DNA of 64,000 bases from contig JAOPYQ010000009.1 in assembly GCA_025964555.1 (NCBI GenBank), forward strand, positions 124,001-188,000, in the 5' to 3' direction. Every line of letters begins with the position of its first letter. Within the stretch, counting starts at the first letter, position 1. Source of the stretch: Thermoleophilia bacterium. Lineage in GTDB: Bacteria; Actinomycetota; Thermoleophilia; Gaiellales; SKUG01. The translations under genes were made by a program, and so were the position numbers. The notes below the pieces were generated by a model. The model was not told where the DNA came from and searched no databases. It saw only the letters and a program-made list of their open reading frames with translations. Positions 1 to 64,000 of this stretch are shown here, in pieces.

Positions 1-2
1 AG

Positions 3-779
3 CTCGAGCCGCACGAGAAGCACGCCCTCGACCTGGTCGACGCGATCATCGGCGAGAAGTTCGTCGCCATGGGCACCTTCAAGAACAAGCTCAAGAAGAA
101 CCTGACGCTCTCGCGCAAGGTCGGGCGCATCGAGAAGAACTTCTACGAGTCGGTGGCGACGTTCATCAAGAAGCAGCAGTGGTACGAGCGCCCCGGCAGC
201 GCGTGGCTGCGGTGGCCGAGCGTGCTGGGGTGGCTGCTCGTGGTGCTCGCGATCGTGCTCGTCGCGTGGCAGGGCCTCGCATGGCGCCTGGATTCAGACC
301 CGCGCGTGGCCGGCATCGGCGGTGCGGTGCTGCTCACGTTCGCGATCTCGCTGGTCGTCGTGATCGTCATGTTCGTCACCGCGCGCAAGGTCGTCACGCG
401 CTTCAGCGGGGCCTCACGCGTGGAGGCGGCGAAGTGGACGGCGTATCGCGACTTCCTCGACAGCTACGGCGACATGGCCGACGAGGAGACCGCCTCGATC
501 GAGCTGTGGGAGCGCCACCTGGTGTACGCGATCGCGTTCGGGTGCGCCGACGACATCCTGCGTGCAGTGCGCCCCCAGGGCGTGAGCGAGGACATGTCGA
601 CGTCCGCGAGCTCGCTCGGGGCGATGAACATGGGGACGTTCCATGGGTTCTCGTCGGGGCTTGCTGCGCGCGCGCCGGAACCGTCGAGCTCCTCGGGGGG
701 TGGATCCTCGAGCTTCGGCGGTGGTGGCGGGGGCGGCGGCGGTGGCGGTGGCGGCGGTGGCGGCGGCGGGGCCTGGTAG
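3..779 (+). CDS. DUF2207-like membrane protein, C-terminal part, Gly-rich tail (5' truncated by window)
   Basis: Frame open to window start (LEPHEKHALDLVDAIIGEKF...); two TM segments; cytoplasmic region ending in a long poly-Gly run then AW-stop. Confidence 0.75.
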   Translation, partial: LEPHEKHALDLVDAIIGEKFVAMGTFKNKLKKNLTLSRKVGRIEKNFYESVATFIKKQQWYERPGSAWLRWPSVLGWLLVVLAIVLVAWQGLAWRLDSDPRVAGIGGAVLLTFAISLVVVIVMFVTARKVVTRFSGASRVEAAKWTAYRDFLDSYGDMADEETASIELWERHLVYAIAFGCADDILRAVRPQGVSEDMSTSASSLGAMNMGTFHGFSSGLAARAPEPSSSSGGGSSSFGGGGGGGGGGGGGGGGGGAW

Positions 780-832
780 GCATCCGAAAGTCGGTTCAAG
801 GTCCGGGCCGCTCGATCCGATTGCATCCGGAC

Positions 833-2305
833 ATGCGTTCCCCTCGTTCGGCCGGTGCGGCCTTCCTCCTTGTCCTGTCCCTCGCCTGTGCGTGCGCCGT
901 CGCGCTCGCGTTGCCGACCGCGTCGCTCGCGGCGGGGCGCATCACCGGTGGCGCCAAGGCGCCCGATGCGCAGTACCAGTCGCACCTGCGCTCGCTCGTG
1001 GCGCTCGTGAGCCTGGACGAGCCGTCGCAGTACGACGGGCAGTTCTGCGCGGGCACGCTGATCGACGAGCTGCACGTGCTCACCGCCGGGCACTGCCTGG
1101 TCGACGACGGTGACCTGCGCACGCGCATCTCCCCCACCTCCTTCGCGGTGCTCGCGGGCACACCGAACCTGAGCAAGACCTCGCTGCGCCGCTCCGAGCT
1201 CGTGCCCGTGCAGTCGATGTTCATCAATCCGAACTTCAACGTGCGCACGATGCGCTGGGACGTCGCGGTGCTGCGCCTCACGCGCCCGATCACGAACGTG
1301 CCGGTCGCGCCGCTGCTGAGCCCCGAGGAAGCTGCGGCGCTGGGGCTCGGCACGTCGACGTTCAACGGGCTCGTCGCGGGCTGGGGCGACACCGATCCCG
1401 ACTTCGACGACTGCTGCTTCCCCTTCACGCTCCAGTCGGTGGCGGTGCCGCTGCACCCCGACAGCGAGTGCACGGGCAACCTGGCCGCGGCGCCGTACCT
1501 GTCGTTCTCGGGCGAGTTCCAGCTGTGCGCCGGGCGCCTCGGGCGCGGCACGACCTTCGGCGCGGACGCGTGCCAGGGCGACAGCGGCGGGCCGCTCTAC
1601 GTGGATGCTGCGGGCGGGCCGCGCCTGGCGGGCGTGACGAGCTTCGGGGTCGGATGCGGACAGCGCTTCTACGGCGTCTATGCACGGGCGACGACGATCA
1701 TGCCGTGGCTGGCATCGATTCCGGGCGCGACGCCCGGTGATGCGCGCGAGGCGATCAACGGCCCCGGCGACCTCGCCGCCCCGGCAGCCGTGGCGAGCCG
1801 CCCGGTGAGCTTCGACAAGGTCGAGCTGACGATCACCCCCGCGACCACCGGCGCAGCCGCAAGCGGCTACACGATGTGGGCGCGCGTGGGCGCGCCAGCC
1901 GTCGCCGAGGACATCTTCCTGGGCAAGACCACCTCGCTCACCGCGCGCGTGACGGTGCCGCCGATCAACGTCGCGCATCCGTACGATGTACTCGTGCGGC
2001 CGGTCGGCGATTCCGGTGAGGGTCCCACCGCGCGGGTGAAGGCGCTGCCGGTGCTCGATCAGGTCAAGCCGACCGTCCCGGGCGGGCTGCGCGTGGCGAA
2101 CAAGCGTGCGACGTGGCGCGCGTCGATCGATCGCCAGAGCCTCATCCACCAGTACCAGGTGCAGGTGTTCGTCGGCGGCTCCTGGCGCGCCCCCAAGGTC
2201 GTGAAGGCGCGCACGTTCGCGATCGGATCCGCCTCGAAGGTGCGCGTGCGGTCGATGGACTGGGCCGACAACGTCAGCGCCTGGAGTGCCCCCGTCAGCG
2301 CCTGA
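833..2305 (+). CDS. secreted trypsin-like serine protease (S1)
   Basis: Signal peptide; RITGGAKAPDAQY, LTAGHC, DVAVLRL, CQGDSGGPL motifs. Confidence 0.92.
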   Translation: MRSPRSAGAAFLLVLSLACACAVALALPTASLAAGRITGGAKAPDAQYQSHLRSLVALVSLDEPSQYDGQFCAGTLIDELHVLTAGHCLVDDGDLRTRISPTSFAVLAGTPNLSKTSLRRSELVPVQSMFINPNFNVRTMRWDVAVLRLTRPITNVPVAPLLSPEEAAALGLGTSTFNGLVAGWGDTDPDFDDCCFPFTLQSVAVPLHPDSECTGNLAAAPYLSFSGEFQLCAGRLGRGTTFGADACQGDSGGPLYVDAAGGPRLAGVTSFGVGCGQRFYGVYARATTIMPWLASIPGATPGDAREAINGPGDLAAPAAVASRPVSFDKVELTITPATTGAAASGYTMWARVGAPAVAEDIFLGKTTSLTARVTVPPINVAHPYDVLVRPVGDSGEGPTARVKALPVLDQVKPTVPGGLRVANKRATWRASIDRQSLIHQYQVQVFVGGSWRAPKVVKARTFAIGSASKVRVRSMDWADNVSAWSAPVSA

Positions 2306-2395
2306 CCGCGCACCGGCGCCCGATCGCTCGAAAACGGCCACACAAGGGCCGCTGCATGCCGCTTCTCGAACGGCTCGATGCGTCGTACAACGGAT

Positions 2396-2473
2396 GTGTC
2401 GAGCCATCGATGGGCTGCACCGCCGAACGCGCAGCCAGGGCTCGACACACCGCACACGATTCGCCCCGTGTGC
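2396..2473 (+). promoter_or_regulatory. structured 5' leader of M23 peptidase gene
   Basis: 10-bp arms GTGTCGAGCC(2396-2405)/GGCTCGACAC(2439-2448) enclosing GGCTGC/GCAGCC, then GCACACG/CGTGTGC hairpin just before a GGAGGGGGAG RBS. Confidence 0.5.
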
Positions 2474-2491
2474 CGGAGGGGGAGCCGAAGT

Positions 2492-3358
2492 ATGTGCAAC
2501 ATCGCGCCCGCTGGCGTTGCGCCAGCAGCCACGCCCGTCAGTGCCGGAGGACCCACGGGGTCTGCTCCGCTCTCGACCGATGGCGTCACGCCCGTTCCGT
2601 CGATCCTGCAGCCCGCCCCCACAGATGTCGGTGGCGTGAGCGGCGGCGGACCGACCGGCACTCCTGAGATCCAGGCCGCGCTCGAAGCTGTCCACGGCGC
2701 GATCGGCACGCTCAACGGCGCGCTCCAGGCCATCCAGGGTGGCGGCGCGGTCGGAACGCCGCCCGTCACCGGTGGCGGCGCAGGTGGCTGCGGCTGCGGC
2801 CAGGTCACGCAGGGTCCCGCCCAGCTCGGTGCGAACGCGGCGCCCGACGCGCCCGAGGCGGCGAAGCCCGACAAGGTCGAGAAGCCCGTCGAGGCGGCGA
2901 AGCCGGATGCGCCGAAGCCCGCCGCTGCCACCGGCCCGGGCCAGGCTCCTGCCGGCTTCAAGATCAAGGACCCGCTGCCGGGCGCGAAGCTCACGTCGCA
3001 CTACGGCGAGGTGGCATCGATTCGTGGCGGTCGCCCGCACACGGGCATGGACCTGGCCAAGCCGGCGGGCACGCCGATCCTCTCGGCGGCGCCGGGCAAG
3101 ATCCTCAAGGTCGGCTTCGAGGGCAGCGGCCTGGGCAACTACGTGTACGTCGACCACGGCAACGGCTGGGTCACGCGCTATGGCCACATGGTCGAGAAGT
3201 CGCCGCTCAAGGAAGGCGACGTCGTCGACGCCGGCACGCCGATCGGCAAGGTCGGCTCGACCGGCAACTCCACCGGTCCGCACCTGCACTTCATGGTCGT
3301 CAAGAACGGCGAGGTCGTGAATCCCGAGCCGTTCTTCAAGGGCGAGAAGACCTTCTAG
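2492..3358 (+). CDS. M23 (LytM) family metallopeptidase
   Basis: C-terminal TSHYGEV..GRPHTGMDLAKPAGTPI...VDHGNGWVTRYGHM...STGPHLHFMV; strong RBS before ATG 2492. Confidence 0.92.
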   Translation: MCNIAPAGVAPAATPVSAGGPTGSAPLSTDGVTPVPSILQPAPTDVGGVSGGGPTGTPEIQAALEAVHGAIGTLNGALQAIQGGGAVGTPPVTGGGAGGCGCGQVTQGPAQLGANAAPDAPEAAKPDKVEKPVEAAKPDAPKPAAATGPGQAPAGFKIKDPLPGAKLTSHYGEVASIRGGRPHTGMDLAKPAGTPILSAAPGKILKVGFEGSGLGNYVYVDHGNGWVTRYGHMVEKSPLKEGDVVDAGTPIGKVGSTGNSTGPHLHFMVVKNGEVVNPEPFFKGEKTF

Positions 3359-6300
3359 GAAGCGACGACCGTCGCGGCGTCAGCTGCGGGCTCGATCCCG
3401 AAGCGCGGGATCGGGTGCAGCTGCACGCGACCCGGCTCGATCGTGTCCTCGGCCAACTTGGCGAGGTGCGCGTGGTGGGTCAGGAACACGATCTGGAAGT
3501 GCTCCGAGACCTCGGCGAGCAGCTGGAAGGTCGCGGTCGCGCGTTCGTCGTCGAAGCTCGGCAGCACGTCGTCGAGGATGAGCGGCATCGATTCGCCGCG
3601 TCCTGAGCTCTCGACGAGCGTTGCGAGGCGTAGCGCGAGGTAGAGCTGGTCGACGGTTCCTTCGCTCAGCCCGTCGAGTGTCACGAGCTCGGGCTCGTCG
3701 TCGGCTGCGTCGCGGCGCGCGCGTTCGAGCTGCACCTGTGGACGGTCGTCGTCGCCGATGCCGATCACCATGCGCGTCCATGCGCCGCACGTGAGCTGCG
3801 CGAGGTAGCGGCTCGTGCGTTCCACGACCGGGCCCATGTCGCGACGCGCGTGCTCGTCGAGCATCGTCTGGAGCATGCGCTCCTGCAGCGCGAGTTGGCG
3901 GTACTCGGGCACGAGCTGATCCAGGCGTGCGCGGGCGTCGCGGATCCGGGCGACGGCATCTGCCTGCGTGTCGCCTTCCTCGAGTGCGCCCACCTGCTTC
4001 TGCGTCGCGTCGCGCGCCTCCTTGGCCTGTGCGTACTCCACGCCGAGGCGGTCGACGGTCTCGCGGGCTGTGTCGAGCAGCGCGCGCAGCTCGGCCTCGG
4101 ATCGCTCCCCGAGCAGCTCGACGAGGTCCTCCACCGGCATTCGCGTCTCGCGCACCAGGTCATGGTCGAGCTGCTGAAGCTGTCGACGCAGCGCCTCGCT
4201 CCGGCTCCACGTCGCGTCGACCTCGCCGAGCGCCGCGCGATCCGCGACACCCGCACGCTCGAGCAGCGCGTCGAGCGTTGCGCGAGATCCGGCGTGCGTG
4301 GCGCGTGCCTGCTCCGCTGCCTCGTCGAGCTTCGCAAGCGTGGCCGTGGCCTCGGCATGCACCTTCTGGTCCGAGATCGCGTCCTGCACACGTGCCCGCA
4401 GCTGCTCGACCGCGACGCTCGGCGTCGCATCGCGCGCCGTGCCCGCCTGGTCGCCAAGCGTGTCGATGAGCGCGCGAACGTCCGCTTCGAAGCCGTCGAC
4501 CAGGTCCGCAGCCGCTGCCTCGAGCCTCGCGGCCTGAGCAGCTGCGGTGACGGCGTCCTGGAGCGCGTCCAACGCGTCGAGATGCGCACGCGCTGCGGCG
4601 GGGGTGGTCGTCGCATCGAGCCCGATGGCTTCGAGCGCCGTGCTCCACACGACTTGATGCGCAGCGTGCGCGGCTTCGGCTGCCTCCACGTTGCGCTGTT
4701 GTTCGGCGACTGCGCGCTCGGCGGCCTGCAGCTCGCCCTGCGCCTTGGCGGCGCCCTGCTGGTCCTGCTGCAGCTGGCGCCGGCGCGTCAGCGCGCGATG
4801 CAGCAGCGTATCGAGCGATTCGGTCGGCGCGGAATCCTCATCGAGGATCACGCCGAGTGCGATGCGCAGGTCGCGACACGCGCTTCCCATGTTCGTGCGA
4901 CGCGCCGTGATCGCGCCATCGCTCGCGCGCAGCGTGTCCGCAGCTGCACGAATCGCTGTGATCTCCCCCAGCGCGGCGTGCATCGTCTCGACCGAAGCGA
5001 CCTGCAGCCCGGTCGGAGCCCAGAGTGCCTGCCACTGATCCATCAGCGCCGTGCGCTCCACGGCGAGGTGCTCGAGCGTCGCGCGAGCATCCGTCGCGCG
5101 CGCCGCGTCGGCGTCGATTCGTCGCTGCAGTTCGCGCGCCTGGCCAGCTCGCACGCCGTCGTCGGCAAGCTGGTCGGCGTACTCGTCCACGATGCGCACG
5201 GAGGTCTCGTAGGTGCCGATCGCGTCGACAGCGTCGGCGGGCATCGCCTCGCCGAGCACGACCTGGCGCAGCGGCACGAATGCCTCGTCGCGGCTCGCGC
5301 GCAGCGCCTCGAGTTCAGCAGGCGTCGGCATCGTCCCTGACGCCGCCAGCTCCTCCAGCTCGGCCGTCGCCTGCGCGGCATGACGCTCCGCGAGCGCGAG
5401 CTGCTCCTCCGCCGCGGTCGAGCGCTCGTCGAGGTCCGCGAATGCCGTCTCGAGGTCTGCGCGCTCGCGTTCACCGGGCAGCGCCAGCTCGCACACTGCA
5501 TCAACGGTGAGCTTCGCGCCAAGGCGTCGCGCGCGCTGCTCGAGCGCGTCGCGTTCACCCTGCAGTCGTGTCTGGTCAGCTTCCAGCGCGGCGCAGTCGA
5601 TCTTCGATGCGACCTCGATCGCCGCATCCAGTGCATCCCCGTCGATGTCACTGACGCCGGCCGACGCGGCCGCGCCGTTCGCCGCCTCGCGCGCCACGCG
5701 TGCTGCCTCAAGCGCGCTGCGCGCCGCCTCGACGTCCGCGACGAGCGCGTCCAGCGTCTCGATCGCGTCCGCAAGCTGCGTGCGTGCTGCGGCGCCTACT
5801 ACTGCGCTCGATGGCTCGGTCGAGTCGTCGCATCCGGGCTGCACGGCTTCGAGCGCCGCCCGCGCTCCGTCGCGCGTGCGGCGCGCTTCAACCTTGAGCT
5901 CCGGCAGTTGCTCACTGGCTTGTGCGACTCCCGCGAAGCGCTGGTACAGGTGGTCGAGCGCTCCGGCCGCGGCGATCAGCGTGTCATCGACGACGAGCTG
6001 GTCGAGCCGCGTCGCGAGCTGGTCGCGTTGCGTCGTGATCGTTGCGAGCTGCGCGTCGAGCTCACCGAGCGCGCGCAGCGTGGTCGCCAGCTGCTCGTGC
6101 TCGACCGCGCCCCACGCCGCGGGCACGCCTCCCTCTGCTGCGAGCTGCTGCACGAGCGATCCACGCTGCGCGAGCTGCGCGGCTGCCCCGAGCGCGCGTT
6201 CGAGCTGGTCACGCTCCTGCTCCGTGCGGTGGCGCGCGGCGTTGAGCTCCTCCACCTTCGCGTCGAGCATTCGGTGCTCGGCGACCAGGTCGTCGTAGCC

Positions 6301-6933
6301 TGCGGCGGCGCGCTTCGCCTTGCCCAGCTCCGCAGTCGCGTCCTTGAGCTCCTTGACCGCCTGGTGCAGCTCGCCCGCGCTGCCGGCATCCGACAGCAGC
6401 GCGCGCCTCGCGACGCGCAGCTCCTCGAGCACGCGGTGCACGCTCGCGGTTCCGGTCGCGGCCGCGAACAGGCTCTCGTCCGTCGCCGCGTTCTCCAGCA
6501 GTGCCTTCGCGCCGCGTCGCATCGAGTCCTGGTCGAGGCCGTGCTTGGCGTCCCACACCGCGCGCGGCACACCGGCGAGCGTGCGCGCCAGGCGCTGGTC
6601 GAGCTGCTCGTCGGCGGCGCCGGTCGTGAAGTCGTGGACGCTCGCCTTGGTGGAGCGCGATCGCTCGAACGCGAGCGTCTCGCCGCTGTCGAGCACCAGC
6701 TCCATCGCGGTGCGGATCTGCCCGGTCTTGAAGCGGAAGTCGTACTTGGGCTCGGCCGATCGTCCCTGCGGCATGCCGTGCAGGGTGTAGCGGATCGCAT
6801 CGAGCGTGGTGGTCTTGCCGGCCTCGTTCGGTCCGTACACGATGTGCACGCCCGCGCCCGACCCGTCGCCGAACGCGAGCTGCGTGTCCTCGAAGTGGCC
6901 GAACTTGCGAAGTTCCAGGTTGGCGATCCTCAT
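3355..6933 (-). CDS. YhaN/SbcC-like AAA ATPase with long coiled coil
   Basis: N-term MRIANLELRKFGHFEDTQLAF..YGPNEAGKTTTLDAIRYTLHG; long coiled coil; C-term LSEGTVDQLYLALRLATL...LILDDVLPSFD. Confidence 0.9.
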   Translation of the reverse strand: MRIANLELRKFGHFEDTQLAFGDGSGAGVHIVYGPNEAGKTTTLDAIRYTLHGMPQGRSAEPKYDFRFKTGQIRTAMELVLDSGETLAFERSRSTKASVHDFTTGAADEQLDQRLARTLAGVPRAVWDAKHGLDQDSMRRGAKALLENAATDESLFAAATGTASVHRVLEELRVARRALLSDAGSAGELHQAVKELKDATAELGKAKRAAAGYDDLVAEHRMLDAKVEELNAARHRTEQERDQLERALGAAAQLAQRGSLVQQLAAEGGVPAAWGAVEHEQLATTLRALGELDAQLATITTQRDQLATRLDQLVVDDTLIAAAGALDHLYQRFAGVAQASEQLPELKVEARRTRDGARAALEAVQPGCDDSTEPSSAVVGAAARTQLADAIETLDALVADVEAARSALEAARVAREAANGAAASAGVSDIDGDALDAAIEVASKIDCAALEADQTRLQGERDALEQRARRLGAKLTVDAVCELALPGERERADLETAFADLDERSTAAEEQLALAERHAAQATAELEELAASGTMPTPAELEALRASRDEAFVPLRQVVLGEAMPADAVDAIGTYETSVRIVDEYADQLADDGVRAGQARELQRRIDADAARATDARATLEHLAVERTALMDQWQALWAPTGLQVASVETMHAALGEITAIRAAADTLRASDGAITARRTNMGSACRDLRIALGVILDEDSAPTESLDTLLHRALTRRRQLQQDQQGAAKAQGELQAAERAVAEQQRNVEAAEAAHAAHQVVWSTALEAIGLDATTTPAAARAHLDALDALQDAVTAAAQAARLEAAAADLVDGFEADVRALIDTLGDQAGTARDATPSVAVEQLRARVQDAISDQKVHAEATATLAKLDEAAEQARATHAGSRATLDALLERAGVADRAALGEVDATWSRSEALRRQLQQLDHDLVRETRMPVEDLVELLGERSEAELRALLDTARETVDRLGVEYAQAKEARDATQKQVGALEEGDTQADAVARIRDARARLDQLVPEYRQLALQERMLQTMLDEHARRDMGPVVERTSRYLAQLTCGAWTRMVIGIGDDDRPQVQLERARRDAADDEPELVTLDGLSEGTVDQLYLALRLATLVESSGRGESMPLILDDVLPSFDDERATATFQLLAEVSEHFQIVFLTHHAHLAKLAEDTIEPGRVQLHPIPRFGIEPAADAATVVAS

Positions 6934-8198
6934 CGGACCACCTCCGCGTCCTGCGCGTGCGCAACGAGCAGTCGGCCCACCAGCGACTCGCGCGCCTGCG
7001 CGAGCTCCTCAGCCGACAGCGCCGGCATCAGCTCCGCGCCACCGGCCGCGACCTGTAGCTGCCCGAGCTTCTTGTCGAGCGCCGCGAACGCATCCGCATC
7101 CAGCGGCGTCGGCTCCGGATCGGCATCCAGCAGCTCACGCGCCGCCGCCCCGACGAAGTCCTCGCGCGCGAGCAGCTCCTCGCGATCGGGCAGGCGCGGG
7201 CTGGTGCGCAGCTTGATGCGCTCCAGGTAGAGGCCTTCCGGTGAGATCTCAAGCGCTGCGGTGTTGAGCGCGTCGCGCCAGCGCGCCGGGTCGGCGTCCA
7301 GCGCATCGTGTGCGACCCCGCGACCGACCAGCTCCACGCGCACCAGATGCACCAGGTCCGCGCCGCGCGCGACGATCGTCGCCAGCTGCTCGCCCACGCG
7401 CTCGATCAGGTCCTCGACGGGCTCGTCGGCTTCCAGCTCGACGCGCAGGCGGCTCCAGCGCACCTCGTCGAGGTCCACGTGCTCGGGCGTTCCGAGCACC
7501 TGGCCGTCGCCGAACTCGACCACGGTCACGCCGCGCGCGCCGGTCTCGCCCACGTCGCGCCCCTGAGTGTTGCCCGGGTGGATGATCCACGGCTGCTCGC
7601 TGTGCACCTGGCGCTTGTGCACGTGTCCGAGCGCCCAGTACTGGTAGCCGCGCGCGGCGAGGTCGGCGACCGTGCACGGCGCGTACGGCGAGTGGCCCGG
7701 CGCGCCCGCGAGCGACGTGTGCAGCAGCCCGACGTTGAGCGCGCCATCGACGGCGTCTGCGTAGTCGAGCACGATGTTCTCGAGCACGCGCGGGGTGTCG
7801 AAGCCGCGGCCGTGGATGGCGATGCCGAGCTCGTCGAAGCGTACGGTGCCGGCGCGATCGGTGGGCAGCTGCTCGAGCCCGTCGATGGCGGGCAGGCGGC
7901 GAAGCATCCGAGAATCCGCGTCGTGGTTGCCTCGGATGGTGACGACCTTCGTGCCGGCGCGGCAGATGCGCTCGAGCACCTGCGCGGCCTCGCGCATGGT
8001 CGCGAGGTCGGCGTCGCCGTCGAACAGGTCGCCGGCGATCACGAGCACGTCGGCGGCGCGGTCGGCGCACAGCTCGGCGAGGCGCTCGAACGCACGCATC
8101 GGCGCCTGCCGGATGCGTCGAGCCGGGAGCTGGTCGTTATGGTCGAGCCCGCCGAGCGGGCTGCCGAGGTGTAGGTCTGCTGCGTGGATGAGGATCAT
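6930..8198 (-). CDS. metallophosphoesterase family exonuclease (YhaM/SbcD-like)
   Basis: MILIHAADLHLGSPL, VIAGDLFDGDAD, TIRGNHD, LGHVHKRQ; ATGA overlap with the downstream ATPase. Confidence 0.9.
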   Translation of the reverse strand: MILIHAADLHLGSPLGGLDHNDQLPARRIRQAPMRAFERLAELCADRAADVLVIAGDLFDGDADLATMREAAQVLERICRAGTKVVTIRGNHDADSRMLRRLPAIDGLEQLPTDRAGTVRFDELGIAIHGRGFDTPRVLENIVLDYADAVDGALNVGLLHTSLAGAPGHSPYAPCTVADLAARGYQYWALGHVHKRQVHSEQPWIIHPGNTQGRDVGETGARGVTVVEFGDGQVLGTPEHVDLDEVRWSRLRVELEADEPVEDLIERVGEQLATIVARGADLVHLVRVELVGRGVAHDALDADPARWRDALNTAALEISPEGLYLERIKLRTSPRLPDREELLAREDFVGAAARELLDADPEPTPLDADAFAALDKKLGQLQVAAGGAELMPALSAEELAQARESLVGRLLVAHAQDAEVVR

Positions 8199-8316
8199 GT
8201 CTGGCACATCCGAGCCCGCGCGCGAAAGCGTTCGAGATCCGTTGTCGAGTAGCGGATTGACACCCACGATGCCGGAACCGTCGGACGCAGCCGATGCGGG
8301 CCCTAGAGTCCCGCAG

Positions 8317-8703
8317 ATGGACACGCCTCCCGAACGCGACATCCCGACGCTCACCCCATGGATCGCCCTGGTGGCGGTCGGCGCGTCACTGCTGGTGATC
8401 GCGCTGGCGCCCGGCCTTCCGAAGCTGCCGATGTTCGCAGTCGGGATCGCACTCAACGGCGCGGGGATGTTCGGCATCGCGCGCATTGCGGCGGGTGGGC
8501 TCGAGCCGGCCGCGGAGCCCTCAGTGTTCGCCCGCGCGCTGCGCACGTGGATCATCATCTTCGCCGTCGGCGTCGCACTGTTCGCGGTGGGTCTCGTCGT
8601 GCTCGACGAGACCGCAGTGCTTGCGGCGGCTGGTATTGCGCTCGTGCTCGCCGGCGCCCTCGGTGCGCTCGCGACCGCGCTGCGTCACCGCCGCCGTACG
8701 TGA
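8317..8703 (+). CDS. small membrane protein, four predicted TM segments
   Basis: 128 aa, hydrophobic segments WIALVAVGASLLVIALA, MFAVGIALNGAGMFGIA, WIIIFAVGVALFAVGLVVL, AAGIALVLAGALGALATAL. Confidence 0.65.
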   Translation: MDTPPERDIPTLTPWIALVAVGASLLVIALAPGLPKLPMFAVGIALNGAGMFGIARIAAGGLEPAAEPSVFARALRTWIIIFAVGVALFAVGLVVLDETAVLAAAGIALVLAGALGALATALRHRRRT

Positions 8704-8710
8704 CGGCGGC
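8690..8710. terminator. convergent terminator hairpin
   Basis: GCCGCCGT-ACGTG-ACGGCGGC between convergent genes. Confidence 0.5.
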
Positions 8711-8715
8711 GCCTG

Positions 8716-8868
8716 TCAGTTGAACAGACGAATGAGCACGTTGATGAGGATGGTGCCGCCGATCGACAGGATCAGCGAGAGCATCAGGCAGCCCGTCATC
8801 ATCCGGACCTGGACCTTCGCATCCTCGGGGCCATTGCTGCGGTGTTCGGAGTCGGGTTCGCGCGTCAT
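8716..8868 (-). CDS. 50-aa single-TM microprotein, coupled to rmuC
   Basis: MTREPDSEHRSNGPEDAKVQVRMMTGCLMLSLILSIGGTILINVLIRLFN*; start overlaps upstream stop (ATGA at 8865-8868); below the ORF-track length cut. Confidence 0.6.
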   Translation of the reverse strand: MTREPDSEHRSNGPEDAKVQVRMMTGCLMLSLILSIGGTILINVLIRLFN

Positions 8869-9974
8869 GCCACCCGATCTGCCCCACCCTGCGCTCGTGC
8901 AACGTCGATCGCCTCAGTGAGCTCGGGCGCGAGCAGCGGACGCGTGCGAGCTTCGATCGGATCGAGCTCGCCGATGCGAGTGTTTGCGCCGGCGGCGTCG
9001 AGGCGCTCGAAGCGACGAGCCGTCGGCAGCACCCGCCGTTCGAGCGTGCCGATCGTGCGGTTGTAGGCGTCGACGGCCGCATCCAGGCGCGAGCCGACGC
9101 CCTCGAAGTGCGACGCCATCGTCGCGATCCGTTCGTGCAGCTCGCGGCCGAGGCGGGCGATCTCGTCGGCGCCTTCGGCGAGGCGCTGTTCGCGCCAGCC
9201 CTGCGCGACCGAGTGCAGCAGCGTCAGCAACGTCGTGGGCGATGCGAGCATCACGCCGCGCCGGAACGCGTCCTCGACCAGGTCGGGGCGCCGCTGCAGC
9301 GCCGCGGCGAACAGGTGCTCGGCTGGCAGGAACAGCACGACCAGGTCAGGCAGCGCGCCGTCGACGTGGCGCGAGTACTGCTTCGACGCGAGCAGCCGCA
9401 CGTGCGTGCGCACCTGCTCGGCGTGGCGATCCAGGTGTGGCGCGGCAAGCTCGTCGTCCTCACAGGCGGCGGCGTCGAGGTACGCGTCCAGCGGGGTCTT
9501 GGCATCGATCACGACACGCCTGCCATTGGGCAGGTTCACGACCATGTCTGGGCGCAGGCGACGTTCGTCTTCGCCGAGCATCGCGAGCTGCGTGCTGAAG
9601 TCGCGACAGTGCTCTGAGAGGCCGGCGATCTCCACTACGCGGCGCAGCTGCAGCTCGCCCCATTGGCCGCGCCCGTTCGGCTGGCGCAGCGCGCGCGTGA
9701 GGTTCGTGGTCTCAGCACGCAGGCGCTCCCCTCCGTGGTGCAGCGCGCGAAGCTGCCCGACGAGCTCGCCGTTGGACCGCGCACGTTCGGTCTCGAGCGA
9801 TGCAATGCGCCGCTCCACTTGCCGCAGCAGTCCCGCGATCGACGCGCGCTCGGTGGCGGTCGTTGGCTCTGCTGCACTCGCGTGCGGCTCGGTGGATGGT
9901 CGGCGTCGCGTGCCGAGCCAGGTCGCGAGCACGAAGCTGACGACGGCGAGCACGATCGCTGCGGTGACGGACAT
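8865..9974 (-). CDS. rmuC: DNA recombination protein RmuC
   Basis: N-terminal TM, coiled coil, RPDMVVNLPNGRRVVIDAKTPLDAYLDA, LLASPTTLLTLLHSVAQGWREQ. Confidence 0.92.
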   Translation of the reverse strand: MSVTAAIVLAVVSFVLATWLGTRRRPSTEPHASAAEPTTATERASIAGLLRQVERRIASLETERARSNGELVGQLRALHHGGERLRAETTNLTRALRQPNGRGQWGELQLRRVVEIAGLSEHCRDFSTQLAMLGEDERRLRPDMVVNLPNGRRVVIDAKTPLDAYLDAAACEDDELAAPHLDRHAEQVRTHVRLLASKQYSRHVDGALPDLVVLFLPAEHLFAAALQRRPDLVEDAFRRGVMLASPTTLLTLLHSVAQGWREQRLAEGADEIARLGRELHERIATMASHFEGVGSRLDAAVDAYNRTIGTLERRVLPTARRFERLDAAGANTRIGELDPIEARTRPLLAPELTEAIDVARAQGGADRVA

Positions 9975-10041
9975 GGAGACCTCCAGAGGGCGGCGGGCGG
10001 GGTCTCTCTCACCGTGCCGCGCCACTCGGACGCAGCCGCCG

Positions 10042-10668
10042 TCAGCGGTCGGTGCGCTCCACGTGCCACGACTCGCCGCCAACCGGGAAGTGCAGGCCGT
10101 GGCGAGCCGCGATCTCGCGCGCGCCGTCCACGTCGGCCAGCGCGACGCCGTTCACGTACGCATCCGCCGCGCCGCCGTGCTCGTGGTTGGAGGTGCCGGG
10201 CTTCGCGGCGAGATTGCCCGTACCGTTCTGGTACGCGGCGTACAGACGCGCCTGCTCTTCGTAACTTCGCTGGCCGGAGATGATGTCGACCTTCGCGCCC
10301 AGCTCGCGACCAACCGCGTCCAAGCGCTGCAGCAGTTCCGGATCGAGGCCAGCGGTCTTGCCGGTGACGTTCGCTGGCGCAGCCGGGACTGCCCCACCCA
10401 TCCCGAGCTGACCCAGCATCGCGGCCTGCGCCGACAGTCCCCCGCCCTGCATCGCAGCGTAGGGATCGCCGCCGCCGAGCGCCGCCATCACCTCGGGCGT
10501 GAAGCCGCCTGCGGGAGCCGTGGGGTTGCCACCGGCCATCGCGAGCTGCTGCTGGAACGCCGCAGCGCTCCCAGAATCCGGCGTCGGCGTTGCGGCAGGG
10601 GCCGGCGCGCCGCTCGTGAGCGCGCGCAGCTCGGTGACGCGTGCAAGTGCCTGGTCGTAACCCATCAC
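10042..10668 (-). CDS. M15/VanY-like D,D-carboxypeptidase family protein
   Basis: ISGQRSYEEQARLYAAYQNGTGNLAAKPGTSNHEHGGAADAYV...GESWHVE. Confidence 0.85.
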   Translation of the reverse strand: MMGYDQALARVTELRALTSGAPAPAATPTPDSGSAAAFQQQLAMAGGNPTAPAGGFTPEVMAALGGGDPYAAMQGGGLSAQAAMLGQLGMGGAVPAAPANVTGKTAGLDPELLQRLDAVGRELGAKVDIISGQRSYEEQARLYAAYQNGTGNLAAKPGTSNHEHGGAADAYVNGVALADVDGAREIAARHGLHFPVGGESWHVERTDR

Positions 10669-10746
10669 GGATGGATTCGGCGGCTGCGCCTGCGACCTGA
10701 GCGCATCAGAGCAACGTGTACGACCTGCAGCGCGCCACTCGGCGAT

Positions 10747-11457
10747 TCAGGCGCGCGTGAGGTGCCACTCAAGGCGCTCATATGGCGCCGCCTCCATGGC
10801 GCGATGGAGCGCGCCTTCGTCGTCGAATCGCTCCGTGAAGCGCCGCGCGTATGCCGTGACGGTGAGCTCGTCGGGCGCGAAGGGCCACGGATCCACGATC
10901 GCAGCATCGCCGTCCACGCGGATGGTGATCGTATCGACGCCGAGCGAATCCACGGTCGCCTCCGTGCGGCCCAGGCACAGCGTTAGCGACAAGGCGTCGA
11001 ATCCGAACACCAGGTCCGCATCCGCCTCCGCGCGCTCGCGCGTCACGCCCGTTCCGGCCAGCCGCGCGATCAGCTCGTCCTGCGCCGCGTGTGTTCGCTC
11101 GAGGAACGCTGTCGGTCGTCGGTCGGGATCGCCGTATCGGGTGTGGATGTTGGTGGCGTGCAGCGACACGAGCAGCGCGGCATACGGACTCTGCGCCTCG
11201 AGACGCCGATCTACCCGTTCCCAGGTCGCGATGCGCTCGTCGAGCGGCGCCTCGAAGAATGCAGCCGCTCGTCGCGCTTCGGCATGGAGCGGCGGTCGCA
11301 GGTCCCATTCGCTCCATGCGATGTCGTGCTGTGCGGTGGCGAGGATGACGTCGTGCGGGAGCGGCGTCGACCAGGCATTCGCAAGCTGAGCTGCGACCGA
11401 CGCGTGGGCGGGCTGCCCGATCGCGATCCTGGTCTCGTCGTCGTCACGGATGAGCAT
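10747..11457 (-). CDS. DUF3891 family protein
   Basis: HASVAAQLANAW..ILATAQHDIAWSEWD...FLERTHAAQDELIARL. Confidence 0.75.
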   Translation of the reverse strand: MLIRDDDETRIAIGQPAHASVAAQLANAWSTPLPHDVILATAQHDIAWSEWDLRPPLHAEARRAAAFFEAPLDERIATWERVDRRLEAQSPYAALLVSLHATNIHTRYGDPDRRPTAFLERTHAAQDELIARLAGTGVTRERAEADADLVFGFDALSLTLCLGRTEATVDSLGVDTITIRVDGDAAIVDPWPFAPDELTVTAYARRFTERFDDEGALHRAMEAAPYERLEWHLTRA

Positions 11458-11478
11458 CGTCGCCTCCGGCTCGTGCGC

Positions 11479-12726
11479 TCAGGTGCGCCACGCCGGCAGC
11501 TCGATCACTGCTCGGAGCCCGTGCTCCCCGCTGGGGAGCGGTTCGAGCGCGATGCGCCCATCCATCGCATGGACGAGCTTGCGTGCGACATAGAGCCCCA
11601 GGCCGGTACCGCCGATGCCGCTGCGGTTGAGTGGATCGGCTCGGAAGAACTGCTCGAACGCGCGCTCTCGATCCTGCTCGTTGAGGCCGGGACCTTCGTC
11701 GACGATGTCGATGCGCACGCGTCCGGGATCGTCGCTCGTCGCGGTGAGCGTGACGGTGCCGTTGATGCCGCCGTACTTGCACGCGTTGTCGACGAGGTTG
11801 ACGAGCACCTGCTGGAGCCGTCGCGGATCCGCGGCGATCGCCGGAATATCACTCGCGACCTTGATGCGCAGGCGCGGCGCGGACGCCGGGCGGCGCTGCC
11901 AGTAATCGATCGAATCCAGCAGTGCCCGCTCGACCTCCACCGGCTGCGTATCGAGCAGCAGCGGCGCGTCGCCGTCGAGGTCGCTCGTGACGCGCAGGTC
12001 GTCGATCACCGCCTGCAGGCGCTCGGCCTCCGCGACGATGAGGCGCGTCAGCTCGCGCCGCGAGTCGTCCGTGAGCTCGAACTCGCCTGACATCGTGACG
12101 GCTGCGCCGTAGATCGACGCGAGCGGCGTGCGCAGCTCGTGGCTGGCGGTGACGATGAAGTCGTGGCGCATGCGGTTGAGGTCGGCGGTGAGCTGGGCGC
12201 GGCGCAGGGCCTGGGCGCACAGGCCGGCGAGGGCGCGCAGCGCGGCCTGCTGGTCGGTATCGAACACCTGTGCGGTCGCGAACGTGAGGTTGATCGCGCC
12301 CAAGCGACGCCCGTCGACCTCAAGCGGAAGCGACGCGATCGCCTCTCGGCCAGCGCGAGACCGGTCGAGTGTCGGGTATCGCTCGTACAGCTCGGTCGCG
12401 TTGCCGACGAACACGGGCAGGCCAAAGCGCCAGGCTTCAATGACCGGCAGGTCCGCCTCGCCGTCGAGGCTGCACAGCGGTGGAGATTGTTCGAGGTCCA
12501 CACGCACGTGCGAGTGCATCGCGAGCGCCGTCTCGTCCTCGGTGGCCACAGCGACGAATCCAGCGCTCGCGCCGAGCGCCTCGACGCCGGTGGTGGCAAC
12601 GACGTGCGCGATCTCGTTCAGGTCGAGCGCGTTCGCGAGCTGCTCTGCCAGTGCCAACAGCGCACGCAGCGGCGCGGCGTCGACAGGCGACACCTCAGCT
12701 GCGTCGATCTTGGGCGCGTCCGGCAT
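11479..12726 (-). CDS. GAF-domain sensor histidine kinase
   Basis: GAF region then DFIVTASHELRTPLASI (HisKA), NLVDNACKYG, DEGPGLNEQDRERAFEQFF, GTGLGLYVARKL. Confidence 0.9.
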   Translation of the reverse strand: MPDAPKIDAAEVSPVDAAPLRALLALAEQLANALDLNEIAHVVATTGVEALGASAGFVAVATEDETALAMHSHVRVDLEQSPPLCSLDGEADLPVIEAWRFGLPVFVGNATELYERYPTLDRSRAGREAIASLPLEVDGRRLGAINLTFATAQVFDTDQQAALRALAGLCAQALRRAQLTADLNRMRHDFIVTASHELRTPLASIYGAAVTMSGEFELTDDSRRELTRLIVAEAERLQAVIDDLRVTSDLDGDAPLLLDTQPVEVERALLDSIDYWQRRPASAPRLRIKVASDIPAIAADPRRLQQVLVNLVDNACKYGGINGTVTLTATSDDPGRVRIDIVDEGPGLNEQDRERAFEQFFRADPLNRSGIGGTGLGLYVARKLVHAMDGRIALEPLPSGEHGLRAVIELPAWRT

Positions 12727-12839
12727 GTGCTTATCGTATCGGCCCGTCTCACGCTCGTGCGTGAGTGCGGTTCAGGCAAAACCCGCCGCAATCGACCGAT
12801 GCATGGGTCCCGTCGTGCCGCGCGGACTGATGGTTCGCC

Positions 12840-13697
12840 TCACCTCGACTGAGGAAGGCGTCCGGTGCGCGGCGACGGGGCGGAGGGTGGCGGCACGACG
12901 GGCCCGATGTCGCCGTCCGGGGCGTGGTCCAGGTCCATGATGACGGGTGCGTGGTCGCTGGGGCCCTTGCCCTTGCGAGCCTTCCGGTCGACCCATGCCG
13001 CCTCGACGCGGTCGGCGACGGGATCGCTGGCCAGGATGAGGTCGATGCGCATGCCGAGGTCCTTGTGGAACATCCCGGCCCGATAGTCCCAGAAGGTGAA
13101 CACCCGCTCGTTCGGCCAGCGCTCGCGCACGACATCGCGAAGGCCGAGCGCCTGCAGGTCGGCCAGGGCTGCTCGTTCGGGTCCGGTGACGTGCGTGTGC
13201 CCGACGAAGGACGCGGGGTCGAAGACATCGTCGTCGGTCGGCGCCACGTTGATGTCGCCGCACACGACCGTGTCCGGCGGTCGGTTCGCCAAACTCTCGC
13301 GCAGCGCCTCCAGCCACTCGAGCTTGTAGCGGTAGTGGTCGGAGTCGGGCTCGCGCCCGTTCGGCACATACACCGAGGTAACGCGCACGCCGCCGCAGGT
13401 CGCGGTCACGGCGCGCGCCTCCACGTGGGGAAATCCCGGGCAGCCCGGAAGGCCACGCTCGACGTCGACGAGCCCGACCCGGGACAGGATCGCCACACCG
13501 TTCCACGCGGCCTCGCCGTTCGCGGCCAGCTCGTAGTCACGTGCTGCGAGCTCGTCGCCGAGCAGCTCCACGAGACGGTCGTCGGCGAGCTTGGTTTCCT
13601 GCAGGCACACGACGTCGGGCTGCCGTTCGTCGAGCCATTCGAGCAGACGTGGGGCGCGCTGCTTGATCGAGTTCACGTTCCAGGTGGCGAAGCGCAC
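12840..13697 (-). CDS. xth: exodeoxyribonuclease III family
   Basis: VRFATWNVNSIKQRAPRLLEWL, CLQETKL, NGVAILSR, VCGDINVAPTD, FTFWDYRAGMFHKDLGMRIDLIL, SDHAPV; GTG start. Confidence 0.92.
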   Translation of the reverse strand: MRFATWNVNSIKQRAPRLLEWLDERQPDVVCLQETKLADDRLVELLGDELAARDYELAANGEAAWNGVAILSRVGLVDVERGLPGCPGFPHVEARAVTATCGGVRVTSVYVPNGREPDSDHYRYKLEWLEALRESLANRPPDTVVCGDINVAPTDDDVFDPASFVGHTHVTGPERAALADLQALGLRDVVRERWPNERVFTFWDYRAGMFHKDLGMRIDLILASDPVADRVEAAWVDRKARKGKGPSDHAPVIMDLDHAPDGDIGPVVPPPSAPSPRTGRLPQSR

Positions 13698-13907
13698 TGC
13701 GAGAGGGTACAACGAGCGGTCGGCGCCGGCCAAGTCGCCTGCCACGAGAATCCTCCGTTAGACCCTCTCCATTTGCGCTCAAGGTTCCATAGCAGCCTTG
13801 ACGATCCCCCGTGCACCGGTGACGCCGATGGGATCGGGAGCCAAGGAACGCGGTCGCCCGGCGCGCAGGGGGCGAGGCATCGGCCGTCGAAGCGACGGTC
13901 GCGCGCG

Positions 13908-14090
13908 CTAGTCCTCGTCGGATGGATCGTCGGCCGCTGGCGCGGAGTACCCGATTCCCTGCTCGAGTTCTGCGTCGTCGTCCATGGCGGGGCCGGCGGG
14001 ATCGCTGGGCGGCATCGAATAGCCGTCGCCCTGCTCGATCTCGTCCTCGTCGCCGTCCTTCTTCTCGCGCGGGTCGGTCACAGGTGGCAT
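13908..14090 (-). CDS. small acidic protein with internal repeat
   Basis: 60 aa; two copies of a (D/E)xE(I/L)EQGxGYSxPxxDP-like motif. Confidence 0.55.
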   Translation of the reverse strand: MPPVTDPREKKDGDEDEIEQGDGYSMPPSDPAGPAMDDDAELEQGIGYSAPAADDPSDED

Positions 14091-14176
14091 TCCTTCGTTG
14101 CGGGCCGGCTGGTTACGGTCCCCAGTTGAGGTCCGAGAAAACGTGACCTCCTTGGGCGAGCGGGTAGCAGGCGCCT

Positions 14177-14482
14177 ATGCGTACCGTCCCGATCGCCCGA
14201 GCAGCTCTCGTCCTCGCCCTGTTGGCCCTCGTGGTCAACGCCATCGTGCTCTTCCTGGCGTTCACCACCGAGGGCGGCGCGCCGCCGCCCTCCAACGACC
14301 TGTTCCGATGGCTGCAACCGTTCGCCCGCCCCGCGGCCGAGGTCGCCATCGTGCTTGGGTTCCTGTCGCTGCTGACAGAACGCGTCGGCGACGCCTACGC
14401 CAAGAACGCTCGCACCGCGGTGCTCTTGGCGCTGGTCGCCCTCGTTATGCTCCCGCTGGCGAACGCCCTGCTGTCGGCCTGA
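14177..14482 (+). CDS. small membrane protein
   Basis: 101 aa, three hydrophobic segments. Confidence 0.6.
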   Translation: MRTVPIARAALVLALLALVVNAIVLFLAFTTEGGAPPPSNDLFRWLQPFARPAAEVAIVLGFLSLLTERVGDAYAKNARTAVLLALVALVMLPLANALLSA

Positions 14483-14491
14483 CCGCGCTCG

Positions 14492-15151
14492 GTGACTGGC
14501 GAGGATCCACAGCTCGGGCGCAGCGAGGTGCGCAACGTCGTCCAGGACCTGCTCGAGCGGCACGGCACCACGTATGCCGAGGAGTGCGGCATCGAGCTGC
14601 GCGACGAGCCCGCGCCGCTGTTCCAGCTGCTGGTCATGACCGTGCTGATGAGCAAGCGCATCGGCGCGGCGCAGGCGGTGAAGGCCACTCGCGCGCTGCT
14701 CGATGCCGGATGGACCACGCCCGAGCGGCTCGCCGCCTCCAGCGCGAGCCGGCGCGTGTCGGTGCTCAACCGCAGCGGATATGCACGCTACGACATCAGC
14801 GCGTCGCGCACGTTGGGCGAGGTCGTCGAGCAGGTCCAGTCCGCATACGGCGGCGACCTGCGACTCCTTCGAGAGGGCGCAGAAGGCGACGTCGTTGAAC
14901 TCCAGCGACGGCTGCAGCAGTTCACCGGGATCGGCCCTGTCGGAGCGGACATCTTCCTGCGCGAGGTGCAGGTTGTGTGGCTCGACGTCCGGCCGTTCGT
15001 CGACCGCCGAGCTCACGCCTCCGCCCAAAACCTCGGCCTGCCGACGGAACCGAGGAAGCTCGCTGAGCTCGTTCCTACCGACGACCTCCCACGGCTCGTC
15101 GCGGCTCTCGTGCGGGTGTCGTTCGCGTCCCGGCACCGAGGCCGCAGCTAG
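14492..15151 (+). CDS. HhH-GPD / endonuclease III-like protein
   Basis: GTG start; LFQLLVMTVLMSKRIGAAQAVKATRALLDAGWTTPERLAAS...LQQFTGIGPVGADIFLREVQ. Confidence 0.8.
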   Translation: MTGEDPQLGRSEVRNVVQDLLERHGTTYAEECGIELRDEPAPLFQLLVMTVLMSKRIGAAQAVKATRALLDAGWTTPERLAASSASRRVSVLNRSGYARYDISASRTLGEVVEQVQSAYGGDLRLLREGAEGDVVELQRRLQQFTGIGPVGADIFLREVQVVWLDVRPFVDRRAHASAQNLGLPTEPRKLAELVPTDDLPRLVAALVRVSFASRHRGRS

Positions 15152-15167
15152 CTGGTCCAGGTCCCGC

Positions 15168-16022
15168 TCAGAGCGGTCGTGGAACGTGACTCACGTGCAT
15201 CAGCAGGACGAGGGCGACGACCAGGCCGAGCCAGCTCACCGCGAGCCAGCCGCGGAAGGCCGGACTGACCGTGCGGTAGTAGGCGCCGTCGTCGTCGTTG
15301 CGGCGTCGCCAGCGACCCCAGCTGTCCATTGCGCCCAGCAACACGATGATCGCGAGCACCGGGTTCGGTCGCGCGAGAAACAACAGCCCGAGCAGCACGA
15401 TGCCGATGAGCCAGAGCTTGGGGCTGAGCGCCGCGGCGATGCGCCCGCCGTCGAGCGGCGACACCGGCAGCAGGTTGAACAGGTTGAGGAAGTAGGCCGT
15501 GAAGGCCAGCGCGAGTAGCAGCGGTGAGTCCAGGGCGATGGCCGCGCCGTGAACGGCGAGGGCGCCGAGCGAGCCGAGGATAGGGCCCGCAATGCCGACC
15601 CGCGCTTCCATGGCTGCGTCGCGCGGCATGTCGCGCATGGCGATTGCGGCGCCCATGAAGGGGATGAACACGGGCGCGCCTGCGCGGAGCCCCTCGCGCT
15701 TGAGCTGCAGGGCGTGGCCGAGTTCATGCACGAGCAGCAGCAACACGAACCCAGCGGCGAACGGCAGTCCGAAGAACAGCGAGTACGCGGCGACCGAAAC
15801 GAGCATCGACGCGGCGGTGCCAAAGAACTTGACGCCCTTGACCGCGATGAACGCGATCTTGCCGAATTTGAGTAGCAGGAACCCGATGAAGGTGATCGGG
15901 CCCAGAACCGCCCGCAGGACAGCCAAGGGCCCTGTCCGCTCCACCGCATGCGGCGCCACGGTCTCATACGCCGGTCGCTCGGAGAGCGGCGTTTCCGCGC
16001 CTGGTTCGTCGATGGGTGCCAT
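15168..16022 (-). CDS. site-2 protease family (M50) protein
   Basis: LLVHELGHALQLKREGL (HExxH) and NLLPVSPLDGGRI. Confidence 0.9.
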   Translation of the reverse strand: MAPIDEPGAETPLSERPAYETVAPHAVERTGPLAVLRAVLGPITFIGFLLLKFGKIAFIAVKGVKFFGTAASMLVSVAAYSLFFGLPFAAGFVLLLLVHELGHALQLKREGLRAGAPVFIPFMGAAIAMRDMPRDAAMEARVGIAGPILGSLGALAVHGAAIALDSPLLLALAFTAYFLNLFNLLPVSPLDGGRIAAALSPKLWLIGIVLLGLLFLARPNPVLAIIVLLGAMDSWGRWRRRNDDDGAYYRTVSPAFRGWLAVSWLGLVVALVLLMHVSHVPRPL

Positions 16023-16067
16023 CTACTTCACGTTAGCAGGGAGAGAGACGACCCAAGTCCGCGTCGA

Positions 16068-19000
16068 TCAGCCAGCCGCGACGAGGCGAACACGCTCGAA
16101 AAGCGCCTCGGGCAACGAATGGCGGAGACGCCACGTTAGCGCGACAGGTCGGTCGCCCTCGAGCTGTCCGGCGAGGTCAACATGACCGAAGAATCGGAAC
16201 CGCGACGAGATCGAGCCTTGCGGACTCTCACGCACGAAGAGCAACCGGTGCAGCGAACCATCGTCGCCACTTCCAATGCACCGACGCATCGCTGGACTGT
16301 CGCGACGCCAGCTGTTCGGTGACTCCCAGTGGAACAGGTCGCGCGAAATCGCATGGTCGCGATATTGCACGCTCGGTGCATAGCGCTGATTGTCTTTGTG
16401 CAGCGTCACGAACATGAGCTGCGTACGAAGGTCGTGCGAGTAGTACACGCCCTCCCTGTGCTCCTTCATCTTCGCGACTTCGCTGATTCCGAGCGCAGCG
16501 AACACCTCGGGCCGCGCGTACCTTGCGTGCACCTGGAGCGGGACGTCAGGCAAATCCAGCAGGGGTCGTGGTTCCGCATCGAGCTCTCGCCCGCGGATCT
16601 CGAGCAGCTCGGCGATCTCGCGGCGAGGCGCTTCATGGCGCCACAGCTCACTGAACCCCTCCGCCAGCGACGAAGGTTGTCGCAGAAGTAGGTGCATCAA
16701 CTGCACCGCACTTCGCTGCTGGGTGGTCGTCATCTCGCGCGGGTCTGGAGCGAATGGTCCACGGAGCCATGTCCCCCATGTGTTCACGCGGTATGGATCC
16801 ATGACGTGCTGTAGGTGACCGATCCGCTTGAGGAGATCTGTTTCCTCGGCCACCTCAGCAGGATCTGGAGAAGTTTTAGGCGCCTCAGCGATCCCACTTT
16901 CCCGCTGCAGCTTGGTCCATGACATGCCGCTCGGTCTATATAGCTGCGACGTGGTGCGCTCTGTTCGCTCGAGGAACTCCGCCATAGTCGCGTTACCAAT
17001 CGACGCCAGGTCCTTGCGCATCGCGACAGCGCCAGGGCGTGTCGCGAGTTGCTTCAACTGAGCGAGAACGCGATCGCGCGCGACGTGGTCTAGCGTGATC
17101 GAGCTGCCCGCGGGAAGGAACGGGAATCCTTGCTCCGCCTGTTCGCGCACAGAGCCACGACTGGTGTCGACGAGGGCACGGTAGCGCTGATCGACCCGGT
17201 ACTTCGCATGGTGCTGACCGATGAGATCGAGCACCGTGCAGCAGCGCTTGCCAGGCGCCAGACGCAGGCCCCGGCCCAGTTGCTGCGCGAACAGGACCGA
17301 GCTTTGCGTCGGCCGTAGCAGCAGCAGCGTGTCCACGTCAGGCACATCGACCCCCTCTCCGAGCACGTCGACGCTGAAGACCACCTGCAACTTGCCGGCC
17401 GTCAGCTGAGCGAGAACCACTTCCCGCGCGTGCTGCGGGTCGTCCCCGGTGAGGTATGCCGCATTGAAGCCGTGGCGCTCAAACTGCTCGGCCATGAACT
17501 GAGCGTGCTGTTTGGTCACGCAGAAGCCGAGAGCGCGCATCTCGGCCGGCTTTTCGATCCACTGATGGATGGCCTGAACCACGGCCTTCACACGGCCATG
17601 GTGAGACGTGTACAGCTCGCTGAGCTCGCCGACCGCGTAGTCGCCGCCGCGCCAGCTCAGCTGGCGGAGATCGGTGCCGTCATCGACCCCGATGTATTGG
17701 AAGGGAGCGAGCAGCTGATCGTCGACCGCCTCCCACAGCCGCAGCTCCGTGGTGTACTCGCCCCCAAACAAATCTGCGACATTGACGCCGTCCACTCGCT
17801 CAGGCGTGGCCGTAAGGCCGACGATCTCCTGAGGTCTGAGGTGCTCGATTAGGCGCCGCCAGCTATCGGCCGTTCCGTGGTGCGCCTCGTCGATGTAGAC
17901 CACGTCGTAGGCGTCCCGCTCAATCGCCTCGAGACGTGAAGGGCTCGAGATGGTCTGGATCATCGCGAACACGTGACGCCCGACACGCGCGGCGCCCTCA
18001 GATCCGCCGAGGATCTCGCCGAAAGCCGGATCTTGGAGTACCTGCCGGAACGTCGATCGAGCCTGGACCAAGATCTGCTCGCGGTGCGCGACGAAGAGCA
18101 GCTTCGGTCGCGGCTCGCCTTCTGAGCAAAGGCGGGCGTAGTCAAGCGCTGCCATCACGGTCTTGCCGGTGCCGGTCGCCGCGACGACCAGGTGACGGTG
18201 CTCATCGAAAGTTCGGCGTCGCAGTTCAAGCTGATCGAGCACGTGCTGTTGATGTGGGCGTGGGCGGAGGGCGAGCTCAGCATATGCATCCGCCAACTGG
18301 CGATTTAGTTGCTCGATCTCGCGTTGCGACCGAGCGGAATGCCGCTGTTGGTCCGACCCTTTCGCTCGAGCGAGCTCATCGTCGAGGCGCTTGCGGTCGA
18401 CCAATGAATACGGCTCGTACGAGGCATCGTTCCAGTACGAGTCGAAGGTCCCTTGCATTCGTATGAACACGGCTGGCGCATCTGCACGTGCGAGACGAAC
18501 GTTCCACTCAATGCCGTCATGGAGGGCTGCCTGCGAGAGATTAGACGAGCCGATGTAAGCGGTGTCGAGTCCACCGGGCCGGTGAAACAGCCAGCTCTTC
18601 GCGTGCAGCTTGGTAGCGTTGCCGTCGTAGCGAACGCAAACAGAGGCGCCGATCTTAACGAGCTCGTCTAGAGCCTTGCCACTGGTGGCACCCAGGTACG
18701 TCGAGGTGACCACGCGAATCGATCCACCGCGTTCGACCAGTGCGCGAAGCTCGTCTAGGAGCTGACTGACCCCGGTCCAGCCAACGAAGGCGCAGATGAG
18801 ATCAACATTATCGGCGCACCGGATCTCTTGGAGCAGGAGCTGACCAAGCGTCGGCTGACCGTCGCCATTCACGAGTAGCTCGGTCGTGGCGAGCGGTATC
18901 GACGGCGCCGGGGGCAGTTTCGGTGTCTCGGCGCCGACCTGGGCCGGGACGATCCCGGTGAGAAGTCCTACAGGTGTGACCAGCTGGTCGCCTGCGAAGT

Positions 19001-19241
19001 CATCACCGAGCGTGAGCACAGCGCGATTCGCGACCTGCGCCATTGCGTCGATATCTGAGGCCTTCGCAGGGGCACGCAACCGTCGAGCCGCTTGAAGTAG
19101 ATGCCGCCCGATGCGTTCCACGGCCTCTGCCTCGGAAAGGCGTGAGGTGACCACCCTCTCGTCAGATAGCTGGGAAACCAGCGACCGAAGCTCCTCCGTC
19201 ATAAGCTCGTCACGGAGTCCTGGCGCCAGTGGTTCGGTCAT
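16068..19241 (-). CDS. PLD-nuclease-like + SF2 (DEAD/DEAH) helicase + DUF3427-like C-terminus
   Basis: N-term TKLHAKSWLFHR..AYIGSSNLSQAAL (HKD/PLD); VVAATGTGKTVMA, IDEAHHGTA, LTATPER, QQLGRGLRL; C-term HEAPRREIAELL...GVYYSHDLRTQLMFVTLHKDN..YRDHAISRDLFHWESPN. Confidence 0.9.
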   Translation of the reverse strand: MTEPLAPGLRDELMTEELRSLVSQLSDERVVTSRLSEAEAVERIGRHLLQAARRLRAPAKASDIDAMAQVANRAVLTLGDDFAGDQLVTPVGLLTGIVPAQVGAETPKLPPAPSIPLATTELLVNGDGQPTLGQLLLQEIRCADNVDLICAFVGWTGVSQLLDELRALVERGGSIRVVTSTYLGATSGKALDELVKIGASVCVRYDGNATKLHAKSWLFHRPGGLDTAYIGSSNLSQAALHDGIEWNVRLARADAPAVFIRMQGTFDSYWNDASYEPYSLVDRKRLDDELARAKGSDQQRHSARSQREIEQLNRQLADAYAELALRPRPHQQHVLDQLELRRRTFDEHRHLVVAATGTGKTVMAALDYARLCSEGEPRPKLLFVAHREQILVQARSTFRQVLQDPAFGEILGGSEGAARVGRHVFAMIQTISSPSRLEAIERDAYDVVYIDEAHHGTADSWRRLIEHLRPQEIVGLTATPERVDGVNVADLFGGEYTTELRLWEAVDDQLLAPFQYIGVDDGTDLRQLSWRGGDYAVGELSELYTSHHGRVKAVVQAIHQWIEKPAEMRALGFCVTKQHAQFMAEQFERHGFNAAYLTGDDPQHAREVVLAQLTAGKLQVVFSVDVLGEGVDVPDVDTLLLLRPTQSSVLFAQQLGRGLRLAPGKRCCTVLDLIGQHHAKYRVDQRYRALVDTSRGSVREQAEQGFPFLPAGSSITLDHVARDRVLAQLKQLATRPGAVAMRKDLASIGNATMAEFLERTERTTSQLYRPSGMSWTKLQRESGIAEAPKTSPDPAEVAEETDLLKRIGHLQHVMDPYRVNTWGTWLRGPFAPDPREMTTTQQRSAVQLMHLLLRQPSSLAEGFSELWRHEAPRREIAELLEIRGRELDAEPRPLLDLPDVPLQVHARYARPEVFAALGISEVAKMKEHREGVYYSHDLRTQLMFVTLHKDNQRYAPSVQYRDHAISRDLFHWESPNSWRRDSPAMRRCIGSGDDGSLHRLLFVRESPQGSISSRFRFFGHVDLAGQLEGDRPVALTWRLRHSLPEALFERVRLVAAG

Positions 19242-19346
19242 GCGTCCAACCTCCCAGGAAGGCAGCGCGCGTGCAACAGAGGCGCCTCAGCCGGCCTCCT
19301 TTGCTCGTAATGAAGTGTCAACGAAAAGCCGACGTCAGCAGAGGGA

Positions 19347-19835
19347 TTACCTAACCTCAGCCGCGTACTCGAGCCGCTGCGAGTGCGTCACCGCCACGTG
19401 GCAAGTGCGACAGAGCGTCTCGAGCAGATCCACGTGGTGATGGCATCCCGCCCGGTACCCCTGGCCCCGACGCGGCTCGATGTGGTTCACCTCCAGCTTC
19501 GGCGCCTGCTTGCCGCAGTGCTGACAGGTGCGGTCGTCGCGCTTGAGCGCGCGCTCGCGTGCGTGACCCCAGAAGTGGTTGTCGACGAAGTCGGCGCGGC
19601 AGCTGTCACTGCACCAGCGCCTGCGTCCAGCGGGCAGTGGGCGCCCGCACCACGGGCACTCCCCCACCACATGGGCGGCGGCCTCGCGGCATTGGGCGAG
19701 CAGGCGATCGATCTCCGACACCCAGTTCAGACTAGCGCGCACCTCGCGCCGCGCAAGGGCGCCCCACCACCGCTTCAGCGAGCGGCGCGGGATCGAAGAG
19801 GCGGCGGCGATGTCCGTGCCGAACATGAGGAGCAC
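19347..19835 (-). CDS. HNH endonuclease
   Basis: CPWCGRPLPAGRRRWCSDSC zinc site; CQHCGKQAPKLEVNHIEPRRGQGYRAGCHHHVDLLETLCRTCH. Confidence 0.88.
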   Translation of the reverse strand: MLLMFGTDIAAASSIPRRSLKRWWGALARREVRASLNWVSEIDRLLAQCREAAAHVVGECPWCGRPLPAGRRRWCSDSCRADFVDNHFWGHARERALKRDDRTCQHCGKQAPKLEVNHIEPRRGQGYRAGCHHHVDLLETLCRTCHVAVTHSQRLEYAAEVR

Positions 19836-19855
19836 GAGGGCGCGCTGCGCGAGGC

Positions 19856-20278
19856 ATGACGTTTGCCTCGATCCATTCGGGAAACAGCCGCCTCATGGAT
19901 GGCGGTGCGTTCAGCGAGTTCGTTGAGGTCGTGGGAAAGGGAGTCGACGCTGCCGGTGTGGCCGTCATCGTTCTCGGCTTCGCATGGGCGACGCTGCTGT
20001 ATCTCGGTCGGGTCGCGCGCAACGGGTCTCCGAACCTAGACCTGTACACCAGCTATCGCCAGGCGATCGGGCGCGCGATCCTGCTGGGGCTCGAGATCCT
20101 GGTAGCGGCAGACATCATCCGAACCGTCGCGGTCACTCCCACGTTCGAGAGCGTGAGCGTCCTCGCGATCATCGTGCTCATCCGAACCTTCCTCAGCGCG
20201 ACCCTCGAGCTCGAGCTGACGGGTCGCTGGCCGTGGCAGCAGCGCTCGGCCAGCTCCCCCAGGACGAACGCGGCGTGA
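19856..20278 (+). CDS. DUF1622 family membrane protein
   Basis: GVAVIVLGFAWATLLYL..YRQAIGRAILLGLEILVAADIIRTVAVTPTFESVSVLAIIVLIRTFLSATLELE. Confidence 0.85.
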   Translation: MTFASIHSGNSRLMDGGAFSEFVEVVGKGVDAAGVAVIVLGFAWATLLYLGRVARNGSPNLDLYTSYRQAIGRAILLGLEILVAADIIRTVAVTPTFESVSVLAIIVLIRTFLSATLELELTGRWPWQQRSASSPRTNAA

Positions 20279-20303
20279 AGGCCCCAGTCCCGGCCGTCTC
20301 TCG

Positions 20304-20906
20304 CTAATCTTCGGCACCGATCTCCACGTGGAAGATTGGGATGAACACCTGCGCGAGCGGGCCGATCGTCAGCGCGTAGACCAGCGTGCCGACGCCGAGC
20401 GTGCCACCGAGCAGCGCACCGACCGCGACCACCGAGACTTCGACGGCCGTGCGGGCGCGGCGAACCGAGTGCCCACGTTCCGCGATGCCGATCATGAGGC
20501 CGTCGCGCGGGCCGGGCCCGAAGCGCGCGCCGATGTAGAGCCCGGTGGCGAGCGCGTTGATCGCCACACCGCCGACGAGGAGCGCGACACGAGCGGTGAG
20601 GCCGCCGGGTGCATCGACCGCGTCGAGGATCATGTCGAGCACGACGCCGAGGATGAGCACGTTGCTGATCGTGCCCAGCCCGGGCCGCACCCGCAGCGGG
20701 ATCCACAGCACCAGGACGACGCCTGACACGATCACGACCCAGGCGCCGATGCTGAGCGGGAGCTGCCGCGCCAGCCCCTGGTGGAGGACGTCCCAAGGCA
20801 TGTTGCCGAGCGTCGACAGCACGAGCATCGCCATGCTGACGCCGTACAGCACCAGGCCGACGTACAGCTGGACCAGCCGGCGTCCGAGGCGACGCGGGGG
20901 CTGCAC
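20304..20906 (-). CDS. YczE/YitT-like integral membrane protein
   Basis: NMPWDVLHQGLAR..., RPGLGTISNVLILGVVLDMIL, IGARFGPGPRDGLMIGIAERG; GTG start inferred. Confidence 0.75.
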   Translation of the reverse strand: MQPPRRLGRRLVQLYVGLVLYGVSMAMLVLSTLGNMPWDVLHQGLARQLPLSIGAWVVIVSGVVLVLWIPLRVRPGLGTISNVLILGVVLDMILDAVDAPGGLTARVALLVGGVAINALATGLYIGARFGPGPRDGLMIGIAERGHSVRRARTAVEVSVVAVGALLGGTLGVGTLVYALTIGPLAQVFIPIFHVEIGAED

Positions 20907-20908
20907 GA

Positions 20909-21346
20909 TCAGCGCTCCGATTCGAGACGAGCGATCGTCGCCGGATCCCGTCCGCCTGGAAAGTAGCGCACGAGCACGTCGACGAACGCTCGCTCGTCCG
21001 GCGCTGCGGCGGCGAACAGGGTCATCGACGAGCGCAGCTTCGCCGCGTCGATCGATCCCATGACGAGGATCGGATCGTCCTCCCCCGATTCCAGCAGTGC
21101 CTGCGCGCATTCGACAAGACGCGGACCGAGCACCGGATGCTCGAGATAGGCGCAGGCCTCGGCCAGTCCGGAGATTCCGTAGCGTCGCGCCATGTCGCTC
21201 CGACCGAGCCCGGCGAGCTGCGGCAGCACGAACCACATCCAGTGCGTGCGCTTGCGCCCGGCTCGCAGCTCCGCGAGAGCGCGGGCGTACGTGTCGTCGG
21301 CATCCTGCGCCGCGACGAAGCGCTGCAGGTCATGGGCGTCATGCAT
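20909..21346 (-). CDS. DUF1810 family protein
   Basis: HDLQRFVAAQDA..RAGRKRTHWMWFVLPQLAGLGRSDMARRYGISGLAEACAYLEHPVLGPRLVEC. Confidence 0.88.
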   Translation of the reverse strand: MHDAHDLQRFVAAQDADDTYARALAELRAGRKRTHWMWFVLPQLAGLGRSDMARRYGISGLAEACAYLEHPVLGPRLVECAQALLESGEDDPILVMGSIDAAKLRSSMTLFAAAAPDERAFVDVLVRYFPGGRDPATIARLESER

Positions 21347-21363
21347 GGGCCACTCCGCCGCGC

Positions 21364-22311
21364 TCAGCTCAGCCGGATCCGCGGATCGAGCAGCGCCTGC
21401 AGGCAGTCCACGACGATGTTCATCACGACCACGAGCACGGCGCCGAAGAGCACCATCGTGAGCAGGATGGGAAAGTCGAGGTTGCGGATGCCGAGCATGA
21501 GCACGCTGCCGAGGCCGGGCAGGCCGAAGATGGTCTCGGTGAAGATCGCGCCCTGCAGCGTGGCGGCGATGTCCATGCCGAACATGATGAGGATCGGGAT
21601 CATGCCCAGGCGCATGACGTGGTGGATGAACACGCGATCGGGGTCGAGGCCCTTGGCGATCGCGGTCTTGACCCACTCCTCGTGCATCGCAGCGCGCACG
21701 TTGGTGCGCGTCACGAGCGCGTAGCTCGCCGCCGAGACGATCGCGAGCGTGCACGCCGGAAGCAGCAGGTGATACAGCCAGCCGAACAGGCCGCCGCGGT
21801 AGATGGTGAGGTAGTCGCCCGGTGGGAAGATCGCGAGCTTCTGGGTGAACAGAAACAGCAGCATCGCCGCGAGCCAGATCGTCGGCAGCGACAGCCCGAC
21901 GAGCGCGATGATCGTGAGCGAGCCGTCCAGGCGCGAGCCTTGGCCGGTCGCGCCCTTGACGCCCATCCACACGCCGACGGACAGCCACAGCGTCGCGGCG
22001 ACGAAGCACAGCGCGAGCGTCACCGGCAGCGCGTTCCAGATCATCGGCATGATCTCGGTGCCGAGGTTGTAGCTCTTGATCTGGCCGGTGAGCAGCTGCT
22101 TCATGGTGAAGACGTACTGCTGCGGCAGCGCGTCGTTGAGGTGGAACTTCTCGCGGATCGCCTCGAGCAGCTCGGGCGTGGGGCTCTTGCCGGCGATGCG
22201 CAGCGCCGGGTCGCCGGTGGGGAGCAGGAAGAAGATCATGAAGGTGACGATCGAGATCAGGAAGATCGTGATCGCGCCGTAGATGAGCCGCCGCAGGATG
22301 TAGGTGCCCAT
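21364..22311 (-). CDS. ABC transporter permease, DppB/OppB family
   Basis: YILRRLIYGAITIFLISIVTFMIFFLLPTGDPA...LRIGLGMIPILIMFG..GAIFTETIFGLPGLGSVL. Confidence 0.92.
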   Translation of the reverse strand: MGTYILRRLIYGAITIFLISIVTFMIFFLLPTGDPALRIAGKSPTPELLEAIREKFHLNDALPQQYVFTMKQLLTGQIKSYNLGTEIMPMIWNALPVTLALCFVAATLWLSVGVWMGVKGATGQGSRLDGSLTIIALVGLSLPTIWLAAMLLFLFTQKLAIFPPGDYLTIYRGGLFGWLYHLLLPACTLAIVSAASYALVTRTNVRAAMHEEWVKTAIAKGLDPDRVFIHHVMRLGMIPILIMFGMDIAATLQGAIFTETIFGLPGLGSVLMLGIRNLDFPILLTMVLFGAVLVVVMNIVVDCLQALLDPRIRLS

Positions 22312-22314
22312 CGG

Positions 22315-23367
22315 TCAGCTCCCCGTCAGGTTCTTGGGATCGAAGGCTTCTTCGATCCCCTTGCTGATGAGGTTGACGCTCACCGCGAACATCACAACGA
22401 ACATGCCGGGCACGAGCGTGATCCACCACGCGGTCGTCACGAACGGGACGCCGTCGCCGATGCCGGTGCCCCAGCTCATCTGCGGCGGCAGGATCCCGAT
22501 GCCCAGGTACGACAGGCCTGCCTCGCCAAGCACCATGCCGGTGAAGATGAGCCCGAAGTAGGTGAACAGCGCGCCGGAGATGTTGGGCAGCATGTGGCGC
22601 GCCATGATGCGCAGGTCGGAGCTGCCCATCGCCTTGGCGGCCTCCACGAATTCCTTCTCCGCCAGGCCGATCACCAGGCCGCGGATGATGCGGCTCATGC
22701 CGGCGATCGCGCCCACGCCCAGGATGAGGATCAGCAGCGACACCGACCCGCGATGGATGGGGCCGATCGAGCGCGTCGCGAGCGCGGTTGAGAGGCCGAC
22801 GAGCAGCAGCAGACTCGGAAAGCACATCATGAAGTCGGCCCAGCGTGAGATCGCGGCGTCCCACCACCCGCGTCGGTACCCGGCGAGCGTGCCGAGCGCC
22901 ACAGCGCCGAACATCGCGATCACCGACGCGCCGAAGCCCGCCAGCAGGGAGACGCGCCCGCCGACCAGGGTGCGCATGAACACGTCGCGCCCGAGCGCGT
23001 CGGCGCCGAGCATGTACTCGCGGTGAAAGCCCGGGCCGATGCCGGGTGTGCCGTCGAGCTCCACGACCTCACGCTTCTTGCCGCCGAGCACGATCGTGTC
23101 GGACAGGCCCTGCTCGACAGCGGTGCGCCCGGCGAAGCCGCGCTCCATGAGCGGCGCGGCCGCGACGAGCACGAGGATGAACAGCAGCATCGCGCATGAC
23201 GCCATGAACAGGCGGCTCTCCTTGAGCCGCAGCATCGCGATGTCAGTCGGGCTCGGGCTCTCCGCCACCACGGGCGCCCAGGTGCCGCTCGCGATCGGAC
23301 CAACCTCGGGCAGGAGTACGGCGGGCTTCGGCAGGGCGCCGGGTGCGGGTATCGCGTGACCGGCCAT
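22315..23367 (-). CDS. ABC transporter permease, DppC/OppC family
   Basis: HREYMLGADALGRDVFMRTLVGGRVSL...EKEFVEAAKAMGSSDLRIMARHMLPN...AGLSYLGIGI. Confidence 0.92.
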   Translation of the reverse strand: MAGHAIPAPGALPKPAVLLPEVGPIASGTWAPVVAESPSPTDIAMLRLKESRLFMASCAMLLFILVLVAAAPLMERGFAGRTAVEQGLSDTIVLGGKKREVVELDGTPGIGPGFHREYMLGADALGRDVFMRTLVGGRVSLLAGFGASVIAMFGAVALGTLAGYRRGWWDAAISRWADFMMCFPSLLLLVGLSTALATRSIGPIHRGSVSLLILILGVGAIAGMSRIIRGLVIGLAEKEFVEAAKAMGSSDLRIMARHMLPNISGALFTYFGLIFTGMVLGEAGLSYLGIGILPPQMSWGTGIGDGVPFVTTAWWITLVPGMFVVMFAVSVNLISKGIEEAFDPKNLTGS

Positions 23368-25010
23368 CAGCTGTCTCCCTCGCTGCTGTCGCCCTTGCCG
23401 TCCACGGAGACCTTCGAGTAGAGCATCCCCATGATCGGGTGCGACGTGTACCCCTTGAGGCGCTTGCCGGTGAACTCATACGTCACGCGCACCGCGAACG
23501 GCGCGACAGGAGCGTCCTTCATGATCTGCTCGTCCAGATCGCCCCACGCCTTCTCGCGCGCCGCAGGCTCCAGCAGCGCATTGGCCGCGGCGATCTCCTT
23601 GTCGGCGCCGTGGTACATCGCCTGGTTCTGGTTGCCCTCGGCGGTGATGCGCTTGCCATTGAGCAGCACATCGATGAAGTTCGAGCCCTCGGGGTAGTCC
23701 TGCGACCAGGCGTACAGCCCGATCTGCGGCTTCGTCTTGGGGTTGCCGATCGTCGTGTAGAACACGGCGTAGTCGAGGCACTTGAGCTCGGTCTGGAAGC
23801 CCAGCTCGTTGAGCGTCGCCTGCATGTACTCGGGAATCGGGTTCGGACCGTCCGCGGCCTGGCACCAGAACGAGATCTTGCCCGGCTTCACGCCCGACTC
23901 CTTGATGAGCGCGCGCGCCTTCTTCATGTCCGGCCCGGGATAGAACTCATGCTTGCGATAGCCCGGAATGAGCGGCGGCAGGAAATTCTCGGTCGGCTCC
24001 GCCCGCCCACCCATCAGCTTCACGAGCGCGCGACGATCGATCGCGTAGTTCACCGCCTGACGCACCTTGAGGTTGTCGAACGGCGGCTGCTGCGTGTTCA
24101 TGAAGATGTAGTCGAGCGACGCATCGAAGTGCTTGTGGATGTACGGCTTCCACTCCGGGTCGTCGCGCATGCGCCGCAGCTGCGACGAGGCGAGCGCCTC
24201 CATCGAGAAGTCAGCCACGCCCTGGCGGATCTTCGTGGCGGCGTTGTCAGCCGCCGGGCCGAGCTGGATCTCGATCTTGTCGACGTGCCCGTCGGGCGTG
24301 TCGGGCGTCCACTCCTTGAACGCCGGGTTGCGCTCGAGCAGGATCCTGCGGTTCGGCACGTACTCCTTGATCTTGTACGGGCCCGTCGCCGGAATGAAGC
24401 CCTTGCCGGTCATGTCCTTGGCCGGCACCTCCTTGGGCACCGCCACCGAGAACAGCATCGCCATCTTGTAGTTGAACGTCGGATCCGGCTGCACGAGGTT
24501 GTACTGGATCGTGCGCGCCGCATCGTCCACGACGATGCCGCGGATGTCCTTGGCCTTGCCGTCCATGTACTCCTGGGCGCCGTCGATGATCGTGTAGAAG
24601 CCCACGCCCGGCGACGGCAGCTTGAACAGCCGCTCGATCGCCCACTTCATGTCACTCGGCAGCACCTCGCGATTGGCGGGCGCGCCGAACATCACGCCCT
24701 TGCGCATCGTGAAGGTGTACGTCGCGCCCTCGTTCGAGACGACGGGCATCGCCGCGGCGATGTCGGGCACGAGCTCGTTGCCCGCGGCGCCCTCGACCTT
24801 CTTGTAGGTGAGCAGCCCGTTGTAGGCGGGATACATCGTCTGCCACCCGGTCGCCGTGTACGACATCCCGGGATCGAGGTAGTCGGGGCCGCCGCTCGAC
24901 ATGCCCACGAGCGTATTGCCGTGGTCGACCGGGTGCGGGCGCAGCACGAGCATGAGCACCGCCGCGATGGCGATGACTGCGATGACCACATGCTTGCGTC
25001 GTAGCTCCAC
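23367..25010 (-). CDS. ABC transporter substrate-binding protein, SBP_bac_5 family
   Basis: Peptide-binding SBP architecture; N-terminal hydrophobic anchor, no lipobox Cys; TGATG overlap with permease gene. Confidence 0.9.
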   Translation of the reverse strand: MELRRKHVVIAVIAIAAVLMLVLRPHPVDHGNTLVGMSSGGPDYLDPGMSYTATGWQTMYPAYNGLLTYKKVEGAAGNELVPDIAAAMPVVSNEGATYTFTMRKGVMFGAPANREVLPSDMKWAIERLFKLPSPGVGFYTIIDGAQEYMDGKAKDIRGIVVDDAARTIQYNLVQPDPTFNYKMAMLFSVAVPKEVPAKDMTGKGFIPATGPYKIKEYVPNRRILLERNPAFKEWTPDTPDGHVDKIEIQLGPAADNAATKIRQGVADFSMEALASSQLRRMRDDPEWKPYIHKHFDASLDYIFMNTQQPPFDNLKVRQAVNYAIDRRALVKLMGGRAEPTENFLPPLIPGYRKHEFYPGPDMKKARALIKESGVKPGKISFWCQAADGPNPIPEYMQATLNELGFQTELKCLDYAVFYTTIGNPKTKPQIGLYAWSQDYPEGSNFIDVLLNGKRITAEGNQNQAMYHGADKEIAAANALLEPAAREKAWGDLDEQIMKDAPVAPFAVRVTYEFTGKRLKGYTSHPIMGMLYSKVSVDGKGDSSEGDS

Positions 25011-25284
25011 GCGCGTGTTCCCCCGAGTGCGCTGGCTTCCCCTGACTGTCTGTCGAGCCGTGGCGTGCCTGCTGTTGCGCTCGGCCGCGCATCAGAGGGG
25101 GACGATCGATGGCCGCCGCGGCGCGTTGTTCCTGCACGCGAACGTCTTTCACCATCGTGGTAGGCATCGTGCGCGTTCACGCCTTGCATCGAGATCGTTC
25201 GAGGACGATACTGCTGGCGCAGTCGCGCTTGAGGGGGACATCTCGCGCCGCTGCGACCGACACCAACCCTGAGGAGCACCACAC

Positions 25285-26001
25285 ATGGCGACCTACGCCT
25301 TTGCAGCACCCGTCCTGGACGGCCTGACCGACAAGTACCGCGCCTTCACCCAGGCGCTCGTCACTTCGCGCCGCGAAGAGGCCGAGACCAGCCGCCGCGC
25401 CGCCGGCCTCGACCGCGAGCAGGTCTTCCTGCAGCCGACCCCGATGGGCGACGTCGCCGTCATCGTCTGGGAGACCAACGACTTCGCGAAGGTGTCCAAG
25501 CACTTCGGGACCGACACCAGCGACTTCGGTGCCTGGTTCCGCAGCTCGCTCGAGACGTTCCACGGCTTCGACATCGCGAAGGTCGACATGCCGACTCCGG
25601 TGCTCGTGGACGAGTGGAAGGACGCGACCTGGACGCACGGCCTCGACAGCTGGGCATTCATGTTCCCGGTCAAGGACGTCGCCGCATGGAAGACGTTCGT
25701 CGGCGAGCTGCTCGGCGCACGTCGCGAGGAGTTCTCCTCCACGCGTCTGGCGTTCGGCGTGAAGCGCGCGTCGTTCTTCCAGGTCCACACCCCGAACGGC
25801 CCGCTCGCGGTGCAGTACATCCAGGGTGAGGCCGGCGCGTTCCCGAAGGCCGCCGAGGCCACGGCAACGAGCACCGAGCCGCTCTACACGTGGTGGCGCG
25901 AGCAGATGCAGGCCGTCGCGGCCGTGCCGATGTTCCAGGGCTCCACGCCCATGGTCGAGGAGCTCATCGACTTCCAGGTGAAGGTGCCCGCCAACGCCTG
26001 A
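25285..26001 (+). CDS. hypothetical protein (dimeric alpha/beta-barrel-like)
   Basis: 238 aa, two related halves each with MxDVAVIVWE / VHTPNGPLAVQYIQ-like segments; AGGAGCACCACACATG start context. Confidence 0.6.
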   Translation: MATYAFAAPVLDGLTDKYRAFTQALVTSRREEAETSRRAAGLDREQVFLQPTPMGDVAVIVWETNDFAKVSKHFGTDTSDFGAWFRSSLETFHGFDIAKVDMPTPVLVDEWKDATWTHGLDSWAFMFPVKDVAAWKTFVGELLGARREEFSSTRLAFGVKRASFFQVHTPNGPLAVQYIQGEAGAFPKAAEATATSTEPLYTWWREQMQAVAAVPMFQGSTPMVEELIDFQVKVPANA

Positions 26002-26023
26002 TCGAGGCGAGCGAGTACTTCGT

Positions 26024-26056
26024 GGGGCCCCGTCGCGACGTTCGCGGCGGGGCCCC
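26024..26056 (+). terminator. strong hairpin terminator-like structure
   Basis: GGGGCCCCGTCGCGA-CGT-TCGCGGCGGGGCCCC, 15-bp stem with one wobble, 22 nt after stop. Confidence 0.6.
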
Positions 26057-26153
26057 TCGTGCTTCGGGACGATCCTCGCGGAAGCTGTGGCCGCACGGCC
26101 ACGCTTTGGCCGCAATGGTGCAACGTCCCTGCATCTGAGGCCGAGACAAGGGC

Positions 26154-26519
26154 ATGACGATCCCCCAGCTCGTTCCCCCCACTTCCGTGTCCACAGCGCT
26201 CGCGCCTCAAGCTGCGGAAGGCGGCGGCCCACGGCAGGTCGGTCAGGTCGGCCAGGTCGGCCAGTCCGTACCGACCGCCGGCAGCCCCGTGCAGCAGACG
26301 GGCGACAAGCCCAGCTGGTTCGCGAAGAACATCAAGCTCATCGGCATCCTGGGTGGCGCGGCCGTCGGCGGCGCGATCGGCTTCCTCACCCTTGGTCCGG
26401 TCGGCGGGCTCGGCGGCGCAGCTGTCGGCGCGCTCGCGGGCTACCTGCTGACGCGCAACCGCACGTCCGGTGGCGGCGACTCTTCGGGACAGCAGCTCCC
26501 GCCGCCGCTGCCATCCTGA
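26154..26519 (+). CDS. glycine-zipper hydrophobic protein
   Basis: IGILGGAAVGGAIGFLTLGPVGGLGGAAVGALAGYLL; preceded by VGQVGQVGQ repeat. Confidence 0.6.
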   Translation: MTIPQLVPPTSVSTALAPQAAEGGGPRQVGQVGQVGQSVPTAGSPVQQTGDKPSWFAKNIKLIGILGGAAVGGAIGFLTLGPVGGLGGAAVGALAGYLLTRNRTSGGGDSSGQQLPPPLPS

Positions 26520-26530
26520 GCCGAGCCGAG

Positions 26531-26719
26531 CTAGCTGTAGTCGGCCCCGGTCGGCGTCGCGTCGTCACCCTCCTCCGCCTCGTTGCGGAACCGGGCTGAG
26601 GCTCCCGCCTCGCTCGCATCCGCCTCGTTCGCTTCCCCCTCGCTGGCCTGAGGAGAGGCTTCGCTCGTCTCCGGTGCCTCGGTGTTCGGCTCTGGCGTCT
26701 CGTGTTCGTCGCCCGTCAT
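26531..26719 (-). CDS. small acidic hypothetical protein
   Basis: 62 aa, E/A/S-rich, MTGDEHETPEPNTEAPE... Confidence 0.45.
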   Translation of the reverse strand: MTGDEHETPEPNTEAPETSEASPQASEGEANEADASEAGASARFRNEAEEGDDATPTGADYS

Positions 26720-26756
26720 GTCACCCTCCTGTTGCTGTGTCGATGTGAAGACGGAT

Positions 26757-27299
26757 CTAGCGACCCGCGACGATCACGGTGCGCTCGGGACCGAGCGGAA
26801 AGTCGAGACGCAGGTCGCCGGCTGGCGTGGTCGTGAGCGTCACGGCTCGGTCGCCGCCGTGCGGCAGGATCTTGAGGCGGCCGCGAGCCTTCTTCTGCAC
26901 GTGGACCAGAAACGGTTCGGGCAGTCCGAACCCGGACAGCTCGAACTCGGCGTGTCCGCCGTTGAGCTGGTGCAGGTTCGCCTCGAACGTCTTGTCGATC
27001 GGTCCGATGCTGCCATCGATGCGCAGCTTCACGGCGTGCGGTTCGAGCTGCTCGAGCGTCAGGGTGCCCGACACGTCGTCGAAGCCCATGACCGTCGTGC
27101 CCGACTTGATGACGAGTTCATCGCCGGTCTGGAAGCCCGGGAAGTCGACGAGGTCGCCTTCGGAGCGCTTGCGGCGTCGCAGCTTGAGCTTGGAGCGTGC
27201 GCTCCGCGATGCGCTGATGAGACGCATCCCCTCGCGCGTGGCCGCCGCGAACGCGCTCGCAAGCCTGGGACCCTGTTTGAGTGCTGAGATGAAGCCCAC
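26757..27299 (-). CDS. hypothetical protein
   Basis: 180 aa; basic N-terminus and beta-rich C-terminal half. Confidence 0.55.
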   Translation of the reverse strand: MGFISALKQGPRLASAFAAATREGMRLISASRSARSKLKLRRRKRSEGDLVDFPGFQTGDELVIKSGTTVMGFDDVSGTLTLEQLEPHAVKLRIDGSIGPIDKTFEANLHQLNGGHAEFELSGFGLPEPFLVHVQKKARGRLKILPHGGDRAVTLTTTPAGDLRLDFPLGPERTVIVAGR

Positions 27300-27361
27300 G
27301 AGGACGATTTCCCCGCGCCGAACCCGTCAATCCCCCGTCGACACGCGGTACGATCCGATCC

Positions 27362-27937
27362 ATGGACGCCTTCTCCGCAGCCAAGCCCGACGCGGCCGTC
27401 ATCGAGTTCGACGCACAGGTCGAAATGCTCGCCGACCGGCCGATCGTGCGCCTGCCCGCTGCGGCGAGCGCCGAGCTGCCCTCGCGCGGCCAGGTCGCGG
27501 TGGTCGGCACGATCGACGGCGCGCGGTTCTCGACCGTCGTGGAGCCCGATGGGCGGCGCGGCCACTGGGTCCCGCTGGACGAGCGAACAACGGGCGCCGC
27601 CGACGCCGAGCCAGGCGCCACGATCTCGTTCGCGATCGCGCCGGCAACAGAGTGGCCCGAGCCCGACGTGCCGGACGACCTGGGCGACGCGCTCGCGAGC
27701 GCCCCTGACGCCGCGGAGGTATGGTCGTCGACCACCCCGATGGCTCGCTGGGAGTGGGTGCGCTGGATCGGCGCGACGCGCAACCCGGCGACCCGTGCTA
27801 AGCGCGTGGAGGTCGGCATCTCCAAGCTGCAGTCGGGCAAGCGCCGCCCGTGCTGCTTCGACCTCGCCTCGTGCACGGACCCCGAGCTCGCGCGCAGCGG
27901 CAAGCTCCCGGACATCGACCACGCACCGGCCGGCTGA
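27362..27937 (+). CDS. DUF1905 / YdeI-OmpD-associated family protein
   Basis: Beta-barrel N-terminus followed by WSSTTPMARWEWVRWIGATRNPATRAKRVEVGISKLQSGKRRPCCFD. Confidence 0.8.
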   Translation: MDAFSAAKPDAAVIEFDAQVEMLADRPIVRLPAAASAELPSRGQVAVVGTIDGARFSTVVEPDGRRGHWVPLDERTTGAADAEPGATISFAIAPATEWPEPDVPDDLGDALASAPDAAEVWSSTTPMARWEWVRWIGATRNPATRAKRVEVGISKLQSGKRRPCCFDLASCTDPELARSGKLPDIDHAPAG

Positions 27938-27951
27938 CGATCGTCTCCCCC

Positions 27952-29457
27952 GTGGAACGGCCTCAGCCCAGCGCGCCCCTGCCCGAGTCGCTCGACGTCC
28001 TCGTGGTCGGCGCAGGCATCTCCGGGATCTCGGCGGCCGTGCACCTGCGCCAGCGCCTACCGCACATGCGCTGGGCGATCGCCGAAGCGCGCGATGCGAT
28101 CGGCGGCACGTGGGACCTGTTCCGCTTCCCGGGCGTGCGCTCGGATTCGGACATGCATACGCTTGGCTTCGGGTTCCGCCCGTGGGCCGGCGACACGATG
28201 CTCTCCGATGGCGCGAGCATCCGCGCCTACATCGCGGAGACCGCCGCCGAGTACGGCCTCGATGAGCACATCCGCTTCGGCTGCCGCGTGATGGCAGCGA
28301 GCTGGAGCAGCGAGACGGCGCGCTGGACCGTTCGCCTGAAGCGCACCGATGGCGACGACCAGGTCGTCACCTGTCGCTACCTGTTCGCCGGCACCGGCTA
28401 CTTCGACTACGAAGGCGGCTACCTCCCGCCCTTCGACGGCGTCGAGCGCTTCGAGGGGACGTTCGTGCACGCGCAGGGCTGGCCCGAGGAGCTCGGGTGC
28501 GACGGCGCGCGGGTCGTGGTCATCGGCAGCGGCGCCACGGCGGTGACACTCGTGCCGGCGCTGGCTCGCCGCGCGGCGCACGTGACGATGCTCCAGCGCA
28601 CGCCGAGCTACATCCTCAGCATCGGCGCTCGCGACCGGTTCGCCCCGCTGCTGCGCCGCCTCGGCCGGGACCGTGCGGCCCGTTGGGCGCGGCGCAAGAA
28701 CGTCGCCCTCGCCGGAGCGCTCTACGCCGTCAGCCAGCACTTCCCGAAGCTGGCGCGCCGCGTGCTGCTACAGCGCGTGCGGCGCGAGCTGCCCGAGGGC
28801 TACGACGTGGAGCGCAACTTCGGGCCGCCCTACGACCCGTGGGATCAGCGCCTGTGCATCGTGCCCGACGCCGACATCTTCGCGGCCATCCGCAGTGGCG
28901 CGGCGTCGGTGGTCACCGACCGCATCGCGCAGTTCGAGGAGCATGGCATTCGCCTCGCGAGCGGTGAGCTGCTCGAGGCGGACGTCGTGGTGGCGGCAAC
29001 CGGGCTGCAGCTCAAGCTGCTCGGGGGCATCGAGCTGGAGGTCGACGGGCGCCGCGTCGAACCAGCCGCCTGCGTGACGTACCGCGGGATGCTGCTGTCG
29101 GGCGTGCCGAACCTCGTGTTCGCGCTCGGCTACACCAACGCGTCGTGGACGCTGCGCGTCGACCTGGTCTGGGAGCACGCCGTGCGCCTGGTCGAGGAGG
29201 TGCACGCGCGCGGCGCCGACGGCTTCGTCGCGCAGCGCCCGCCGGAAGGTGATGCGCTCGCGCCGCTCATGGCACTGACGTCCGGCTACGTCACGCGCGC
29301 GAAGCACCTGCTGCCGCGCCAGGGCACGAGCGGTGCGTGGCGCACCCCGCGCACGTACTGGCGCGAGGCGCGTGCTCTGCGCGGGTCGCCACTCGCGGAA
29401 CCGGGCCTCGAGCTGCTCCGGGCGACGGACCAGCCGTCAGATCCCGAAGCATCCTGA
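27952..29457 (+). CDS. flavin-containing monooxygenase / NAD(P)/FAD-dependent oxidoreductase
   Basis: DVLVVGAGISGISAAVHL, GGTWDLFRFPGVRSDSDMHTLGF, VVIGSGATAVTLVPAL; GTG start inferred. Confidence 0.92.
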   Translation: MERPQPSAPLPESLDVLVVGAGISGISAAVHLRQRLPHMRWAIAEARDAIGGTWDLFRFPGVRSDSDMHTLGFGFRPWAGDTMLSDGASIRAYIAETAAEYGLDEHIRFGCRVMAASWSSETARWTVRLKRTDGDDQVVTCRYLFAGTGYFDYEGGYLPPFDGVERFEGTFVHAQGWPEELGCDGARVVVIGSGATAVTLVPALARRAAHVTMLQRTPSYILSIGARDRFAPLLRRLGRDRAARWARRKNVALAGALYAVSQHFPKLARRVLLQRVRRELPEGYDVERNFGPPYDPWDQRLCIVPDADIFAAIRSGAASVVTDRIAQFEEHGIRLASGELLEADVVVAATGLQLKLLGGIELEVDGRRVEPAACVTYRGMLLSGVPNLVFALGYTNASWTLRVDLVWEHAVRLVEEVHARGADGFVAQRPPEGDALAPLMALTSGYVTRAKHLLPRQGTSGAWRTPRTYWREARALRGSPLAEPGLELLRATDQPSDPEAS

Positions 29458-29480
29458 CACGGACTGGGTACGCTCCCGCC

Positions 29481-30368
29481 ATGACGTATTCCATCATCGC
29501 GCGCGACCCCGACACCGGCTGCTTTGGCGTTGCCGTGCAGTCCCACTGGTTCGCCGTGGGCACCGTGGTGCCGTGGGCGCGGGCTGGCGTAGGCGCGGTT
29601 GCGACACAGGCGCACGCACGCGCCGAGTACGGACCCGAGCTGCTCGACCTGCTCGCCACCGGCGCGTCGGCACCCGACGCGCTCGCCGAACTCATCGCGC
29701 GGGACGACGCCGCGGCGGTGCGCCAGGTCGCGGTCGTGGATGCCCAGGGTCGTGCAGCGGTCCACACCGGCGGCGACTGCATCGCCGAGGCGAGCCACCA
29801 GATCGGTGAGGGCGACGGGGTCGCGGCGCAGGCGAACATCATGCGGACGCCGGGAGTGCCGGCAGCGATGCTCGACGCGTATCGCCAGCAGCTGCGCGCT
29901 AAGGCACCCATGGGGGCGCGACTGATCGCGGCACTCGCTGCGGCAGAACGGGCCGGCGGCGACCTGCGCGGCAGCCAGTCGGCCGCGCTGTTGGTCGTCG
30001 GTCAGGAAGGCGACGACATCGACCTCCGCGTTGACGACCATCCGGATCCGGTCACCGAGCTCGCACGACTGGACGGGCTGCAGCTCGCCTACACGCACCT
30101 GGAACGCGGTGACGAAGCGGTTGCCGCTGGCGATACCGAAACGGCCGCCCGCGCCTACGCTTCGGCGCGCGAGCACGCTCCGACACAGCCGGAGGTCGCG
30201 TTCTGGTCCGCGCTGGCGCCCGCGATGATGGGCGACGTGGAGGCCTCGATCACCGCGCTCGCTGACCTGCCCGATCCGGACGGCCGCTGGGCCGAGCTCC
30301 TGCGCCGCCTCGCCGACGCGAAGATCGTCGATCGCGACCTCCTCGCACGCCTGCTCCCTCCCGCGTAG
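29481..30368 (+). CDS. DUF1028 domain-containing protein
   Basis: MTYSIIARDPDTGCFGVAVQSHWFAVGTVVPWARAGVGAVATQ...VAAQANIMRTPGVPAAML. Confidence 0.9.
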   Translation: MTYSIIARDPDTGCFGVAVQSHWFAVGTVVPWARAGVGAVATQAHARAEYGPELLDLLATGASAPDALAELIARDDAAAVRQVAVVDAQGRAAVHTGGDCIAEASHQIGEGDGVAAQANIMRTPGVPAAMLDAYRQQLRAKAPMGARLIAALAAAERAGGDLRGSQSAALLVVGQEGDDIDLRVDDHPDPVTELARLDGLQLAYTHLERGDEAVAAGDTETAARAYASAREHAPTQPEVAFWSALAPAMMGDVEASITALADLPDPDGRWAELLRRLADAKIVDRDLLARLLPPA

Positions 30369-30391
30369 CTCGGATCGGGTATGCACCATTC

Positions 30392-30868
30392 GTGGCGCAC
30401 TTCAGCTTCCATTCGACATGGGTCATCCAAGCGCCGCGTGAGCGCCTGTTCGACGCGCTGCACGACTACGAGCAGTGGCCCACGTGGTGGCCCGGCGCCG
30501 AAGCGATGTGGCAGCTCGAGCCCACCGGAGCTGACGGGCTCGGGGGTCGTGCGCGATACGTCTGGCGAAGCCCGATCGGATACCGACTGCGCTTCGACGG
30601 CGTCGCCACCGAGCTCGAGCGACCGAGTCGCTTGTCAGGCACGGTCGAGGGCGACCTCAACGGTTCGGGAACCTGGCTGCTGTCCGACGGGCCCGACGGA
30701 GCGACGGTCATCGACTACCTCTGGGAGGTGCAGGCAGCGAAACGCTGGATGCGCGTGCTCGCCCCCCTCCTTCGGCCGGTGCTCGAAGCCAACCACGACC
30801 GCCTGATGCGCGACGGCGCGAACGGGCTCGCGAGTCACGTCGGCGGTCGGCTGCTGCGGCAGGAGTAA
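30392..30868 (+). CDS. SRPBCC family protein
   Basis: FSFHSTWVIQAPRERLFDALHDYEQWPTWWPGAEAM; GTG start. Confidence 0.82.
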   Translation: MAHFSFHSTWVIQAPRERLFDALHDYEQWPTWWPGAEAMWQLEPTGADGLGGRARYVWRSPIGYRLRFDGVATELERPSRLSGTVEGDLNGSGTWLLSDGPDGATVIDYLWEVQAAKRWMRVLAPLLRPVLEANHDRLMRDGANGLASHVGGRLLRQE

Positions 30869-30877
30869 CGCAGCGTC

Positions 30878-31918
30878 CTAGAACGTGGCCGCGTCGATCA
30901 CGAATCGATATCGCACGTCGGATGCGAGCACGCGCTCGTACGCCTCATTGATGTACGACGCCTCGATCAGTTCGGTCTCCGGCAGGATGTCGTGCTCGGC
31001 GCAGAAGTCGAGCATCTCCTGCGTCTCAGCGATCCCACCGATCAGCGACCCTGCGAAGCTGCGGCGCTTGCCGATGAGGACGCCAGCGGACACGGGCATC
31101 GCCTCCGGCGGGGCGCCGACGTTCACGAGTGTCCCGTCGATGTCGAGCAGCTTCAGGTACGCCGTGATGTCGACCGGCGCGGACACCGTGTTGACGATCA
31201 CGTCGAACTGACCGGCCAGCTGCTCGAACGTGGCAGGGTCGCTCGTCGCGTGGAAGTGGTCGGCGCCGAGCCGGAGACCGTCCTCCTGCTTGCGCAGGCT
31301 CTGGGAGAGCACCGTCACCTCAGCACCCATCGCATGCGCGATCTTGACGCCCATGTGACCGAGCCCGCCCATGCCGACGATCGCGACCTTCCTTCCTGGC
31401 CCGACGTTCCAGTGCCGCAGCGGGGAGTACAGCGTGATCCCCGCGCAGAGCAGCGGCGCGACCCGGGCGAGGTCGAGCGACTCCGGCACGCGCAGCACGA
31501 AATCCTCGTTCACCACGATCGCCTGCGAATACCCGCCCTGCGTGATGGAGCCGTCGACGTCCTTGCTCGCGTACGTGCCGATGTTGCCCTGACGGCAGTA
31601 CTGCTCCTCACCCGCCTGACACTGGTCGCAGCTGCGGCAGGAGTTGACCATGCACCCCACGCCGACCCGGTCGCCGACCTCGTGCCTGGTGACCTCCGCG
31701 CCGACCTCGCGCACGAATCCCACGATCTCGTGCCCTACGACCTGCGGGTAAGCGATGGGCCCCCAGTCGCCACGGACCGTGTGGATGTCGGAGTGGCAGA
31801 TGCCCGCGTAGGCAATCTCGATCAGGACGTCATGAGGTCCGACGTCGCGCCGCACCAGCGGCGCGGGCACGAGGGGATCGGTCGCGGAGGTGGCGGCGTA
31901 CGACTTGACGGTCGGCAT
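30878..31918 (-). CDS. zinc-dependent alcohol dehydrogenase (CAD-like)
   Basis: [62 protein letters not shown]. Confidence 0.92.
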
Positions 31919-31990
31919 CAGGTGAACTGCTCCTGGCATGTGCGGCGGTCGGAGGAACTGAGTTCACAGTGTAGGCACCGAGTCGAGTCG

Positions 31991-32639
31991 CTACCGCTGA
32001 CGCGTGAACGTGAGGTGCGTCGCACCACCGGGCGAGCTGACCGCCTCGATCTCGAAGCGCTCCTCCAGGCCCTCGAGCCCCTCCCACAGGCGCACGCCAC
32101 GCCCGAGCACGATCGGCGCAATCGCGACATGCATGTGGTCGATGAGGTCGGCGGCGAGAAAGTCGCGGACGGTCGAGGGGCCGCCACCGATGCGCACGTC
32201 GAGGTCGCCGGCCGCGTCGCGTGCCGCGGCCAGCGCCTCCTCGGGCGATGCATCGAGGAAGTAGAACGTCGTCCCCCCTTCGAGCTCGATCGGCTCGCGT
32301 GGATGGTGCGTGAGCACGAACACCGGCGTGTGGAAGACGGGGTTGTCGCCCCACCAGCCCTTCCACTCAGCGTCCGTCCACGGGCCGCGCTGCGGGCCGA
32401 ACTTGTTGCGGCCCATGATCTCCGCGCCGATGCCGTGTGCCCACGCGCTGGCGAACTTCTCGTCGACGCCGTTCGAGGCCCTCACCCCCGTGGATCATCG
32501 TCTGAAAGGTGTGCGTGCCGAGCGCCCACTCCAGCAGCCGCGTGCCGGCGTGGCCGAACGGCGCTTCGAGCGACTGCCCCTCACCCGTGCCGAACCCGTC
32601 AAGTGACACGGACAGGTTGTGCACGCGAACGCGGCTCAT
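31991..32639 (-). pseudogene. dihydrofolate reductase (RibD C-terminal) family gene with apparent single-base frameshift
   Basis: N-term MSRVRVHNLSVSLDGFGTGEGQSLEAPFG (32639 to about 32490) and C-term ASNGVDEKFASAWAHGIGAEIMGRNKFGP... lie in different frames joined at C5 run 32486-32490. Confidence 0.75.
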
Positions 32640-33124
32640 CGCTCGGCCGCGACTGCGTCGAGCGCGGCGCCGAGTCGATCGAGCAGCTGCTCGGTGCCGT
32701 CTTCGCGCTGGGAGGGCTTGTCGAGCCCGTCGAGGTAGATGCCGTGCTCGGTCAGCACCAGGCGCGTGCCGCCGTCGACCGGCTGCAGCTCCATCGATGC
32801 GATCGTCGCCGAGATGCGCTGCCCGCCCATGGTCATGTCGTAGGCGTAGACCATGCGTGCGTTGTCGACGATGTCGAGGTAGCGCGCGTCGTAGGTCATC
32901 GCGGATCCGTCGGGCAGCGTCATGTGCAGGCGCTCGGTGCCGCCCTCGCGAAAGTCGAGCGCCTGGCTGCCGTTCGAGACGGCGTCGGAGTCGCCGAACC
33001 AGCGCACCTTCGTGTCCAGGTCAGCGAACGCCGCGAACACGTGCTCGGGGCGGTGCGCGTAGGTGCGCTCGATGATGAAGGTGGCGTGGTCGGTGCTGCG
33101 CTCGGCAGGTGGTGTCGTCGTCAT
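32636..33124 (-). CDS. SRPBCC/AHSA1 family protein
   Basis: FIIERTYAHRPEHVFAAFADLDTKVRWFGD...DFREGGTERL. Confidence 0.88.
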   Translation of the reverse strand: MTTTPPAERSTDHATFIIERTYAHRPEHVFAAFADLDTKVRWFGDSDAVSNGSQALDFREGGTERLHMTLPDGSAMTYDARYLDIVDNARMVYAYDMTMGGQRISATIASMELQPVDGGTRLVLTEHGIYLDGLDKPSQREDGTEQLLDRLGAALDAVAAER

Positions 33125-33471
33125 GGGTTCGTTCCGTCGTTGGGGTGGGTGCGGGGGTGTCGGTCGTCGAGCAGGTCGCCGAGGCGGTCGAGGCGGTCCT
33201 CCCAGAGCACGCGGTAGCGAGCGAGCCACTCGTCGAGTGCGCGCAGCGGTGCCGGTTCGACGACGTAGAGCCGCCGCGTACCCGCTCGCCGCACGTTCGC
33301 GAAGCCGCTCTCGCGCAGCACCCGCAGGTGCTGGGAGACGGTCGGCTGGGAGATGCCGAACTCGCGCTGCACGACCTCCCCCACCTCGCCCGCGGACTGT
33401 TCGCCGTGTTCGGCAAGCAGTTCCACCAGGCGGCGGCGGACCGGATCGTGCAGGACGTCGAAGGCGTGCAT
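33121..33471 (-). CDS. ArsR-family winged-helix regulator
   Basis: MHAFDVLHDPVRRRLVELLAEHGEQSAGEVGEVVQREFGISQPTVSQHLRVLRESGFANVRR; ATGA overlap with SRPBCC gene. Confidence 0.92.
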   Translation of the reverse strand: MHAFDVLHDPVRRRLVELLAEHGEQSAGEVGEVVQREFGISQPTVSQHLRVLRESGFANVRRAGTRRLYVVEPAPLRALDEWLARYRVLWEDRLDRLGDLLDDRHPRTHPNDGTNP

Positions 33472-33558
33472 GACCTCAGTGTATCGGTACTCATCAATAT
33501 AGACAACCAACGATGGTCGTGAGCGTTGCTCGCCGCGCGAGCGGGTACCGGCACGGGC

Positions 33559-33948
33559 ATGGAACGCGCCCACGAGGTCACCGTCACGACACTCGACCAG
33601 CTCACGCCCGAGGGTTGGTCGACGGCCCAGTTCGTCGGCGACGAGCACGGCTCGCAGTCGTCGTTCTATGTCAGTCGCAGCCGCCCTGGCACAGGTCCCG
33701 ACCTGCACCAGCACCCGTATTCGGAGACGTTCGTCATCCTCGAAGGGTGCGTGCGCTTCACCGCCGGAGACCAGGTGCTCGATGCGGGCCCCGGCGACGT
33801 GGTGGTCGTGCCGCCCGACACGCCGCACGGCTTCACGAACGTCGGTGACGAACCCATGCTGTCGGTGAACATCCATGCCGCAGCTACGATGCAGCAGCTC
33901 GACCTGCCCTCACGCCGCCTCGACGACGGCTCCTACGAACGGACCTGA
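33559..33948 (+). CDS. cupin domain protein
   Basis: GPDLHQHPYSETFVILEGCVRFTAGDQVLDAGPGDVVVVPPDTPHGFTN. Confidence 0.9.
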   Translation: MERAHEVTVTTLDQLTPEGWSTAQFVGDEHGSQSSFYVSRSRPGTGPDLHQHPYSETFVILEGCVRFTAGDQVLDAGPGDVVVVPPDTPHGFTNVGDEPMLSVNIHAAATMQQLDLPSRRLDDGSYERT

Positions 33949-33955
33949 CCCACCC

Positions 33956-34633
33956 ATGACCGAGATCGGCGTTGATTGGACCACCCCCTACGGCTTCTCG
34001 TGGACGCCCGCGGACGACAACGCGATGGAGCTGCACTCACACGCGCTGCGCGATGGCGACGAGGTGTGGCTCATCGACCCGATCGACGGGGACGTGCTCG
34101 ACGTCGCGCTGAGCGACCTCGGCGGACGAGTCGCGCACGTGGTCGTGCTGCTGGATCGCCACCAGCGCGACAGCGCCGCGCTCGCGGAGCGCTACGGTGC
34201 CCGCCTCCATGTGGTGGCGGGACCGATCCGCCAGGACGTCCCCACCCGGTCAGAGCGCTTCGATACAGCCATCGACGGTTCGCCGTTCACGGTCGTGCCG
34301 GTGCGCAGCAACGGCAAGCTGTGGCAGGAGCGCGCGCTGTGGTGGCCCGAGCACGAGCTGCTGGTGGTCGCCGAGGCGCTCGGCTCGTCCGACGCGTTCC
34401 GCGCAGGAAGCGACGCAGCCGTCGCGGTGCACCCGGTGCTGCGGCTCGTCCCTCCGCGCTCCGCCTTCGTGAACGCTGTGCCGAAGACGATCCTGTTCGG
34501 CCACGGCCCGGCGGTGACCGAGGATGCCACCACCGCGCTTCGAACCGCGCTCGCGGAGTCCCGCACGGCGACGCCGAAGTTCCTGGTCGAATCCGCACGA
34601 TCGGCGATCGCCGCCGTCACGCGTCGCAGCTGA
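33956..34633 (+). CDS. metallo-beta-lactamase-fold-like hypothetical protein
   Basis: 226 codons; DEVWLIDPIDGD..VAHVVVLLDRHQRDSAALAERYGARL...KTILFGHGPAV. Confidence 0.6.
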   Translation: MTEIGVDWTTPYGFSWTPADDNAMELHSHALRDGDEVWLIDPIDGDVLDVALSDLGGRVAHVVVLLDRHQRDSAALAERYGARLHVVAGPIRQDVPTRSERFDTAIDGSPFTVVPVRSNGKLWQERALWWPEHELLVVAEALGSSDAFRAGSDAAVAVHPVLRLVPPRSAFVNAVPKTILFGHGPAVTEDATTALRTALAESRTATPKFLVESARSAIAAVTRRS

Positions 34634-34678
34634 CCCAGGTCGTTCGCCGCGGGGCGCCGAACCGCTACAGTGAGCCGG

Positions 34679-36364
34679 ATGCTCCTCTCCCTTCGGCGCG
34701 CAGGCGCCTTCGCTGCCCTGACCCTCCTCGCGCTGTTCACGGCCGTCGGCTCCTCGCATGCCGTCGTCGTGGTGGTCTATGCGAACGCGGAGAGCGCCAC
34801 CGCGCCGTCCTCGCGGGCGCAGACGATCGTGCTGCATGGCGGTGAGGATTCCGACGGCGTCATGACGTTCTCGTTGCTCACCCAGCCATCGCACGGGGTC
34901 GCGACGCTGCTCGACGACAAGGGTTGCACGTACACGAACGGAGACATCGACTGCACGATCAGTTCGGTGTATACGTCGACCGACAGCTACGTCGGCGCGG
35001 ATTCGTACCAGTACCAGGTCACTGACCAGGCCGGCGCCTCCGCCACTGCGACCGTGTCGGTGAACGTCACCGGCACGACCCCGACGCTAGCGGCCGAGGC
35101 GTCGACCACGGTCGGTGCGTCCTTCGCCTTGAGCGCCGGCAACCTGGTGAACCCGGGAACGTCGACCGTGGACTGGGGCGACGGCGCACCCGCGCAATCG
35201 ATCGACGTCGACCCTGCGACCCTCCAGACGACGATCTCACATGTCTATATGGCAGCTGGCGAATACGCGATCGCCGTGACGAACGACGCCAGCAACGGCC
35301 GCGTCACGACCTCCGGGAAGGTCACGGTGGTCGTTGCCCCCACACCGCCGCCGACGCCGGACCGCACCCCCATCTACACGACCCAGACCATTGCGCCCGG
35401 CGCCCCGACGCTGCTGTCGCCCGGGCTGCGCATCCAGGTCGTCGACGGGCAGATCCGAGTGACCACCTCGCTGGTGAATCGCGAGGGGCAGGCCGGCTTC
35501 ATCTCGACCACCCTGCAGACTCCCATCGCGAATCCGACCACGCCCGGCATCCGGTTCACTCCGGCGCCGTCGTCCGCTCAGCCGGACTTCCATGGCTCCT
35601 TCACGCTCCAGGCCACCGGCACGTCGTCGAGCATGACCACGTTGAACACCGTCAGTAGCGTGGACTGCGTGGTGAAATCACTCCGCCGCTCGGCGCGCAC
35701 GACCTTCATCGCGCAATACATCCCGGCTCCGATCAAGTACGGGCCGACCATCACGCCGACCAAGACGTACTGCAACCGCTTCCGACGTTCCAAGGGTTCG
35801 CCCAGTTCGACCAAGACCCCACCGGAGCTGTGGTTCCTCAACACACGTGGCAAGCTCCAGCAGGCCGTCAGCAGCACGAAGACGGGATCCGCAGGGGGCT
35901 TCAGCCCGAACGCGCGAACCCTGTCCTTCACGTTCGATGCGACGAGCACGCCCACCCTCGCGAGCCTGTCGAGGACGACGAGCTTCGCGGTGTTGAGCCG
36001 CCCCGTCGCGAAGCCGAGGAACGCACTGCGCGGCGTCGCGCCGACTCGCGCGTTCGGCTGGCCAGGCGCGACGATGATCGCGAGCGGCACGGTCTTCACC
36101 TGCCCGGCGACGTCGCGCCAGGCATGCCGCGTGCAGCTGCGCGCAGTCTCGAAGCAGTTCGGCGTCGTGCGCCTCGTCGGCAACCGCTCCTTCCACGTGG
36201 CAGCTGGAACGACTGCATCGCTCAACTTCCCGCTGCTCCAGCGCGGCCGGTGGCGACTCGCGAGTGGACGCCTGCGCGCCGCCATCCAGGTCTCTGCGAC
36301 GGCGTTCGAGACGAAGCCGATTCGCGAGCGCTACCACTTCCCGATCGACATCCCGCTTCGCTGA
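34679..36364 (+). CDS. secreted protein with Ig/PKD-like domains
   Basis: Signal peptide; TFSLLTQPSHGVATLLDD..ADSYQYQVTDQAGASATATVSVNV; VDWGDGAPAQ..HVYMAAGEYAIAVTN. Confidence 0.75.
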   Translation: MLLSLRRAGAFAALTLLALFTAVGSSHAVVVVVYANAESATAPSSRAQTIVLHGGEDSDGVMTFSLLTQPSHGVATLLDDKGCTYTNGDIDCTISSVYTSTDSYVGADSYQYQVTDQAGASATATVSVNVTGTTPTLAAEASTTVGASFALSAGNLVNPGTSTVDWGDGAPAQSIDVDPATLQTTISHVYMAAGEYAIAVTNDASNGRVTTSGKVTVVVAPTPPPTPDRTPIYTTQTIAPGAPTLLSPGLRIQVVDGQIRVTTSLVNREGQAGFISTTLQTPIANPTTPGIRFTPAPSSAQPDFHGSFTLQATGTSSSMTTLNTVSSVDCVVKSLRRSARTTFIAQYIPAPIKYGPTITPTKTYCNRFRRSKGSPSSTKTPPELWFLNTRGKLQQAVSSTKTGSAGGFSPNARTLSFTFDATSTPTLASLSRTTSFAVLSRPVAKPRNALRGVAPTRAFGWPGATMIASGTVFTCPATSRQACRVQLRAVSKQFGVVRLVGNRSFHVAAGTTASLNFPLLQRGRWRLASGRLRAAIQVSATAFETKPIRERYHFPIDIPLR

Positions 36365-36373
36365 CGGCTCCGC

Positions 36374-36967
36374 CTACGCGTTGCCGCGCCAGCGACGGCG
36401 CTCGGGTGCGCCGTGCGGTCCGATCGCGAGCCACGTGACGTGCGCGATCCAGCCACCATCGGCGCGGCGCCACTCCAGCAGGTAGGTGGCGCGGCCGACG
36501 TTCGACCACGCGAGCGCCCAGGCGTGCGGAAGGAGGCTGTCCGGCGGCATCCGTCGCAGCTGCAGCCCGGTGCGTGGTTTCGGCACGCCGTGCGGCGCGA
36601 GGCGCGCCACGTCACCGATGAACGCACCGAGCACTGCGGCGACCGCGCGGTGGCTGCGCCCGCGTAGGCGGTCGTGGCGGCGCGTGAACTCGTCGGTGAT
36701 GGTCCACTCGATCTTCGCGTCGATCCACGGGACCTCGAACGCCGCCGCGAACTCGGCATGGTCGAGCTGCTGCACATGGCCCACGCGAAGGTCCTCGAGC
36801 GCTCGTTCATGGGCGACGATCCCGTCACGCGACGTCACCCACGCGTCGAGCTCGCTGGCGCGGTCCTCCGTGCGGCGTCGTGAGCGCGGCGTACGCGCCT
36901 GTCGCTGTTCGGCCGAGCGTTCCGGCGGCACGGGCGGTGGCTGGTTGCTGTGGTCGGGATGCGACAT
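36374..36967 (-). CDS. hypothetical protein
   Basis: 197 aa, Pro/Arg-rich N-terminus, Trp-rich C-terminal domain. Confidence 0.55.
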   Translation of the reverse strand: MSHPDHSNQPPPVPPERSAEQRQARTPRSRRRTEDRASELDAWVTSRDGIVAHERALEDLRVGHVQQLDHAEFAAAFEVPWIDAKIEWTITDEFTRRHDRLRGRSHRAVAAVLGAFIGDVARLAPHGVPKPRTGLQLRRMPPDSLLPHAWALAWSNVGRATYLLEWRRADGGWIAHVTWLAIGPHGAPERRRWRGNA

Positions 36968-36973
36968 GTGACC

Positions 36974-37675
36974 CTAGGTGAACGCTTCCGCGGCGATCGC
37001 GATGGCCGGTGCGAATACGAGCGCCGGGAGGAAGTTCCCCACACGCACGTCGGTGATCGCCAGCAGCTTGAGACCGATCCCGACGAGCAGCACGCCGCCC
37101 GCGCTCGTGAGCGCGGCGAGCGGCTCGCCCACCAGCACGTCGCCGAGGAATCCAGCCAGGAGCGTGAGTGACCCCTGCACGAGCAGGACCGCGCCCGCCG
37201 ACAGTGCCACGCCCCAGCCGAGTGCGGCGGCGAACGCCACCGACGCGAAACCGTCGAGCAGCGACTTGGTGGCGAGTGCATCCCAGCTCGAGGTGAGCCC
37301 GTCCTCGAACGAGCCGTACACCGCAAGCGGGCCGATGCAGAACACGAGCGATGCCGTGACGAATCCCTCCGCGACCGTCGACGTGCCACCCGTGCGGCGA
37401 TGCACCGCACGCTCGATCGCCGCACCCAGGCGCTCCAGGCGCGCCTCCAGGTCAAGCAGCTCGCCCACCACTGCGCCGACCAGGATGCCGCCCATCACGT
37501 GCAGGATGTTCGTGTCACGCCAGGCGAGCGCGTTGTCGACGCCCAGCAGCAGCACGACGAGCCCAAGTCCCTGCGTGACGCGCAGGTGCACGCGGTCAGG
37601 AACGAGGCGTCCGGCCGACACGCCCACGAGCGTGCCCGCGAGGATCGCGCCGACATTGACGAAGGTGCCGATCAT
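36974..37675 (-). CDS. DUF554 family membrane protein
   Basis: GTFVNVGAILAGTLVGVSAG...FCIGPLAVYGSFEDGLTSSWDALATKSLLDGFASVAFAAALGWGVALSA. Confidence 0.92.
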   Translation of the reverse strand: MIGTFVNVGAILAGTLVGVSAGRLVPDRVHLRVTQGLGLVVLLLGVDNALAWRDTNILHVMGGILVGAVVGELLDLEARLERLGAAIERAVHRRTGGTSTVAEGFVTASLVFCIGPLAVYGSFEDGLTSSWDALATKSLLDGFASVAFAAALGWGVALSAGAVLLVQGSLTLLAGFLGDVLVGEPLAALTSAGGVLLVGIGLKLLAITDVRVGNFLPALVFAPAIAIAAEAFT

Positions 37676-37681
37676 GGCCGG

Positions 37682-38062
37682 TCAGCTCCGCAGCTCGGCA
37701 AGTCGCTTCGCGAACGCGCCGGCGACGAGCTCCGCGCGACGCTTCGCATCATCGGCGACGGGCCCCGCGAACATCTGGTCGACCGTCATCGTCCACAGCG
37801 CGACCCAGCGGTTGAACAGCTCCGAGGTAAGCGGCACCTGCTGGTCGAGCTCGTAGTGCGGCACGAACGCGCCGCCGCCGTAGCTGCGTGCGCCGAGCAG
37901 GACCGTCTCCCAGAAGCTCGTGATGCGTGGCACGTGTGCGTCGAGGTCCAGGCGCGCGATGTCGACGAACACGGGGCCGAGGCGATCGTCCTGAAACGCG
38001 CGTTCGTAGAACGCACGCACGAGACGCTCGCAGTCCTCGCGTGTTGCGATGTCGCCAATCAT
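37682..38062 (-). CDS. group III truncated hemoglobin
   Basis: MIGDIATREDCERLVRAFYERAFQDDRLGPVFVDIARLDLDAHVPRITSFWETVLLGARSYGGG. Confidence 0.85.
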   Translation of the reverse strand: MIGDIATREDCERLVRAFYERAFQDDRLGPVFVDIARLDLDAHVPRITSFWETVLLGARSYGGGAFVPHYELDQQVPLTSELFNRWVALWTMTVDQMFAGPVADDAKRRAELVAGAFAKRLAELRS

Positions 38063-38161
38063 GGATGCAGCGTAGCCGAGCACGCCCACCAGAGCGGGAA
38101 CGGCTTGCTCGACGCCGCATCCGCGGCAGCTAACGCCGGATGGGTGGGGAACTGCAGCGCC

Positions 38162-38266
38162 ATGACCAAGTTCTCACGCGGCGGCCGCCTTGATCAGCAG
38201 GTCGAACCTGCCGAAAAAGCATCCGGAACGATGCGCTTGCGCACTGCAGTAAAGTTCGAGGGATGA
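38162..38266 (+). CDS. 34-aa microprotein
   Basis: MTKFSRGGRLDQQVEPAEKASGTMRLRTAVKFEG*; stop overlaps next ATG (ATGA 38263-38266); below ORF-track length cut. Confidence 0.55.
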   Translation: MTKFSRGGRLDQQVEPAEKASGTMRLRTAVKFEG

Positions 38267-38703
38267 CGACCGAGATCGAGTCAGCAGGCGACGCCGAGGG
38301 CGTGCGCGTGGAGCTCAACGGCATCGAGCTGTCGTGGTGGCCGACCGCGCGCCTGGCACGGATGGCGTTCTCCGATGACAACCAGACACCGGACGGCGCC
38401 GATGCGCGCGTGGTCAGCGCGCAGCTGGAGCAGTGGATCACCGGAGACGAGCCGTGGGGCTTCCTGGTCGACTGCTCCTCGATCGAGACCGCGCAGGCTG
38501 GCTGGCGGAACCTGTTCTCCAAGTTCTTCCACGAACAGCGCAGCGCATCGCGCATCGCGTGGTACGGCGCCTCGCCCCACATGCAGGTGATCATCCGGAT
38601 GTTCGTCACGGGCCTGCGCGCGAGCGGTCCGCTGATCGGCGAGCCGTACGCGACCGAGGACGAGGCGCGTGCGTTCCTGCGTGCGCAGGGGATTCCCGCG
38701 TGA
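38263..38703 (+). CDS. STAS/SpoIIAA-like domain protein
   Basis: 146 aa; GFLVDCSSIETAQAGWRNLFSKFFHEQRSASRIAWYGASPHMQVIIRMFVTGLR...FLRAQG. Confidence 0.55.
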   Translation: MTTEIESAGDAEGVRVELNGIELSWWPTARLARMAFSDDNQTPDGADARVVSAQLEQWITGDEPWGFLVDCSSIETAQAGWRNLFSKFFHEQRSASRIAWYGASPHMQVIIRMFVTGLRASGPLIGEPYATEDEARAFLRAQGIPA

Positions 38704-39962
38704 GCGATCCACTCTTCGACGCGATCGTGGAAGCGATGTCACGCGCGTCGATCGGCGACCTGTCGGCGCGCGTGCAGGTGCCGCGAGAACCGGAGACCGT
38801 CCCCGAGTCCGAGGAGCAGCTGCGAACGATCGGCGAGATGCTCAACGTACTGCTCGGCGATCTGGACTACCGGGTGAGCCAGTCGCGCGAATCCTTCCGT
38901 GAGGACCTCGAGGCGAGCGAGGACCGCGAGGGCGCGGTGCTGCAGCGCCACGGACAGCTCGAGCGGATCATCGAGGCGGCTGGCGAGGCGATCTGGGTAC
39001 TCGACGCCGCCGGGCGCACGATCCTGGTCAACTCAGCGACGGAGCTGATGACGGGGCGGTCGCGCAGCGAACTTCAGTCGATCGAACCCGACCAGCTCGT
39101 GCACGGCGCCGACGGGGCGACGAGCCCGATCCGCGAGACGGTCGTGTTCGGCGCCTCGCGACGTGTGGTGGACGCGACGCTCGCGCGACGCGATGGCGCG
39201 ATGCTGGCCGTGACGTACACGTCGCATCCGATCTACGACGCCGCGGGGGCACAGGTGGGCTCCGTGCTCGTGCTGCGCGACATGAGCGCCGAGCGCGAGG
39301 CCGAGGAGCGCAAGGCGCAGTTCTTCACCATGGCCAGCCACGAGCTGCGCACGCCCCTCACGGCGATCAAGGGGTTCGCGGACACGCTCGTGCACCGATG
39401 GGACGCATTCGACGACGAGTCGCGGCTCGGCTTCCTCCAGATCATCGATGACCAGAGCGACCGGCTCGTGCGCCTCGTCAATGACGTGCTGACGCTTGCG
39501 CGGCTGGAGCAGGGCGCGCTCGAGGTGGACCCCGCATCGGTGCCGGTACGCGACGTGCTCGAGCGAGTGCGCGTGCTGACCGACCGAGGGTTCGAGATCC
39601 AGTGCAGCAACGAGCTGCGCACCTTCTGCGACGAGGACCACCTCGAGCAGATCGTGCTCAACTTCGCCAGCAACGCGCTCAAGTACGGGCAGCCGCCGTA
39701 CTGCATGTCCGCGGTGGCGGACGACGACGGTTCGGTGCGCATCGCGGTGGTCGACCATGGCTCGGGCGTGCCGCCAGAGTTCCGCGCGCGCCTGTTCGAC
39801 CGCTTCACGCAGGCGGAGCGCCGCCCCGAGGGCGCGGGCACAGGGCTGGGGCTGTCGATCGCCGAGCGACTCGCGAAGGCGCAAGGCGGCCGCGCGTGGC
39901 ACGAGCCGGTCGAGCCGAATGGCGCGCGCTTCGTGGTGCGCCTGCCGCCGGCTCGCAGCTGA
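38700..39962 (+). CDS. PAS-domain sensor histidine kinase
   Basis: PAS; FFTMASHELRTPLTAIKGFADTL; NFASNALKYG; DHGSGVPPEFRARLFDRF; GTGLGLSIAERL; GTGA overlap with upstream ORF. Confidence 0.92.
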   Translation: MSDPLFDAIVEAMSRASIGDLSARVQVPREPETVPESEEQLRTIGEMLNVLLGDLDYRVSQSRESFREDLEASEDREGAVLQRHGQLERIIEAAGEAIWVLDAAGRTILVNSATELMTGRSRSELQSIEPDQLVHGADGATSPIRETVVFGASRRVVDATLARRDGAMLAVTYTSHPIYDAAGAQVGSVLVLRDMSAEREAEERKAQFFTMASHELRTPLTAIKGFADTLVHRWDAFDDESRLGFLQIIDDQSDRLVRLVNDVLTLARLEQGALEVDPASVPVRDVLERVRVLTDRGFEIQCSNELRTFCDEDHLEQIVLNFASNALKYGQPPYCMSAVADDDGSVRIAVVDHGSGVPPEFRARLFDRFTQAERRPEGAGTGLGLSIAERLAKAQGGRAWHEPVEPNGARFVVRLPPARS

Positions 39963-40011
39963 CCGGCGCGGGCGCAGCGACGCGCCAACTACGGACGCGC
40001 CAGCTTCGGAG

Positions 40012-40413
40012 CTACGCGCCCGCGAGCGGTGTGACGACGATCATCCGCGACGTGCGAGGCCCGTCGAACTCACAGAAGAAGATGCGCTGCCACTTGCCCA
40101 GCTGCAGGCGACCGCCACTGATCGGGATCAGCTGGCTCGCGCCGAGCAGTGCCACCTTGAGGTGCGCGTCGGAGTTGCCCTCGGCATGCTCGTAGTCGTC
40201 ACGCGCGGCGAGCGGCGCAAGTGCGCGCAGGAGGTCGGCCTGCACGTCCGGGTCGTGGCCCTCGTTCACCATGATCGCGGCGGTGGTGTGCACGCTCGAC
40301 ACGAGCACCGCGCCGGCGCTCGGCATGTCCGGCAGCATCCCCGACACGGCGTCGGTGATATCGACCAACTCGCAGGCTTCGGTGGTATCGAGATTGAACG
40401 TCAAGGCAGGCAT
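40012..40413 (-). CDS. YjbQ family (secondary thiamine-phosphate synthase-like)
   Basis: GAVLVSSVHTTAAIMVNEGHDPDVQADLLRAL...SDAHLKVALLGASQLIPISGGRLQLGKWQRIFFCEFDGPR. Confidence 0.9.
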   Translation of the reverse strand: MPALTFNLDTTEACELVDITDAVSGMLPDMPSAGAVLVSSVHTTAAIMVNEGHDPDVQADLLRALAPLAARDDYEHAEGNSDAHLKVALLGASQLIPISGGRLQLGKWQRIFFCEFDGPRTSRMIVVTPLAGA

Positions 40414-40422
40414 GGAGCGCTC

Positions 40423-41106
40423 CTACCCCGTTTCCGCCATCCCTGACGAGCCCGCCTGCTGCGCGGCGTCCGCGCGCTGCGCGCGCCGCAACAGGTACTG
40501 CTGGTTCGACGCCGCCGCCGGCTGGAAAGACGAGTCGAACTCGACACGGGTCGTCACCGTGACACGCACGCGCTCATTGTCACCTCCGTCCCGGAAATCG
40601 GGACGCGCGTGACAATGACCCGACGTCGCCGCTGCGCCCGCGCGGTCATTGTCACCTCCGTCCCGGAAAGCGGGACGCGCGTGACAATGACCGGCGGGGA
40701 CGTCATGGGCGGGGCCGGTGGCCAGCGCGTCGCGACGCTGCTGCTCGGTGTCGACCGCGCGCTCTGCGATCGCGAGCTGCGCCTGGGTCGTCACGAAGAT
40801 CGCGGAGCGGTAGCGATAGTCGGCTCCGCCCTCGATGCGGTGGCGCGCTGCGGGATCATGCCGCTCCCAGAACACCGCGATCAGTTCGTCCAGCGACACG
40901 AGCGCCGGATCGAACCACACGCGCACCGCCTCGCAGTGGCCGGTGTCGCGCCGGCATGGAGTCGCTTCCGCAGCCACCCCGGCCGGGCCACCCGCATAGC
41001 CGGCTTCGGTGCGCACGACACCGTCCACGACGCGGAACGCCTCCTCCACGTGCCAGAAGCAGCCGGCGGCGAACGCGACGAGTTGGGGCGTGTCGGAGCG
41101 ATCCAT
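40423..41106 (-). CDS. msrA: peptide methionine sulfoxide reductase MsrA carrying an internal repeat insertion
   Basis: AFAAGCFWHVEEAFRVVDGVVRTEAGYAGG..DTGHCEAVRVWFDP...RYRSAIFVTT; C-terminal part contains two GHCHARPxFRDGGDN repeats. Confidence 0.82.
   Translation of the reverse strand: MDRSDTPQLVAFAAGCFWHVEEAFRVVDGVVRTEAGYAGGPAGVAAEATPCRRDTGHCEAVRVWFDPALVSLDELIAVFWERHDPAARHRIEGGADYRYRSAIFVTTQAQLAIAERAVDTEQQRRDALATGPAHDVPAGHCHARPAFRDGGDNDRAGAAATSGHCHARPDFRDGGDNERVRVTVTTRVEFDSSFQPAAASNQQYLLRRAQRADAAQQAGSSGMAETG
40574..40618. repeat. 45-bp nested palindromic element, copy 1
   Basis: TCATTGTCAC-CTC-CGTCCCG-GAAAT-CGGGACG-CGC-GTGACAATGA. Confidence 0.85.
40646..40690. repeat. 45-bp nested palindromic element, copy 2
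   Basis: TCATTGTCAC-CTC-CGTCCCG-GAAAG-CGGGACG-CGC-GTGACAATGA; outer arms extend to 13 bp (40643-40655/40681-40693). Confidence 0.85.
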
Positions 41107-41124
41107 CGAGTTCACATGATGCCT

Positions 41125-41244
41125 CGCTGCCGGCGCGGTGTCAGAAGTCGCCGCCGGCGCGGTGTCAGAAGTCGCTGCCGGCGCGGTGTCAGAAGTCGCT
41201 GCCGGCGCGGTGTCAGAAGTCGCTGCCGGCGCGGTGTCAGAAGT
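41125..41244. repeat. 24-bp tandem repeat x5
   Basis: cgctgccggcgcggtgtcagaagt in five consecutive units, one with t to c; each carries TCA (TGA stop on minus strand). Confidence 0.88.
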
Positions 41245-42577
41245 CGCCGCCGCCGCCGAAGTCGCCGCCGAAATCGCCGCCGCCACCGAAGCCGCCGCCG
41301 TCGCCGCCCCAGCCGCTCCCGCCGCCACCTCCGCCGAATAGGCCTCCGCCGCCGCCGAACATGTTGCCGAGCAGCATGCCGGTGAGCAGTGACCCGCCGC
41401 CGCCTCCGCCGCCGAAGAAGCCGCCGTAGTAGCCGCCCATGCGCGGCTCCTCGTAGTACGGCATCTGCTGGCCGTCGTGTTCGACCTGGCGCGTGTCGGG
41501 CTGGCGACCCGCCTCCACGCGGTCGGCGCAGATCTCACAGGCGGGTACCGAGAGCGGTTCGTTCTTCGGTCCGACCCACTGCACGTCGCGCGAGGAGGTG
41601 CCGTGGCGTGGGTCGAAGAAGCACGGCACGCGCGGCGAGGGCTCTGGTCGACCCTCCAGCAGTGCGCGGGCGCAGTCCAGGGCATAGCGCCCTCGCGCGA
41701 GTTCGCCCGAGAGGGGCCGAAGCTCGGCGAGCGTGTCGGCGCTGTCGACGGTGGCACTGACCTTCTGGTACGCATCCAGCGCCGCGACGTACCGGCTCTT
41801 CGCCGCCGCGGGCGCGTCCGGGAGCTGGATCTCGATGTCCATGGTGCGCAGGTCCTCGCCGAGGGCGACCATGTCGCCGCGAGCGGCGGTCTGGACCTCC
41901 AGCAGTTCGGGCTCGCTCATGTCGTCGATCGACGCAACCTGCGGCTCGGCCTGCGTGCGCCCAGCGCCGCCGCCCCGGCCGCGGCGCATCAACCTGCGCA
42001 GGAACACGAACGCGCCTCCGAACAACAGCAGCGGCAGCAGCAGCGGCAGGAAGCTGCCGCCACCCCCTCCTCCACTGTCGCGACCACCGGAGCCGGAGCC
42101 GCTGCCCTCGCCCGACTGCACGCGGGTGACGAAATCCTGGAGCACTGCATCGACCCCGTCGCCGCGGTGCTCCTGGAATGCCGCCTCGGATGCTCGGGTC
42201 GCACCGGATCCGCTCGTGCTGCCCGCCCGGAACTGACCGCCCGCGACCAGCGCGTAGGTCGCATTGGAACCCTGTTCGCGCGCGAGCTCGCGCAGCATCC
42301 CGACCGTGGTGCCGCCGCCCTCCTCGCGAGCGTTCTCCGGCAGCACGGCGACGTAGACGGACTCCTCGCCTTCGCTGATCTGGTCCTCGAGGTCACCCTC
42401 CGCGGACTCCGACAGCACGTCGCGAGCGTCTTCGTCGACATAGACCGGATCGTCCCGCCACGCCTCCACCACCTCGTCCGCATACGCAGCGCCAGCCGAC
42501 GCGGGCACGGCAAGCACTGCTGCGAGCGCACCCGCGAGCACGAACGTGGACCGAGGCCGTCGGCGCGTGGAGGCCAT
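41237..42577 (-). CDS. TPM-domain-like secreted/membrane protein with Gly-rich tail
   Basis: Signal peptide; DPVYVDEDARDVLSESAEGDLEDQI..VYVAVLP..; TM; C-terminal GGGGDFGGDFGGGGDF. Confidence 0.75.
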   Translation of the reverse strand: MASTRRRPRSTFVLAGALAAVLAVPASAGAAYADEVVEAWRDDPVYVDEDARDVLSESAEGDLEDQISEGEESVYVAVLPENAREEGGGTTVGMLRELAREQGSNATYALVAGGQFRAGSTSGSGATRASEAAFQEHRGDGVDAVLQDFVTRVQSGEGSGSGSGGRDSGGGGGGSFLPLLLPLLLFGGAFVFLRRLMRRGRGGGAGRTQAEPQVASIDDMSEPELLEVQTAARGDMVALGEDLRTMDIEIQLPDAPAAAKSRYVAALDAYQKVSATVDSADTLAELRPLSGELARGRYALDCARALLEGRPEPSPRVPCFFDPRHGTSSRDVQWVGPKNEPLSVPACEICADRVEAGRQPDTRQVEHDGQQMPYYEEPRMGGYYGGFFGGGGGGGSLLTGMLLGNMFGGGGGLFGGGGGGSGWGGDGGGFGGGGDFGGDFGGGGDF

Positions 42578-42855
42578 CAGCCCGGCACGAGTCCGTCGTC
42601 GGCGAGCAGCGCGGAGACCTCCTCGAGCGTGGCGTCGACGCTGGGCAGCACGAAGTCCGACTCCCCGAGGAACTCGTCCTCACACGCGCTGCCACCTCCG
42701 CGCACCTTCGCGAGCAGCGCGCCGAGCGCTCCCTGGAACGCGCTCTCGTCCGTCGACTGCACGGCATTCATCAGCTCGTCGTCGAGGCGGTTCAGGTCAT
42801 CCATCTCGGCATCGGCCAGCTCGAACTGGCCCTCGCCCATGATTCGCACGATCAT
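42577..42855 (-). CDS. PspA-associated protein (PspAA-like)
   Basis: MIVRIMGEGQFELADAEMDDLNRLDDELMNAVQSTDESAFQGALGALLAKVR. Confidence 0.82.
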   Translation of the reverse strand: MIVRIMGEGQFELADAEMDDLNRLDDELMNAVQSTDESAFQGALGALLAKVRGGGSACEDEFLGESDFVLPSVDATLEEVSALLADDGLVPG

Positions 42856-43598
42856 GATCGGTCTCCCGTGGTCGTCTGCTCCAGTGCGCGCGGCGCGTCG
42901 CCCGAGCCGAGTTCGCCCTTGATCTTCGCCAGTTCCGCATCGATGGTCGCGGTGGACGCCACGCGGTCGAGCTCGGCCTGGATCGGGTCGCTCGACTGCG
43001 TCAGGTCCTCGAGTGCGCCCGACTGCAGCAACCCGTCGAGCGCGCCCGCGCGTGCCTGCAGCTGCTGCGTGCGATCCTCCGCACGCTGCATCGCCAGGCC
43101 AACGTCTCCCATCTCCTCGGAGATGCCGGACACGGCCTCGGAGATGCGCGTCTGCGCCTCGGCTGCGGTGTAGGTGGCCTTGATCGTCTCCTTGCGCACG
43201 CGGAAGGCCTCGACCTTCGCCTGCAGCCGGCGCGATGCATCCTCCAGCTTCGCCTGCTCGGTGCTCAGCTGGTCGTGCTGGCGCTTGAGCTCCTCGAGCT
43301 GTACCTGGATGCCGGCGCGGCGGGTGAGTGCCTCGCGCGCGAGATCCTCTCGGTTCGCCTGCACCGCCTTGGTGGCCTGCTCCTGGAGCCGGTCGCCGGC
43401 CCGGGCGAGCTCCTCGCCCTGCAGCTCGAGCCGCTTGCGCGATGCCGCGACGTCCGTGAGGCCGCGACGCACCTGCTGGAGCAGCTCCTGCTGGCGGGTG
43501 TAGGCGTAGTCGAGTGTCTCGCGCGGGTCCTCTGCCTGGTCCATGGCGCGGTTGGCCTTGGACTTGAGCAGCATCGAAAGTCGTTGGGACAGTCCCAT
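42852..43598 (-). CDS. pspA: PspA/IM30 family protein
   Basis: SMLLKSKANRAMDQAEDPRETLDYAYTRQQELLQQVRRGLTDVAASRKRLE...; ATGA overlap with PspAA gene. Confidence 0.92.
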   Translation of the reverse strand: MGLSQRLSMLLKSKANRAMDQAEDPRETLDYAYTRQQELLQQVRRGLTDVAASRKRLELQGEELARAGDRLQEQATKAVQANREDLAREALTRRAGIQVQLEELKRQHDQLSTEQAKLEDASRRLQAKVEAFRVRKETIKATYTAAEAQTRISEAVSGISEEMGDVGLAMQRAEDRTQQLQARAGALDGLLQSGALEDLTQSSDPIQAELDRVASTATIDAELAKIKGELGSGDAPRALEQTTTGDRS

Positions 43599-43760
43599 GG
43601 TTTCCTCGCGTGGGTGTCGGGGGCGGGTGCGGTTGAACGGCGGCTACCCGGCCCGAATTCGAGCAAACGCACGCACCGAGTGACACTGCAGCAACCGGCC
43701 ATTTCGAGTCATGCAGAAATCACTCGCACGATGACGCGAGGACGGCAACCGCCCGCGCGC

Positions 43761-44849
43761 TCAGATCCCGGTGAGCGGCGTGACGGCGATCGTCGTGCGC
43801 CGATCGCGCGGCCCGGGCAATCCCGCAGCGTCGGCGAGCAGCTCGTACGAGCGCATGCGCGTGGTGGCATCTGCGGCGAGGGTCGTCGCCATGATCTCTG
43901 AGGCGCCGGTGGTCTCGATCATCGTGCGCAGTCGCTCGATCACCTGATCGGGGGTGCCGACGGCCTGCGCGTCGATCATCGCGTCCGCCATGCGGCGCTC
44001 CTCGGGCGACCACTCGTATGCTGCCACCTCGGCAGCGGTCGGCAGCACGCGCGGTGGGCCGCCCTGACGCATGCGCAGGAACACGAGCGCGAAGCCGTCG
44101 GCGATCGCACGAGCCTCGGCCTCGGTCTTGGCCACGACGACCTGCATCGTGACCATCCCGTACGGCTCGGCGAGTTCACCCGACGCGCGGAAGTGCTCGC
44201 GGTACGCCTGCATCGACGGAATCGTTGCGGCAGCGCTGAAATGGTGCGCCGTCGCGAATCGCAGCCCCAGACGTGCGGCGAGCTGCGCGCTCGAGCCGCT
44301 CGAGCCGAGCAGCCACACCGGCGGGAACGCACCGAAACCGGGGGTCGCCTGCAGCCCGTGCAGGTCGTCGTCTTCGGGGAAGCCGTTCACGTAACCGAAC
44401 AGCTCCCACAGCAGCTCCGGCAGATCCTGGCCCTGCACACCGCCGCGTCCACGCCGCAGCGCCCACGCGGTGCGCTGGTCGCTGCCCGGCGCGCGCCCGA
44501 TCCCGAGGTCGATGCGGCCGGGGTGCAGCGCCTCGAGCGTGCCGAAGCGTTCGGCGACGAGCAGCGGCGCGTGGTTGGGGAGCATCACGCCGCCGGAGCC
44601 GACACGGATGCGTTCGGTCTGCGCCGCGACGCTCGCGATGATCACCTCGGGGGCGGAGCTGGCGATGCTCGGCATGTTGTGGTGCTCGGCGTACCAGATG
44701 CGCTCGTAGCCCCAGCGGTCTGCTGCCTGGGCCAGGTCGATCGCGCCGCGCAGCGCTTCGGCCGGGGTGTTGTCGCGCGAGACCGATGCCACGTCGAGGA
44801 TCGACAGCGACACGCCGAGCACGGAGCTGAGCACAGGCGAGGTGGACAT
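43761..44849 (-). CDS. LLM class flavin-dependent oxidoreductase
   Basis: YAEHHNMPSIASSAPEVIIASVAAQTERIRVGSGGVMLPNHAPLLVAERFGTLEALHPGRIDLGIGRAPGSDQRT. Confidence 0.92.
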   Translation of the reverse strand: MSTSPVLSSVLGVSLSILDVASVSRDNTPAEALRGAIDLAQAADRWGYERIWYAEHHNMPSIASSAPEVIIASVAAQTERIRVGSGGVMLPNHAPLLVAERFGTLEALHPGRIDLGIGRAPGSDQRTAWALRRGRGGVQGQDLPELLWELFGYVNGFPEDDDLHGLQATPGFGAFPPVWLLGSSGSSAQLAARLGLRFATAHHFSAAATIPSMQAYREHFRASGELAEPYGMVTMQVVVAKTEAEARAIADGFALVFLRMRQGGPPRVLPTAAEVAAYEWSPEERRMADAMIDAQAVGTPDQVIERLRTMIETTGASEIMATTLAADATTRMRSYELLADAAGLPGPRDRRTTIAVTPLTGI

Positions 44850-44926
44850 GCCGGCACGGTAGCACCCGGCGCCCGTTCGCCAGTGGCGACTCGCGCGCGC
44901 CGCTCGCGCGCGCCATGCTGCGCCCC

Positions 44927-45910
44927 ATGACCACTGCCGCCGCACCCGACATCGAACACGAACTCGAGCAGCACCGCTCCGAGCTCACCGGCTACTGCTA
45001 CCGCATGCTCGCCTCGCCGTTCGAGGCCGAGGACGCCGTGCAGGAGACCATGCTGCGCGCCTGGCGCGCATCGAACGAGTTCGAGCGGCGCTCCACCCTG
45101 CGCACGTGGCTGTACCGCATCGCCACCAACGTCTGCATCGACATGGTCGACGCGCGCCAGCGCCGCACGCTGCCGATGGACCTGGGCCCTGCGCGCGAGC
45201 CCGTCGCCACGAACCTCGCGACGCCCGAGGTGCCGTGGGTGGAGCCGATCCCGGATGCGCTCATCACGTTCGCGACGTCGCCCGATCCGGAAGCCGTTGC
45301 GATGCGCCGCGAATCGGTGCGCCTCGCGATGGTGACGGCCATGCAGCGCCTGCCCGCTCGCCAGCGCGCGACGCTGCTGCTGCGCGAGGTGGTCGGACTG
45401 AGCGCGACGGAGGTCGCCACCCTGCTCGAGATGAGCGAGGCATCGGTCAACAGCGCCCTCCAGCGCGCCCGCGCGACGCTCGGCGACAACCCCACGGCGT
45501 TCGACAAGGCCTCGGCTCGCGCGGCGACCGACGCTGACCGCACGAAGGTCGACCGCTTCGCCGCCGCCTTCGAGCGCTACGACATGGACGAGCTCACCAG
45601 CATGCTGCGCGACGACGCGATGCAGTCGATGCCGCCGTACGACCTGTGGCTCGACGGGCGCGACGACGTGCTCGCCTGGTGGTTCGGCCCGGGCATCGGC
45701 TGTGCCGGATCCAAGCTCGTGTTCGCCGGCACAGCCAACGGCATGCCTGCCTATGGGCAGTACAAGCCGCGCGAGGACGGCGCGGGCTACGAGCCCTGGT
45801 CGCTCGACGTGTTCGAGCTCGACGAGGACGGCCAGCTCGCCGCCGCGACGTTCTTCCTCGAGACCGAGCGCCTGTTCCCGTTGTTCGGGCTGCCGGCGAG
45901 CGTCGACTGA
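44927..45910 (+). CDS. ECF-type sigma-70 factor with C-terminal SnoaL-like domain
   Basis: ELTGYCYRMLASPFEAEDAVQETMLRAWR..LRTWLYRIATNVCID..LPARQRATLLLREVVGLSATEVATLLEMSEASVNSALQRARATL. Confidence 0.92.
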   Translation: MTTAAAPDIEHELEQHRSELTGYCYRMLASPFEAEDAVQETMLRAWRASNEFERRSTLRTWLYRIATNVCIDMVDARQRRTLPMDLGPAREPVATNLATPEVPWVEPIPDALITFATSPDPEAVAMRRESVRLAMVTAMQRLPARQRATLLLREVVGLSATEVATLLEMSEASVNSALQRARATLGDNPTAFDKASARAATDADRTKVDRFAAAFERYDMDELTSMLRDDAMQSMPPYDLWLDGRDDVLAWWFGPGIGCAGSKLVFAGTANGMPAYGQYKPREDGAGYEPWSLDVFELDEDGQLAAATFFLETERLFPLFGLPASVD

Positions 45911-46000
45911 ACGGATCTCGACATCCACCGATGAGTTCGTGGCGATCGCCCCGTCTATACCAATGACACCCAGTTCAACCGTCTCGAAGGAGCCACCGCC

Positions 46001-46465
46001 ATGTCCGATGTCCAGCACCCCAACCGCGCGCTGTTCGTGAACCTGCCGATCGAGAGCCTCGACCGCAGCGTCACGTTCTTCACCAAGCTCGGCTTCACGT
46101 TAAACCCGCTCTTCACCGACGAGACGACGACCTGCATGCTCGTTGGCGACCAGGCGTACTTCATGCTCCTCGAGAAGGAGCGCTTCGCGAGCTTCCTGCC
46201 CGAAGGCCGCACCGCACCCGAGGCGAGTTCGCAGGTGCACGCCTTCTACGCGTTCTCCGTGGATTCGCGCGAGTGCGTCGACGAGATCGTCGATGCCGCG
46301 CTCGCCAACGGCGGCTCGGAGATGGGCGAGACCGAGGATCACGGCTTCATGTACTCGCGCCCGTTCGGCGACCCCGACGGCAACTGCTTCAACGTGTTCT
46401 GGATGGACCCGGTCGCAGCCGAGGCCGGACCGGAAGCGCACGCCGCCCAGACCGCCAACGCGTGA
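46001..46465 (+). CDS. VOC (glyoxalase-like) family protein
   Basis: NRALFVNLPIESLDRSVTFFTKLGFTLNP...SRPFGDPDGNCFNVFWMDP. Confidence 0.9.
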   Translation: MSDVQHPNRALFVNLPIESLDRSVTFFTKLGFTLNPLFTDETTTCMLVGDQAYFMLLEKERFASFLPEGRTAPEASSQVHAFYAFSVDSRECVDEIVDAALANGGSEMGETEDHGFMYSRPFGDPDGNCFNVFWMDPVAAEAGPEAHAAQTANA

Positions 46466-46494
46466 CACCTGATCCCCAGGAAGGGACGAACACC

Positions 46495-47328
46495 ATGACG
46501 CAGACCGACACCGCCCCGGCGCACACACAGCTGCCACACCTGCCGGGCCACTTCTACTTCTCCGACGTGCACACCACCGACGTCGAGGGCGCATCCGCCT
46601 TCTACGGCGAGCTCTTCGGCTGGCAGTACCAGGAGATCCCGGGCGTGCCCAACCGATACGTGACCGCCTCGATCGACGGCCGCCGCAAGGCCGCCATCAC
46701 CGGGCTCATCGACGAGCAGCGAGCCGAAGGCGTCGCGTCGTACTGGTTCCCGTACCTGTATGTCACGGACATCGACGAGACCGTCGGGCGGCTCGACGCG
46801 CTCGGCGGACAGCTCGTCGCGCCGATCGTCGACGTGTTCGATTTCGGCCGCATGGCCGTCGCCGAGGACCCGACGGGTGCGCAGTTCGGCATCTGGCAGG
46901 ACCTGCAGGAGGTCACCACCGTGAAGGACGAACACGGCTCGCCGTTCTGGTACGAGCTGCACACGTCCGATCCCGATGCAGCGCTCGCCTTCTACCGCGG
47001 CCTCGTGGGCTGGGCGAGCGACTCCATGGAGATGGGGCCGAACATGACGTACCACCTGCTGATCCCGGAGCAGGTCGACGACCTGCAGACCGGTTCGGGT
47101 GGTCTCATGCGCATGATGGAGGGCCATCGCGAGGCGGGGGATCCGTCGCGCTGGTTCACGTACTTCAACGTCGATGACGCGGATGCCGCGTACGCGCGGG
47201 CGATCGAACTCGGCGCCGCGTCCCAGATGGAGCCGCACGACATCCCGGGCGTTGGTCGCTCCTGCTGGGTGGTCGATCCGCAGGGCGCTGCCATCGCGCT
47301 CATGACACCGAGTCCGCGCCAGGGCTAG
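46495..47328 (+). CDS. VOC family protein, two glyoxalase domains
   Basis: HFYFSDVHTTDVEGASAFYGELFGWQYQEI; ...PFWYELHTSDPDAALAFYRGLVGWASDSMEMG. Confidence 0.9.
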   Translation: MTQTDTAPAHTQLPHLPGHFYFSDVHTTDVEGASAFYGELFGWQYQEIPGVPNRYVTASIDGRRKAAITGLIDEQRAEGVASYWFPYLYVTDIDETVGRLDALGGQLVAPIVDVFDFGRMAVAEDPTGAQFGIWQDLQEVTTVKDEHGSPFWYELHTSDPDAALAFYRGLVGWASDSMEMGPNMTYHLLIPEQVDDLQTGSGGLMRMMEGHREAGDPSRWFTYFNVDDADAAYARAIELGAASQMEPHDIPGVGRSCWVVDPQGAAIALMTPSPRQG

Positions 47329-47371
47329 CAGCAGCGCACACGCAACGTGAGGCACGCCGAACGGGCGGTGC

Positions 47372-47890
47372 TCAGCGGTCCGAACCGGGATCGTCGAGCG
47401 CCGCCCGTTTTCGGTACTTCATGTGGTCACCCCAGGGGAGCACACCCCACAGCGACACGAACAGCAGACCCGCGAGCCCGCTGAACACGAGCGCCTGTGC
47501 CTGTCCGAAGAGCTCGTCGGCAACAACGAAGAGCGTGCCCGACATCGATGCGCCGAGCGCCGTGATGCCCGCAAGGGTCAACCCGCTGGCGAGCACGATC
47601 AGGCGCTGCTTGTCGTAGGCGCGGAAGTTCGTGCGGTGATAGGCCGAAGGCGCGATGAGCAGCGCGCTCGCCACGAGCGCCAGGCACAGCGAGGCGAAGT
47701 ACACCTCGCGCTGCACCTCCGTGACGCCCTTCCACCCGGCCTGGAACGGCAGGGCCAGCAGGAACGCGAACAGCACCTGCACGCCCGGCAGCGCGACGCG
47801 GATCTCCTCCAGCAGCTCGCTCAGCTCCCGATCGAGTCGTTCCTTCTCGCCCTCGCCGTCGAGCGGCACGTCATGTCCATGCAGTTCCAT
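47372..47890 (-). CDS. DUF6328-like membrane protein
   Basis: LDRELSELLEEIRVALPGVQVLFAFLLALPFQAGWKGVTEVQREVYFASLCLALVASALLIAPSAYHR. Confidence 0.82.
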   Translation of the reverse strand: MELHGHDVPLDGEGEKERLDRELSELLEEIRVALPGVQVLFAFLLALPFQAGWKGVTEVQREVYFASLCLALVASALLIAPSAYHRTNFRAYDKQRLIVLASGLTLAGITALGASMSGTLFVVADELFGQAQALVFSGLAGLLFVSLWGVLPWGDHMKYRKRAALDDPGSDR

Positions 47891-47936
47891 GAGGCCCCTC
47901 ATACCCGTTTCGCGAAAGCGTGTCAGCATGCCGCGC

Positions 47937-48833
47937 ATGACCACTCGCATCACCGCCACGCTCTTCAACGATCCCGGCTGCCCGTGGGGCTACTCCGCGA
48001 TTCCCGCGCTGCGAACCCTCGAGTGGCGCTATGGCGATCAGCTCGACTGGCGCCTCGTGCTCATCGGCCTCACCGAGTCCGCGCAGCAGTACGTCGACCG
48101 CGGCTACACGACGCTCTCCAACGCGAGCGGCATGCTCGGCTTTCGCCGCTTCGGCATGCCCCTCAACGCGGAGCCTCGCGAACGACTGTCGGCGACGGCC
48201 CCCGGGTGTCGCGCGATCGTCGCCGCACGCATCGACGCCCCCGGCAGCGAGTGGCGCGTCATGCGGGCGATCCAGCTCGCGTACTTCACCACGCCGATGG
48301 TGCTCGGGGACCCCGCCGCGTTGCGTGACGCACTCGCGCGCATGGACGGCGTCGACGCCGGTGCGATCATCGCGCGAATCGATGACGACGACGTCACCGC
48401 CGCCTACGACGCCGACCGCGCGCGAACACGCACTGCCGCCGGCACCCCGGGCGCGCTCCAGGGCAAGACCGCCAACTCCGACGGCGCCGAGCGCTACACC
48501 GCGCCAAGCATCATCTTCGAGCGAGACGGCCAGCGTCTCGAGGCAACCGGTTTCCAGCCCGTCGAAGCCTACGACGTGCTCGTCGCCAACCTCGACCCCA
48601 CCCTCGCGCGCCGCACGCCAGCCGAATCGGCTGCCGATGTGCTCGACGCCTTCGCGGACTCGGCGCACGGCCCGTGGATCTCGACCGCCGAGGTCGCGGC
48701 TGTGATGGCAGCCGGCAACGACGCCCCCGATCGCGAGTCCGCCGAGCGCGAACTCATCGAGCTCGTCGATTCCGGAAGCGCGCGCCGCATCCGCATGGGT
48801 GACGGCGCGGTGTGGAGTCGCGCGACTGACTAA
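47937..48833 (+). CDS. DsbA-family thioredoxin-fold protein
   Basis: ATLFNDPGCPWGYSAIPALRTLEWRYGDQLDWRLVLIGL; thioredoxin fold N-terminus. Confidence 0.75.
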   Translation: MTTRITATLFNDPGCPWGYSAIPALRTLEWRYGDQLDWRLVLIGLTESAQQYVDRGYTTLSNASGMLGFRRFGMPLNAEPRERLSATAPGCRAIVAARIDAPGSEWRVMRAIQLAYFTTPMVLGDPAALRDALARMDGVDAGAIIARIDDDDVTAAYDADRARTRTAAGTPGALQGKTANSDGAERYTAPSIIFERDGQRLEATGFQPVEAYDVLVANLDPTLARRTPAESAADVLDAFADSAHGPWISTAEVAAVMAAGNDAPDRESAERELIELVDSGSARRIRMGDGAVWSRATD

Positions 48834-48884
48834 CAGCATCCATGGCGGGCACGCACTCACTACCAACCGCAAGGAGTGCAACGA

Positions 48885-48968
48885 ATGTCACTGCTCTGGA
48901 TCCTGCTCATCGTCGTCGTCGTCCTGCTGCTCTTCGGCGGCACGCGCTTCCGTGGTCGCGGCCGCTGA
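48885..48968 (+). CDS. 27-aa hydrophobic microprotein
   Basis: MSLLWILLIVVVVLLLFGGTRFRGRGR*; AAGGAG RBS 9 nt upstream; below ORF-track cut. Confidence 0.5.
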   Translation: MSLLWILLIVVVVLLLFGGTRFRGRGR

Positions 48969-49077
48969 GCTCGCCGCCCCTGGTGATCGCCGTCATCCTC
49001 GTGATCCTGCCGGTCAGCCTGCTGACCTGCTCACGCACACGCACACGCTCTGCATGGCGCGACGCGCTGCCAGGACG

Positions 49078-49109
49078 CTGCCTCGGTTCACCGGGGCAGC
49101 TTCCAATTC
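49078..49109. repeat. 32-bp hairpin repeat, copy A
   Basis: CTGCCTCGGttcaCCGGGGCAGcttccaattc; 30/32 identical to copy B. Confidence 0.75.
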
Positions 49110-49255
49110 AGCTTCCGGTTCGGGGGCCGGCAACAGCGTGGCCTGATGTGGCAGCGCGCGGGCTTCGCGACGGCCACCAACCGGTGCGGGCCGACCCGAG
49201 ATGACGTTACCAATCGGTAACTTGGGGACACCCCAGCCCCCACACAGGAGCCCCC

Positions 49256-49807
49256 ATGCCGCTCTCCACCCAATGGAACTTCGGCGAGAAGTCCCCGCAC
49301 CCCTACGCCCCGTACCGCTCATCCGACCGGACGGATGCGACGCCTCGCAATGCCGTGTTCGTTGCGCATCATGCGCGGCTCGAGGACGCTACGCAGCTTA
49401 CCGACGGCAAGCAGCACAACCGCCTCGACTACGGCATGACCAAGTACTTCGCGACCGGCTTCGGCGGAGACACGCTGTCGAACGAGACCGGCTCGTACCA
49501 GTACGGAGACCAGCCCAGCTATCAGCGCGAGAAGCGCGGCGACTGGCGCTTCTCGGTCGACAAGTTCGAGCGCCTGCTCACCGACGCAGCCGCTGGCGTG
49601 GAAGCCGCCAACGGTCGAGTGATACCGGAAGCGCTCTTCGCGGACGGCTTCAAGACGATCAAGTTCCTCGACTCGATCAAGGGCAACGAGCTGCTCGTGC
49701 AGACGATGACCGACGGCAAGCTCACCACGAAGGTGATTGACGAGGCCGATCTCGATCCGGCGCTCGCCAGGACGTTCGACAAGCTCGACGTCTACGAGCA
49801 GTCGTAG
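49256..49807 (+). CDS. hypothetical protein
   Basis: 183 aa: MPLSTQWNFGEKSPHPYAPYRSSDRTDATPRNAVFVAHHARLED..., coding-like composition. Confidence 0.65.
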   Translation: MPLSTQWNFGEKSPHPYAPYRSSDRTDATPRNAVFVAHHARLEDATQLTDGKQHNRLDYGMTKYFATGFGGDTLSNETGSYQYGDQPSYQREKRGDWRFSVDKFERLLTDAAAGVEAANGRVIPEALFADGFKTIKFLDSIKGNELLVQTMTDGKLTTKVIDEADLDPALARTFDKLDVYEQS

Positions 49808-49825
49808 CTCGTTGACACATGCGCG

Positions 49826-50350
49826 TTACGAAGCTGCCTCGGCTCGCCGGGGCAGCTTCCAATTCGGGCGCGGGAAATGACACGTGTAGCCGCCCGGGAA
49901 TTTCTCCAGGTAGTCCTGGTGCTCCGGCTCCGCCTCCCAGAACTCGCCTGCCGGCTCGACCTCGGTGACCACGCGGCCGGGCCAGATGCCGGAGGCGTCG
50001 ACGTCCGCGATCGTGTCGTTGGCAATGCGCTGCTGGGTCGAGTCGAGGTAGTAGATCGCTGAGCGGTACGCCATGCCCATGTCGTTGCCCTGGCGATTCC
50101 TGGTCGTCGGGTCGTGGATCTGGAAGAAGAACTCGAGGACCTCGCGGTAGCTCGTGCGGCGCGGGTCGAAGACGATCTCGATGCCCTCTGCGTGCGTGCC
50201 GTGGTTCTTGTACGTCGCGTTCGGCACGTCGCCGCCCGTGTAGCCCACGCGGGTGCTGAGGATGCCGGGCTGCTTGCGGATCAGGTCCTGCATGCCCCAG
50301 AAGCAGCCGCCGGCCAGGATCGCGGTCTCGGTGTTGTCAGCCATCGTCAT
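49826..50350 (-). CDS. msrA: peptide methionine sulfoxide reductase MsrA
   Basis: [54 protein letters not shown]...YRSAIYYLD...[14 protein letters not shown]. Confidence 0.95.
49834..49865. repeat. 32-bp hairpin repeat, copy B (terminator-like, overlaps msrA 3' end)
   Basis: CTGCCTCGGctcgCCGGGGCAGcttccaattc; stem extends to AAGCTGCCTCGG/CCGGGGCAGCTT. Confidence 0.75.
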
Positions 50351-50485
50351 CTCCCTCGTTGTCCGAGTGGTCGTACCCATACGGTACGTCCCGCGCACGT
50401 GATGGGTTGTCGCCTGGCCTGCTTTTCTTTCCCGAGCCGGGCATAGGGAGCTGGCTGAACCGTACGAAAGCAGGAAACGAGCGGC

Positions 50486-51061
50486 ATGCCGCAACTCATG
50501 GTCGACTTCATCAGTTCCCTCGACGGCTTCGGAGCGGCCGAGGGCTGGCCCGGCTACTGGGGCATGGAAGGGCCCGAGTACCTCGAGTGGATCGGGAGCG
50601 ATGCCCACGGGGATTCCGTCTCGCTCATGGGCGCGAAGACGTACCGAATGCTGTCGGAGTACGCGAACCAGATGCCCGACGATCCTGGACTGGCGGCGCT
50701 GACGAAATCGTCCAAGGTCGTCTTCTCCTCCTCATTGGAGCCGCCGCTACCGTGGGCGAACACGGAACTCGTTCGCGGCGATGCCATCGACTGGGTGCGC
50801 GAAGCACGGCGCGACGGAGCGCGCTCGCTGCGCACCATCGGCAGCCTGAGCCTGTGTCGGTCGCTGATGCGTGCGGGCGTCGTGGACCGATTCCGGGTCG
50901 TCGTCTTTCCGGTCATCACCGGCGCCGCGGGATACGACCGCATCTACGACGGCTATCCCGACGTGAAGCTCGAGTTGGTCGAGCAGCGGACCTTCGATGG
51001 TCGCCTGCAGCTGCTCGAGTACGTCCCGACTGTTCTCGATGGGCCACCAAGCCGGAAGTGA
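50486..51061 (+). CDS. dihydrofolate reductase (RibD C-terminal) family protein
   Basis: [37 protein letters not shown]...[45 protein letters not shown]. Confidence 0.9.
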
Positions 51062-51081
51062 CGGCGCTGTAGGGTCAGCCC

Positions 51082-51543
51082 ATGCCCCGTTCCTCTGCGA
51101 GCACCTCCCCGGCCGGTATCGGCACTCCTGCGAGTGGTCGTCGACCGCGCACGGCCGCGCCGCAGCCGACGGGAAAGAACGTGCCGACCGATCCGCCCAA
51201 GCAGGTCGATCCAAAGGTGCAGGCGGCGATGGAGCAGGTGCGCCCCGCGCCCGGCTACGCACTCGCGACGCTGCTGCTCGCCAAGGAGCGCGCGGCCGTG
51301 CTGGACCTGCCGGCTGACACCACGGCGCTGCTCGAAGCGGCGTTCGTGCGCATCCACGCGCTGCACCCATCCGACGACGACATGGCACGCGAGTATCCGC
51401 CCGGCTCGATCGTGATCGCGTCGCTCGAGGGCATCGCGCCGCTGCTCGTCACGCACGCGTTCCTGCTGCCGCACGAGCGGATCATGGGCTCGGTGCCGAT
51501 CGACGGCGTCGCGCCCGGCACGCCGTTCGGCTTCGAGGACTGA
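51082..51543 (+). CDS. hypothetical protein
   Basis: 153 aa, disordered N-terminus then folded-looking C-terminal domain. Confidence 0.6.
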   Translation: MPRSSASTSPAGIGTPASGRRPRTAAPQPTGKNVPTDPPKQVDPKVQAAMEQVRPAPGYALATLLLAKERAAVLDLPADTTALLEAAFVRIHALHPSDDDMAREYPPGSIVIASLEGIAPLLVTHAFLLPHERIMGSVPIDGVAPGTPFGFED

Positions 51544-51565
51544 CACTCGCGTCGGCGCTCAATCG

Positions 51566-51970
51566 TCAGACGACGAGCACGTCCAGATCGGGATACCACT
51601 CAAACCCGCAATCGTGCGTGACGAGCGTCATTCCATAGGTCGCGGCGGTGGCGGCAATCAGTCCATCGGCAGTTGTGATCGCCCGTCGTTCGCCCGCGGC
51701 CACGGCCCGATACTCGCCCCACGTGTTCCCCACGGCATCGTCGATGTCGAGACAATCGAAGTCTCGCGAAGCCTGGATCCACGAGTCGAGGCGCCGCGCG
51801 CGCGATGCGGCATCCTCTGCTGACAACGCGCCGTGCTTGAGCTCGCCCAGCGTCACGGGCGACACGAACCAGGCGCCATCATCCGGCAGCTCGCCCAGCG
51901 GTCGCCCCTGCTCGATGGCGATCAAGACCGAGGTATCGATCAGGTACTGCGCTTCGCCGCCCGCTCCCAT
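51566..51970 (-). CDS. PIN-domain toxin (VapC-like)
   Basis: YLIDTSVLIAIEQGR...VSPVTLGELKHG...ITTADGLIAATAATYGMTLVTHD. Confidence 0.92.
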   Translation of the reverse strand: MGAGGEAQYLIDTSVLIAIEQGRPLGELPDDGAWFVSPVTLGELKHGALSAEDAASRARRLDSWIQASRDFDCLDIDDAVGNTWGEYRAVAAGERRAITTADGLIAATAATYGMTLVTHDCGFEWYPDLDVLVV

Positions 51971-52254
51971 GGGTCCTCCGGGATCTCACCTGGGCGACCA
52001 CCGATGTCGCTCCAGAAGGTGGTGTCGTTCGCATGCCGAGCGCGGATCGCGTGGATCGCGGCATGTGCCGTCTGCCAGTCCGTGCCCCGTGGCTGCGTTC
52101 GCGGCGGCCCGAGCTCGGCGACCACGCGTCCGTTGACGGTGATCTCGAAGCGCTCACCCTCCTCCGCCTCGCGCAGCACGCGCGAGATCTCGTTCCGCAA
52201 CATGCGCTGCGGCAGTCGGACCGGCGGGCGTCGGAGTTCTCGTCGAGCAACCAT
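51940..52254 (-). CDS. Phd/YefM-type antitoxin
   Basis: RMLRNEISRVLREAEEGERFEITVNGRVVAELGP; 31-bp overlap with toxin ORF. Confidence 0.85.
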   Translation of the reverse strand: MVARRELRRPPVRLPQRMLRNEISRVLREAEEGERFEITVNGRVVAELGPPRTQPRGTDWQTAHAAIHAIRARHANDTTFWSDIGGRPGEIPEDPWERAAKRST

Positions 52255-52263
52255 GCACTCACC

Positions 52264-52279
52264 GTAGCAGATCTGCTAC
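52264..52279. promoter_or_regulatory. candidate TA operator palindrome
   Basis: Perfect 16-bp palindrome GTAGCAGATCTGCTAC 10 nt upstream of antitoxin ATG. Confidence 0.65.
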
Positions 52280-52337
52280 AGGCGTTGGAATCCGCCGATG
52301 CACGCTGCGGAATCCCGCACCGGCGTAGGATCGAACC

Positions 52338-53717
52338 ATGTCGAACAAGCGCCAGCAAAAACGTGCCAAGCAGGTCCGCCGAACCAACGTGCGCGCTGCC
52401 CAGCGCTCCAAGCGTCCGCCCACGCCGGGCGACATCGCGCTGCGCCTCATCCGCGACTACGCGGTGCCGCTCGCGAGCCGGGATCCGCTCGATGCCGAGC
52501 TCGTCGCCTCGACGATGATGGGCACCGGCTGGAAGCAGGTCCTCGACTCGCCGCCGGAGGAAGCCAACGAGCTGCCCCACCCCGCGCTCGCGGTGATCAG
52601 CCTGCTGCGCAACCTGCGCGTCGAGGCCGGCGACATCGCCGACGCCGCGCTCGCCCTGGCCCACGCGCTCTGCGTCGCCGATCGTGAGGACCCGCAGGTC
52701 GCGGCCGCCGGCGGCGTGCTCGTCGAGCAGCTGCGCGCGTTCGGTGCGAACGATCCGATCTGGGCTGGCGAGACCGGCCGCTACGAGCTGGTCGCGGCCC
52801 ACGACGTGCGCGACGTGTGGATGGACGAGCACCAGCTCGTGCTCGGTTTCAAGGACTCCGCCGATCGCGAGCACGCACTGCTGCTCACCATCGATCGCAC
52901 CGAGGGCATGCAGCTCGGTCAGGTCGAGGTCATCGACCAGCGCGAACGGATGCTCGACGACATCCGCACGGCGATCGCCGACTCCGACGAGTCCGAGACT
53001 GCGCTCGTCGAGGAGCTCACCCCGGCGCGCGCCGCCGGCCTGCTCAAGGCCGCGATCGAAGGCACTTTCGACGAGGGCGCCGACCTGCTGCTCGAAACCG
53101 ACGAACACGAGCTCGACCTCCTCCAGCTGACGCTCGCCCGCTTCGAACTGCTCGAAGCCGCGTACGAGGAAGCGACCGACGAGGCCAACGCCACGCCGTT
53201 CGACTCGGAGTTCGACGAGGAAGCCTTCGACAAGCTCGTCGAGCGCTTCACCGCCAGCGACGAGTTCGCCGCCGAGACTGACATCACGCCTCGCAGCGCC
53301 GAGCTGCTCATGCGCTGGGTGCACGACCTCGCCTACCCGCGCGCGTTGTTCGGCCCGGTCCAGGTGCACGACGTGCTGCTCGACTACGTGCCGCAGGAGG
53401 TCACTGACAGCGAAGAGCGGTCGACGATCTCCGGACCGATGCTCGCCACCACCCGCGCCTGGGCACGCTTCTGCGCGCGCGTGGTCGGCCTTTCCGACGG
53501 CGTGGTCGACGACGTGCTCAAGGCCATCGAGCACTATGCCCCGCACCACGAGCAGGCGATGGCGGCTGACCCCGCATCGCTGCTCGGCTCAGGCCACGGC
53601 GGCGCGGATCTCAACGCGGTCGTGGCGCAGATGACCGAGCAGATGCGCGAAGCCGGCGTCGACCTGGGCGACGCGGCGGCAGTACGCGAGTGGATGACGG
53701 CGAACGCCCCGGGCTGA
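52338..53717 (+). CDS. hypothetical protein, acidic, basic N-terminus
   Basis: 459 aa; MSNKRQQKRAKQVRRTNVRAAQRSKR..., strong coding composition. Confidence 0.7.
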   Translation: MSNKRQQKRAKQVRRTNVRAAQRSKRPPTPGDIALRLIRDYAVPLASRDPLDAELVASTMMGTGWKQVLDSPPEEANELPHPALAVISLLRNLRVEAGDIADAALALAHALCVADREDPQVAAAGGVLVEQLRAFGANDPIWAGETGRYELVAAHDVRDVWMDEHQLVLGFKDSADREHALLLTIDRTEGMQLGQVEVIDQRERMLDDIRTAIADSDESETALVEELTPARAAGLLKAAIEGTFDEGADLLLETDEHELDLLQLTLARFELLEAAYEEATDEANATPFDSEFDEEAFDKLVERFTASDEFAAETDITPRSAELLMRWVHDLAYPRALFGPVQVHDVLLDYVPQEVTDSEERSTISGPMLATTRAWARFCARVVGLSDGVVDDVLKAIEHYAPHHEQAMAADPASLLGSGHGGADLNAVVAQMTEQMREAGVDLGDAAAVREWMTANAPG

Positions 53718-53725
53718 CGCGCTCG

Positions 53726-53760
53726 TCCTGTGCGAGCGGCTCACGGCCGCCCGCACAGGA
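53726..53760 (+). terminator. hairpin terminator-like structure
   Basis: TCCTGTGCGAGCGGC-TCACG-GCCGCCCGCACAGGA, 15-bp stem with one mismatch. Confidence 0.6.
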
Positions 53761-53780
53761 GGAAGCGCATCGGGGCCTGC

Positions 53781-54401
53781 TCAGGCGCCGTGACGCTTGG
53801 CGCGCTGGCGACCACCGAAGTAGGCGAGCGCCAGGCCGCCGGCCAGCAGTGACGCTCCGAGCCAGGCGATGCCGACCGCGTCGAGTCCGGTGAAGGGCAA
53901 CTCGCTCGCGGGCGGATTCGTCTGCGTCGTGGCAGCACCCGTCGCTGCAGCGCCGGTATCAGCAGCGCCCGTATCCGCCTGCGTGGATGGCTCCGTGGCT
54001 GGCGCGTCCGCTGCCGCGTTCACCGTGAAGCTGCCGTTCATGCCGTCTGCATGGGGATCGCACTGGTACTTGTAGGTGCCTTCCTTGAGGTCGACGGTCC
54101 AGGTCTTCTTCCCGACCTCCGGCACCTCGGTGGACTCCTCGACGCCAGGCCCGGACAGGTGGAAGTTGTGGGCATCCCCCTTGTCGTCCACCTCGATCGT
54201 GTACGTGCCAGCGTCAAGCGATGTCACGGGCTGACCACCCTGTGTCAGGCTGATGACGAAGTCCGGCCCCACGCTTGCCTGCAGCGTGTGGTCCTCGGCC
54301 GCCGCCTGTGCGGGGGCGCTTGCGATGAACAGCGCGAGGACGAACGTCCCCAGCGCGAGCAGCAGCGCGGTGGCGCGGCTGCGGATCCATGTGACGGTCA
54401 T
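53781..54401 (-). CDS. LPXTG-anchored cupredoxin-like (type 1 copper) protein
   Basis: Signal peptide; DAHNFHLSG..YKYQCDPHADGM copper-ligand pattern; linker; ELPFTG-TM-RQRAKRHGA. Confidence 0.85.
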   Translation of the reverse strand: MTVTWIRSRATALLLALGTFVLALFIASAPAQAAAEDHTLQASVGPDFVISLTQGGQPVTSLDAGTYTIEVDDKGDAHNFHLSGPGVEESTEVPEVGKKTWTVDLKEGTYKYQCDPHADGMNGSFTVNAAADAPATEPSTQADTGAADTGAAATGAATTQTNPPASELPFTGLDAVGIAWLGASLLAGGLALAYFGGRQRAKRHGA

Positions 54402-54624
54402 GGTGTGCTCCTTGGTTGCATGTGTAGCTGAAGCGGTACCCCCGGTCCACGGCGAGAGGCGGTGCTCTTCCGACGGCCGCGCACGAAGTGCGGCGTTTCT
54501 CCTCGCGTGTGCGTGAAGGTGCACGTCGGGCGTGGTGGGCCACGGTGGCCACCCGCGTGCCCTCCTCCGCCCGAACGGCGCCGATCGACTGCGCGCTGGG
54601 TGCCGCCGCGGGGGAAGCTCAGGC

Positions 54625-56301
54625 ATGCTCGAATCCGCCCGGATCCCCTCTGCTGCAGCTGGCCACGCGCCGACGTCTGCGCGCGGACCCGTCCGGAGCC
54701 TCGCGCCGACCGCCGCGACCACGCCCGGGTCAGGGCAGCACCGCCCCGTCACCGAGCCCTCGCCCGGGCCGGAGAACGTCGGCAACCTCAAGAGCCCCGA
54801 CTGGGTCAAGGACGCGGTCTTCTACCAGGTGTTCCCGGAGCGCTTCAGGAACGGTGACGCGTCGAACGACCCCAAGGGCACGGTGCCGTGGGGCACGCCG
54901 CCGCAGAACGACCAGTTCTTCATGGGTGGCGACCTCAACGGCGTCACCGAGGGGCTCGGGCACCTGCAGAAGCTGGGCGTCAACGCGCTGTACCTGAACC
55001 CGATCTTCACCTCGCCGTCGAACCACAAGTACGACACGACGGACTTCGCGAACGTCGACCCCGCGTTCGGCGGCAACAAGGCGTTCGACGAGCTCGTGGA
55101 CAAGGCGCACGCGGGCGGCGTGAAGCTCGTGCTGGACGGCGTGTTCAACCACACCTCCAACGAGCACGTGTGGTTCAACGACGTGAAGGCGAAGGGCAAG
55201 GACAGCAAGTTCTGGGACTACTACAACGTCCATCGCTTCCCGATCACGACCTTCAAGGACGAGAAGGGCGTGCTGCGCTCCAACGACTACGAGGGCTGGG
55301 GCAAGGCCGAGTGGGGCGGGCCGTACGCGACGTTGCCGGTGCTCAAGAACACGCACCCGGACGTGATGAACGCGCTCGTGACCGGCAAGGATTCGGTGAT
55401 GCGCACGTGGCTGCGCGACCACAAGATCGACGGGTGGCGCATGGACGTCGCCGACGAGGTCGAGCCCGAGGTGTGGCAGGCCGCGCGCAAGGTCGCGAAG
55501 GAAGAGAATCCGGACGCGTACATGCTCGGTGAGAACTGGCAGGACGCGTCGAGCATGCTCCAGGGCGACCAGTTCGACGGCGTCATGAACTACAAGTTCT
55601 TCCAGCAGCCGGCGGTCGAGTTCTTCGGGCAGAAGAAGCTCTCGCCGGATGCGTTCCTGGATCGTCTCAAGAGCCCGTATGCGCCCGAGGCGAAGCTGGC
55701 GATGCTCAACATCCTGGAGAGCCACGACACGCCGCGCTTCATCACGCAGTCGGGTGGCGACTGGTACCGCGCGCGGCCGGCGGCGATCTTCCAGATGACC
55801 TACCAGGGCGCGCCGAGCATCTACTACGGCGCGGAGATCGGCATGGAAGGCGGCGCCGATCCGGATTCGCGGCGCGCGTTCGACTGGAAGCTCGCCGATG
55901 GCGTGCACCCGGTGCGCAAGCTCGACGGCGGCCAGGACGCGAAGGTCTCGCCGCAGCAGAAGGCCAGCGAGATGTTCGGCCTGTACCAGAAGCTCATCGA
56001 GACGCGGAAGGGCTCGGAAGCGCTGCGGCGCGGCGAGTTCCAGCCGCTCGGCACGCACAACGACGACCAGACGCTCTCGTACCGGCGCGTCGTGCCGGGC
56101 AACGACGCCAAGGACGCGATCGTCGCGCTCAACAACAACGTCGTGAGCCGCGACGTGAAGGTGCCGGTCGGCAAGTTCGCGACCGACGGCACCGCGTTCG
56201 TGGATGCGCTGTCCGGCGCCAAGTACCTGGTCAAGGGCGGCGAGCTCCAGCTCGACGACCTCGACGGCAACTGGGGCGCCGTCCTGCTTCGCGAGGGGTA
56301 G
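54625..56301 (+). CDS. glycoside hydrolase family 13 (alpha-amylase/neopullulanase-like)
   Basis: AVFYQVFPERFRNGD, VKLVLDGVFNHTSNEH, DGWRMDVADEVE, LGENW, NILESHDTPRF; start codon uncertain. Confidence 0.9.
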   Translation: MLESARIPSAAAGHAPTSARGPVRSLAPTAATTPGSGQHRPVTEPSPGPENVGNLKSPDWVKDAVFYQVFPERFRNGDASNDPKGTVPWGTPPQNDQFFMGGDLNGVTEGLGHLQKLGVNALYLNPIFTSPSNHKYDTTDFANVDPAFGGNKAFDELVDKAHAGGVKLVLDGVFNHTSNEHVWFNDVKAKGKDSKFWDYYNVHRFPITTFKDEKGVLRSNDYEGWGKAEWGGPYATLPVLKNTHPDVMNALVTGKDSVMRTWLRDHKIDGWRMDVADEVEPEVWQAARKVAKEENPDAYMLGENWQDASSMLQGDQFDGVMNYKFFQQPAVEFFGQKKLSPDAFLDRLKSPYAPEAKLAMLNILESHDTPRFITQSGGDWYRARPAAIFQMTYQGAPSIYYGAEIGMEGGADPDSRRAFDWKLADGVHPVRKLDGGQDAKVSPQQKASEMFGLYQKLIETRKGSEALRRGEFQPLGTHNDDQTLSYRRVVPGNDAKDAIVALNNNVVSRDVKVPVGKFATDGTAFVDALSGAKYLVKGGELQLDDLDGNWGAVLLREG

Positions 56302-56388
56302 TCGCGGGGGCGGGTGCGCGAGCGGTAGCGCGGCGTCGGCGCGAGGTCGGGGCGAAGCGCCTTCCCCGCGCGGAGCGCGGCGTGCATT

Positions 56389-56620
56389 CGTACCGGTGGG
56401 CGGTACGTTCGGCTCACTGGATGCGTGACTGCCCCGGCTGTGTCGACATCCGTTCCGATGCAGCGGTACGTTCTGCACTGAAGTTGCCCTCCGCGGGGGC
56501 GTGCGCGGCCCCGACATCGGATCCGATCGTTGTCGTGCGAGACACGATCGGATCACGTCTGGCATCGCGTGCGAACATCGGATCCGAGCGTTGCGATTTT
56601 GGCTACGATCGGACCCGATG
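56389..56620. repeat. intergenic cluster of short direct and inverted repeats
   Basis: GCGGTACGTTC at 56400 and 56463; GATCCGATCGT(56520-56530)/ACGATCGGATC(56544-56554); ACATCGGATCCGA(T/G)CGTTG repeated 60 bp apart. Confidence 0.65.
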
Positions 56621-56663
56621 ATGCGCCACCGAGCCCCGGACCGCGGTCGGTAGGCTGCGATCC

Positions 56664-57269
56664 GTGCCCGCCGACACCTCCGTACTCGAACTGATCCGCC
56701 CCGCCGTCGTCGAGACGCTCGACGGCACGTGGGTGTGCGATCCGCCGCGACTGCCGATCCTGGCGGGCGAGGATCTCGCGGGCGCGTACGTGCGGATCGT
56801 CGACCACCTCGCAACGGGCGGCTACGGCACCTACCCGGACCCGGCTGCCGGCGACGGCGTGCCGAACGGCCGCGAGCCGATGATCGTCTACCACGCGCAC
56901 GGTCAGCCGATCTGGCGCGAGACGCACGAGTTCCACGAGCTGTACCTGCACCTGCTGTGCGCGATGGCGCAGGCCGACGGCGACGTGTCGAGCTCGGAGT
57001 TCGCGCTCGCGATGACGACCGCCACGCGCCTCGCAGACCGCAACTCGATCCGCGAAGCGCGCTACCACGCACTGGTCGCGTGGCGCCTGCGCCTGCAGGA
57101 CGCGACCGATCCCTACGTGTCACTGCTGCGTCGCCATGACCGCGCCGACGCGGTGCACGTGTGGCGCACACTCAGCGACCTGGCCTGGGTGGACGGCTAC
57201 TGCCATCCCGGCGAGGCACGCATGCTCGCGCAGGTGGAAGCGGTGCTCGAGATCACCGACGCGGACTGA
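56664..57269 (+). CDS. TerB-like alpha-helical protein, paralog of 60875-61549
   Basis: HEFHELYLHLLCAMAQADGDVSSSEFALAMTTATRLADRNSIREARYHALV...WVDGYCHPGEARMLAQVEAVLEI. Confidence 0.6.
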   Translation: MPADTSVLELIRPAVVETLDGTWVCDPPRLPILAGEDLAGAYVRIVDHLATGGYGTYPDPAAGDGVPNGREPMIVYHAHGQPIWRETHEFHELYLHLLCAMAQADGDVSSSEFALAMTTATRLADRNSIREARYHALVAWRLRLQDATDPYVSLLRRHDRADAVHVWRTLSDLAWVDGYCHPGEARMLAQVEAVLEITDAD

Positions 57270-57290
57270 CGGCGCCAGTCGAACGTCGAC

Positions 57291-57572
57291 CTACTCCAGC
57301 TCGAGCTCGTCCAGGTTCTCCATGATCTGGTCGAGACCCGGGATCCCGGTAGGTGCGTCGTTGAGCGAGGTCTCGCCGGTGAGCAGCTGGTCGAGGGTCT
57401 CGAGGCGCTCGGTCATCGGCACGACCTCCTCGGACTCGATCTCTTCCAGGTCGACTTCGATGAGCGCTTCGAGCTCTTCGGCGATCGCCTGCAGGTGCGC
57501 GGCGCGCGAGCGGATCGCGTTGACCGCTTCCTCGAGCTGGGCGACTTCGGCGGGGGTTGCGTCGGACGTCAT
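57291..57572 (-). CDS. small coiled-coil acidic protein
   Basis: MTSDATPAEVAQLEEAVNAIRSRAAHLQAIAEELEALIEVDLEEIESEE... Confidence 0.6.
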   Translation of the reverse strand: MTSDATPAEVAQLEEAVNAIRSRAAHLQAIAEELEALIEVDLEEIESEEVVPMTERLETLDQLLTGETSLNDAPTGIPGLDQIMENLDELELE

Positions 57573-57619
57573 GGTCCCGATGTTGTCCACAGCCCGGACG
57601 GACTAAACGGCGCGCAGGG

Positions 57620-58321
57620 TCAACGCTCCGGGTACGGCTCGCCCTCGGGCAGCAGGCCGCCGTCGGTCGCGAAGATCTCCTCCACCACGCGCACGAACTC
57701 GTCCAGGTGCGCCTGCGCGAGCGGCTGGTCGTCGAGCTCGCTTCGGTGACTCGCGAGCGCGCGCGCGAGGTTCGAATACCACCAACGCTGCTTCTGCGCC
57801 GTGTAGGCGACCGGTTCGAGCTCGCCGTCGATGGTCTTGCGGAACCGCTCCCAGCGCTGCTGCGGATCGAGCATGAGGATCGTTCGCGCGTTGTGGAGCT
57901 TGTCCGCGATGGTGACCAGGAGGCCGTCCCCCTCGAGCGTGTGCAGCTTGTCGAGCTTGGACTGCTTGCGCACCGCGAAGTGCGGCTTGCCGTCCTCGTC
58001 CGCGTCCTCGCCGGGCGCCAGGTCGACGTCCTCGGTCGCGGCCGCGACGGCATGGGCCACGCGCTCACCGAACGTGTCGCGGATGTAGGCGCGCACCGCG
58101 TCGCGACGCTCGGCCGGCTCGACGTCCTCGACCGTGTCGTGCAGCAGCGCGGCGATCGCGGCGTCCTCGGAGCCGCCCATCTCGAGCACCAGCCCGGCGA
58201 CGCCCATCAGGTGCGACAGGTAGGGAATCCCGTCCGGGCCCTTGCGCAGCTGGTCGCGGTGCAGGTCGTGCGTGTACTGGAACGCGTGGTCGAAGCGCTC
58301 GGTCAGGGTCGTGCGCGTCAT
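57620..58321 (-). CDS. HD-domain (RelA/SpoT hydrolase-like) phosphohydrolase
   Basis: FDHAFQYTHDLHRDQLRKGPDGIPYLSHLMGVAGLVLE..AIAALLHDTVED...KLDKLHTLEGDGLLVTIADKLHNARTIL. Confidence 0.9.
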   Translation of the reverse strand: MTRTTLTERFDHAFQYTHDLHRDQLRKGPDGIPYLSHLMGVAGLVLEMGGSEDAAIAALLHDTVEDVEPAERRDAVRAYIRDTFGERVAHAVAAATEDVDLAPGEDADEDGKPHFAVRKQSKLDKLHTLEGDGLLVTIADKLHNARTILMLDPQQRWERFRKTIDGELEPVAYTAQKQRWWYSNLARALASHRSELDDQPLAQAHLDEFVRVVEEIFATDGGLLPEGEPYPER

Positions 58322-58348
58322 GGCGAGGTTCCTATCATGCAACCCCGT

Positions 58349-59131
58349 ATGCCCGATCAGCCTTCCTCCACGCGCCCGCTCGTGACGATCGGCGTCGACC
58401 TCGCCACCGCGCCCGCGGCAACCGGCCTGTGCGTGCTCGACGTCCCCACGATGCGCGCGACGATCGTCCCCACCCCCGCCGAACGCACCATCACGGCGAT
58501 CGCCGAGCTCGCCGCGCACTGGTGGGCCGAGACGGGCGGGCGCCTGCGCATCGGGATCGACGCACCGTTCGGCTGGCCTGCCGGATGGGTGGAGCTGCTC
58601 ACGCGCGCGCGGGAGTTGGGAGACGTCCAGGCGGGCGTGTCGGCGCAGGATGGCTCGCATGCCATCGCCCAGCCGCTGCGCTGGCGCCTCACCGACGTCG
58701 AGCTGAGTGCGTGGTCGCACCGCGCGCTGCGGCCGATGACCCCGTCGATGGATCGCCTCGCCGCGACGACCGTGCGCTGCGTCGACCTGGCACACCTGCG
58801 CGATGCGGGGATCCCGGTGGCGCGCGATGGCGCCCTGGCGGACGGGACGCCGAGCGCCGCATTCGAGGTGTACCCGACGGCGTCGCTGTTCGCGTGGGGG
58901 CTCGTCGCGAAGGGCGGGCGGCGCGAAGCGCGATCGCGGTTCCTGTCGGAGGTGTCGCAGCGCATCGAGGCGCCGGGACTCGGCGCCAGCCACGAGCACG
59001 ATGTGGACTCGCTCATCGCCGCGCTCACGGTGGCAGGGTCGATGCGCGCGATGCGACCGGAGGACGGCGATCCGCGCGTGCTCGCGATCGAGGGCGTGAT
59101 GCACGTGCCCGAGGACCCCGCGAGCGGGTAG
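58349..59131 (+). CDS. DUF429 family protein
   Basis: VTIGVDLATAPAATGLCVLD...RIGIDAPFGWPAGWVELL...WRLTDVELSAWSHRALRPMTPSMD..FEVYPTASLFAWG. Confidence 0.88.
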   Translation: MPDQPSSTRPLVTIGVDLATAPAATGLCVLDVPTMRATIVPTPAERTITAIAELAAHWWAETGGRLRIGIDAPFGWPAGWVELLTRARELGDVQAGVSAQDGSHAIAQPLRWRLTDVELSAWSHRALRPMTPSMDRLAATTVRCVDLAHLRDAGIPVARDGALADGTPSAAFEVYPTASLFAWGLVAKGGRREARSRFLSEVSQRIEAPGLGASHEHDVDSLIAALTVAGSMRAMRPEDGDPRVLAIEGVMHVPEDPASG

Positions 59132-59227
59132 TGCATCGATACCGTCCGATGCCCCCGCTACCGTTCCAGAAGCACCACATGCTCCGGGTCCCACAAGGGG
59201 GCCCCCGACGGGAAGTAGTAGACGAAG

Positions 59228-59794
59228 ATGACGACGATGACCGATCTGGACCAGGCCTTCGCGGCGGCAACGCCCTCGAGCGAGGTTCCGGCCGCCGAGA
59301 CCGAGGCGCCCAAGGGGCTGCTTCCGGCTGGCAACTACGAGGGCGTCGTCACCAGCGCCGAGGTTCGCTCCGGCTTCCGCCCGTGGGTCGACCAGGAGCT
59401 CTCGCTGCGCCTGACCGTGGCCGGTGGCGAGAACGACGGCCGCACGACGTTCTGCGACATCGAGATCGCGCCGCTCAAGGGCCGCGACGGTGGGATCAGC
59501 GAAGGCAAGCTGCGCTACGTGAAGTGGCAGATCACCGACGTGCTCGGCTACGACGGCACGCTCAGCGAGCTGGAGAAGGCAACCGACGGCTTCATCGGCA
59601 CCAAGCTCTCGTTCGAGCAGAAGGTGACCCCGTCGCTCAAGGTGAACCCGAACACGGGCAAGCCGTACGAGAACCGCGAGGTCACGCTCAAGCAGAGCCT
59701 CGGCCGCGTGGACGTCGCTGCCGCAGCGGTGAACACCTCCGACTTCTACCCGGTGAACACGCCGACGGCCGAGGACGACGACATTCCGTTCTAG
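59228..59794 (+). CDS. DUF669-like / SSB-like protein with DDDIPF tail
   Basis: GLLPAGNYEGVVTSAEVRSG...KLRYVKWQITDVLGYDGTLSE..GFIGTKLSFEQKVTPSLKVNPNTGKPYENREVTLKQSL...AEDDDIPF*. Confidence 0.65.
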   Translation: MTTMTDLDQAFAAATPSSEVPAAETEAPKGLLPAGNYEGVVTSAEVRSGFRPWVDQELSLRLTVAGGENDGRTTFCDIEIAPLKGRDGGISEGKLRYVKWQITDVLGYDGTLSELEKATDGFIGTKLSFEQKVTPSLKVNPNTGKPYENREVTLKQSLGRVDVAAAAVNTSDFYPVNTPTAEDDDIPF

Positions 59795-59830
59795 GACGTC
59801 CGCGCACCTGCGCAGACGAAGTGGTACCCC

Positions 59831-59883
59831 GCGAAGCTCGCACTCGGTGCGGGCTTCGCATCTTCTTCGTGACGAAGATGCGA
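59831..59883 (+). promoter_or_regulatory. two overlapping, mutually exclusive hairpins
   Basis: GCGAAGCTCGCAC/GTGCGGGCTTCGC (59831-59859) and TCGCATCTTC/GAAGATGCGA (59856-59883) share 59856-59859. Confidence 0.6.
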
Positions 59884-59970
59884 CGCATCCGGCACGATGC
59901 GCGCGCATTGCGTGACACCCGCTCCGAGATCGTTGCTCCAGACACCGAGCCTCGAACCCAGGAGCTGATC

Positions 59971-60891
59971 ATGCAGACCGCCGACGTCATCGCGTTCCCG
60001 TCCCCCACCACCGTCGATCTCGAGGAGGTCCACGTCAGGGCGGCGACGATGGACTTCCTCGCCGAACTCGTGGAGGCGGTGGACACCGACGGTTTCGTCG
60101 CAATCGACGCGGGCCTCGCGGAGGAGCTGCGCTCGCTGGCCGACGTGCTGCTGCAGCTCGCCGACGCCGAGGCGGACGCCGGGTCGGGACCCGACGCAAG
60201 CGCGTATGCAACGGTGGGACTGCGCACGCAGCTCGCGCGTTCGGCGGACCTGATCCGACGGGCGGCAGTGCCGATCTGTCACTCGAGCGCGCGCCGGATG
60301 TTCGGGGGCGCGCTCTACGAGCGTGTGCATCCCGTGGTGATGGTGCTCGGCGAGCTGAGCACGCTGGCGTACGAGCGCAGCCTCGACGCTCATCCCGCGG
60401 CGCTCATCGAGGAGATGCCGATCCGACGATTCGGGCGCGTGGCCGCGCAGGCCTATGACTGGGCGCAGTGGAGCGCGGATGCGCCGCCGCACCTGCGGGC
60501 AGTGCTCGTCGACGCGCTCGAGGCGGCAGCCGCGCGGGCACGCGAATACCGGGTGGTCGACGGTGACGAGCTCGCGCCGGTCGATGCGGCGCCGCTCATG
60601 GATGCACTCGAGACTCTGCTCGATGAATGGCTCGCCTGCATGCCCGGTGACGTGCTCGCCGAGTTCGCCGCCGAGCGCGACCCGGATCCGCTGTTCGGCG
60701 ACTGCTTCGACATCGGCGTGGCGTGCTCGATCGCGCGCCGGCTCATCGTCGCAACCGGCGCCGCGCTGCCGGACACCGCGGATATCGACGTGTGGCTCAA
60801 CACAACCTCCAGCCTTGCGTCGGGACGGCCGGAATCCCTCAAGCACGCGCCCGATTCGGCCGATCGTGGAAGCAATGTGCCCGCCCCCTGA
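59971..60891 (+). CDS. hypothetical protein (helical)
   Basis: 306 aa; MQTADVIAFPSPTTVDLEEVHVRAATMDFLAELVEAVDTDG..., GGAGC RBS. Confidence 0.65.
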   Translation: MQTADVIAFPSPTTVDLEEVHVRAATMDFLAELVEAVDTDGFVAIDAGLAEELRSLADVLLQLADAEADAGSGPDASAYATVGLRTQLARSADLIRRAAVPICHSSARRMFGGALYERVHPVVMVLGELSTLAYERSLDAHPAALIEEMPIRRFGRVAAQAYDWAQWSADAPPHLRAVLVDALEAAAARAREYRVVDGDELAPVDAAPLMDALETLLDEWLACMPGDVLAEFAAERDPDPLFGDCFDIGVACSIARRLIVATGAALPDTADIDVWLNTTSSLASGRPESLKHAPDSADRGSNVPAP

Positions 60892-61549
60892 GTTCAGGTT
60901 CGATCCGAACGTCGATTCGATCCTGCCCGTCGATGAAGCCTGGCTCGTCGATCCGCGCATCCTCGTCAAACGCATCGATCCGGCGGGCTCGCTCCCCTTC
61001 GTGAACGCATACCTGGCAGCGGTCGACGAACTCGCTGCGCGCGGCTACGGCTGCATCCCCGACCCGCGGGCCGGCGATGGCGCGCCGCGCAGCCTCGTGG
61101 CGACCTGCATCGTGTACCAGGCGACCGATGACGGACCGCTCAGGGTCGCCGCCGAGTCACGCGAGCTGCACCTGCGCCTGGTCTGCACCATGGCGCGCAC
61201 CGACGGCGCGTTCGTCGGGTCGGAGTTGGCCGTCGCGCTCGAGGTCGCAGACCGACTTGCAGGTCCGAACGTGGATGCACGACTGCGCTTTCGGGCGCTC
61301 GTTCGCGAGCTGTTCATGAACCCCGCCGAGGCGCGCGACCCGCTCGCACAGCTCGCCGAGCTGCCGCGACCACAGGCTCTCGACATCCTCGAGACACTCA
61401 CCGCGATGGCGCAGGCTGACGGATTCCTGCGCCTCGCCGAGCAGCGGATGCTCGAGCGCGTGCACGAGGTGCTCGAACTTCCGGTGCCGATGGCGGATGC
61501 GAACATGGCGCCGAGCGTGGTTCGGTACGTGCAGCCCGACGCGGCATGA
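60875..61549 (+). CDS. TerB-like protein, paralog of 56664-57269
   Basis: ARGYGCIPDPRAGDGAPRS...ESRELHLRLVCTMARTDGAFVGSELAVALEVADRLAGPNVDARLRFRALV; overlaps upstream ORF by 17 bp. Confidence 0.6.
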   Translation: MCPPPEFRFDPNVDSILPVDEAWLVDPRILVKRIDPAGSLPFVNAYLAAVDELAARGYGCIPDPRAGDGAPRSLVATCIVYQATDDGPLRVAAESRELHLRLVCTMARTDGAFVGSELAVALEVADRLAGPNVDARLRFRALVRELFMNPAEARDPLAQLAELPRPQALDILETLTAMAQADGFLRLAEQRMLERVHEVLELPVPMADANMAPSVVRYVQPDAA

Positions 61550-62115
61550 CCCAGCGCGTCCACTACATCGCCGGCGCATCCGGCGTCGGCACGAGCACCA
61601 ACGCGCGCGAGCTGCATCAGGAGTGGTCGAGCGAGCCTGACGCGCGCCCGGTATGCGTGATCGCCACCGACGTCGTGCGTGCCCAACTGCGCGCCGTGGT
61701 CGAGCGCGACGCGCACCCCGACCTGTGGGGCGAGAGCTTCAACCTCCCGGCGAGCGACGGCGACACCGTTCGTGACGGCGTGTCGATCGATGCGTTCCTG
61801 CGTCAGTGCGCGCCGATCATGCGCGCCGTCGAAGCCGGGGTCGAGTACGCGCTCACCGAAGGATGGGACGTGATCGTCGAAGGCGTGCACCTGGTCCCGG
61901 ACCTGGTCGAGCTCGCAGCGGGCGACGCCCTGGACGTCACCTTCGAACTCATCGTCGTTCCCGATGCCGACGAGCACGTCGCGCGCTTCCGCTCACGCGA
62001 CGTCGCTTCTAACGGCGGCCGGTCCGCATCGCACTACGAGGCGAACCTCGATCGGGTCCGCGCGATCCAGGACGAGCTCGTGGAACGCTGGCAGGCACTC
62101 GAATCAGGCGCCTGA
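61546..62115 (+). CDS. P-loop kinase-like protein (2-phosphoglycerate kinase-like) with altered Walker A
   Basis: VHYIAGASGVGTSTNARELHQE..CVIATDVVRAQLRAVV..WDVIVEGVHLVPDLVEL..VPDADEHVARFRSRDV; ATGA overlap with upstream ORF. Confidence 0.7.
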   Translation: MTQRVHYIAGASGVGTSTNARELHQEWSSEPDARPVCVIATDVVRAQLRAVVERDAHPDLWGESFNLPASDGDTVRDGVSIDAFLRQCAPIMRAVEAGVEYALTEGWDVIVEGVHLVPDLVELAAGDALDVTFELIVVPDADEHVARFRSRDVASNGGRSASHYEANLDRVRAIQDELVERWQALESGA

Positions 62116-62153
62116 CCCATCCGGAAATCCGCTCGGAGCGACGATATGCGGCC

Positions 62154-62312
62154 ATGGTCGTGACCGCCCCCTTGCGAGCCTCAGTAGCGATCGACTACTG
62201 TCCTCCCTGCAACGAGTACGGAGCGCGACTAGGTCGAAGCTTCTCCGGACGGCTGTACCAGCGATGGGAACGTCAGTCGGGGGGGTGGACGAAAGCGCAA
62301 CCGGCTCGTTGA
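62154..62312 (+). CDS. possible 52-aa small ORF with CPPC motif
   Basis: MVVTAPLRASVAIDYCPPCNEYGARLGRSFSGRLYQRWERQSGGWTKAQPAR*; atypical codon bias. Confidence 0.25.
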   Translation: MVVTAPLRASVAIDYCPPCNEYGARLGRSFSGRLYQRWERQSGGWTKAQPAR

Positions 62313-62355
62313 ATCTTCTTCCGGGGCGATGTCGCCATGCCGGGCGGTGCCGAGC

Positions 62356-63195
62356 TCAGCGCTCGGCGAGCAGCTCGCTCCGCAGCGTTTCGTAGGTGTG
62401 GTCGTCACGCACGATCGCCGCGTGCGATACCCGCGAGAAGGGACCGAAGCGACGGCCCGCATCGATCGCATGGAACGTCTTGCCATCGATCGCATACGAC
62501 GACGGGTTGGGCACCACCCCATCCATCCCGTGCGTGCCGATCGACACGACGTCCGCTGCGCCTCGCGTGTCGTGCAGGTCCCGGATGAGATGACTGCCAC
62601 GGCGGATCTGGCGCACGCCGAGCGGCGCGACGCGATCGGCGATCCAGTTCAGTCGGCCGAACGAGAAGCCGGCGTTGCCGGTGGCGATCGTGATCACGCG
62701 ACCGATGCCGTGCCCGCCTCCGTCGAGCTGCGCGGCAGCGCGCGCCGCGAAGCCACCGCTCGAGTAGCCGATCACGTCCACGTGCTCCGCCCCGGTCTCA
62801 GCGCGGATGAGTTCCACCCGTGTGCGGATCAGGTCCTTCTGCTCGTGCAGGTCACCCATCCCGAAGTGCGGCATCGTCATCGATCGCACGTGGAAGCCGT
62901 CACGCGTGAGCGACCGGCCGATCGCGCTCATCGACCGCTCGTCGTTTGCATAGCCGCCGACGAGCAGCACCGGCGTTCGATCCGTACCAGCACCTGGCAG
63001 CGGGCTCCCGAGCGTCGCCACCCCCGCGGTCACGCCGTCGACGCGCCGAACGATCGAGCGCCACAGTCGGCGGAAACGCCGCTCCCACACTGCGACCTCA
63101 TCGAGCCCCTCACTGGTGCGTCGGCGACGACGCATCGCCACGCCCGCGACCAGCAGCGCGGTGATGATCGGCAGGTGTCGGCGTCGGCGAGCCAT
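62356..63195 (-). CDS. alpha/beta hydrolase / lipase-like protein
   Basis: TPVLLVGGYANDERSMSAIGRSLTRDGFHV..HVDVIGYSSGGFAARAAAQL..HAAIVRDDHTYETLRSEL; N-terminal TM. Confidence 0.85.
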   Translation of the reverse strand: MARRRRHLPIITALLVAGVAMRRRRRTSEGLDEVAVWERRFRRLWRSIVRRVDGVTAGVATLGSPLPGAGTDRTPVLLVGGYANDERSMSAIGRSLTRDGFHVRSMTMPHFGMGDLHEQKDLIRTRVELIRAETGAEHVDVIGYSSGGFAARAAAQLDGGGHGIGRVITIATGNAGFSFGRLNWIADRVAPLGVRQIRRGSHLIRDLHDTRGAADVVSIGTHGMDGVVPNPSSYAIDGKTFHAIDAGRRFGPFSRVSHAAIVRDDHTYETLRSELLAER

Positions 63196-63244
63196 CCGAG
63201 CAATCGTATCGATCGGCCTCGCGTCCACGCCGCCCAGTGGACGA

Positions 63245-64000
63245 TCAGGCTGCGCGGTCGCCCCAGAGGAAGTCGTCCCAGTCGTCCTCGTCGTCGCGAT
63301 CGGTGTCGCGCGACTTTCGCCAGAAGCGCTTGAGGCGGGCGCGGAACCTCTTGCGGAACAGGTGGCGCACCTGGCCCATGCCGGGCGGATGACCGGGCAC
63401 GCCTCCACCGCCACCGGACATGAGGGCCTTGCCCGCGAGCGCGAGCGGCTTGGCACCCCACAGTGCGGCGGTACCGGCGGCGCTGGCCGCGACCGACGCC
63501 TTGCCCTTGTGTTCGCCGGCCCAGTTCTTGAGGCGCTTGGCGGGGTTCTTCGTCTTCGTTGCCGCGCGCGAGGAGCGCTTGGTCTCGGTCGAGCTCGCGG
63601 TCGAGCCGTCGTCACCAACGCTGCCATCGTCGGCGACCGTGTCGCCAGGCACGTCGTCATCGTCGCCGGTCGCGTCGCCACCAGGCTGCGGAGTCCCATC
63701 GTCGGTCTTGTGACCACCGTCGCCGGTGGTGCCGGGCGTCGGGTCGGGCGTCGGCGTCGGCGGCGGCGCCGGGTCCGGATCGGGCGTCGGATCAGGCGTG
63801 GGATCCGGGGTGTTCTCGCGCGTGGTGGTCGTCTCGCCGTCCTTGATGCGCGCCACCGTCACCGGGATCGCCGAGGCGCCGTACATGACGTCGTTCGTCG
63901 CGATCTTCCAGACCACCTTGGCGGGATGCGGATCGAGTTCCTTCTCGCGATCGTTCACCGCGCGCACGCTGAACGTGACGACCTGCTCGTGCGAGCCCGC
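63245..64000 (-). CDS. hypothetical protein with Pro/Asp-rich linker (5' end beyond window)
   Basis: Frame open to window end; TPDPTPDPTPDPDPAPPPTPTPDPTPG linker; basic then acidic C-terminus. Confidence 0.65.
   Translation of the reverse strand, partial: AGSHEQVVTFSVRAVNDREKELDPHPAKVVWKIATNDVMYGASAIPVTVARIKDGETTTTRENTPDPTPDPTPDPDPAPPPTPTPDPTPGTTGDGGHKTDDGTPQPGGDATGDDDDVPGDTVADDGSVGDDGSTASSTETKRSSRAATKTKNPAKRLKNWAGEHKGKASVAASAAGTAALWGAKPLALAGKALMSGGGGGVPGHPPGMGQVRHLFRKRFRARLKRFWRKSRDTDRDDEDDWDDFLWGDRAA

Follow-up and report, generated by a model that had tools for sequence, protein, structure and literature searches.

The msrA gene and its insert

The window analysed here, 64,000 nucleotides of a draft genome (G000; 2.70 Mb, 51 contigs, 64% complete), carries an msrA gene whose predicted product matches the Pfam family PMSR (PF01625, E=1.4e-32; Table 1). 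The start of the gene, at 41106, is an inferred one, and the open frame continues further upstream. An insert of 53 aa follows the Pfam core match and precedes the conserved C-terminal segment TTRVEF...QQYL. It is encoded by a 159-bp block, of which two palindromes make up 98 bp, the spacer between them 23 bp and flanking sequence 38 bp. Both palindromes are read in one minus-strand frame, as GHCHARP[AD]FRDGGDN[DE], within the predicted MsrA; translation and the PMSR match confirm what an earlier note on this DNA had claimed. Its estimate of about 50 added amino acids also stands, and the two insertions that it described are refined here to one block with a direct dimer. A single-sequence AlphaFold prediction for MsrA reached a pLDDT of 39 and was not usable.

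Table 1. Features of the msrA locus, in positions of the window.
Feature	Position	Strand	Description	Basis
msrA, 227 aa	40423..41106	-	Pfam PMSR core at residues 10-124	ORF list, Pfam, orthologs
159-bp block	40567..40725	-	Encodes MsrA residues 128-180	G003 match and 29-sequence alignment
Palindrome copy 1	40572..40620		49 nt; 11/12 pairs in the outer arms and 7/7 in the inner	
Spacer of direct dimer	40621..40643		23 bp; copies 72 bp apart, start to start	Read from sequence
Palindrome copy 2	40644..40692		49 nt; 12/12 outer and 7/7 inner, perfect pairing	

Homologs of MsrA were found with a protein query in 67 of 81 genomes. The ortholog of a member of the same genus (G003), 80% identical, covers residues 5-127 and 181-215 of the query on directly adjacent DNA. 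Among 29 aligned sequences, residues 128-180 are present solely in the MsrA of the window and are missing from all others (28/28). The locus thus has the feature expected of RPE-type repeats, an in-frame insertion in a conserved gene with an empty site in relatives. The earlier note had proposed this comparison and had named a result that would count against its reading, namely the same segment in all orthologs and no copies elsewhere; the clean site in the congener, the 28 relatives that lack the segment and the further copies described below answer both parts in its favour.

Also in the window, a second msrA-like gene lies at 50012-50341 (minus strand); it is 34% identical to the first and has no insert. 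Between msrA and its upstream gene, at 41124-41240, there is a tandem repeat of about five copies of the 24-bp unit GGTGTCAGAAGTCGCTGCCGGCGC, which duplicates the 3' end and stop codon of that upstream gene.

Layout and fold of the two palindromes

Both msrA palindromes have the nested hairpin layout 12-3-7-5-7-3-12 (49 nt), which extends the 45-bp cores recognised earlier by two bases on either side. These cores had been described as near-identical with a single difference in the loop, and this was borne out. The pattern TCATTGTCAC(N25)GTGACAATGA has exactly two matches in the window (40574-40618 and 40646-40690), with no third copy there when up to three mismatches were allowed. It was absent from all of 100 shuffles, which rules out a chance palindrome. 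The extended palindrome is perfect in copy 2 (GGTC...GACC) and has one mismatch in copy 1. Folded as single-stranded DNA, copy 2 alone reaches -20.4 kcal/mol (z -6.9, one element), and the RNA fold spanning both elements, a check that had been suggested, gave z -7.0.

A family of copies in the genome and its relatives

A genome-wide search, likewise proposed in the earlier note, recovered at least 34 copies in G000, which was covered by searches and a selection of stretches. The set was enlarged with the covariance models R1, R2, and R3, and its members belong to three subfamilies by sequence, GGTCATTGTCAC..., GCCGAAGTCACCAGCGT..., and CATGTGCGTC.../GATGTGAGTCGACTT.... The first further copy was found on contig C18, and half-site matches in G000 numbered 22 vs. 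one in a reversed control. The nested layout is common to all 34 listed copies, each written at a length of 49 nt; the mean number of paired positions is 9.9 in the outer arms (of 12) and 5.7 in the inner arms (of 7).

Outside this genome the family is thinly represented. About nine diverged relatives occur in the congener G003, and one of them, GCCGAGGGGAAC...GTTCCCCTCGGG, has arms that are altogether different. Covariance-model searches of G001, G002, and G004 gave no match at E<=0.05, and two congeners have no family members. Three marginal matches in all came from nine more genomes of the order. The inner core GTCCCGN5CGGGAC has 10 occurrences in G000, eight in G003 and 0-3 in 59 relatives. 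Exact-pattern scans, by which diverged copies are missed, found nothing in 85,462 species genomes except one stray, probably chance, match in Bacteroidales, and no match in viral contigs, where diverged copies would likewise escape. A widely shared element is therefore not supported by scans of this kind. A known RNA family was ruled out, as Rfam returned only microRNA and sRNA matches far below threshold.

Several other palindromes were seen along the way. Additional nested, imperfect palindromes cluster in the intergenic region behind an alpha-amylase-like gene (56385-56622 of the window); model R2 scores 19.3 bits at 56576-56620, where the arms are unlike those of the msrA pair. Another type of 49-nt hairpin, GAGGTGC...GCACCTC, is present as a pair in the same genome (L226:10732-10780 and L228:14734-14782). 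Two family copies lie on a 151-bp tandem duplication (C30:40551-40750), and thus some copies multiply together with flanking DNA.

Position of the copies relative to genes

Gene calls were based on open reading frames and third-position GC, with Pfam checks for some neighbours. The majority of copies are intergenic and many lie 2-30 bp behind a stop codon, so that the family has the dispersed, mostly intergenic distribution near gene 3' ends by which the REP class is recognised. For example, the distance past the stop is 2 bp at C18:105700, 6 bp on C20, 17 bp on C44, and about 25-28 bp on C21, C8, and C41. Sites between convergent genes are occupied by copies at C18:80261 (next to typA/bipA) and on C12 (next to a class-II tRNA synthetase gene), and some others lie between divergent genes. 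For two genes the copy itself supplies the stop codon (an O-antigen ligase-like gene at C16:32618 and a TrkA_N gene at C29:4080).

In-frame copies were found only at msrA and in one other ORF. The latter, at C10:45312, came from the suggested check for further copies in frame; it encodes DVSRLLPAERGKLDAHA within a 305-aa ORF that has a SWIM zinc-finger match. The congener orthologs differ there in a variable linker and offer no clean empty site, which makes C10:45312 a candidate insertion at most. We also considered a peptide-coding repeat, given the frame V-T-x-V-P-x-x-G-T-x-V-T that recurs in two subfamilies. This was rejected because the motif follows from the conserved arms, because msrA uses another frame and strand, and because most copies are intergenic.

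Nine flanking genes were followed through their homologs in up to three congeners, and no strong copy was seen downstream. From these sequences, the family looks to have spread recently in its own lineage.

Direct dimers

Some copies occur in direct pairs with a nearly constant spacing of 72 bp (C1, the msrA pair; C40; C12) or 71 bp (C29 and C13 of G003), and the spacers of these pairs are unrelated to each other. The arrays are thus regular and in the same orientation, not in the alternating orientation that defines BIMEs. At msrA the 72-bp period is divisible by three. The block there is probably a single dimer; given the equally spaced dimers elsewhere in the genome, it would be as likely to stem from one insertion of a dimer as from two insertions.

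Compensatory change in the arms

The fold is maintained while the sequence drifts, through extensive compensatory change. In an alignment of 28 members, changes on both sides are seen at 16 of 19 pairs. Cells changed in this way number 99, compared with 33.5 in shuffles and no more than 29 in slid controls, for members that were found with models that reward pairing. The picture was the same with 23 members and weaker with the first 12. Model R3 recovered seven copies that had been absent from every model, and their length and layout are identical to the rest. In a random 464-kb sample of the genome, palindromes of many layouts are in excess (2-9 found vs. 0.2-1.2 expected); because of this general excess, the exact nested layout is no more enriched than neighbouring layouts.

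Terminal motifs and candidate enzymes

The motif GTAG was found within 8 nt of none of 68 palindrome ends. CGTC lies near only four of the 68, and the CGTC of the elements is located in the paired inner arm. The copies therefore differ from CGTC REPs, and from RPE-4 and RPE-6, in having no unpaired tag and in having stems of 12 and 7 bp.

RAYT genes are typically flanked by REPs. A search for a Y1/RAYT gene (PF01797) gave no match in genomes G000-G004, which are 52-88% complete. Of the other genomes of the order that were searched, 12 do have a PF01797 match. MITEs share terminal inverted repeats with an autonomous element and are bordered by target-site duplications; the elements described here have palindromic ends, with no autonomous partner or target-site duplication identified. 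TnpA-REP and IS200-type enzymes recognise hairpins with stem irregularities (PMC8266576), and by analogy it is plausible that an enzyme acting in trans mobilises the family.

Origin of the msrA insert

We favour, at a probability of roughly 75%, an untagged, lineage-specific, non-autonomous family of REP/RPE-like palindromes, with one of its dimers inserted in frame in msrA, where it was tolerated. Short non-coding nested hairpins of 49 nt, single or as direct dimers of about 72 bp, would behave like REP/BIME and RPE, and would most likely spread as single-stranded hairpins handled by a transposase encoded outside the known part of the genome. Copies would survive chiefly just behind genes. 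In msrA, one dimer would have been inserted behind the core and ahead of the TTRVEF segment, and the protein would have gained 53 residues with its reading frame intact; the block brings no in-frame stop and its 159 bp are divisible by three, so the frame survived. That the family is mobile, that an enzyme transposes it, that msrA received its block in one event, and that the longer MsrA is produced and has a function is what we infer from these data. More tentatively, and at well below even odds, the copies may represent a class of elements recognised by fold, in which at least three subfamilies with different arms in one genome and a diverged set in a sister species have the 49-nt nested layout and the 72-bp direct dimers in common; they would be mobilised by some enzyme that acts on single-stranded DNA and is not RAYT, and occasionally be recoded into proteins such as MsrA.

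The location of the copies and the conservation of their pairing could also be explained by function. RNA hairpins behind genes, as stabilisers of transcript ends or terminators, might have been multiplied by duplication and selection, with the msrA pair a stray duplicate, and both the many copies 2-30 bp past stop codons and the compensatory change would suit such a role. However, an intrinsic terminator is a hairpin followed by a T-tract; TTTT occurs within 12 nt after none of the 68 palindrome ends, and for lack of this T-tract intrinsic terminators were rejected. The congener homologs of the flanking genes have no such hairpins, and some copies lie between divergent genes or, at two sites, in ORFs, so that we consider a functional RNA unlikely. 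The compensatory change might instead reflect mutation bias, with template switching correcting imperfect hairpins, and neither selection nor a recognising enzyme at work. The excess of palindromes of many layouts (2-9 vs. 0.2-1.2 expected) is in line with this, as are copies in other subfamilies that are perfect with unrelated arms, but the common 49-nt length, the common core, the 72-bp dimers, and the 159-bp msrA block would be left unexplained, which makes it improbable as the source of the family. Lastly, assembly can join repeats wrongly, and the sequence comes from a draft genome (64% complete, 51 contigs). Yet the contig is 235 kb long, the repeats are short, the frame is open across both copies, and the C-terminal MsrA segment resumes in frame after them; an assembly or binning artefact at msrA is thus very improbable indeed.

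Comparison with known palindromic repeats

The likeness to RPE or REP/BIME that the earlier note had seen holds as an analogy, supported by the empty site and the at least 34 copies. REPs have been reported by the 3' ends of genes, as donors of stop codons, as dimers, and inside genes; the CGTC class, to which RPE-4 and RPE-6 belong, reportedly has no dedicated transposase and also occurs inside genes and as dimers (PMC3733652). In-frame RPE insertions have been reviewed (PMC10969869). The msrA family shares with RPE the in-frame palindromic repeats in conserved genes, the dimers, more than one site per genome, and the lack of a known dedicated transposase (PMC3733652; PMC10969869). On the other hand, RPE as first reported are about 150 bp long, nearly half of them are in frame, and RPE-4 and RPE-6 have a CGTC tag, stems of 8-9 bp beginning with A-T pairs, loops of 4-5 nt and a CCA tail, whereas the msrA family consists of 49-nt nested hairpins without a tag that are rarely in frame (two sites).

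With REP/BIME the family has in common dispersed palindromes with internal mismatches that are species-specific, are mostly intergenic and behind genes, sometimes supply stop codons, and occur in pairs (PMC3733652; PMC8266576). REP/BIME are tagged with GTAG, are linked to RAYT/TnpA-REP, form head-to-head or tail-to-tail pairs, and number in the hundreds; in contrast, the msrA family has no GTAG tag and no RAYT that was found, forms direct pairs at 71-72 bp, and numbers in the tens. Untagged REP-like stem-loops, noted in M. tuberculosis, D. radiodurans, Bordetella, Brucella, and Cyanobacteria (PMC3733652), are likewise dispersed palindromes without a terminal motif or known enzyme. Judged by published descriptions, the msrA family would be set apart from these through its fixed 49-nt nested layout, exchanged arms, and 72-bp direct dimers. 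A literature search retrieved no description of the family, of a nested layout with exchanged arms, or of direct 72-bp dimers. With no tag, no RAYT, direct dimers, and two in-frame sites, the msrA family is like REP and RPE rather than a proven member of either.

The msrA locus thus extends the Rickettsia examples to another lineage: palindromic repeats have become part of a conserved enzyme, and the site is cleanly empty in an ortholog that is 80% identical. What mobilises REP-like elements that have neither tag nor dedicated transposase is a question left open (PMC3733652), and a lineage-specific family that has kept its structure while exchanging its arms, with no RAYT in sight, makes a useful system in which to address it.
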